Positions 1 through 32,863 of a DNA stretch of 32,863 nucleotides are shown here, in pieces. The stretch's first letter is position 1. Each line of letters begins with the position of its first letter. Below the pieces are notes generated by a model. It saw nothing but the letters and a program-made list of their open reading frames with translations, was not told where the DNA came from and did not search any database. This DNA comes from Balneolia bacterium (GTDB lineage: Bacteria > Bacteroidota > Rhodothermia > Balneolales > Cyclonatronaceae), in the NCBI GenBank assembly GCA_022565795.1, contig JAIUMA010000037.1, positions 1 through 32,863 on the forward strand, written 5' to 3'. Position numbers and translations under genes: made by a program.

Positions 1-2
1 AA

Positions 3-53
3 GGTTCAGGAGTTGAGGTAATCAATCCCTGGAACTATGAACCGAACACATAA
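3..53 (+). CDS. 3' end of an unidentified protein (partial)
   Basis: Frame 3 stays open from the window edge and ends at TAA (51-53), giving a 16-residue tail that finishes NPWNYEPNT. The composition looks like a genuine globular protein end, and the other two plus frames hit stops immediately. Nothing more can be said about its function. It would converge with the glycosylase that ends at 147 on the other strand. A chance open stretch of this length is possible, so confidence is low. Confidence 0.35.
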   Translation, partial: GSGVEVINPWNYEPNT

Positions 54-146
54 CCAGCGGTTTCCCGAATAAGTCGGGGCAGGCTGTGCTGACGTGTACG
101 CCATTGCTGCTTAACTTCATAAATTGTTGCCACGCTGCACATATGC

Positions 147-965
147 TTAACCATTCTGGCATCCTTCACAAATGTAGATTCTCCTTCCGCCCATACGTTC
201 CTTGATGATTTCATTGCCGCACACATAGCAGGGCTTCTCATCACGGCCGAACACAAAATGGCGATAATGGCGCCGGGTGAGGCCTTCCTTTTTTGCTGCC
301 GCCACGTTCTCCTCATCATTGGTGATGCCCTTGTTTTCATACGCACGATGGCTTATCAACAGAGCGGATTTGGCAAACTGTATCATTTTTTTGTCATCAA
401 GATCGGAGGGCTTCAGCGAAGGGTGAATACCGGCATGAAACAGAATCTCCGACCGCAAATAGTTGCCAACTCCCGCCAGAAAATGCTGATCCAGAAGCAG
501 TGCCGAAAAGGAGCGGTTCCGGAAGGTTTTTGAAGTAGCCTGCTCCAGCACCGGCTCAACGTCCTCCATGCGAATCACATCGGGGCCGATGCTGCTCAGA
601 TACGGATGTTCTTTGATCGAATCTCCGTCCATCACGTCTATATCGCTGGCCGAATAGAGCAGGGCCGATTTATGGTCGTTCTGAATTTCGAGCCTCAGGC
701 TCCTGCTCGTTTTGGGATAATTGCCCGCCGTGGTGATGTACCATTTGCCGTACAGCTGATTATGGCTGAAGATGTGCGTATCACCCTCGAAGCTTATCAC
801 CAAACCTTTTCCGTAGGCCTCAACCGATTCCACCTTTTTCTCGCTGAGCTCCTTTTCAAACGGCTTCAGGTGCTCGTGGTAGAACTGAATGTAGCGGCAG
901 GTTGATCCGCCAATAGCCTTGCGAATCGAATCAGCTTCAATATGTATCTCGGGGCCTTCAGGCAT
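147..965 (-). CDS. nei: Fpg/Nei family DNA glycosylase-AP lyase (endonuclease VIII type)
   Basis: Base-excision-repair enzyme that removes oxidised bases and nicks the abasic site, acting on chromosomal DNA. The 272-aa product has the full family layout. The N-terminus is MPEGPEI, where Pro2 (exposed after Met removal) is the Schiff-base nucleophile and Glu3 the general acid. K53 sits in YGKGLVI, followed by SHNQLYGKW, a stretch that matches Nei rather than MutM. A C-terminal zinc finger has C246-x2-C249-x16-C266-x2-C269 with the catalytic-hairpin Arg near 261-262. The start is fixed because the nucleophile must directly follow Met1. The length is normal for Nei (about 263-275 aa). It follows the kinase gene at a 76-bp gap on the same strand, but there is no sign of functional linkage. 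MutM is the alternative; the SHNQLYG block argues for Nei. Confidence 0.93.
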   Translation of the reverse strand: MPEGPEIHIEADSIRKAIGGSTCRYIQFYHEHLKPFEKELSEKKVESVEAYGKGLVISFEGDTHIFSHNQLYGKWYITTAGNYPKTSRSLRLEIQNDHKSALLYSASDIDVMDGDSIKEHPYLSSIGPDVIRMEDVEPVLEQATSKTFRNRSFSALLLDQHFLAGVGNYLRSEILFHAGIHPSLKPSDLDDKKMIQFAKSALLISHRAYENKGITNDEENVAAAKKEGLTRRHYRHFVFGRDEKPCYVCGNEIIKERMGGRRIYICEGCQNG

Positions 966-1041
966 GCTAAATGTGCTATGTTGCAGATTTCGGTTAAGAT
1001 GTCATCATAAGTTAACCTGCCCGTTTTCCGTTCACAGCCGC

Positions 1042-3522
1042 CTAGTTGATCAACTCATTCATCCGGGTTCTCACGTATTCCGCCTCCCGGTGGTCTTCAC
1101 CATTTCGTTCGATGGCTTCCTCGAGTGTCTGTGCCAACACTGCCAGTCCGCGTTCCGACTGCTGCGTAACCCTGTAGAGCTGACCTTCAAGCGTTTGCGC
1201 CAGCACCGGTTTTCGCGTTCCGGGCGCGTAGTTTTGCCGGTAGACCTGCACCACATCCTTGATAAGCGGCAGTGCTTTGTCGTATTTTCGGGCGTCCCAC
1301 AAAACGGTGGTGTACCAGTAGAGGGCGTCCGCCACGCGCGAAGAGCTATTGTCGTACATTTCGCTGCTTGCCAGCCATGAGCGCCTTGTGAACTCCTCCG
1401 CTTTTTCCAGATTTCCAACAATCGAATAGGTGCGCCCGAGGTTAGACATCACCGTTACTGTGCGCTGATGCACCTCGCCGTACAGTTCGAGATAGATCTC
1501 CAAAGCCTCATGATAGTGCGCTATGCTGATCTCCGGCTCGTCGTTTCTGTGCTCATACGCCAGACTGTTGTATGCGTTAGCTGTTCGCTGATGATATCGG
1601 CCCACAGACGCTATAAACTGCTCTTTTGCCTGATGAAGCCCGGCAATGCGATCCTGCCGGTTTTGAATATAGCTGGCGTACTCAAAGTATGCACGCGCCA
1701 TCATCTCCGGATTATCCTGATGATGCTCCAGCATGATATCGAGATACTCTTCAAAAACCTGATCAACCTCGTCGGAATAACCTCTCGTTGCCTGCAAAAC
1801 AGCTCCCTCCAGCCAGAGAGCGTTTGCGTACGCTTCGCTGCGCGTTCCCTGCTCCCTGCCGATGTACTCGATAGACTTTTTTATCATATCCATGTACTCC
1901 GGATCGCCCACGGTAACCATCGCATTAGCCAGGTAATAATAGGCCATTCCGCGGCCCGAAGGGTGATTTTCAGGCAGTGATTCGGCGGCCTTAACCGCGC
2001 GCTGCATCAGCTCATAACCACCCGTTGCGTTTCCCAGATGAAGATACGATTTGCCGATTGCGCGCAGAATTTCGGACTTGACGGCCGGGTCGTGCAGCGC
2101 TTCATCTATGCGCTCCACGCCGGCTTCAAGCAGATTGGTTACCGTAGCCTCCTGAGGCGGGACATCAAGCCCGTCGTAATCAAAAATGTTGATCATAAAG
2201 TTGGCCATCTCCTCGAATTTGGCCGCTTCAAGCTGCGACAAATTCCGCTCTTTCTGCATCTGCGTGGAGTGGAAAATCATACCCCCTAACAGGCTTAAAA
2301 ACACCACTGACGCGATAGCAACGGCTGTGCTGTTTCGTTTGATGTAGCGCGAAGTTACATATACAACACTCGCCGGTACAGCTTCAACAACCTCACTGTT
2401 AAGAAACCTGCGAATATCTGAAGCGAAAGCTTCGGCCGAGGAGTACCGTCTGCCAGGTTCCTTTTCCAGGGCTTTCAGGATGATGTTATCCAGATCGCCC
2501 TTCACCTTCCGCCTGAGTACTGCAACCTCAGCATCCGGCGCTGTTCCGGTTTTAACCAGTCGTGTGCTCGGTTTTTCAGCCGGTTGGTGGCAAACAGCCT
2601 GCTCAAAACCGGAAAGCGTTTCCGATTGTTTGTTGCAAAACGGAACATCCCCACAGATCAGCTCATAAAGTAGTACTCCAAGGGCATAAACGTCTGTCTG
2701 GGTAGTAATTTGCTCCATTTTAAACTGTTCCGGAGCAGCATATTTCATCGTTAGAAACGGAGCTCCTCCACCCTGAACGGTGAGGTCCATCTCACTTTCA
2801 TGAATGAGTTTGGCTATTCCAAAATCGAGCAGTTTGGGCTCGCCATCTCTATTAACAAGCACGTTGGATGGCTTTAAGTCCCGGTGGACAACCAGATTCT
2901 GATGCGCGCTTTGTACGGCACTGCAAATCTGGATAAAGAGCTCCAGCTTCTGTTCTATCGATAGGTTTTGATGCTTTGAGTAGCTGATCAGGTCTGTTCC
3001 GTGTACATACTCCATCACAAGGTATGGGGTGCCGTCTTCATCTACGCCGGCATCGTATAAACTGGCAATGGCAGGGTGATTGAGCGTGCCCAGAATTCGC
3101 TGTTCCTGCTTGAACCGTACCATGACGTCGCTGAATTCGGAGCTGCTTCTCACGAATTTAACAGCCACTTTACGCTCAAAGCTACCATCGGCTCGTTCTG
3201 CCAGAAACACGGTTCCCATTCCTCCAAAGCCGATGGGCTTCAGCAGACGGTAGTTGCCAATCACCTTGTTAATACGATTTTGATTTGCCGTTTCGGCTTC
3301 CTCTGCACCAAATTCCGCAAACAGTTTGCCAACCTGATTCATCATGTTATCGGTCATAAATCCGACTTCGTCACCGGTAGTTTCAAGCATACGAGTTAAC
3401 CCGTCGAATACTCCCGGATCATCCTGCTTAAGCTGTTCGAGATACTGCCGGCGTGACTCACCACGGAGTTCATACAGCTTATTGAAAGCATCATCAATTT
3501 TTTTCCACGACTTTAGATCCAT
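1042..3522 (-). CDS. Transmembrane Ser/Thr protein kinase with C-terminal TPR region
   Basis: An 826-aa PknB-type (Hanks) kinase. An N-terminal helical region of about 90 residues precedes the kinase domain (about 91-375). That domain has the glycine loop G98-F-G-G-M-G103, catalytic Lys122 in VAVKF, the HRDLKPSN loop with Asp215, DFG at 233-235 and APE at 263-265, so it should be active. One hydrophobic span (about 399-417) anchors it. The remaining 400 residues are helical and periodic, with TPR-like AxxxxxxAL patterns, and would lie outside the cytoplasm. The family is common in Balneolota, Rhodothermota and Planctomycetes, often beside an ECF sigma factor; none is visible here. Substrates are unknown. 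The upstream 419 bp contain dispersed repeats and the terminator of the next gene, so it is probably transcribed alone. Confidence 0.93.
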   Translation of the reverse strand: MDLKSWKKIDDAFNKLYELRGESRRQYLEQLKQDDPGVFDGLTRMLETTGDEVGFMTDNMMNQVGKLFAEFGAEEAETANQNRINKVIGNYRLLKPIGFGGMGTVFLAERADGSFERKVAVKFVRSSSEFSDVMVRFKQEQRILGTLNHPAIASLYDAGVDEDGTPYLVMEYVHGTDLISYSKHQNLSIEQKLELFIQICSAVQSAHQNLVVHRDLKPSNVLVNRDGEPKLLDFGIAKLIHESEMDLTVQGGGAPFLTMKYAAPEQFKMEQITTQTDVYALGVLLYELICGDVPFCNKQSETLSGFEQAVCHQPAEKPSTRLVKTGTAPDAEVAVLRRKVKGDLDNIILKALEKEPGRRYSSAEAFASDIRRFLNSEVVEAVPASVVYVTSRYIKRNSTAVAIASVVFLSLLGGMIFHSTQMQKERNLSQLEAAKFEEMANFMINIFDYDGLDVPPQEATVTNLLEAGVERIDEALHDPAVKSEILRAIGKSYLHLGNATGGYELMQRAVKAAESLPENHPSGRGMAYYYLANAMVTVGDPEYMDMIKKSIEYIGREQGTRSEAYANALWLEGAVLQATRGYSDEVDQVFEEYLDIMLEHHQDNPEMMARAYFEYASYIQNRQDRIAGLHQAKEQFIASVGRYHQRTANAYNSLAYEHRNDEPEISIAHYHEALEIYLELYGEVHQRTVTVMSNLGRTYSIVGNLEKAEEFTRRSWLASSEMYDNSSSRVADALYWYTTVLWDARKYDKALPLIKDVVQVYRQNYAPGTRKPVLAQTLEGQLYRVTQQSERGLAVLAQTLEEAIERNGEDHREAEYVRTRMNELIN

Positions 3523-3651
3523 ACCAACACCTGATTTATGGGAATCTTGTAATATCTGTTCCTTATATATGCGTTACTTCGCCTACTTTATGCCACTATT
3601 TATGAATTTATATATAACTCATTGGCCAGCAGCGTGTGAAGATCAGAATCC

Positions 3652-3733
3652 CGAAGGGTTTTCGCAAGATTATACTTTTCAAAAACATGAAAAGGGCGCA
3701 GCCCTCAGGAGTTGAGCCGCCAAAAACCCTTCG
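3652..3733. repeat. 11-bp perfect inverted repeat, CGAAGGGTTTT / AAAACCCTTCG
   Basis: The arms are 3652-3662 and 3723-3733 with a 60-bp spacer. The AAACCCTTC core recurs at 3893-3901, so the region carries several related copies in both orientations. It may be a decayed miniature or REP-like element; no transposase is nearby. Confidence 0.55.
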
Positions 3734-3801
3734 CGTTAATCTTGATGAAATCGGCGCAAACCGGCGCTTGCCAGGCTTCGCTGCGGCATACAGGTCCAAA
3801 T

Positions 3802-3839
3802 AAAAAAAGGAACCCGATCATAAAGACCAGATTCCTTTT
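3802..3839 (-). terminator. Rho-independent terminator of the large secreted protein gene
   Basis: Read on the minus strand, AAAAGGAATCTG (3839-3828) pairs with CGGGTTCCTTTT (3816-3805) over 12 bp with two G-U wobbles. The loop is 11 nt and a run of seven T follows or overlaps the 3' arm (3808-3802). On the plus strand the same two positions become A-C mismatches, so the structure is tuned to minus-strand RNA. It lies about 100 nt after the stop at 3942. Confidence 0.75.
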
Positions 3840-3844
3840 CAGAA

Positions 3845-3906
3845 CTCCTGAAGAGTTTATAAAATCACGAGCTGGCAATACATGAAAGGTCGAAACCCTT
3901 CAGGAG
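3845..3906. repeat. CTGAAG-core dispersed repeat, inverted pair (copy 1)
   Basis: CTCCTGAAGAGTTT (3845-3858) and AAACCCTTCAGGAG (3893-3906) are inverted copies differing at one of 14 positions, 34 bp apart. The second arm continues inward as GTCG, giving on the minus strand CTCCTGAAGGGTTTCGAC. That matches 16 of 18 positions of the copy at 18950-18967. It sits directly downstream of the secreted-protein gene. Confidence 0.65.
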
Positions 3907-3941
3907 ATTACATTGCTGCAGCACTGCTTACGGCAGCAGTG

Positions 3942-6900
3942 TTACTTCACCAGCATCATTTTGCGGACATCTACGAAGCTGCCGGACTGCAGTCTGTACA
4001 GGTACATTCCGGATGCCAGGTGCGTCGCGTCGAACGATACGGTGTGCTGACCCGCATTTTGCTGCCCGTTTACCAGAACCGCCACGCGCTGTCCCTGCAG
4101 GTTGAAAACCTCAAGGGTTACTTCACCGGCTTCGGGCAGGGCATAGGTAATTTGGGTGGTCGGGTTAAACGGGTTCGGATAGTTTTGGTTGAGGGTGAAC
4201 TCATTCGGTACCTCATCACCCGGATTCGTGCTGGTTACGTTTTCCAGCTCCAGAACCTGACCATCAGCCAATACTGCAAACAGACCAAAATTGCGTCCTT
4301 CAGCATCGCCGGGCGTTACAAACCCGGAAGCCATCACCGTTAACGCTTCGCCTTCAAGCATGCTCACGTCGGCCAGGAAGCTTCCAAGCGGATCGCCAGT
4401 GGCTGCATCGGTCAGATCGAGTGTGTAGGCATCAGCCGGAAGGCTGAGGTAGCCTGTGCGGCTTCCGTAAACGGCTTCTTCAACAAGCACCAGCTCGCCG
4501 GAACTTACCTGCACGGCAGGAGCGTCGGTCGTACCGTGGAATACGGCAATATCAACACCGCTTGCTTCGGCCTGCAGCCTGGACTCGCCAAACACGAACA
4601 GATCAAATGCAATACTTTCGCCATCCGGGTTGCCCGGGAACGCGTCCGGATCGAACACGCCATTGGCAAACAGCTGGTAGACTTCGCCTTCATCCAGCAC
4701 GTAGGTTTCGGTGAAGACAGCGTCCTCTACCGGATCACCGGCGGCGGAGATAGCAATTTCGAGCTCAGTTTCGGCCGGAAGCGGCAGATAATCCGTGGCA
4801 TCGCGGAAGCTGAACTGAGGCAGGACAGCTTCACCATTCACAAAAATATCCACGCTGTCGAATGCCGGATCGGCCGCGTTATGGATAATCTGTACAAAGG
4901 CATCTCCCGCAGGTTCAACCACGTCCATAGTGAGACTGACCGGAAGCACCGCAGCCATTGGATCGTTGGTGAATACGTTGATAAGCGCATCAAAGCTACC
5001 AATCTCAAATCCGGCTGAGTTTGCCGTAACGGTTACGGTCTGCTCTTCACCGGCTTCTACCACGCCTGATACCGCATCGAACTCGATCCAGTCCAGACCG
5101 GCGCTCACGGCGCGCATTTTGTATGCCCAGCCGTCATCGGGAAGCTCAATCCACTCCTGCTCGCTCGGGAAGAAGTAGGCGAATCTATCAGAGTTTTCCG
5201 GGTCCATTTCAATATTTATACCCTGTGGTGAAATCACGTTCGTTGAGAAGCGGAATACCACCCAGAAGTCTTCACCGCCTTCAAAAAGCACCGGCTGATT
5301 CAGCTCGATGAGCGAGGATTCTCCGTTTCCGGAGGTTATGGTGAAGGTCTGTTCAACCTCAAGTGTTCCTTCTGCAGGGGCGTCACCGCCGCGATACACC
5401 TGTATGAGCACCGGCGATGAGCCTGCGGTTTCTGCACGCATCCAGTTTCTTACGTGGGTCATGTAGAAACCCTGCTCTTCAGCCGTGAAGCGGGTAGCGC
5501 CCCAGAAAGGAAGATCCGGATCGGGAATACCCACTACCTGCTCAGGCGTAAGGCCCGGTGCATCGTAGAAGAGGCTGTCCTGAATCACCACGCCGTCCTG
5601 TAACAGCCCGGCTGATGTTTCACCTCCGGCTTCGCTGTCAAACATAAAGACAGAGCCTGAAACTCCCCGGTTTACGGTCGGCATCTGCTGCAGCTGACGA
5701 ATCAGCTCGATTTCATCTGTGCCACGCTCTGAAGTTTCAGTTGGCGGCAGGGAGTTAAGTCCGTAGGTCAGCGGGCTTCCGCCGGTGTTGGAAATCACAA
5801 ACTCCGCAGAACCTGATGTGCCGAAGGTTACTTCAACGTTCAGCTCGTCGGGGTTGACGTCCGCTATCGGTGCTTCGATAGCAGATGCGGATACAGGAAC
5901 AGCTACAGAAGCCTGATTCGGATCGTTGGTCTCAAGGGTGATGGATGTGCTCAGATCGCCCGTAGTCTGCGGATTGAAGGTAACCAGTACGGTCTCAATC
6001 GTGTTGTAGGCAACCGTAACGCTGGTCTCAGAAAATGAGAAGTTTTCATCATCGCCTATGGAAAGGTCGATTTCCAGGTCTTCAGCTCCTTCATTGGTAA
6101 ATGAAAGCATCAGCGACTGCTCGCCGCCTTCGAATAATTCGTCGAACTCCAGAGACTCCGGCGAAAATACAAGATCCGGCTCCGGTGGCACAATGCGTAC
6201 GTTGATGTCGTCGAGATACAGCTCACGCTGTGCGGCATCACTGTAGGCATGGAAGGCCAGATGATAGCGGTCGGCCTCATCAACGGTGAAGATGCCGCCA
6301 AGCTCGATAAACGCTTCGCTCACGATGTTATCATCATTAAAAAACGGCTCTTCAAACGCCAGATCAGATGAAGTTCCGGTGGCCAGATGCACTTTGAGCT
6401 TTTCAACTCTTGGCGCGATAAACTCGGCGCGTGCGGCCTGGAAGGTTACTTCGTAGGTGTTGCCCGGCTCGAATTCGAAAGCGGGTGAGAACAGCCAGTC
6501 ATCCTTCGGGTTGTTCTGATCGAAGCCAACACGGGCGGAGTTTTCACCCACGGCCGAACGGAAGCTCGTTGTTACCCATGTGATGCCGTTTTCATTAGCA
6601 TCTTCAAAGCGCCACGCAATAGGCAGCTCCGGTGTTGAGGTATCTTCAAAAATTTCGTTGTACGGCAGTTCGGTAACCACGGGATCATCTTTTGTGGTGA
6701 ACGACCACACGGCGATTTCATCCTCAATTACGCCTTCAGCATCGTAAGGTACAACCTGCCAGAAGTAGGTGGTGCTGTACTCCAGCTCGCCTTCCGGCTG
6801 ATAGGAGGTTTCGGTTCCCACATCAATCATATCCTCGATGTTGGTTGGCGGTTCGTCTGTACCAAAGCTGAAGAAGTAGCCCTGAGGCGTAACGCCTGAG

Positions 6901-7646
6901 CCCTGCGCCCACTCGACTCCTGTTGTGAGGCGAAGGTCTGTCGCACCGTCAGCCGGACTAACAATCACGGCCGGATTCGGACGCGGAAGAGGTTCGAAAA
7001 CTTCTACGTTGTCAATGATCCACCAAAATGCACTGCCGTTGTTATCGTTATAGACGAAACGGATATAGACTTCGCTTTCACCAGCAGCGAATTCCGTAAG
7101 GTTGTATTCGGAGGTTGTCGGAAAAATATCCAGTTCAAGCGGATCAAACAGCCCGCCGTTGTCTACAAAATCTCCGGCAGAAGTAATGGTAGCAACTTCA
7201 TTCCACTGCTCACCATCCAGACTTACTTCAATAAGCCCAAAAGATGTTCCCGCACCTCTCAGCTGCTGGTCGAAACGAAGAATAACCTCATCCAGTTCAG
7301 ACATGTCTATTGCGGGTGTTTGCATACCGATGTGTACGTTTGGGCCGTTTAGCGTACCAACGGCCTCTGCGAGGGCAATGCCTCCCTCACCCGGTTCAAA
7401 TATGGTATAGCCGGTTCCTATTTCTCCCGGCAGGCGAACCGGTTCGGTCGGCTCCAGGAATATCCACTCCCGGCCTTCGTCGCCAAAGTTTATGAGCGTC
7501 CATCCATCGGGAAGCTCTTCATCATTAAAATCTTCAAAAAAGATTGGTTCCGGCTCTTCGCCGTTATCTTGTGCTATGGCCAGCTTTGTATCAAGCAGGG
7601 TCCAAAGCAACATACAGCCCATTAACACTAGTATTGCTTTTTTCAT
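3942..7646 (-). CDS. Large secreted multidomain protein with C-terminal sorting (T9SS-type) domain
   Basis: A 1234-aa exported surface or extracellular protein. I start at ATG 7646, because MKKAILVLMG begins a clear signal peptide (cleavage after about residue 26, ...KLAIAQ). An upstream in-frame ATG at 7715 would add 23 polar residues ahead of it. Approximate domain order: a choice-of-anchor-J-like β-sandwich (35-220, EDFNDEELPDGW); an Fn3-like module (225-320); a second anchor-J-like domain (320-485); one or two ASH/choice-of-anchor-D Ig-like modules (490-640, PxxLxF...GG..SLMLSFTN); a β-rich region; a DUF4397-like segment (about 925-1130, VQIIHNAADP, DIAVFHGTTDAP); and a sorting domain at 1148-1234 (NQNYPNPFNPTTQITYALP ... 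ASGMYLYRL). The composition is strongly acidic with very few Cys. It probably mediates adhesion or matrix binding. The exact function is unknown. It is a single gene with its own terminator. Confidence 0.9.
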   Translation of the reverse strand: MKKAILVLMGCMLLWTLLDTKLAIAQDNGEEPEPIFFEDFNDEELPDGWTLINFGDEGREWIFLEPTEPVRLPGEIGTGYTIFEPGEGGIALAEAVGTLNGPNVHIGMQTPAIDMSELDEVILRFDQQLRGAGTSFGLIEVSLDGEQWNEVATITSAGDFVDNGGLFDPLELDIFPTTSEYNLTEFAAGESEVYIRFVYNDNNGSAFWWIIDNVEVFEPLPRPNPAVIVSPADGATDLRLTTGVEWAQGSGVTPQGYFFSFGTDEPPTNIEDMIDVGTETSYQPEGELEYSTTYFWQVVPYDAEGVIEDEIAVWSFTTKDDPVVTELPYNEIFEDTSTPELPIAWRFEDANENGITWVTTSFRSAVGENSARVGFDQNNPKDDWLFSPAFEFEPGNTYEVTFQAARAEFIAPRVEKLKVHLATGTSSDLAFEEPFFNDDNIVSEAFIELGGIFTVDEADRYHLAFHAYSDAAQRELYLDDINVRIVPPEPDLVFSPESLEFDELFEGGEQSLMLSFTNEGAEDLEIDLSIGDDENFSFSETSVTVAYNTIETVLVTFNPQTTGDLSTSITLETNDPNQASVAVPVSASAIEAPIADVNPDELNVEVTFGTSGSAEFVISNTGGSPLTYGLNSLPPTETSERGTDEIELIRQLQQMPTVNRGVSGSVFMFDSEAGGETSAGLLQDGVVIQDSLFYDAPGLTPEQVVGIPDPDLPFWGATRFTAEEQGFYMTHVRNWMRAETAGSSPVLIQVYRGGDAPAEGTLEVEQTFTITSGNGESSLIELNQPVLFEGGEDFWVVFRFSTNVISPQGINIEMDPENSDRFAYFFPSEQEWIELPDDGWAYKMRAVSAGLDWIEFDAVSGVVEAGEEQTVTVTANSAGFEIGSFDALINVFTNDPMAAVLPVSLTMDVVEPAGDAFVQIIHNAADPAFDSVDIFVNGEAVLPQFSFRDATDYLPLPAETELEIAISAAGDPVEDAVFTETYVLDEGEVYQLFANGVFDPDAFPGNPDGESIAFDLFVFGESRLQAEASGVDIAVFHGTTDAPAVQVSSGELVLVEEAVYGSRTGYLSLPADAYTLDLTDAATGDPLGSFLADVSMLEGEALTVMASGFVTPGDAEGRNFGLFAVLADGQVLELENVTSTNPGDEVPNEFTLNQNYPNPFNPTTQITYALPEAGEVTLEVFNLQGQRVAVLVNGQQNAGQHTVSFDATHLASGMYLYRLQSGSFVDVRKMMLVK

Positions 7647-8015
7647 GTTGTTGTTCAGTTGGGGTGATAAATTTTGTGAGCCATTAAAATGGGTATTCAA
7701 CCCTATTAACAGCAATACTAAAGGCTGGAAATAAGCTGTAGGTCTGCCGGTTTTGAATATGAATGATTTAACAATTGTATAAGCGTGCCAATCAAATGAT
7801 TAAAGATGATGATCTAATTTGATCGGAGGGAAACGGTTAGCTCATACAATTATAGGGGCAGTTGTGCATGAATTCGCAATTACAAGCTGCTGATATTCGT
7901 GATTTTACCCTCTTCAATACATGAAGGATTAACAACCATTAACAGTCGTTAGAACCAAAATAGAGGCATGGAATCCACTTTTTTTGATTTAGGAGGCTCA
8001 TTCTGCCAGGTTGGT
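7647..8015. other. 369-bp intergenic region with nested inverted repeat
   Basis: There is no gene here. It separates rlmG (ends 8016) from the secreted-protein gene (starts 7646), both on the minus strand. It is AT-rich and dominated by the 79-nt nested inverted repeat at 7773-7851. The promoter of the secreted protein should lie between about 7660 and 7770; I could not assign its boxes. Confidence 0.6.
7773..7851 (-). ncRNA. Possible structured RNA element: nested 12-bp and 10-bp stems
   Basis: The outer arms are 7773-7784 and 7840-7851 (minus-strand AATTGTATGAGC / GCTTATACAATT). The inner arms are 7788-7797 and 7817-7826 (minus-strand CCGATCAAAT / ATTTGATTGG). On the minus strand all 22 pairs form with two G-U wobbles; on the plus strand both become A-C mismatches. 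That asymmetry suggests selection on a minus-strand transcript: a 5' leader of the secreted-protein gene, a 3' end of rlmG, or a small RNA. No known riboswitch class is recognised. Confidence 0.4.
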
Positions 8016-9191
8016 TTAAGCCACAATTGCCTCGATCAGCTCGAATTTTTCATCCTCGGCTATCTTTTTGATATCGATGTAGCGCCTGGTGATGTGGGTG
8101 CTGTAGTTAAGATGCTTCGATGCCACAACCAGCAGCCTGCCGCCTTTTTTTATCTTTTTAGCGGCCTGTTCGAACAAGTGGATGCTCACCTCAATGTTAT
8201 TCTCGTGGCCAAGGTGTGAAGGAGGGTTGGTAACGACCAGATCAAAAAAGGCATCCGGGAACATTTCGGGGCTGTCGTAATGGTGCACGTCCGCTTTTCC
8301 GTTGGTATTCATGCGAGCCGAAGCGGCCGCCAGAAAATCGTCGTCTATGGCCTGAATCTCGGCTTCGGGTTTCTGCATCTTCAGCGCCAATGCTATGATG
8401 CCGTTTCCGCAGCCCAGGTCGAGCGCCGTATTTTCATCCTCTTTAAGCTTTAGGTTCTTCAGCAGCAGCGAAGTGGCCATATCTACTCCGTCGGATGAAA
8501 AAACCCCAAAGTACTGTTTCAGGATAACGGGTTCTTCACCCTTGTCAACAGATAGACCGCTTTCTGACGGTTTCCACTCGACCTCATTCACAAGATTGGC
8601 AATTGGCTTACCCGTCTGATCCGTACTTTTTTTGCCTTTCAGCATCAGTACTCTGGCTTTTTTCTTTGCCCGGCTCTGCTCGCTTGTATCGAAATATTCA
8701 TCCGCTATACTAAGCATCTGAGGGGTGAAATGGCGGGTCATGAATCCGCAGTAAACTGCGGCATCGGGACTATCAGAGAGGTTTTTGTGCGCATGATGAA
8801 GGTAGAGCCGGAATAAATCCATCGACTTGGGAATCTTCATCAACACGATATCGACCGGCTCGGGGAAGTCGGTCAGAGGTGTATAAAAGGCTGATTCGTC
8901 TACCTCGAACTTGTTCTGCTTCAGGTTCTGCCTGATTGACTTATCCTGACTGCTGAAATTGTACAGCACAAAAGGTGCATTCGACTGAAGGGCGGTGCTC
9001 AAAAAACCAAAGCGGTCGTGATACACAGCCGGGCGCGACGGACTTTCACTCTCCTGGTGCGACTTAGCATATTCGTCAAAATAGGTGAGCAAAAGCTCGT
9101 CGGCAGCGCTCCAGGGGCGAAGTGACCTGTTTGACGTAGGCGGATAACGGTTAAATTCGAACGTATGTTCGTGTCGTTTGTAGGTGCTCAT
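8016..9191 (-). CDS. rlmG: 23S rRNA (guanine-N2) methyltransferase, RlmG/RsmC type
   Basis: A 391-aa protein with the two-domain RlmG/RsmC architecture. The N-terminal degenerate methyltransferase-like half (about 1-200) contains NRYPPTS...WSAADELLL and VLMKIPKS, which read like RlmG (QRFP, AWEAADEYLL, VLIKVPK). The catalytic half has YFGVFSSDGVDMATSLLL, SAM motif I DLGCGNG (258-264), an acidic residue after β2 (AIDDD), the exocyclic-amine signature NPPS (322-325) and a late SKHLNYS block. In E. coli RlmG makes m2G1835 in 23S rRNA; RsmC makes m2G1207 in 16S rRNA and is shorter. The N-terminal block favours RlmG. ATG at 9191 directly precedes STYKRHEHTFEFNRYPP and leaves a 187-bp divergent promoter region to the next gene. 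Confidence 0.82.
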   Translation of the reverse strand: MSTYKRHEHTFEFNRYPPTSNRSLRPWSAADELLLTYFDEYAKSHQESESPSRPAVYHDRFGFLSTALQSNAPFVLYNFSSQDKSIRQNLKQNKFEVDESAFYTPLTDFPEPVDIVLMKIPKSMDLFRLYLHHAHKNLSDSPDAAVYCGFMTRHFTPQMLSIADEYFDTSEQSRAKKKARVLMLKGKKSTDQTGKPIANLVNEVEWKPSESGLSVDKGEEPVILKQYFGVFSSDGVDMATSLLLKNLKLKEDENTALDLGCGNGIIALALKMQKPEAEIQAIDDDFLAAASARMNTNGKADVHHYDSPEMFPDAFFDLVVTNPPSHLGHENNIEVSIHLFEQAAKKIKKGGRLLVVASKHLNYSTHITRRYIDIKKIAEDEKFELIEAIVA

Positions 9192-9248
9192 AATCTGTAA
9201 AGGTGCGGGGAGTTTTTTGGTGTTCCACAGTCATGTAATAATATTGAT

Positions 9249-9283
9249 TCTTAAAGCTCAATCCGAATTCAAATCCTTTAAGA
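9249..9283. promoter_or_regulatory. Inverted repeat TCTTAAAG / CTTTAAGA in divergent promoter region
   Basis: The perfect 8-bp arms (9249-9256, 9276-9283) with a 19-bp spacer lie between the divergent starts of rlmG (9191) and the membrane protein (9379). It could be an operator or a leader hairpin. There is no cognate regulator to tie it to. Confidence 0.3.
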
Positions 9284-9378
9284 TTTCATTTTCGGTTAAT
9301 CCGTGGTTTGCTCAAGCCAAACGATGCGGAGCGGTTGCGGGTTATCAAGCCATATCAAACATAACCAATTGGGAAACA

Positions 9379-9963
9379 ATGGAGTCAGTTCAGGATAGGA
9401 AAGCAGAAATACGCGCTACGGAGAAGGCGATGATCGAGGAAACCATCACCTATTTTCGTACGCATTCGTTCTCATATCTCATATGGGGCTGGGCCCTTTT
9501 TACCGCCTCGGTGCTTCACTATGCGATTCTGCAGTTCGGTGATCATCAGCTGCCCTTCAATGCCTCGGCCGTGTGGCCCGCATCCATCATTGCTGCAGCC
9601 CTGATTTCGGTGCTTAAAACGGTAAAGAACGAACGGGGGGAGTCTGCAACAACCTATCCTGCAAAGACGCTTTCAGGCATCTGGAAAGGATTCGCCGGCC
9701 CGGTAATCATTGCCCTGATGATGGGCTCCGTGCTCGGCTGGGAAATTGCCTTCCCCTTCGTAATCGCCTCATTCGGCTGGGGTATTATCTCCACAGGTGT
9801 CGCCATTCAGTACAAAACCATGGTGTGGGCCGGCATATCGGTCTTTATCTTCGCCGTACTCGCCATGTATGTCGCCCCCGACAATCAGCTGCTGATGATC
9901 ACGGGAGCCGTAACGGTCGGATATCTGGTTCCCGGCTATTTGATGCTATATGGGAAAAATTAA
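9379..9963 (+). CDS. Small integral membrane protein of unknown function
   Basis: A 194-aa protein from ATG 9379 (MESVQDRKAE). The frame is open back to 9184, but that extension overlaps rlmG and its promoter and has no coding character, so I reject it. A charged amphipathic cytoplasmic start (about 1-32) is followed by about five or six hydrophobic spans: WGWALFTASVLHYAIL, AVWPASIIAAALIS, GPVIIALMMGSVLGW, AFPFVIASFGWGIIS, GISVFIFAVLAMYV and a final ITGAVTVGYLVPGYLML. It resembles a Bacteroidota membrane family often encoded beside small winged-helix regulators, where it may sense or be controlled by stress. No such regulator is present here. Function unknown. Confidence 0.75.
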   Translation: MESVQDRKAEIRATEKAMIEETITYFRTHSFSYLIWGWALFTASVLHYAILQFGDHQLPFNASAVWPASIIAAALISVLKTVKNERGESATTYPAKTLSGIWKGFAGPVIIALMMGSVLGWEIAFPFVIASFGWGIISTGVAIQYKTMVWAGISVFIFAVLAMYVAPDNQLLMITGAVTVGYLVPGYLMLYGKN

Positions 9964-10308
9964 TGGTGATAGGAGGGCAGCCGCTTCGCTCACGTGCTGA
10001 GTGTTGAATTTCGAATACGGTTTCGAGCACATTTCGGGGTTTTTATGATAACCACAAGTGCACGAACTCACGAGGAAACACGAAAGGCCAAACTTCTGAG
10101 GGGTTGCCACAGCATGCTGGCCTAAGCACGTAGTTTACTTTCGGAAACGCGAACAAATCTCCTAACAGACTTGTCGATTGTAAATTTAATTAATACATTC
10201 TAACTGTTGAATTAGATGTAAATATCTATTTTATTTTATTCTAGCGTTTAATAACTCCCCTACAATACTGCCTTCTCCCCAAGGCAGCCCTACTCCCTGT
10301 ACCTTACC
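9964..10308. other. Intergenic region before pilin-like cassette 1
   Basis: This 345-bp stretch has no gene. The first half is less AT-rich and holds a repeat-like segment: AACTTCTGAGGGGTT at 10091-10105, a relative of the CTGAAG-core repeat, followed by an AGCATGCT palindrome at 10111-10118. The second half (about 10165-10250) is very AT-rich and is the likely promoter of the cassette starting at 10309. No clear terminator for the upstream membrane-protein gene was found. Confidence 0.5.
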
Positions 10309-10716
10309 ATGAACGATTTCTCCGATATTTTTTATCTGCTCGGAGCTATTGTTATTGTATCACTGCTTTCATTACAAATAAACCGGTTCATTAACACCAA
10401 TGAGTCTGTTTATACTCAGGCCGTGCTTGAGGAAAACGTGATACGCATAACACAGCTTTACTCCGACCGCATAAAATGGATTAACAGCGAACAGCAGCTC
10501 GAGGACTTCATTAGCACGTTTCCTATAACCGAAACGGTCGTTTTTGATGCCGAAAGAAATCTGTCGCTCGACTTTGATATCACCGTCAGCGCAAGAGACA
10601 CCGTACTGACCGGTGCCAGTGTAGACAGCAAGCTCATACGAATTGTTGTCGAGTCGCAGAATTTTGCCAGCGACAGTCCATATACCGCGCTCACCAAGGT
10701 GCTCAAAACATTCTGA
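10309..10716 (+). CDS. Pilin-like small anchored protein, class A (cassette 1)
   Basis: A 135-aa protein with one hydrophobic N-terminal span (about 8-27, FYLLGAIVIVSLLSLQIN) and an extracytoplasmic α/β remainder. No lipobox or cleavable signal peptide is seen, and there is no canonical prepilin site with Glu5. It aligns by eye with the 139-aa protein at 16864-17283: both have LGAI...N at the end of the span, a polar helix with (S)(D/E)RI, and a final β-strand ITVYE/IRIVVES region. It starts a tight plus-strand cassette, with gaps of 21, 21 and 60 bp to the following genes. The likely role is as a minor pilin or pseudopilin-like component. Family membership is inference; function is unknown. 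Confidence 0.72.
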   Translation: MNDFSDIFYLLGAIVIVSLLSLQINRFINTNESVYTQAVLEENVIRITQLYSDRIKWINSEQQLEDFISTFPITETVVFDAERNLSLDFDITVSARDTVLTGASVDSKLIRIVVESQNFASDSPYTALTKVLKTF

Positions 10717-10737
10717 ATCATATAATCCCTTAATCAT

Positions 10738-11337
10738 ATGAATTTAAACCTTGTTTTGAGCTTCGCGATTGGTGGTATGCTTCTGCTTTCTCTGCTGAGC
10801 CTGAGCATGACCATGTCGAACCATTCTGTTGAGTCTACTTTCAACATTATAAATCAGGGTGAGCTGGATAACCTCACCTTTCAGATTTCGAATGATCTGA
10901 ACCGTATGGGCTACAGCCCGGGCGGCGGAAACGAACCTCCCCGAATTATTGATGCGCGTCAGGATTTTGTGCATTTCCAGGCCGATATAGCAGGAACCGG
11001 CGTTCGGGAGGTAACCTGGGAACTGGTGGATACCACGTTGTCGCACCCTAATCCCGATCTCAAAATACTTCGAAGAGTGGGGACCCTTGGACCGGGCTTC
11101 CCGGATACACATACGCTTAACTACCCCGTAATCGACTTCAAGCTCACCCCTTACAGTGACTTTGCCGGAACGGTACCAGCAACAGGACTAAATGAGGTCC
11201 GAAGCGTACTTGTTGAGGTTGTGTTTGAATCGAAAGAACGGGTTCGCTTCCGCGGTAATGCGGAAGGCGAGTTTCCCAGAACTTACTGGCGGAAACTTTT
11301 TGTACCGAAAAATCTGCAGCTGCAAAGCACCTACTAA
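10738..11337 (+). CDS. PilW-like anchored protein, class B (cassette 1)
   Basis: A 199-aa protein with an N-terminal span (about 4-25, NLVLSFAIGGMLLLSLLSLS) and an exported domain. The layout is that of PilW-like minor pilins: membrane helix, helical segment containing LTFQISNDLNRMGYSPGG, then β-strands with VREVTWELVDTT and VRSVLVEVVFES. The C-terminus YWRKLFVPKNLQL resembles RRIYLRNLDL at the end of the 163-aa protein at 16360-16851, its proposed paralogue. The RMGYSP and VHF/VTWEL phrases recall PilW-type sequences, where an early helix is followed by a strand-rich head. It lies 21 bp after the class A gene with no obvious Shine-Dalgarno sequence. Assembly into a pilus-like structure is inferred. 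Confidence 0.72.
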   Translation: MNLNLVLSFAIGGMLLLSLLSLSMTMSNHSVESTFNIINQGELDNLTFQISNDLNRMGYSPGGGNEPPRIIDARQDFVHFQADIAGTGVREVTWELVDTTLSHPNPDLKILRRVGTLGPGFPDTHTLNYPVIDFKLTPYSDFAGTVPATGLNEVRSVLVEVVFESKERVRFRGNAEGEFPRTYWRKLFVPKNLQLQSTY

Positions 11338-11358
11338 CTAATTCCAAACTTCAGCACC

Positions 11359-12654
11359 ATGGGACGATCAATGCTATTTTTAGCCGGAGGGATGATTTTT
11401 ATCTTCGGTATTATAAGCTTTGCCATATCCAACAGGCAAATATCACTGCTCGACAGGGTCTTCAACTATCATTACGACAACCACGCCCTGAATATTAACT
11501 CCAGCGCCATCGATTACGCTATTCGGGAAATCAGTGCTAATCCATCATGGACCGGCGGATTGGCATCCGACAATTTCCTCATAGGGGAAGTCGACCTTCG
11601 GGTCTATACCTATAACGACTGGCTGTCAGATCCGGGGTCCATTCCTCCTAACAATGTGGTAAGCTGGGATCCTTACACCCTGCTGCTCATTTCTCAGGCT
11701 GAATACGGAAACAGAACCGCCTTTTCCGAAGTGATGCTCACCAACGACTCTTTTTCGCAGTATTCGTATTTCACTAACTATGAAACTACCTCCGGTGGAC
11801 AAATAGCCTGGTTCACCAATTTGGATGAACTATGGGGCCCCGTGCACTCCAACGATAAAATGCACATGTTTTCTACACCGACTTTCCACGGCAGAGTTAC
11901 CAGCACCACAGACTATGAAAAGTGGGATAGCAACTCCAATCCGGACTTCCGTGCAGATACCGACTTTAATTCAGACAGAATTGATATGCCAACGGTTGAG
12001 CAGCTCGACAATCTCCGCGCCGCCGCTCTCGACGGAGGCAAACGCTACTCCGGTGATATCGAAATCCGCTTGCTGAATGGCGGCAATATTCAGGTGAAAG
12101 ACTGGAACGCAGGCCCGGGTGCAAATACCGAAGTGTTTCACATTGATACCATTAACGGAGTAATCTCCTCCGGCGGTGTTGTGGAGGTTGAGGGCAAGCT
12201 CAACGGCAGACTCACCATCCACTCGGATGTGAACATTCGTATTACCGGTAATATCGAGTACAGCGACAACCCGCTTGATAATCCGCTTTCGAACGACCTG
12301 CTTGGGCTTGTGAGTGAGGGTGATGTTACCATTGCACAGGATGCATACCGCGGCAAGGGTGGCAACCGAGACCTCACTATCCACGCGTCTATTATGGCGC
12401 TTAATGAATCTTTTGAGGTCGAGAACTACGACACCTATGGAAGAAGCATGGGCGAGCTGAATGTACTTGGCGGCATTATTCAAGAGCGCCGTAAAGCCGT
12501 GGGACGTGGCCGGTTTACCCCGGGTGGAGTAATCATCGATTCCGGGTTTTCAAAAAACTACCGTTACGACGACCGTTTGATGCGTGCGAACCCACCGTTT
12601 TTCCCGCGCCAAAGCTTTTTTACCGTAGCTTACTGGAATGAGTTTGTGCGGTAG
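11359..12654 (+). CDS. PilX/DUF4900-like anchored β-helix protein, class C (cassette 1)
   Basis: A 431-aa protein. MGRS precedes a hydrophobic span (about 4-23), then a helical stalk (DYAIREISANPSW, PilX-like) and a long β-rich passenger. Hallmarks of DUF4900-type proteins are visible: GPVHSNDKMHMFSTPTFHG (about 155-173), an ISSGG...VEGKLNGRLTIHSDVNI strand ladder, LGLVSEGDVTI, LTIHASIMAL, GGIIQERRKAVG and NYRYDDRLMRANPPFFP. The extreme C-terminus FFTVAYWNEFVR shares the (F/Y)T(I/V)A(F/Y)WN motif with the class C protein of cassette 2. The predicted fold is a right-handed β-helix or solenoid presented outside the inner membrane. It could be a tip or structural subunit of a pilus-like assembly. 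Start ATG 11359 gives MG plus a hydrophobic span, like its paralogue. Confidence 0.78.
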   Translation: MGRSMLFLAGGMIFIFGIISFAISNRQISLLDRVFNYHYDNHALNINSSAIDYAIREISANPSWTGGLASDNFLIGEVDLRVYTYNDWLSDPGSIPPNNVVSWDPYTLLLISQAEYGNRTAFSEVMLTNDSFSQYSYFTNYETTSGGQIAWFTNLDELWGPVHSNDKMHMFSTPTFHGRVTSTTDYEKWDSNSNPDFRADTDFNSDRIDMPTVEQLDNLRAAALDGGKRYSGDIEIRLLNGGNIQVKDWNAGPGANTEVFHIDTINGVISSGGVVEVEGKLNGRLTIHSDVNIRITGNIEYSDNPLDNPLSNDLLGLVSEGDVTIAQDAYRGKGGNRDLTIHASIMALNESFEVENYDTYGRSMGELNVLGGIIQERRKAVGRGRFTPGGVIIDSGFSKNYRYDDRLMRANPPFFPRQSFFTVAYWNEFVR

Positions 12655-12714
12655 CGGTAACACAGTAAACCATAATTAATCAATACCTGATCTACTCTTC
12701 ACCCTTTTTTATTT

Positions 12715-13101
12715 ATGAAATCACTGCTATTACTGATTGCACTTTCATTTGCTTTTACTTTTGTGATGAGCACTGATTCTGCAGCCCAGACGGTCACCTT
12801 CGAACTCGACCTCTCTTCTCAGATTGCCGACAGCACTTTTGTACCGGACAGAGATGTAGCTCTGCTTCGGGGTACCAGTTTCCCCCTGAACGCAGGCCAG
12901 CATATTCTAAAACCTGCAGAGGAAGAGCATGTGTATGAACTTCAGATTGATTTCTCTTTTGCACAAATCGGTGAAGGGCTTGAGTTCCTTTTTGTTCTTG
13001 AAACAGAAAATGAAACTGTCGAAGAACAGATGCCCAGACGTATGCAAATTCCCCGTGGCGGACACACAATAAGAAGCTTTTTCAACTCCTTTAATTTCTG
13101 A
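12715..13101 (+). CDS. Small secreted β-sandwich protein (cassette 1 partner)
   Basis: A 128-aa protein with a clear signal peptide (MKSLLLLIALSFAFTFVMS...AAQ, cleavage near 25) and a mature part of about 103 residues. The mature N-terminus TVTFELDLSSQI...FVPDRDVALLRGTSFPL follows the V-x-F-x-(V/L)-D-(M/L) ... F-x-P-D-x-D-x-(V/A)-x-(L/V)-(R/A)-G pattern of carbohydrate-binding-like β-sandwich modules found in FCB-group outer-surface proteins. No catalytic motif is visible. It follows the class C gene at 60 bp and converges with the methyltransferase, which ends only 12 bp away. Proximity suggests a periplasmic or surface accessory of the pilin-like cassette, but no equivalent gene sits in cassette 2. 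Confidence 0.68.
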   Translation: MKSLLLLIALSFAFTFVMSTDSAAQTVTFELDLSSQIADSTFVPDRDVALLRGTSFPLNAGQHILKPAEEEHVYELQIDFSFAQIGEGLEFLFVLETENETVEEQMPRRMQIPRGGHTIRSFFNSFNF

Positions 13102-13113
13102 CCCTAACTCCCC

Positions 13114-13683
13114 TCAGCCTCCAGCCCCTTTCTTAGCCTCCACGAAAAGCCTTGGTTCCAGGAAAAAGGGCATAGACTCGGTTCGAATGATTTGAAACGG
13201 CCTGGAGAGAATCGCCTTTAGCGGTTCGCTGTCGAGATGACAGTTGCCGCTGAGTGGGGCAAGCGGAGGCGTGAGGATCCGCTGAGCGCTTCGAATCATT
13301 ACTCGATTGGACAAGGTGTGCTCAATAGCCAAAAGCTTGCCACCGGGCTTTAGCACGCGGTAGATTTCAGCTACGGCCCGGGTTTGATCATCTACTGAGC
13401 AAAGCAAAAACGAGATACAGACCGCATCAAAGCGGTTATCTTCAAACGGCAGGGTCTCAGCGCTTCCATGATGCAGGCTGATGTTCGTTTTACGCAGCAC
13501 CTCAAGCAAGCGGGCAGCTCTGTTAACAGCTTTTTCATCTTTTTCCACCGCCTGAACCCTGGCTGAGTCAGCATAGCAGGCGAACGTCTCTCCGTCGCCA
13601 AAGCCGATTTCAAGCACCTCGCCACTCAGACCTTCCAAAGCCGACAAAAAGTGCTGTTTCTTAAATTTTTTATGTTTCAGCAA
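13114..13683 (-). CDS. Class I SAM-dependent methyltransferase (Methyltransf_11 type)
   Basis: A 189-aa Rossmann methyltransferase. Motif I is VLEIGFGDG (about 24-32), an acidic residue in VEKD ends β2, LPFEDNRFDAVCISFLLCSV forms β4, and RVLKPGGKLLAIEH is the post-I/β5 signature. The short C-terminal part resembles UbiE- or METTL7-like small-molecule or lipid methyltransferases. The substrate cannot be told. Translation apparently starts at TTG 13683 (TTG CTG AAA CAT): an in-frame stop lies at 13699-13701 and no ATG lies between. It is cytoplasmic, convergent with the cassette-1 secreted protein (12-bp gap) and divergent from the His/Met-rich secreted protein. Confidence 0.82.
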   Translation of the reverse strand: MLKHKKFKKQHFLSALEGLSGEVLEIGFGDGETFACYADSARVQAVEKDEKAVNRAARLLEVLRKTNISLHHGSAETLPFEDNRFDAVCISFLLCSVDDQTRAVAEIYRVLKPGGKLLAIEHTLSNRVMIRSAQRILTPPLAPLSGNCHLDSEPLKAILSRPFQIIRTESMPFFLEPRLFVEAKKGAGG

Positions 13684-13755
13684 TCCGGTAGTGAGTAGTT
13701 AAGGTGATGTTTAGCTGAGCATATCATCCGAAACATACTAATGAATTTAATCTAT

Positions 13756-13778
13756 ATATCATTCAATTTGAATGATAT
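13756..13778. promoter_or_regulatory. Perfect 23-bp dyad, ATATCATTCA-ATT-TGAATGATAT
   Basis: The 10-bp arms at 13756-13765 and 13769-13778 are perfect inverted repeats with a 3-bp spacer. It lies 58 bp before the ATG at 13837 and about 73 bp before the divergent methyltransferase start, the position expected for an operator. The length and AT-rich half-sites resemble operators of homodimeric winged-helix repressors. The cognate regulator is unknown. Confidence 0.5.
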
Positions 13779-13836
13779 GCTATACCCTTGCCTTGTATTA
13801 GGTAGCGGGCATTTTTAATTAACTATTTATGAAGCC

Positions 13837-14751
13837 ATGTCAATCAGAAATGTATCCTTCCACGCTGTAACTTCCGGACTGCTCTTGCTTATCATCCTCC
13901 TTTCACCTGCTTTGCTTTTTGCTCAGTCTGAGTCAGAATCAGGCAAAGATTTCAATCATCGCGATTCGTTTTATATGAATTCGATTGGCGGTGGTGATTT
14001 CCGCACCTATATCACCAGTCACGTCACAGAAGAAGATACCTGGGCGTACGCCATGCGCAGTTTTGGTATTTTTCACAATCTCATGCACGAGATGATGTCT
14101 AACATGGTGCGCTACGACCTTGATGTCTACGGTGTTGAAAGCCGTATTCCTGAGTTCACCGAACGGATATCCGGAGGTGGATGGACCGACTATCGTAAGA
14201 AGCTGGCGGAAGACGATTCCGTTTCTGAAGAGTGGCTTCATTTCGTAAAGGTTCTGGAAATCATGCATGACCGGGTGCATCAGGCGATGTATAAATCCGT
14301 TATCTACGACCTTCAAAACAATCAGCGCGCGGCCGTCATCACCGATTATGCTGATGAAAATCGCGCTCCCTATGAGACGGATGAAACCTTCCCCGACCTG
14401 AGTGGCTTCAGTCCGGAGTTTATTTCAAATGACGATTTCCGGGAAATAGCCTGGCATTCAGGCATCGAAGGGCGCTATCTGCACGCGACCGTTCAGCAAA
14501 TGACGCAGTTTTCGCATATGCTGGAAGAGCTCACAACATTGTGGGCAGACCACAGCCGCAGCCTGACGCACGAAAGCTGCAGAGCCGACGCTATTGAGCC
14601 CCGCATGGGATTTGAGAACTTCAGCAACTACACCGCATCTTCCGGTCTGTGCGCCGACGAAGAGTGGAGCAACCTCATGGCAGCCGCCGGACTCATGCAG
14701 ACACGTATCCATCAAATGATGGCCGCTTTCACAGCCTACCTGATCCGATGA
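13837..14751 (+). CDS. Secreted helical protein with His/Met-rich repeated helices
   Basis: A 304-aa exported protein that I cannot assign to a family. The signal peptide spans about 1-30 (hydrophobic core SGLLLLIILLSPALLFAQ). The mature part is almost wholly helical, with three or four related helices: FHNLMHEMMSNMVRYDL (about 78-94), IMHDRVHQAMYKSVIYDL (about 142-159), a weaker one around YLHATVQQMTQFSHML, and LMQTRIHQMMAAFTAYLI at the C-terminus. The repeats share a (M/H)-xx-(R/L)-(V/I/M)-H-(Q/E)-x-M core. Two Cys lie in the last third (ESCRAD and SGLCADE) and could form a disulfide. Clustered His and Met on repeated helices could bind metal or haem; that is inference. A 23-bp dyad sits just upstream, suggesting regulated expression. 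Confidence 0.72.
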   Translation: MSIRNVSFHAVTSGLLLLIILLSPALLFAQSESESGKDFNHRDSFYMNSIGGGDFRTYITSHVTEEDTWAYAMRSFGIFHNLMHEMMSNMVRYDLDVYGVESRIPEFTERISGGGWTDYRKKLAEDDSVSEEWLHFVKVLEIMHDRVHQAMYKSVIYDLQNNQRAAVITDYADENRAPYETDETFPDLSGFSPEFISNDDFREIAWHSGIEGRYLHATVQQMTQFSHMLEELTTLWADHSRSLTHESCRADAIEPRMGFENFSNYTASSGLCADEEWSNLMAAAGLMQTRIHQMMAAFTAYLIR

Positions 14752-14953
14752 CATTATTCAGGTGCCAGATCAATGAACAATTACCAATCATAGACTTCAA
14801 GCTGATTCCGGAATTGAGCACCTAACCCAAAACAACGCTAGCGACAGCAAACCGGCTCAAACTGCGCAGATCGCAAACGCGACCCGGCCCAAACAGTAGT
14901 TAACTGCCCCGGAGCGAATCAACGCATTTTGCACTCTCTTAAACACCTCGTAC

Positions 14954-14969
14954 ATTACTGCATAGTAAT
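14954..14969. promoter_or_regulatory. Operator-like dyad ATTACT-GCAT-AGTAAT
   Basis: The perfect 6-bp arms (14954-14959, 14964-14969) with a 4-bp spacer lie 29 bp upstream of the flavoenzyme ATG at 14999, within the expected promoter or leader. The rest of the 247-bp gap (14752-14998) shows nothing clear. Confidence 0.35.
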
Positions 14970-14998
14970 TTAAATATTTATCAACGTAATCGATTTCC

Positions 14999-16351
14999 AT
15001 GAGAGAACCAAAGCTGGTCGTTATTGGTGGTGATGCGGCGGGGATGAGCGCTGCATCAAAGGTCAGGCGAACCCATCCGGAGCGCGAAATTGTTGTGTTT
15101 GAGCAGGGTGAGCACACCTCCTACGCCGCCTGCGGCATGCCGTATTATATAGCCGGTGAGATCGAAGGGCACGAGAAGCTGATAGCACGCAAGCCCGAAG
15201 TTTTCCGGGAAAAGCAGAATATCGACGTTCGTATTCAGCACCGGGTTGAGGCCATAGATACGAATGCAAAAACGGTCTCCGTCACGAATCTGAAGACCGG
15301 CGAAAGCTTCGATGAGAAATGGGATCAGCTGCTAATTGCCACCGGCGCTGCTCCGGTCCGTCCGCCAATTACCGGTCTGAAGGGAGCCAAAGGTGTGTTC
15401 AGCCTGTCGATTTTGCAAACGGGCATCGATGTGTTTACCGATATCGAAACCCATCACCCTAAAACTGCGGTCGTTGTGGGCGGCGGCTACATCGGTATCG
15501 AAATGGCCGAGGCGCTTTTAGCCCGCGGTTTGAAGGTGACCCTTATCGATATGGCACCGCAGGTGATGACAACCATGGACAGCGAGCTGGCCGAAAAAAT
15601 ATCGTCCTACATGAAGGATGAAGGCATCAATGTGATGCTTAAGGAAAAGCTCTCCGAAATTGAGTGCGGTGATAACGGAAGGGTGAAGGCTGTCGTTACC
15701 GAAAAGCACCGGCTGGAGGCCGACATCGTTATTCTCGGGCTCGGCGTGAAGCCCCGCTCGGAGCTGGCCGAAATGGCTGGCATAAAGCTGGGCGATTCCG
15801 GAGCCATTGCGGTAAACAGCAAACTCGAAACCTCCGCGGTTGGCGTCTGGGCGGCCGGCGACTGTGCGGAGTCGTTTCACCGGGTCTCCGGAGAGCAGGT
15901 TCATATTGCTCTTGGCACCATTGCGAACAAACACGGCGCTATAGCCGGAACAAACATTAGCGGGGGAGACGCGAAGTTTCCGGGCGTTCTGGGTACGGCC
16001 ATCACCAAGTTCAACCGGCTTGAGATTGCACGAACCGGACTTTCCGAGAAAGAAGCGAAGAAGCTGAAAGTCGCCTATGAAACAGCGACCACAAGCAGCC
16101 GAACACGTTCGGGCTACTATCCGGGCAGCGCCGAGATAACGGTGAAGCTTCTCGTCCGCAAAGCAAGCGGAGAGCTTTTAGGCGGACAAATCATTGGTTT
16201 TGAAGGCTCCGGAAAACGGATTGATACCATCGCGGCAGCTATCACCGGCGGACTGACAGCCAACGACCTGACCTATGCGGATCTGTCTTATGCTCCACCA
16301 TTTTCACCCGTTTGGGATCCGGTGCAGATCTGCGCCCGAAAGCTGGTTTAG
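14999..16351 (+). CDS. CoA-disulfide reductase-like FAD/NAD(P)-dependent oxidoreductase
   Basis: A 450-aa cytosolic flavoenzyme of the single-cysteine disulfide-reductase group (CoA-disulfide reductase, NADH oxidase, persulfide reductase). The FAD-binding N-terminus VVIGGDAAGMSAAS (7-20) is followed by the redox-active Cys45 in SYAACGMPYY, the NAD(P) Rossmann motif GGGYIG (161-166), the second FAD motif GVWAAGDCAE (Asp288) and a C-terminal dimerisation domain ending YADLSYAPPFSPVWDP. The YAPPFSPVWDP tail and YAxCGxPYY box are typical of CoA-disulfide reductase and polysulfide/CoA-persulfide reductases. Length (about 440-450 aa) fits, and no rhodanese domain is fused. CoA thiol redox balance is the likeliest role; NADH oxidase is the alternative. 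It ends 8 bp from the convergent class B pilin-like gene. Confidence 0.87.
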   Translation: MREPKLVVIGGDAAGMSAASKVRRTHPEREIVVFEQGEHTSYAACGMPYYIAGEIEGHEKLIARKPEVFREKQNIDVRIQHRVEAIDTNAKTVSVTNLKTGESFDEKWDQLLIATGAAPVRPPITGLKGAKGVFSLSILQTGIDVFTDIETHHPKTAVVVGGGYIGIEMAEALLARGLKVTLIDMAPQVMTTMDSELAEKISSYMKDEGINVMLKEKLSEIECGDNGRVKAVVTEKHRLEADIVILGLGVKPRSELAEMAGIKLGDSGAIAVNSKLETSAVGVWAAGDCAESFHRVSGEQVHIALGTIANKHGAIAGTNISGGDAKFPGVLGTAITKFNRLEIARTGLSEKEAKKLKVAYETATTSSRTRSGYYPGSAEITVKLLVRKASGELLGGQIIGFEGSGKRIDTIAAAITGGLTANDLTYADLSYAPPFSPVWDPVQICARKLV

Positions 16352-16359
16352 AGAATTGG

Positions 16360-16851
16360 TCAGTCTAGGTCCAGATTTCTGAGGTAAATCCTTCGCTCGG
16401 CAAAACCTCTGGACACCTCATCCGAGCCGTTTCTTCTTGCGTGCTGCTCCGGAAGGCTGGCCGTGCTCACCATCACCCTTAGAAAAGTGGCGGACTCCAT
16501 CACAAAGCCCAGCGCTTCCAGCGATACATCATAGGTTAACGTATCCGGCTGCTCAATCAGTGGTCTACGGGTTATAAGCTCAATTTTTCGCTCAATTTTC
16601 CTGATTGTAACCGTGTCCTGCTTTGTGTTTACAAACCGAACGAGCGATCCGGAGGAGTCTATTTCTTCAATGCTGCTGATCTGTTTCAGCTCCTCCTGAA
16701 GCACATCCACAACTATATTTGCCGTTTCCTGCATGCCGTTGGTTACCCTGCTGTCGATTGAGGTCTCCATCATAAATGATTTGACCCCAAAAAAGAGCAG
16801 CATCAAAAAACCGGCGACAATCGGAGGGACTATTAAATCTGCCTGAATCAT
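16360..16851 (-). CDS. PilW-like anchored protein, class B (cassette 2)
   Basis: A 163-aa protein, the last gene of the minus-strand cassette. One N-terminal span (about 7-24, IVPPIVAGFLMLLFFGVK) precedes a polar helix (DSRVTNGMQETANIVVDVLQEELKQI) and a β-rich domain with DTVTIRKIERKIELI and LRVMVSTAS. The end, RRIYLRNLDLD, resembles the end of the class B protein of cassette 1 (RKLFVPKNLQL). It starts 12 bp after the class A gene. An AAAGGAG ribosome-binding site overlaps that gene's stop, 7 nt before the ATG, so translation is likely coupled. No cleavable signal peptide is present. The function as a minor pilin-like subunit is inferred. Confidence 0.72.
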   Translation of the reverse strand: MIQADLIVPPIVAGFLMLLFFGVKSFMMETSIDSRVTNGMQETANIVVDVLQEELKQISSIEEIDSSGSLVRFVNTKQDTVTIRKIERKIELITRRPLIEQPDTLTYDVSLEALGFVMESATFLRVMVSTASLPEQHARRNGSDEVSRGFAERRIYLRNLDLD

Positions 16852-16858
16852 GGTATTT

Positions 16859-16865
16859 CTCCTTT
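16859..16865 (-). promoter_or_regulatory. Strong Shine-Dalgarno AAAGGAG for class B gene
   Basis: Minus-strand AAAGGAG overlaps the stop codon of the class A gene and lies 7 nt before ATG 16851. The same heptamer stands 9 nt before the class A start (17293-17299). Cassette 1 lacks such sites, so this helps confirm both starts. Confidence 0.65.
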
Positions 16866-17283
16866 ATTCCATCACGTTAGTTACGGAAGCTATCATCTGC
16901 AGAAGCTGAGTGGCCCCGGATCCGTCCCGGTTTTCTTCGTAAACCGTTATGGTCGCAATTCTCCCGTTTTGCCCGCTGGCTACAGGCACTTCACCCGTGA
17001 GCTCCACGGTTGCGAAATAGGTTATCCCGATTTGTGATGTGAACTGAAGCCGGCTTTCCGGTTTTGTATGGTCGTTTAAGTGTCCAAAATCCTGATCCAG
17101 CTGATCGTACCGCATCGCGTAGGAATTGATTCTCTCACTCAGATCACGACCAAAATTGATGGCGTCTGACTGTACCTGTGCATCCACGCTTTGCTCTACC
17201 GACTGAATATACATGCTGTTGACACCAAGCGTAACCGATCCAAGAAGGATGATGGCACCCAGACTTAATAATACCTGTCCCAT
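16864..17283 (-). CDS. Pilin-like small anchored protein, class A (cassette 2)
   Basis: A 139-aa protein beginning MGQVLLSLGAIILLGSVTLG, a hydrophobic span at the very N-terminus, followed by a helical stalk (QSVEQSVDAQVQSDAINFGRDLSERINSYA) and a β-rich head (ITYFATVELTGEV..., IATITVYEE). MGQ plus a hydrophobic helix and a small head is a form seen in uncharacterised anchored proteins of Ignavibacteria and Rhodothermota (recalled, not searched). It is paralogous by eye to the 135-aa protein at 10309. The start is supported by AAAGGAG at 17293-17299. It lies between the class C gene (29-bp gap) and the class B gene (12-bp gap). A role in a pilus- or secretion-like filament is inferred. Confidence 0.73.
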   Translation of the reverse strand: MGQVLLSLGAIILLGSVTLGVNSMYIQSVEQSVDAQVQSDAINFGRDLSERINSYAMRYDQLDQDFGHLNDHTKPESRLQFTSQIGITYFATVELTGEVPVASGQNGRIATITVYEENRDGSGATQLLQMIASVTNVME

Positions 17284-17312
17284 TTATTTATACTCCTTTA
17301 ATGTCGGGGTGA

Positions 17313-18827
17313 TTAGTTCCAGAACGCTATGGTGAAGCGTCCGCTGTCGTCGTCTGAAGCCAGCTCGGGCAGAAAGTTTTCGAAGTCTCCGGAGTAATCA
17401 ATTTTAAAACCGCCGGATCCACTGAAAGACCTTGCCGCAATCGCTCCAAGTACCGTGCCGGAACCGCCCATGGTGACGTTAGCATGGGGTGCATAGATAA
17501 GTCTCGACTGATTTTGCGAACCGCCGTCAATCGTGATGTTCTCACCTCCTGATATGATGTTGCCTTTCAAACTGCCCGAATTTCCAAGCCGTAAGTCAGC
17601 ACTCTCTACATAGAGGTTCGCGTTTATCGGTATGTCGCCTCCGATGCTCAGCTCCTGGGATCCGCCGTAGGCCAAAAGAAGACTTTGCGGCATTCGGCTG
17701 TTTCCGCCCTGGTTTTCATTGTTGTTCATTGAGCTGCTGCCCGCAATCGTGAAGGTGTTGTCGATGATCAGCTGAAGATTTCCGCTGCCTTCAGAAATAA
17801 TATTTAAATGTCCCTGCGGCATGTTGAAATTGCTCACTCTCAGCACACGGTCCTGATCTCCAACGACGATATTTAATACCGTATCATTCGAAATGTTGAT
17901 GTTCTGGATATAAGCATCCCCCAGATTCCGAAGATCGATATTCTGGTTAGAAACTCCGCTCAGGTTTACATCAAGCAGGGTGTTGAGTCCTCCGGGAATT
18001 TCAGGGAATACGGGCATCGGTAATAGCTGTGGCGGTATTTCTGCATTCAGTGAGCCCTGATTTCCCTTAACGTGACCCGGATGCCAGAGGCTCATTTTAG
18101 GTGCAACGTTAGATGGATTTCCACCCGGTCCAACCAGCAGATTACCCATGATTTCGGCGCTCCAGTTTGTGTATTCCACTCCGCCGTCATTGGTTGCGTT
18201 TGTGTAGAGATCACCGTGAATCCGACCGCTTCCAATCGTTGCTGAAACGGTTCTTTCTCCGAATGTAATCAGTCCTAAATCCAGCAGGGGAGAGTTGCCG
18301 CTTAGTGCAGCCGTTGCGTTTCCGCGTATTTGGGCGTTGCCATCAACTGTAAGCTTGCCGCCGGAAAAAATATCGCCTTCAATAGATCCGCTGTTTATCG
18401 AAAGATAGTCTTCGGTGTAGAGAGCGAAGTCCATATCCGGCCAGTTGAATCCCGCAGCCGATGACCTCAGGCCGGCCGTGACCGTATACTCGGTACCGTC
18501 AAAACGCCCGGTTGACTCCACGATCATAAGGTCCCTTGCCGAATCATGCCTGATGTCTATGTTATAGTCACCCATCATATCCGGCCAGCTGCTGAACCCT
18601 GTTGATGATGAGCCGCCTGCAACAGGGATTTCAATGCTGCTCTCCCCATTGTTCAGATCTCTGATAACCGTCATGAGCGCACCCTGTGCAATGTTGTGCG
18701 CCTGATTAAATTCATACATTTCCACCACTCTCTCATTGCCTGAGAAAAATGTATTTCTCAGCAAAAATGAATAGGTGAACATTACTACGGACAAGCCGAG
18801 TACAAGAAGTATCGAGTATTTTCCCAT
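17313..18827 (-). CDS. PilX-like anchored β-helix protein, class C (cassette 2)
   Basis: A 504-aa protein. MGKYS precedes one span (about 5-24, LLVLGLSVVMFTYSFLL), then a PilX-like N-terminal region (EMYEFNQAHNIAQGALMTVIRDLNNGE) and a domain of about 380 residues. That domain is rich in Gly, Asn and Ser with bactofilin-like strand ladders: INSGSIEGDIFSGGKLTVDG, GDLYTNATNDGG, LRLGNSGSLKGNIISGGENI, ANVTMGGSGTVLGAIAAR. This points to a right-handed β-helix on the exported side. It ends GRFTIAFWN, the same (F/Y)T(I/V)A(F/Y)WN motif as the class C protein of cassette 1. It is first in its cassette, with an 8-bp dyad just upstream of the start. Length and the internal domain differ clearly from the 431-aa paralogue, so the two are not recent duplicates. 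Confidence 0.78.
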   Translation of the reverse strand: MGKYSILLVLGLSVVMFTYSFLLRNTFFSGNERVVEMYEFNQAHNIAQGALMTVIRDLNNGESSIEIPVAGGSSSTGFSSWPDMMGDYNIDIRHDSARDLMIVESTGRFDGTEYTVTAGLRSSAAGFNWPDMDFALYTEDYLSINSGSIEGDIFSGGKLTVDGNAQIRGNATAALSGNSPLLDLGLITFGERTVSATIGSGRIHGDLYTNATNDGGVEYTNWSAEIMGNLLVGPGGNPSNVAPKMSLWHPGHVKGNQGSLNAEIPPQLLPMPVFPEIPGGLNTLLDVNLSGVSNQNIDLRNLGDAYIQNINISNDTVLNIVVGDQDRVLRVSNFNMPQGHLNIISEGSGNLQLIIDNTFTIAGSSSMNNNENQGGNSRMPQSLLLAYGGSQELSIGGDIPINANLYVESADLRLGNSGSLKGNIISGGENITIDGGSQNQSRLIYAPHANVTMGGSGTVLGAIAARSFSGSGGFKIDYSGDFENFLPELASDDDSGRFTIAFWN

Positions 18828-18843
18828 GATTATGTTCGTTTTT

Positions 18844-18874
18844 AGCAGTTTTTTAACTTTAAAACTAAACTGCT
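18844..18874. promoter_or_regulatory. Dyad AGCAGTTT / AAACTGCT before cassette 2
   Basis: The perfect 8-bp arms (18844-18851, 18867-18874) enclose an AT-rich 15-bp spacer, ending 17 bp before the class C start at 18827. It may be an operator, or a leader hairpin affecting expression of the cassette. Confidence 0.4.
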
Positions 18875-18946
18875 GGTTTGATTGATTTAATGATCTTTCA
18901 AACCCATACGAATCTTCTCATGAGACGGATTACTTTTTCTCGATGG

Positions 18947-18989
18947 AAACTTCTGAAGAGTTTCGACTCTCATCAAAACCTACAGGAGT
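18947..18989. repeat. CTGAAG-core dispersed repeat, inverted pair (copy 2)
   Basis: AAACTTCTGAAGAGTTT (18947-18963) is itself nearly palindromic and runs on as CGACTCTCAT. It is followed by an imperfect inverted partner AAAACCTACAGGAGT (18975-18989; 11 of 15 positions). The segment at 18950-18967 matches the minus-strand copy at 3906-3889 at 16 of 18 positions. It lies immediately downstream of the threonine synthase stop, the same 3'-flank placement as copy 1. Confidence 0.6.
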
Positions 18990-18997
18990 CTGAATCG

Positions 18998-20161
18998 CTA
19001 CCGCTGAAATGCCTCCAGGTATTTGTATCCGCTGCCGGTGTTGAAAAGCACCACGCGCTCGTCGGATGCGATGTCGCCTTTTTCTTTTAGCTTGAGCATG
19101 GCAGCCAGCACGGCCCCGCCTTCAGGGGCAGGGAAGATGCCGGTAAGGCGGGCAATTTCGTTGCTGAAGTGCATCATTTCGTCGTCGGTTACGGCAATGG
19201 CGCTGCCGTTACTTTCGCGGATGGCGCGCAGCATCAGGAAGTCACCCACAGCGGCGGGAACCCGCAGGCCGGAAGCGCAGGTGTGGGCGCCGTTCCAGTA
19301 TTCTGCCTTTTCGGCTCCGGCTTCCCAGGCTTTAACAACCGGAGCGCAACCAGCAGCCTGAACGCTAATCATTCTAGGGCGCTCGCTTCCGATCCAGCCA
19401 AGCTGCTCCATTTCATCGAATGCCTTCCACATACCGATTAGTCCCGTACCGCCGCCGGTCGGGTAGAGGATGACCTCCGGCAGGGATCCGTCAAACTGCT
19501 CAAAAAGCTCGTAGCCCATCGTTTTCTTGCCTTCAAGCCGATAGGGCTCCTTCAGAGTCGATACATCGAACCAGCCGTTTTTCTCCTTCAGTTCGCCAAC
19601 GCGTTTTCCGCAGTCGCTTATTAATCCGTCGATCAAAACCACCTCAGCGCCGGCTGACTGACACTCAATCCTGAACGCAGCGGGGGTATCTTTTGGCATG
19701 AAAATATTAGCTTCCGCTCCGGCCAATGCTGCATAGGCCGCCAATGCACCACCGGCATTTCCTGCCGTTGGAATCGCAAACTTGGTTACGCCCCGCTCCA
19801 GCGCAGCATTCACGGCCGCTGACAATCCACGGGCTTTGAACGAGCCGGTCGGATTTACAGACTCATCCTTTATAAAAACATTTTCCATCCCATAAGCCTC
19901 TTTAAACCGCACGGCTTTCCTAAGCGGTGTTCCGCCCTCAGCCAGTGTCGTAAGCGTGTTCAGATCACGCTGAGGCATCATCTCGTGATAGCGCCACATA
20001 TCAGTACGTCTGCCTTTCAGGTTCACCGGCTTCAGCGTTTGAGCCGCCCGGTCCACATCATACCGAGCCAGCAAAGGAGCCCCGGCCTCGCTCAGATTAT
20101 GAACTTCAGAAGCATTATAGGTTTTACCCGTTTTAGAACATTCAAGATGAGACAGATACAT
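18998..20161 (-). CDS. thrC: Threonine synthase (PLP-dependent)
   Basis: A 387-aa fold-type II PLP enzyme that converts O-phosphohomoserine to threonine in the cytoplasm. The PLP-lysine is K109 in PTGSFKARG. The phosphate-binding loop appears as PTGGGTGLIGMW, and PTAGNAGGALAAYAALAG is the substrate-side Asn/Gly loop. The N-terminal 45 residues correspond to the zinc-ribbon extension of ThrC (LxCxxCGxxY ... LLxxYD), but only Cys8 remains (LECSKTGKTY), so metal binding is lost. Length fits class I short ThrC. No other threonine gene is adjacent; the aspartokinase and homoserine genes must lie elsewhere. A threonine/diaminopropionate-type lyase is a less likely alternative. Confidence 0.88.
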   Translation of the reverse strand: MYLSHLECSKTGKTYNASEVHNLSEAGAPLLARYDVDRAAQTLKPVNLKGRRTDMWRYHEMMPQRDLNTLTTLAEGGTPLRKAVRFKEAYGMENVFIKDESVNPTGSFKARGLSAAVNAALERGVTKFAIPTAGNAGGALAAYAALAGAEANIFMPKDTPAAFRIECQSAGAEVVLIDGLISDCGKRVGELKEKNGWFDVSTLKEPYRLEGKKTMGYELFEQFDGSLPEVILYPTGGGTGLIGMWKAFDEMEQLGWIGSERPRMISVQAAGCAPVVKAWEAGAEKAEYWNGAHTCASGLRVPAAVGDFLMLRAIRESNGSAIAVTDDEMMHFSNEIARLTGIFPAPEGGAVLAAMLKLKEKGDIASDERVVLFNTGSGYKYLEAFQR

Positions 20162-20214
20162 AAGCTAATTTTAAGTTTTGAATTTTAAATTTTAAATGAC
20201 AGGTTCTCCGTGAA

Positions 20215-20316
20215 AATCTGTGTAGAAATCTGTGCCAATCTGTGACCCTCCGGGTATTTATATAACTCTTGAGTGACACAGATTATCAGGGATTATAAAG
20301 GTGATTTTCACAGATT
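20215..20316. repeat. Cluster of AATCTGTG octamers (three direct, two inverted)
   Basis: Direct copies lie at 20215-20222, 20227-20234 and 20237-20244. Inverted CACAGATT copies lie at 20277-20284 and 20309-20316, the last running into the 3' end of the phosphatase-superfamily gene. The mixed orientation and uneven spacing allow a long foldback between thrC and the neighbouring gene. The likely nature is an intergenic palindromic repeat element that also acts as a 3' stabiliser. Confidence 0.55.
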
Positions 20317-21210
20317 TTGAACAGCCCTGATTATTCCCCCTGGTACATCCATGATGCTTTTTACGGCTGTAAAGTGATGCGCATCAGGGCCGATAGCGAC
20401 CAATGGTACCGGATTCCTGGTGTGCGATTTGGTGCTGAGATCTTCCATATTTCCGTGATCACTGCTCAGCACAAAGGTGTGCTCACCAAGATTCTCTAGC
20501 AGCGGCTCAAGCACCTGATCCAGTCTTCGGAGCACATCCTCCGCAAAATCGGCGTCCTGAGCGTGACCTGCCTTGTCGGTGAGATAGTACTCAATAAAGA
20601 CCACATCATGCTTTGCGGCAGCCTGAAGAAGAATTCCTGCTATATCTTGTCCATCACGTTTCGGTAAATCTATATGAAGCTGATTACGCCAGTAGTCACC
20701 AAAGAACTCTGCCGTGACGGCCCGCTCCTGAATCACGTCTTCGGTAGAGTAGAGCGTTTGTCCGCTGCTTTTTACCATGAGCGTGGAACAGCTCCATCTT
20801 CGGGTTTTATTCGCCCGTTCGAAAAAAACCGGCGGGTATGCATTCATAAACACCGGGTGATGGCCGGAAGCCTTCAGCTTGTGAAAGAAACTGTCCTTTT
20901 TGAGAAAAGGCTTATTGCCCGAGTGTGGAAATGGGCCAAAATGCTTTCCAATTTCTTTCGCGGCGTTAATGCCGGTAAACAGCGCGGTTTGCCCCGTTCC
21001 GCTTTGCGGCAGACCCTCTACATCAAGATTGGCATCAACGGGGAGCAGAACCCTCTCGGGTTGAGCAACAGGCTTCCATTCTGTAGTAAGCTGCTCACCG
21101 TTTACCAGATTTGAGATACCTTTCATTCCCCGCGTACGCGTTGAAAACGGGTTTAATTCTCCCGGGTCAGCAACACCAATGCCATCAACAAACATAAATA
21201 TGATGCTCAT
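20308..21210 (-). CDS. Alkaline-phosphatase-superfamily metalloenzyme (phosphoglycerate-mutase-like)
   Basis: A 300-aa protein with the whole metal-binding set of the superfamily: Asp9 in MFVDGIG, a nucleophile loop SGTGQTALFTG (Ser70/Thr72), D212-K-A-G-H216, D251-H252-G253-N254 and His263 in SHTRNPVP. The order and SSDHGN...SH(T)xNPVPL ending match cofactor-independent phosphoglycerate mutase and related metalloenzymes. It is much shorter than iPGM (about 510 aa) and lacks an inserted phosphotransferase domain of that size. It is probably a cytosolic phosphatase or mutase of unknown substrate. It ends inside the AATCTGTG repeat cluster and starts 49 bp after dtd on the same strand. Enzyme activity is likely; the specific reaction is unknown. 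Confidence 0.8.
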   Translation of the reverse strand: MSIIFMFVDGIGVADPGELNPFSTRTRGMKGISNLVNGEQLTTEWKPVAQPERVLLPVDANLDVEGLPQSGTGQTALFTGINAAKEIGKHFGPFPHSGNKPFLKKDSFFHKLKASGHHPVFMNAYPPVFFERANKTRRWSCSTLMVKSSGQTLYSTEDVIQERAVTAEFFGDYWRNQLHIDLPKRDGQDIAGILLQAAAKHDVVFIEYYLTDKAGHAQDADFAEDVLRRLDQVLEPLLENLGEHTFVLSSDHGNMEDLSTKSHTRNPVPLVAIGPDAHHFTAVKSIMDVPGGIIRAVQNL

Positions 21211-21259
21211 GAAGTCACCTCCGCCGCTGATTTGAATACGAATGCCATCACCCTGTACC

Positions 21260-21706
21260 TCATGGCTGTTTTTCTATAATGATGGTGACCGGACCGTCGT
21301 TTACCAGCGATACATCCATCATGGCAGCAAACACGCCGGTTTCAACGGATCCGCTGAATTTGGCTTTGGTGTAGCTGACAAACTCGTCGTAAAGCTGCTC
21401 AGCTTTTTCGGGCGGAGCTGACTCTATGAAGCTGGGTCGCGTACCTTTCCGTGCATCACCATATAGGGTGAACTGAGATATAAGAAGTAGACCGCCACCC
21501 ACATCGGTTACGGAACGATTCATTTTTCCGTCTTCGTCCTCAAAGATGCGCAGCTTCATCATTTTATCGGCTGCCCACTTTACAGTAGCGATATCATCAT
21601 CGCGATGAACAGCTGCCAGCACCACCAATCCCTTATCTATTGAACCGTTCGTTTTTCCGTCTATGGCTACCGATGCCGATGAAACACGCTGTACTACCAA
21701 TCGCAT
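21260..21706 (-). CDS. dtd: D-aminoacyl-tRNA deacylase
   Basis: A 148-aa DTD-fold enzyme that hydrolyses D-amino acids (and glycine mischarged on tRNA-Ala) from tRNA. It starts MRLVVQRVSSASV, the standard family start. It contains the SQFTLYGDARKGTRPSF active-site block (Ser77-Gln78-Phe79-Thr80) and the cross-subunit NDGPVT motif with Gly138-cis-Pro139. Length is typical (about 145-150 aa). It would act as a cytosolic homodimer. It is the first minus-strand gene to the left of the DnaA-box region, transcribed away from it. Confidence 0.96.
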   Translation of the reverse strand: MRLVVQRVSSASVAIDGKTNGSIDKGLVVLAAVHRDDDIATVKWAADKMMKLRIFEDEDGKMNRSVTDVGGGLLLISQFTLYGDARKGTRPSFIESAPPEKAEQLYDEFVSYTKAKFSGSVETGVFAAMMDVSLVNDGPVTIIIEKQP

Positions 21707-21720
21707 AAGGGATGTTTATT

Positions 21721-22017
21721 TGTGAATAAGAGTGTGGATAAAGGATATCATTTCTGTGGGAAAGTGAAAACCCGTGTTTTCCAAAATTAGTTATAAAAAG
21801 ATATCTACGGCCAATATGGCGTTATCCACCGCTTTTAAAAACTTTTGAGACCGTTTATACTTAGAAACATTTTTACTAACAGCGGGTGTGGACAAGCTGT
21901 ATAACTTGTGGAGAACTATGCTAAAAGAAGAAAAACCGAGTGTTTGAGTTATCAACATAGTTTTAAACATATCCACAGTTAGAATGTGAATTCATTAGAA
22001 TAACTTTTTTATACACA
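21721..22017. other. oriC: Candidate chromosomal replication origin (DnaA-box cluster)
   Basis: The gene-free stretch 21707-22169 (463 bp) is AT-rich and packed with DnaA-box-like 9-mers. The perfect box TGTGGATAA (TTATCCACA on the minus strand) is at 21733-21741. One-mismatch boxes are TGTGAATAA 21721-21729, TTATCCACC 21822-21830, TGTGGACAA 21887-21895, TGTGGAGAA 21907-21915, TTATCAACA 21949-21957, ATATCCACA 21969-21977 and TTATACACA 22009-22017. AT-rich segments (about 21784-21800, 21830-21880, 22000-22080) could serve as unwinding elements. Flanking genes run outward: dtd, the phosphatase homologue and thrC leftward; purM and two more rightward. oriC separated from dnaA is known in relatives. 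No GC-skew calculation was possible. Confidence 0.65.
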
Positions 22018-22169
22018 TTTCAACAGCCCCTACTACACCAACGAGTTTAAAAGTTTAAGTAAAAGTATAATAGTTATACCCTGTGGAAAGGTTTTCTTTT
22101 TTCAGGTTACGGTTTAGCCTGATGAATGCTAAATTATGCTCAACCAAAAAATCATGTATTCTCTCCCTT

Positions 22170-23177
22170 ATGAAACCTTCTATTAGCTATAAAGACAGCG
22201 GTGTTGACGTTAAAGCAGGCGAAAACCTGGTGAACTCCATAAAAGATATGGTTAAAGAAACCCATGGCGTTGAAGTTGTAAGCAATATCGGCGGGTTTGG
22301 TGGTTTGTTTCGCCCTGATTTCAGCACGTATAAAAAGCCTGTTCTTGTAAGCAGCGTAGACGGCGTTGGAACAAAACTGATTGTAGCTTTTAAAGCAGGG
22401 AAGTACGATACGGTTGGTCAGGATCTGGTAAACCACTGTGTTAACGATATTGCGGTTTGTGGTGCAGAACCCATGTTTTTCCTCGATTACTTTTCAACAG
22501 GAAAGCTCGATCAGGATATCGCTTTTGATGTAATCAAAGGCTTTGCCACCGCTTGTAAGGAAAACGGATGCGCATTAATTGGCGGTGAAACGGCCGAAAT
22601 GCCTGATATTTACAACGAAGGTGAATTTGATCTGGCCGGTACCATTGTCGGTATAGTAGATGAAGAGAAGCTCATTACCGGATCATCGATTAAAAAAGGT
22701 GATGTGCTCATGGGTCTACAAAGCAGCGGACTCCACACAAACGGCTATTCGTTAGCCAGAAAAGTGCTGTTCAGTGAATATTCCATTGACGACCAACCTG
22801 AGGGCATGGACCAGACCATTGGTGAAGCCCTGCTTGAAGTCCACCGATCCTATTTACCACACATCCGAAAGCTTAAAAACATAAATGGAGTGCGGGCATT
22901 TTCGCATATAACAGGGGGCGGCATCATAGGAAACACCAAGCGCGTAATTCCCGACGGGCTAAAAGCAGATGTAGACTGGAAAAGCTGGAAGCGTCCGGAG
23001 ATTTTCAACCTCATACAGAAAACCGGTAATGTGAAAGAAGAAGATATGCACGAAGCCTTCAACCTGGGTATTGGCCTGGTTGTTATTGTTTCTAAAGAAG
23101 CCGCAGATTCGGTAACTTCCGTCCTTAAGGAAATGCAGGAGCCGGCACACATCATTGGTGAAATAACCGGCGCATAA
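22170..23177 (+). CDS. purM: Phosphoribosylformylglycinamidine cyclo-ligase (AIR synthetase)
   Basis: A 335-aa enzyme for step 5 of de novo purine synthesis: ATP-dependent closure of FGAM to AIR. I start at ATG 22170 (MKPSISYKDSGVDVKAGE); the YxxSGVD(V)xAG start is the family hallmark. Upstream ATGs at 22083 and 22122 add a non-conserved, basic extension lying in the AT-rich origin region. Key motifs are IGGFGGLF, VSSVDGVGTKLIVA, NHCVNDIAVCGAEPMFFLDY, LIGGETAEMP, GLQSSGLHTNGYSLAR and HITGGGIIGN. Length is slightly below E. coli PurM (345 aa). It acts as a cytosolic dimer. No other pur gene is adjacent. The 62-bp gap to the next gene suggests possible cotranscription. Confidence 0.96.
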   Translation: MKPSISYKDSGVDVKAGENLVNSIKDMVKETHGVEVVSNIGGFGGLFRPDFSTYKKPVLVSSVDGVGTKLIVAFKAGKYDTVGQDLVNHCVNDIAVCGAEPMFFLDYFSTGKLDQDIAFDVIKGFATACKENGCALIGGETAEMPDIYNEGEFDLAGTIVGIVDEEKLITGSSIKKGDVLMGLQSSGLHTNGYSLARKVLFSEYSIDDQPEGMDQTIGEALLEVHRSYLPHIRKLKNINGVRAFSHITGGGIIGNTKRVIPDGLKADVDWKSWKRPEIFNLIQKTGNVKEEDMHEAFNLGIGLVVIVSKEAADSVTSVLKEMQEPAHIIGEITGA

Positions 23178-23239
23178 AGTTATTTAACAGCATTTTTTTA
23201 ATTTATTCGACTGATAAAACTTTTAAGTATACATCATTT

Positions 23240-23590
23240 ATGCCAGTAGTACACTTACTCGATATCGCCCACGGAAGAAGCGGCGATAAAGGAAACGGAA
23301 GCAATGTGGGAATTATCGCACGTCATCCTGATGTCTACCCTTTTTTAGTGAAGGAGCTCACATCTGAGCGTGTAAAAGAGCACATGAAGCACGTCTGCAA
23401 GGGTGATGTGGAGCGCTATGAAATGCCCAATATAGGTGCCCTGAATTTCATACTGAATGAAAGTCTTGGCGGCGGTGGAACCGTATCGCTTAAGCTTGAT
23501 GCCCAGGGGAAAACCCACGCGGCTCAGGTGCTTCGCATGAAGCTTGATGTTCCTCAGGAGCTGCTCGATGTAGTTTCTTCCGGGAATTAA
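23240..23590 (+). CDS. Stand-alone AtuA C-terminal-like domain protein
   Basis: A 116-aa protein matching only the C-terminal domain of AtuA-type proteins (the large subunit encoded beside acyclic-terpene/leucine carboxylase genes). Signature phrases are LLDIAHGRSGDKGNGSNVGIIAR at the N-terminus (with GDKGN the most conserved), RYEMPNIGALNFILNESLGGGG (about 59-80) and a closing LRMKLDVP. The N-terminal two-thirds of AtuA is absent, and there is no room for it upstream because purM ends 62 bp before. It is small, cytosolic, with no signal peptide. Stand-alone versions occur in Bacteroidota-like genomes (recalled). The biochemical role is unknown; the Gly-rich conserved loops suggest ligand binding. 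Confidence 0.8.
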   Translation: MPVVHLLDIAHGRSGDKGNGSNVGIIARHPDVYPFLVKELTSERVKEHMKHVCKGDVERYEMPNIGALNFILNESLGGGGTVSLKLDAQGKTHAAQVLRMKLDVPQELLDVVSSGN

Positions 23591-23652
23591 TGAACCTGCT
23601 TAAGCAAAACCTCTTCGCTTAATTCGATAAACCCAAAAGCAGCAAACAGAGC

Positions 23653-24327
23653 GTGTCAAACGAAATAAGAATCCGTTTTTCTGAAAAAGAGCTTCGGGCC
23701 ATGAGTTCAGAAGAGCGGAAGGCTTTGTTTGGCGGAACTGATCCCTTCGAAAAGGACGGAAAAGCCGGCTTCAGGTTTTCAGGTATGTCAGTGGGTATGG
23801 CTCTCATTATTGCCATTGCGCTTGTTGTGCTTACAACCATGGTTATTCAGTATGTGGTTAAGCCGGAAATCGTGCCACCCCTGTCCCACGATACCTTCTC
23901 TCTTCCGCTTGATGAGAATCATGCAGCTAAAGATCAGGATATTTATATCGTTGCAGCCGGATACTGGAATCAGGGAAATTTCGAAGCGTTTATACCTGCC
24001 GCCGAGCGACTGCTTTCACTTCCGGAACTTCAGGATGAGATTCCTGCCAGAAAAGAGATTTATCTCTATACCCTGAGGGCCTACATTTTTAACGAAGAGC
24101 TTGAGCAGACCAGAAGCTATGCGCAGTTTATTCAGAGCCGTTATCCTGATGATTTCGTTTTTATGTCGGATATTTTCTACTACCGCGGTCACATCACCCT
24201 GCAGCTCGAGGGATACCGACAGGCGTATGGCGCCTTTAGAGAATCTCACATTCTGGGCGGACGTTACGAAGAGGAGGCCGGTCGCGCTATGAATAAAATT
24301 GACAGCATGAGCCGGCCATTGTGGTAA
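23653..24327 (+). CDS. Membrane-anchored TPR-like protein of unknown function
   Basis: A 224-aa protein that probably starts at GTG 23653 (MSNEIRIRFSEKELRAMSSEERKALFGG). The next in-frame ATG (23701) would remove half of a charged N-terminal helix. The order is cytoplasmic charged segment (1-42), one membrane span (about 46-68, MALIIAIALVVLTTMVIQYVV), then an exported helical domain with TPR-like helices: YWNQGNFEAFIPAAERLLSLPE, RKEIYLYTLRAYIFNEELEQTRSYAQFIQSR and YYRGHITLQLEGYRQAYGAFRES. This resembles YfgM/anchored-TPR scaffolds that hold envelope complexes, but no specific family is recognised. It is on the same strand as purM and the AtuA-like gene (62-bp gap to the latter) and ends 12 bp from the convergent phosphorylase. 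Confidence 0.7.
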   Translation: MSNEIRIRFSEKELRAMSSEERKALFGGTDPFEKDGKAGFRFSGMSVGMALIIAIALVVLTTMVIQYVVKPEIVPPLSHDTFSLPLDENHAAKDQDIYIVAAGYWNQGNFEAFIPAAERLLSLPELQDEIPARKEIYLYTLRAYIFNEELEQTRSYAQFIQSRYPDDFVFMSDIFYYRGHITLQLEGYRQAYGAFRESHILGGRYEEEAGRAMNKIDSMSRPLW

Positions 24328-24339
24328 TCTTCAGTAGAA

Positions 24340-26058
24340 TTAGCTCTCCAGCTTGATCCACATCACTTCTCTTGGCCCGATGGTTGCCGTTCCCGGTTTA
24401 ACTTTTTCTCCGGTGATGAGCTCCGTGGCTGAATTCCATTTATAAGGAATTTCATACTCCACCTCGCGGGCAGCCACGTTGGCTACAATAATAAGCTGAT
24501 GCTTTTCATCCGGTGATGACCGCCACATCGCAAATATCTCGCTTGGGGTATCCAGCACGTTCTTCCCACCCTGCGGATCAAAAGCTGGCTCTGATGTACG
24601 GATTTTGAGCAGCTTCTTCCAGGCATTAAATACGTCGTGGTTGTAGCAATCTGGATCTTCCAGACGCGCGGTGAGCTCGTCGATGTCCCACCTTTTGCGA
24701 TTAATTGAGCGGACGGTTCCTTTTTGGCTAACTCCTTCATGGTCATTTTCAGTACCAAACAGGCTGTGAATATAAATGGCCGGAACGCCCCTGAAACTCA
24801 TCATAAGCGCCTGAGAGCAGAGGAATTTTTTAATCTGCTTCTGTCGGTCACCGGTTTTGATGTCTTTAAAAGCATCGAAATAGGTGATATTCAGTTCATA
24901 AGGTGATTTGGTGCCGTCGCCGTTTTCTTTATATGAAATATGTCCACCTCTGCGCTGGGCTGCCATCAACACTTTTTCAAACTCTTCTGGCGGAACCAGA
25001 CCTTCGAGCGGGCGAACGCCAATCCCGTCGTGTGAAGCCGCAAAATTGAAATAGGTACAACCTTCCGGAGGTGTATTCAGGCTTTTAGACCATTCCGTGA
25101 GATAAGATGCATTTTGGGTGATGATAGCATGATACAACAGAGGAGGCAGGGAGAAATTATAGACCATATGAGCTTCATCGCCATCACCAAAATAGCTGAT
25201 GTTTTCTTTATGCGGAACGTTGGTTTCGGTAATAATAACCGTTTCCGGAGCGATGGCTTCAACCACGTCCCGAATGAGTTTCACAACCTCATGAGTTTCT
25301 TCAAGATGTATACAGCTGGTGCCTTTTTTCTTCCAGAGGAAAGCTACAGCATCGAGGCGAATCACCCTTATTCCCTTACTGAGGTAAAACAATAGAATAT
25401 CGATGAACTCAAAAAGTACGTCCGGATTGGAGAAGTTTACATCAACCTGATCCGGGCTGAATGTTGTCCATAAGTAGTAAATACCACGATTCGTGGCAAC
25501 CGGAGAAATAAGAGGAGAGCTTCGCGGCCTTGTAACCATGCGCACATTTTCGTTCGGATCTACCATATGGAAAAAATCTTTTCCAAGCCCTTCACCCACT
25601 AAAAAGTCTTTGAAATAGTCGCTTTCGCTGGAAACATGATTAATTACAAGGTCAGCCATCATTTTGAAATCTTCCGACATGGAAGTAACGTGATCCCATT
25701 TACCGAGATCTTCTCTCACCTTACGGTAGTCAATTACGGAAAATCCGTCGTCTGAGGAATATGGGAAAAAGGGCAGAATATGAACATGATTGATGAGTCC
25801 CTTGAAATGTGTCTTCATAAAGTTATGAAGGGTTTCGAGGGGGAATTGTTCCCCTTTTGTATTTGTAAGGGAATCTCCGTAGGTAATTACATATACATCC
25901 TCGTGAGAATAGTAAAATTTGCTGGCCGGGGAATTCTGAATTTCGCCATAGGAGGCAATCAGGGACTGAAGCCTGGTTGCAAGCGCATCTGATGAATCGT
26001 TATAGAGAAACTGAAGACGGTTCTTGATTTTAGTAAAGTCGTTTTCAGTAAGCTGCAT
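24340..26058 (-). CDS. GH13 subfamily 18 disaccharide phosphorylase (sucrose / glucosylglycerate type)
   Basis: A 572-aa (β/α)8 glycoside phosphorylase that reversibly splits an α-glucoside with phosphate to give α-glucose 1-phosphate. Visible motifs are FFPYSSDDGFSVIDY (about 97-111), DLVINHVSSES, RVIRLDAVAF with nucleophile Asp236, IITETN with acid/base Glu278, and FAASHDGIGVRPLEG with transition-state Asp344. There is no signal peptide, so it is cytosolic. At about 570 residues with the GVRPLEGLVP segment it is closer to the longer GH13_18 group (glucosylglycerate phosphorylase YcjM, sucrose-6'-phosphate phosphorylase) than to about 500-aa sucrose phosphorylases. Specificity cannot be decided. 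A solute such as glucosylglycerate or glucosylglycerol would suit a halophile. A 592-bp promoter region carries a GTTAAT/ATTAAC dyad. Confidence 0.85.
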   Translation of the reverse strand: MQLTENDFTKIKNRLQFLYNDSSDALATRLQSLIASYGEIQNSPASKFYYSHEDVYVITYGDSLTNTKGEQFPLETLHNFMKTHFKGLINHVHILPFFPYSSDDGFSVIDYRKVREDLGKWDHVTSMSEDFKMMADLVINHVSSESDYFKDFLVGEGLGKDFFHMVDPNENVRMVTRPRSSPLISPVATNRGIYYLWTTFSPDQVDVNFSNPDVLFEFIDILLFYLSKGIRVIRLDAVAFLWKKKGTSCIHLEETHEVVKLIRDVVEAIAPETVIITETNVPHKENISYFGDGDEAHMVYNFSLPPLLYHAIITQNASYLTEWSKSLNTPPEGCTYFNFAASHDGIGVRPLEGLVPPEEFEKVLMAAQRRGGHISYKENGDGTKSPYELNITYFDAFKDIKTGDRQKQIKKFLCSQALMMSFRGVPAIYIHSLFGTENDHEGVSQKGTVRSINRKRWDIDELTARLEDPDCYNHDVFNAWKKLLKIRTSEPAFDPQGGKNVLDTPSEIFAMWRSSPDEKHQLIIVANVAAREVEYEIPYKWNSATELITGEKVKPGTATIGPREVMWIKLES

Positions 26059-26133
26059 AGCATTAAATTGATTTGGGTAGTTACGATGAAGGATTGAAGT
26101 AACAAAAAATCATAGCATACATCAAGCATATAA

Positions 26134-26153
26134 GTTAATGTTACGTAATTAAC
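26134..26153. promoter_or_regulatory. Operator-like dyad GTTAAT-N8-ATTAAC with TACGTA centre
   Basis: The perfect 6-bp arms (26134-26139, 26148-26153) flank an 8-bp core that itself contains the palindrome TACGTA. It sits 75-95 nt upstream of the phosphorylase start, on the side expected for a carbon-source or stress repressor. The MarR protein encoded at 26651 is one candidate binder. Confidence 0.4.
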
Positions 26154-26263
26154 TAACTGATAAATTTGTTCTTACGTTCGGGTTATAAAGAAAAGCAGAT
26201 GAGATAACTTTTCAATAATAAGTGCAGCTTTGGGAAGGGAATAAAGTCGCTGTTAAATAAAAC

Positions 26264-26293
26264 AATAAAGGCCATCTTCCGATGACCCTTATT
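26264..26293 (-). terminator. Terminator-like hairpin with GGAA loop, no obvious gene before it
   Basis: On the minus strand, 13-nt arms (26293-26281 with 26276-26264) pair completely with two G-U wobbles around a GGAA tetraloop, followed by TGTTTTATTT. On the plus strand two A-C mismatches appear, so minus-strand RNA is favoured. It stands about 206 nt upstream of the phosphorylase start, so it would end a short minus transcript or act as an attenuator. Confidence 0.4.
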
Positions 26294-26650
26294 TTAAGTT
26301 TGCACCTTATTATGCACCTATAAAAAATCAAAAACTGGATTACTGCTGGAGCAGTCAATTCCTTACGAAAATACGAAATGACTTACATTAATAAAAATTA
26401 ATTTAAGCTCTTTTATAGACATGCGACAGATCTACTTAAGTCCAGTTCGAAGTAATTTATAGAAAAGTCGCTTGATTGTCTAATTAAAATTGACCGATGA
26501 AACTAATTTTACCAAATTAGGCTTATTAAAGCTACATTTGTTACTTAAGCGTTAAATCTATTACCAGGTACTTGAGGTAATTTTACGTCCATTAGTTTAA
26601 TTTTCAGTAGCTTATAAACTAACCTACCCTTAACCTGAATCGTTCGGACA

Positions 26651-27118
26651 TTGGAAAAAAAGCGTGTAAAACAAGCTTTCAGAAATGAATACCACAAAGG
26701 TATCGTAAATCTGATTTACACCTATGGTGTTGTATCGAACCGATTGCAGCAGCATTTCTCTGATTTTGATCTGACTACACAGCAGTTCAACATCCTGCGA
26801 ATATTGCGCGGTGCATACCCTAAAGCATGTACCAATTCGCATATTAAAGATCGAATGCTGGATAAAAACTCGGACGTTACACGAATCATTAACCGACTTA
26901 TTACCCGTGACCTGGTTGCGCGCTGTAGTTCTGAAGAAGATAAGCGCAAAGTCGAGATAACGATTCTCGATAAGGGGCTCAGACTTCTTGAACAGATCGA
27001 TAAGGTCAGCTACCTGGAAGACGATATATTGAAAAATCTATCCGAAGATGAAATCCGGCAATTTAACAGCCTTCTGGAAAAAATTAGAAAAGATAAAGCT
27101 GATATCAGCGACCAGTAG
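26651..27118 (+). CDS. MarR-family winged-helix transcriptional regulator
   Basis: A 155-aa cytosolic DNA-binding protein. It starts at TTG 26651 (EKKRVKQAFRNEYHKG). A stop lies in frame at 26636 with no ATG between, and the residues after the TTG match Bacteroidota MarR proteins. The winged helix spans about 40-110: LTTQQFNILRILRGAYPKACTN, then NSHIKDRMLDKNSDVTRIINRLITRDLVARC as recognition helix, then the wing SSEEDKRKVEITILDKG. Helices at both ends form the dimer interface. Members of this subfamily respond to small phenolics or oxidants, but the ligand here is unknown. It is divergent from the GH13_18 phosphorylase across 592 bp and convergent with the NYN protein (14-bp gap). Confidence 0.88.
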   Translation: MEKKRVKQAFRNEYHKGIVNLIYTYGVVSNRLQQHFSDFDLTTQQFNILRILRGAYPKACTNSHIKDRMLDKNSDVTRIINRLITRDLVARCSSEEDKRKVEITILDKGLRLLEQIDKVSYLEDDILKNLSEDEIRQFNSLLEKIRKDKADISDQ

Positions 27119-27132
27119 AGTATGGCACTGAC

Positions 27133-27945
27133 CTAAGGCGCGGATATCAATACAATGTCCTGGGCAACAAGTCCTTTTTCGTTTTTGATGAGATCGAATT
27201 CGAAGATGAGATCCCGGCTTGGCAGAAAGCTGCTGTCAAAATCCGACTCAAACTGCGATACGTGCGCAAAAACCGTTTTGTAGGGTGAATCCGGTGAGCG
27301 CGAGTCGGTAATCCAAAGATGCTCATCAATTTTGTTTAAGTAGCGAAGGAATCCGTATCCGTCGCTGTGCGTGAAGTCGTAGCAAACCCCCCGTACTCTC
27401 GATCCCACGGTTCCCCACTCGTAGGGCGTTTTAATAGGAAGCAGCCCTGGAATCGTATATCCGGATACAAAAAGATCAGCCACTTTTTTAAGCCGAGACG
27501 GCATATTGTCGAAACCAATCAGCTCAACGCGCTTACCCATATTCTGAAGCGCATTAATCACATAAATGTAGCTTTCCTGATTGGTAAGCAGAATGATGCG
27601 ATCCATCTGCTGGGCCTGGGAAATAATATCACAGGCCATTTCCATTTCCAACACGGATTTATCGACGCCCTCAATCTCTTCGGCCTTGTGCTCGTGAAGC
27701 GGGCGTTCAATCACTTTGTACTCGAAATCCCGCAGTACCTCACAAAACCGGCTTGTTTTCTGCCGGTAGTTCTGGTCTTCTTCAGATCGTTTCTGATCGT
27801 AGCCCAGATAGACGTTCATGCGGGAGGCCATACAGCCGTCACGACAGGCAAATTTTCTGAGAATATCGTAACGCAGGCCAAAACCGCCGTTCATAGTAAC
27901 ATCAATGGCGTCGATATATATGCCAACTTTGTTGCTTCGCTTCAT
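27133..27945 (-). CDS. NYN/LabA-type PIN-like protein fused to a cold-shock-like domain
   Basis: A 270-aa cytosolic protein. Residues about 6-165 read as a NYN (LabA/DUF88) PIN-fold domain: GIYIDAIDV with Asp12, GVDKSVLEMEMACDII with Lys96/Asp106, and RVELIGFDNMPSRL with Asp146. The motif normally reading SGDSDF is TNQESY (121-126), so key acidic residues are missing. Residues about 184-268 follow the cold-shock/OB pattern: GVCYDFTHSDGYGFLR, VFAHVSQF, LIFEFDLIKNEKGLVAQDIVLI, compared with G-x-V-x-x-F...GYGFI...VFVH...V-x-F-E...G-x-x-A-x-x-V. A Cys-containing linker (FACRDGCMASRMN) lies at about 32-44. A role in RNA binding or turnover is likely. Whether it still cleaves RNA is doubtful. Confidence 0.82.
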   Translation of the reverse strand: MKRSNKVGIYIDAIDVTMNGGFGLRYDILRKFACRDGCMASRMNVYLGYDQKRSEEDQNYRQKTSRFCEVLRDFEYKVIERPLHEHKAEEIEGVDKSVLEMEMACDIISQAQQMDRIILLTNQESYIYVINALQNMGKRVELIGFDNMPSRLKKVADLFVSGYTIPGLLPIKTPYEWGTVGSRVRGVCYDFTHSDGYGFLRYLNKIDEHLWITDSRSPDSPYKTVFAHVSQFESDFDSSFLPSRDLIFEFDLIKNEKGLVAQDIVLISAP

Positions 27946-28105
27946 CGGAAAATGGATTTTTAAAATAATAAATAATAATGGTGCTCCCGGTTCTGCGGTC
28001 TTAAGCCGGATTTATACGGCCAAATCATATATACAGGAAAACAGCGCTGGTAGGCTCAGACTGTAAATTAGTAGTCTGAACATAGCTGAAACCTGATTAG
28101 CTACT

Positions 28106-29584
28106 TTAATTTTCCGTTTTTTGTGAAAACCAAACAGCAGCTATACCTGCAAAACCGATTAACAATAACAGCACGCGGGTCAGGGAGTCATTAACGAAAA
28201 AGCCATCGAATTCATATCCGGCCCAAACAATTAAAGATGCCCAACCCATCATAAAGATAACACTCTTAACAGGATATTTCACAGGATAGACCTGATTTGA
28301 GTAGTACCAGGCAAAAAAGCTCATCAGCGCGTAGCAGCCGAGCGTGGCCAGTGCAGAGCCCATCATGCCCAGTATTGGAACTAAAAAGATGTTGCCTGCA
28401 AGCGTCACAATCGCGCCATACAGCGTAATACGTGGAAATTTGATGGTCTGCTCTTTGATGAAAATACCGGCCGAAAAATTAACGAACCAACCCTGAAACC
28501 AGTAGGCCATCAGCAGTACAGGTACAATATGAAGTCCCGCCCAGTAGCGGCTGTCGATGATGGTCCCGCCCAAGAAGGGGACCTCAATCGCAACTATCTG
28601 ATGCGCATAAACGCCAATTCCTATAAAGACGGCCGCGCTCACCATGTTGAAATACAGGAACACCCTCGCAAACATTTTGGGAGAATCCTTATCTGTGGAG
28701 TAGCGCATGAAAAATGGCTGCCACGCCAGACGGAACATCTGTACGGTGAGCAGCATGAAGACGGCCAGCTTGTAGCAGGCGTTGTAGATTCCGGTGATTT
28801 CCTCTCCGGTGTAGGGCGTCCCGTAAATGGAAGCCAGCTGTTCCGGACTGAGTCTGACCAGGAAAAAGCGATCCAGCACTTCATTTATAGCAAAGCCAAT
28901 TCCGTTTGGGACATATGGAAGCCCGAACACAAGCGCTGTTTTAAGCACGGCAAGGTCGGGCGCAGCTTTATACATGGGCAGCGTAACGGCCATGAGCATC
29001 AACAGGGCGGCGCCGGATGCTATGATATTGCTGATGAGAATGGCTTCGAGTCCCCAGCCCAGCGAAATCACCAGATAGAGATTCAAACCCACGTTAATCA
29101 CCACGTTCACCAGCTTAATTATCGCATAGGTGAAAGATTTTCGGATGATGCGCAGATGGGCATAAGGCACAATTCCCAGAGCATCAAGCCAGAGGATGAT
29201 GAGCATCATGCCGAAAAGAGAGGCTCCTCCGTCGAAATCAAGGCTCATCAGAGGCAGGATGAAGGGGCCACCGAGCCAGTACAACAGAGCACCCAAAGCG
29301 GTGGCTACTCCAAGCAGGGCAATTTGTGCAGTTACAAAAACGCGTTTGGCATCTTCTGCTTTTTGCCCGGCGTACCGAATGTAGGCCGACTCCATCCCAA
29401 ACGTGTAAATCACGTTCAGAAAGACAATGGCAGCATAAATCAGGCCGATGATGCCGTACTCGGCAGGATCAAAGTAGAGCGTGTAGAATGGAACCAGCAG
29501 ATAGTTGATGAACCTTGCAACCACGCTGCTCAGGCCGTAAACAAGGCTGTCTGAAAAGAGTTCTCGTATCCGGCTTTTACTCAC
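28106..29584 (-). CDS. Polysaccharide flippase of the MOP superfamily (Wzx/RfbX-like)
   Basis: A 492-aa inner-membrane protein with about 12-14 hydrophobic spans. It begins SRIRELFSDSLVYGLSSVVARFINYLLVPFYT, the standard start of Wzx/PST proteins, with Arg/Phe-rich first helix and conserved FYT. It moves lipid-linked oligosaccharides to the periplasmic face for envelope polysaccharide assembly. It starts at GTG 29584, whose bases overlap the aroQ stop in GTGA, so it is translationally coupled to aroQ. No glycosyltransferases are adjacent in the window, so the exported glycan is unknown. The gap 27946-28105 after it carries no clear terminator. Confidence 0.88.
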   Translation of the reverse strand: MSKSRIRELFSDSLVYGLSSVVARFINYLLVPFYTLYFDPAEYGIIGLIYAAIVFLNVIYTFGMESAYIRYAGQKAEDAKRVFVTAQIALLGVATALGALLYWLGGPFILPLMSLDFDGGASLFGMMLIILWLDALGIVPYAHLRIIRKSFTYAIIKLVNVVINVGLNLYLVISLGWGLEAILISNIIASGAALLMLMAVTLPMYKAAPDLAVLKTALVFGLPYVPNGIGFAINEVLDRFFLVRLSPEQLASIYGTPYTGEEITGIYNACYKLAVFMLLTVQMFRLAWQPFFMRYSTDKDSPKMFARVFLYFNMVSAAVFIGIGVYAHQIVAIEVPFLGGTIIDSRYWAGLHIVPVLLMAYWFQGWFVNFSAGIFIKEQTIKFPRITLYGAIVTLAGNIFLVPILGMMGSALATLGCYALMSFFAWYYSNQVYPVKYPVKSVIFMMGWASLIVWAGYEFDGFFVNDSLTRVLLLLIGFAGIAAVWFSQKTEN

Positions 29585-30033
29585 GCCTTACCGCTCGCTC
29601 GTTTCACAAGTGCCCGTGCTGCATCAACGGCCAGCTCGTAGCTCAAAAAGCCGAATCCGGCAATGACGCCGTCAGCAGCTCCAGCCGTGAGCGACTGATG
29701 CCTGAAAGACTCCCGTGCGTGAATATTTGAAAGATGGACCTCAATTACGGGTATATCGAGAATGGCCAGCGCGTCGCGAATAGCAACCGAGGTGTGGGTG
29801 TACCCTCCAAAGTTGGCAATAACGGCATCAGTGGTGCTGTTATCGGAAGTCAGCCCCTGAATATAGTCTATGAGGTCGCCTTCATCATTGCTCTGAAAAA
29901 AGGTGAAGCTGATTCCTGGGTGATTGGTCCTTAGCCCTGATTCAAGTTCAGCCAGCGTTCCGGTTCCGTAATGACCTGCTTCGCGCTTACCAAGCATATT
30001 CAGATTGGGTCCGTTAATTACGGTGATGTTCAT
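29581..30033 (-). CDS. aroQ: Type II 3-dehydroquinate dehydratase
   Basis: A 150-aa shikimate-pathway enzyme that converts 3-dehydroquinate to 3-dehydroshikimate, a cytosolic dodecamer. Visible residues: GPNLNMLGKRE (8-18) with the lid Arg17, Tyr22 as catalytic base, FQSNDEGDLID (46-56), NFGGYTHTSVAIRDAL (74-89), EVHLSNIHARESFRHQS (98-114) with His100 and Arg107. Length is typical (about 145-150). It overlaps the HIT gene by ATGA (30030-30033) and the flippase by GTGA (29581-29584), so the three form one tightly coupled operon. Confidence 0.96.
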   Translation of the reverse strand: MNITVINGPNLNMLGKREAGHYGTGTLAELESGLRTNHPGISFTFFQSNDEGDLIDYIQGLTSDNSTTDAVIANFGGYTHTSVAIRDALAILDIPVIEVHLSNIHARESFRHQSLTAGAADGVIAGFGFLSYELAVDAARALVKRASGKA

Positions 30034-30422
30034 GCCAGCTCCTTGCGAATGGCTTCTGCGATTTCTTCCATCTCTTCTTTACTGAAGTCTGTTTTTTTAC
30101 CCAGAGAGAAATCCTGCGATTTCTTATAAACTGGTATAAGGTGAATATGGGCGTGGGGCACTTCAAGTCCTTCCACAATTAAACCGGTGCGAAGAGGTGA
30201 AAATGCTTTGTCGAGGGCTCGTGCAATTGGTTTTGCGAAACGAATAAGGCTCTGCAGTCGCTTATCATCAAGGTCGAAGATGTAGTCGGTTTCTTCTTTT
30301 GGAATGACGAGCGTATGACCTTTAGCGGCCGGATTAATATCCAGAAAGGCAAAGTGATGCTCATCCTCAGCAATTTTATAGCAGGGAATTTCGCCTTTAA
30401 TAATTTTGGTGAAAATAGTCAT
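30030..30422 (-). CDS. HIT-family nucleotide hydrolase (HinT-like)
   Basis: A 130-aa protein of the histidine-triad superfamily. It begins with MTIFTKIIKGEIPCYKIAED, the standard HinT start, and has LDINPAAKGHTLVIPKEE (28-45) and the catalytic triad PHAHIHLIPVY with His90, His92 and His94. HinT enzymes hydrolyse AMP-amine phosphoramidates and related adenylates in the cytosol. The extended charged C-terminus (KKTDFSKEEMEEIAEAIRKEL) is a common feature. It is first in the HIT-aroQ-flippase operon, with its start facing the FAD-oxidoreductase gene across 143 bp. Confidence 0.93.
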   Translation of the reverse strand: MTIFTKIIKGEIPCYKIAEDEHHFAFLDINPAAKGHTLVIPKEETDYIFDLDDKRLQSLIRFAKPIARALDKAFSPLRTGLIVEGLEVPHAHIHLIPVYKKSQDFSLGKKTDFSKEEMEEIAEAIRKELA

Positions 30423-30499
30423 GTGTCCGGGGATTTCATTTTTTGATGGCGGTCAAAGAAACGGTTTAACAAAGCCTACTCCGAATATACACTTTTTAT

Positions 30500-30543
30500 A
30501 TACTTCAGGCTTATGATGCTTACATTCAAACAGGCTGAAGTAT
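30500..30543. promoter_or_regulatory. Inverted repeat ATACTTCAG / CTGAAGTAT in divergent promoter
   Basis: The perfect 9-bp arms (30500-30508, 30535-30543), 11 of 12 if extended, have a 26-bp spacer and lie between the divergent HIT (30422) and FAD-oxidoreductase (30566) genes. The second arm ends 22 bp before the TTG start. The CTTCAG/CTGAAG core is shared with the dispersed repeats near 3850 and 18955. Confidence 0.4.
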
Positions 30544-30565
30544 CTTTATTCAAATACGACAACTC

Positions 30566-31699
30566 TTGAGCAAAAGCACTAAAACTTTATTAATCTGCGG
30601 GGCGGGACATGCCTCACTCCCGCTTATAAAAATGGGCCGTAAGTGGAAAGCCCACGGCCTCAATATTGTAGTGGTTTCCGAGAGCAGATACCTCTACTAT
30701 TCCGGAGCGGTTCCTCAGTATATGGGCGGTTTTTATAAAATAGATGAAGCAAGAATCGATATTAAAAAACTATGCCATAAATATGACGCTATATTTATTG
30801 AGGATTCAGTTAAAACAATAAATCATCCGGAAAGATATGTTTCGGGGCTAAAGGATTCGTACAAATTTGATTATCTGGTGATAAATACCGGGGTAATCAG
30901 CAAAGCAGCAGACAACCTTGATGATTGCGTGTATCCGGTGAAGCCCATGAGCAGACTTATCAAACTGCGCGACCGGATTGATGAATGGGAGGTGAAGTCG
31001 CTGTTAATTGCCGGAGGCGGACCAGCCGGTTGTGAAATTGCCCTCAATCTGTCGAATGCGTCATCACCAAAAAAGATTAAAATTGAAATTCATGAGTATA
31101 GTGACAAATTAATGTCATCTTTTCCTGATAAGCTTTCATCTGGAGTAGAATCAGTCTTAAGGGCACGTAATGTAGAACTAAAATTTAATCAACCGTGGAC
31201 GGATGAGTCAAATTTGGATAAGGATTATGATGCCATCATATTAGCAACCGGAAACCGCCCCGCTATACTTTCAGAAGCTCATTCGTTTACCACGGATTCC
31301 GAGGGAAGAATACGTACGGATCAATTTCTTATGGTTGAAAGCAGCTCTTCAATCTTTGCTGCCGGAGACGTTGCTCATGCCGGAGCCAAGAGTTATCCTC
31401 AGATAGGTGTGCATGCGGTAAAGCAGGGCGTGACCTTAAGGCATAATGTACTTGCTCATCATTTGGGAAATCCGCTTAAAGCGTACAAACCATGGAAAAT
31501 AGCGCCGCTGATTATTTCAGACGGCTGTGAAAACGGCTATTTTGTGACATCAAATAAAGTATATTCAGGCAGGTGGGCCATCATCCTGAAATATATGCTC
31601 GACATGAAATGGCTGGAACGGTACACGAAGGCTCCCCACGAACGAAGATCGTACGTTGAGCTTTTGAAGGATGCTATGAAAAGAACCCAAAAGTCTTAA
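30566..31699 (+). CDS. FAD-dependent NAD(P)H oxidoreductase (NDH-2 / SelD-N-terminal-like)
   Basis: A 377-aa two-dinucleotide-binding-domain flavoprotein. FAD motif LLICGAGHASLPLI (8-21), with GHA in place of GxGxxG's last part, and the phrase YYSGAVPQYMGGFY (44-57) resemble the family related to the flavoprotein domain fused in front of SelD in some bacteria. The NAD motif is AGGGPAGCE (149-157), and IFAAGDVAHAG is the second FAD motif. There is no redox-active Cys pair and no C-terminal amphipathic NDH-2 anchor beyond a hydrophobic-basic tail. The start is TTG 30566 (MSKSTK). The physiological acceptor is unknown. It is followed 11 bp later by a CorA gene on the same strand, probably cotranscribed. 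Confidence 0.82.
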   Translation: MSKSTKTLLICGAGHASLPLIKMGRKWKAHGLNIVVVSESRYLYYSGAVPQYMGGFYKIDEARIDIKKLCHKYDAIFIEDSVKTINHPERYVSGLKDSYKFDYLVINTGVISKAADNLDDCVYPVKPMSRLIKLRDRIDEWEVKSLLIAGGGPAGCEIALNLSNASSPKKIKIEIHEYSDKLMSSFPDKLSSGVESVLRARNVELKFNQPWTDESNLDKDYDAIILATGNRPAILSEAHSFTTDSEGRIRTDQFLMVESSSSIFAAGDVAHAGAKSYPQIGVHAVKQGVTLRHNVLAHHLGNPLKAYKPWKIAPLIISDGCENGYFVTSNKVYSGRWAIILKYMLDMKWLERYTKAPHERRSYVELLKDAMKRTQKS

Positions 31700-31710
31700 A
31701 CCATAAGATT

Positions 31711-32863
31711 ATGACCCGGAAAATTAAATACCATTTGTTCCGCCACTTTTCAGTAAGCAAACCCAAAAGAAAGCCTGTGGGGCAGATACCGGGTACAGCT
31801 ATCCATACAGGCGAAAAGAAAATGGACGATGTGCTCATTACGCTTCATGAGTACAGTGAGTCGGATCATAAAAGCAGGGAGATAAAAAGTCCGGATGAGA
31901 TAACAACATCGCTTGAATCTCATGTGAAATCCTGGATACAGGTGAGGGGATTGCATGATGTTGAGAAGCTGAAACCAATCTGGAATCACTTCGATATGCA
32001 TCCGCTTATTCAGGAGGATATTGTAAATACGAGTCAGCGGCCAAAAATTGAGCCATACGACGATATGGTATTTATTGTGATGCGCGTAATCATGCCGCAG
32101 GATATGCCTGAAGTAACAGAAAAAAAGAAAAAAGGCTCATCGCCAAAACACAGGCCGCTTCATTCTGAACAAATAGCCATCATCGTTACGCCAACTTCAG
32201 TAATTACTTTTCAGGAGAGCGAAACGTCACTTTTGGAGCCGGTTGTGAAACGGCTTATTAGTGTAGGTACCCGGCTAAGAAAAAATAAACCTGATTACCT
32301 TACCTATGCTATAGTCGATACAGTAGTTGATTACTACTTTCAGGCGCTGGATGTTTTAAGTGAGGAAATTGAGCTGTTGGAGGAAAAAATTATCCATAGA
32401 GCCGAGGAGCATGATTTGCAGCGTATTCATGCGCTTAGACGCGATTTGATTTACTTTAGAAAATCCGTCTGGTCTATGAGGGATGGTCTTAACTCCCTGA
32501 TTCGGGATGAATCAAAAATCATACATAAGGATACTAAAGTCTTTTTCAGGGATGTGTACGACCACATTGTGCAGGTAATCGACAGTATTGAAAATCACCG
32601 CGAACTGGTATTCAGCTTGTATGACATTTATATGTCAGGATTGTCGATTAAAATGAATGAAGTAATGAAAGTGCTTACTATCATTGCCACAATTTTTATT
32701 CCATTAACCTTTATAGTAGGTATTTACGGGATGAACTTCGATCCGGACTCCAGCCCGTGGAATATGCCGGAGCTCGGCATGTATTATGGCTATCCCGCCT
32801 CGCTGCTGTTCATGCTGCTGGTGTCGCTTGGGATGCTCTACTTCTTTCGCCGAAGAGGATGGA
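31711..32863 (+). CDS. corA: CorA-family Mg2+/Co2+ transporter (3' end cut by window)
   Basis: 384 codons are visible from ATG 31711 and the frame is still open at the last base, so only the extreme C-terminus is missing. The large cytoplasmic N-terminal domain (about 1-310) contains PLIQEDIVNTSQRPKIEPYDDMVFIVMR, a CorA hallmark, and a long coiled α-helix (LDVLSEEIELLEEKI...). Two C-terminal spans follow: MKVLTIIATIFIPLTFIVGIYGMNF with the selectivity signature GMN (340-342), and PASLLFMLLVSLGMLYFF ahead of a basic RRRGW tail. It forms a pentameric inner-membrane channel. Lys/Glu-rich linkers (EKKKKGSSPKH) interrupt the cytoplasmic domain. It is 11 bp downstream of the FAD oxidoreductase. Symbol by family only; ion preference unproven. 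Confidence 0.92.
   Translation, partial: MTRKIKYHLFRHFSVSKPKRKPVGQIPGTAIHTGEKKMDDVLITLHEYSESDHKSREIKSPDEITTSLESHVKSWIQVRGLHDVEKLKPIWNHFDMHPLIQEDIVNTSQRPKIEPYDDMVFIVMRVIMPQDMPEVTEKKKKGSSPKHRPLHSEQIAIIVTPTSVITFQESETSLLEPVVKRLISVGTRLRKNKPDYLTYAIVDTVVDYYFQALDVLSEEIELLEEKIIHRAEEHDLQRIHALRRDLIYFRKSVWSMRDGLNSLIRDESKIIHKDTKVFFRDVYDHIVQVIDSIENHRELVFSLYDIYMSGLSIKMNEVMKVLTIIATIFIPLTFIVGIYGMNFDPDSSPWNMPELGMYYGYPASLLFMLLVSLGMLYFFRRRGW

Follow-up and report, generated by a model that had tools for sequence, protein, structure and literature searches.

Two minor-pilin cassettes of a Balneolia bacterium as probable alternative tip sets of one T4aP-like pilus built from leaderless subunits

Type IV prepilins are defined in reviews by a class III signal peptide, and processing by the prepilin peptidase is described as a requirement before assembly (PMC10191384). 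In Thermus HB8, a cluster encodes the GspI-like TTHA1218, the GspJ-like TTHA1219 and the large TTHA1220 (PMC5131608, PMC6561018); from its size, and from PilFind calling neither protein a pilin, TTHA1220 would be the HB8 counterpart of ComZ. Myxococcus xanthus has three sets of minor pilins and one machine, and the authors of that study suggest that the sets provide tips of differing properties (PMC7541494).

The window, which is the whole 32,863-nucleotide stretch of DNA analysed, is contig C37 of a genome of 3.59 Mb that is 100% complete in 145 contigs. An earlier note on this DNA had claimed six open reading frames in two cassettes, A-B-C at 10309-12654 on the plus strand and C-A-B at 18827-16360 on the minus strand, encoding paralogous trios of N-terminally anchored pilin-like proteins, and this description was borne out. 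The intergenic gaps inside both cassettes are 12–29 bases. Cassette 1 represents what is called type 1 below and cassette 2 represents type 2, the genes being as follows.

10309..10716, plus strand: A1, a predicted leaderless PilV/GspI-class minor pilin of 135 amino acids, with a membrane helix from about residue 7
10738..11337, plus strand: B1, a leaderless PilW/GspJ-class minor pilin of 199 amino acids, assigned from an AF2 model and GspJ-class matches
11359..12654, plus strand: C1, a leaderless PilX/GspK/ComZ-class tip pilin of 431 amino acids, in DUF4900 and with an AF2 model
11746..12573, plus strand: the C1 solenoid, residues 130-405, where DUF3494-type solenoids align with Z about 13
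12715..13101, plus strand: D, a secreted protein of ~130 amino acids, conserved directly 3' of type-1 C in 16 other cassettes
17313..18827, minus strand: C2, a leaderless type 2 tip pilin of 504 amino acids, with DUF7305, ice-binding-like adhesive and bactofilin-like solenoid matches
16864..17283, minus strand: A2, the predicted type 2 minor pilin of the PilV/GspI class, likewise leaderless, with weak matches to PilV and Tt1218-like proteins
16360..16851, minus strand: B2, the type 2 minor pilin of the PilW/GspJ class, again without a leader

Gene D, directly after C1, had been overlooked. Its product has a signal peptide and a tail that is usually aromatic and FNxFxW-like, it matched no family, Pfam included, and it may be a secreted partner of the type-1 tip. 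Between the two cassettes lies a gene (window 13837-14751) for a 304 amino acid protein with a signal peptide and the His-rich repeats HNLMHEMM, HDRVHQAM and RIHQMM, for which no significant Pfam match was obtained, and window 3942-7715 encodes a secreted protein of 1257 amino acids that by eye ends in a T9SS-type sorting domain (NQNYPNPFNPTTQITYALP...). Type-1 cassettes of relatives (L128, L134, L125) are flanked upstream by large proteins with a T9SS-like sorting tail, the L128 copy matching Invasin_D3 and Por_Secre_tail, and downstream by genes for DUF4402-like subunits and for chaperone-like and usher-like proteins, a second surface system next to the cassette. The upstream protein of about 1300 amino acids was considered as a PilY1 tip adhesin and rejected, the copy that was scanned consisting of Invasin_D3 and a type IX secretion tail.

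The earlier pairing of A with A, B with B and C with C cited the layout and short shared phrases, and the tails quoted among these are found in the sequences. From two sequences alone such a pairing is a guess, because BLASTP finds nothing that joins A1 to A2 (E 14) or B1 to B2 (E 11), and C1/C2 reaches no better than E 0.002. Family profiles were constructed from about 20–30 homologues per class, taken from 117 genomes of the same order, and 60 regions around cassettes and machine loci were retrieved and their genes labelled. Profile–profile comparison of cassette 1 with cassette 2 gave probabilities of 94.7% for A1/A2, 95.4% for B1/B2 and 97.2% for C1/C2, and over types 1–3 (the third being found at a machine locus described below) the within-class ranges are 94.7–99.8% for A, 95.4–100% for B and 97.2–99.3% for C, with cross-class pairs mostly below 45% (exceptions A3/B1 at 84% and A3/B3 at 56%). 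The pairing therefore stands by profiles, but not by pairwise sequence for A and B. When the N-terminal segment is removed, C1/C2 still reaches 93.5% while A1/A2 and B1/B2 drop to 3–4%, so that the kinship of A and B leans mainly on the N-terminal helix region and on gene order. Single A and B proteins gave only sub-threshold pilin matches in Pfam and NCBIfam, no Pfam family matching those of the window significantly, and the window C proteins fall in DUF4900 and DUF7305; as they also have no leader, pilins of this kind escape leader-based annotation. Profiles of A, B, C and the major pilin P found no significant relative among PDB sequences.

In the AF2 model of B1 (pLDDT 91), residues 3-55 form a helix that leads into a beta head, the arrangement of a long N-terminal helix with a GspJ-type head that marks the J/W class. 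Foldseek alone returned no significant match for this model; the GspJ-class matches emerged when VIA-align re-ranked Foldseek's own candidate list, the nine best chains all being GspJ/EpsJ/XcpW or TTHA1219 (Z 9.4–11.4, the next chain having Z 3.0), with TTHA1219 at the top. The C1 model (pLDDT 88.8) comprises a helix at 2-60, four strands that end at residue 128, a solenoid spanning about 130-405 and a last strand at 422-430, within which lies the AxWN tail that had been cited for C. It is a pilin head with a large inserted domain, as in the K/X class, and the solenoid sits between the penultimate and the last pilin strand, the same insertion point that the ComZ solenoid occupies (PMC6561018). 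The top structural match of C1 is Thermus ComZ (Foldseek E 1.4e-8; VIA Z 15.1, rmsd 11.1 over 303 residues), the high rmsd presumably arising from a differing placement of the two domains, followed by DUF3494-type solenoids on residues 130-405 and one minor pilin on residues 32-431 (Z 9.2). The solenoid is the probable receptor or adhesive part of the protein.

For A, the profile link to canonical GspI/PilV-class proteins is 90% through other phyla and 57–65% directly, and a PilV/GspI-class identity is suggested by these profiles, largely by their N-terminal region, together with gene order. Window-type A, B and C match the leaderless trios of other FCB phyla class by class at 96–100%, and the FCB leaderless trios match canonical Omnitrophota trios at 90% for A, 95% for B and 100% for C (E 1.6e-91). 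The DUF4900 relatives in Omnitrophota and Ratteibacteria are also encoded as A-B-C, in the same order, and carry GspI/PilV, GspJ and PilX_N signatures. Because of the B1 fold, the C1 fold and these class-wise links to canonical trios, the trio is placed in the PilV-PilW-PilX / GspI-J-K class, in its Thermus TTHA1218-1219-ComZ form, and the view that no characterised system has this exact trio has to be abandoned. ComZ, the best structural match of C1, is a DNA-binding tip pilin (PMC6561018), which would suit tips for DNA uptake in competence and not for adhesion. This is unlikely, as the several divergent tip types per genome and the adhesive or ice-binding-like solenoid matches of C2 suit varied adhesion better. 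By analogy with Myxococcus, the two sets of the window would give this bacterium alternative tips, in which the C solenoid would make the contact.

The three classes were expected to occur together in other genomes, and A-B-C indeed lies beside 23 of 23 type-1 C genes, which is the I-J-K order in every case. Type 2 is encoded as either C-A-B or A-B-C, and on the C2 tree the A-B-C order falls mostly in one supported clade; the entry L141:3235, labelled A-B-C on that tree, comes second in a tandem of two C-A-B units, and its order is thus C-A-B. The difference in order holds between the two window cassettes but fails as a mark of cassette type, since both orders exist within type 2. The C-A-B tandems suggest a route to permutation by duplication and loss. 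Types 1, 2 and 3 are spread over several families and occur together within single genomes, and the duplications are therefore old, as had been proposed.

A single T4aP-like machine was found in the source genome, on contig C6, and a third A-B-C set lies inside its locus. The gene order is P, PilC, PilB, A3, a cNMP-binding protein, B3, C3a, C3b, C3c, a PilT-family ATPase (L004:6093-7319), a PilM-like protein, a PilN/O-like protein and the secretin. Scores are E 8e-130 for PilB, 5e-92 for the PilT family, 7e-28 for T2SSF and 7e-27 for the secretin, with a weak PilM assignment (E 0.067), and the locus holds the PilB, PilC, PilT, PilN/O and PilQ components by which a T4aP machine is recognised. 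The nearest PDB profiles to P are PilE1, PilA5 and geopilin, all non-significant at E about 0.1. The three C3 tip pilins stand in tandem (L004:1488-5223), which suggests further tip variation. The cNMP-binding protein lies at L004:442-921, between A3 and B3, and in LCP-89 genomes a response regulator is found at that place (L181, L184).

The cassettes could in principle belong to a type II-like secretion machine and encode its minor pseudopilins, with a short periplasmic pseudopilus and not a surface pilus, given that B1 and C1 resemble GspJ- and GspK-class proteins and that the scores of PilC and PilN/O lean slightly towards GspF and GspM, respectively. This is very doubtful, as the C6 locus includes a PilT-family retraction ATPase, which type II systems are without, T4aP models give the best scores for PilB and PilQ, and the minor pilins of Thermus type IV pili likewise resemble GspI/J/K.

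In the source genome the cassette slot of the machine locus is taken by type 3. The slot in relatives carries type 2 (G008, G004 and G030; loci L100, L101 and L159), type 1 (G020; L103), type 3 (several loci) or types 3 and 2 together (G027; L154), and it is empty in many genomes, whose cassettes sit elsewhere. Because the types replace one another at this locus, which is the best evidence on the point, they are taken to do the same job for one machine, and the cassettes look like exchangeable tip sets of one pilus, as in Myxococcus. The suggestion of specialised versions for one surface machine is thereby upheld, with a single machine locus that has a set of its own. That the satellite cassettes work without the C6 machine, as free adhesins anchored in the membrane, would fit their position on another contig with no adjoining machine genes, but it is highly improbable given this replacement at the machine locus and the full I-J-K set in each cassette.

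The earlier note had also overlooked the unusual part, which is the absence of both prepilin leaders and prepilin peptidase. The G-x-x-x-x-E prepilin motif occurs in 0 of the 206 A, B, C and P proteins checked, and the open frame upstream of the start has a median of 3–7 codons, leaving no room for a leader, so that all 206 are without the leader and GFxxxE-like motif of a class III signal peptide. PF01478 and PF06750, the peptidase and methylase domains, are absent from the source genome (100% complete, 145 contigs), which thus lacks the PilD that belongs with a T4aP machine. Within Balneolales, PF01478 was detected in 8 of 117 genomes and the T2SSE ATPase above cut-off in 89. All eight PF01478 genomes have a CpaF/TadA-type ATPase, a label given by ATPase length, score and position, and in seven the two are on the same contig within 6.5 kb. 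Across the class, 158 of 245 genomes encode a leaderless major pilin P with the conserved start MGQQQLLLVILVTIIVGIATVV; by a hand count of the overlap, 143 of these are without PF01478 and 15 have it. Ignavibacteria show a similar picture, with T2SSE above cut-off in 112 of 197 genomes and PF01478 in 8. In the Balneolia lineage, both the subunit leader and the enzyme that cleaves it off appear to have been lost from the pilus system.

The homologous trios of Omnitrophota keep their leaders, with a peptidase in nearly all of the genomes, and leaderless trios coexist with a peptidase in LCP-89, KSB1 and Gemmatimonadota genomes. A strict coincidence of leader loss with peptidase loss is rejected on account of the latter, and for the same reason leaderlessness alone is no proof of peptidase independence; leader loss may have come before peptidase loss. 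An ordinary T4aP with normal processing, its peptidase too divergent to detect or shared from another system, is given a very small chance. Peptidase families can diverge and MSH loci borrow peptidases (PMC6668835), but the A, B, C and P proteins carry no leader to cleave, the peptidase and methylase domains are both absent, and the search does pick up a peptidase in relatives that have Tad loci. The open-licence literature yielded no account of type IV pili in this lineage that lack leaders or the peptidase, and no experimental data on its pili.

Quite probably, then, the cassettes encode minor-pilin tip complexes of the one T4aP-like pilus of C6, whose pilins are leaderless and assembled without prepilin peptidase. 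Translation would begin at the membrane helix, and insertion by Sec/YidC would give an N-in anchor that loses no more than the initiator Met. The subunit would then join the filament with no prepilin peptidase, N-methylation or Glu5 involved. The I-J-K/V-W-X minor pilins start the filament and remain at its tip. In each cassette, A (PilV/GspI class) and B (PilW/GspJ class) would make up the neck, while C, which is of the PilX/GspK class and like ComZ has a pilin head that carries a beta-solenoid insertion, would cap the tip and touch the outside. The C6 machine would serve all sets, the window cassettes being satellite copies that supply alternative tips for the same pilus, with D as a probable secreted partner of the type-1 tip. 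Filament formation, tip location, unprocessed subunits and tip ligands are what we infer from these genes. It is likely that the whole class Rhodothermia, including Balneolales, and probably also Ignavibacteria, use type IV pili whose major and minor pilins are made in mature form, with neither a leader nor a peptidase and free of N-methylation and Glu5, and that they equip a single machine with several exchangeable ComZ-like tip sets. If so, a large lineage has the machine with neither leader nor peptidase, processing, N-methylation and Glu5 would be dispensable for assembly as such, and culturable genera, Gracilimonas and Fodinibius among them, would allow a direct test of the purpose of the peptidase step.

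One of the closest described systems is seen in Thermus, where a GspI-like, a GspJ-like and a large beta-solenoid tip pilin are likewise encoded together (TTHA1218-TTHA1219-TTHA1220, pilA1-3-comZ). However, the small pilins there count as normal type IV pilins, with ComZ/TTHA1220 alone being missed by PilFind, and the Thermus control genome has the peptidase family, whereas here all trio members and the major pilin are leaderless. Clusters 1–3 of Myxococcus xanthus, with PilY1, similarly combine several minor pilin sets with one T4aP machine and one major pilin, but there every pilin carries a type III signal peptide, and PilY1 and FimU belong to each set (PMC7541494). Neither of these two was identified here, where D is the sole secreted partner seen. 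The GspI-GspJ-GspK proteins of type II secretion are the same trio with the same fold classes, and differ from the present system in its PilT-family ATPase, solenoid-bearing C and absent leader peptides. The Omnitrophota DUF4900 trios (e.g. L178, L195) share the three classes and their order, but have canonical leaders (RGFTLMEV, KGLSLVEL, KGFMLI) and a peptidase in nearly all genomes.
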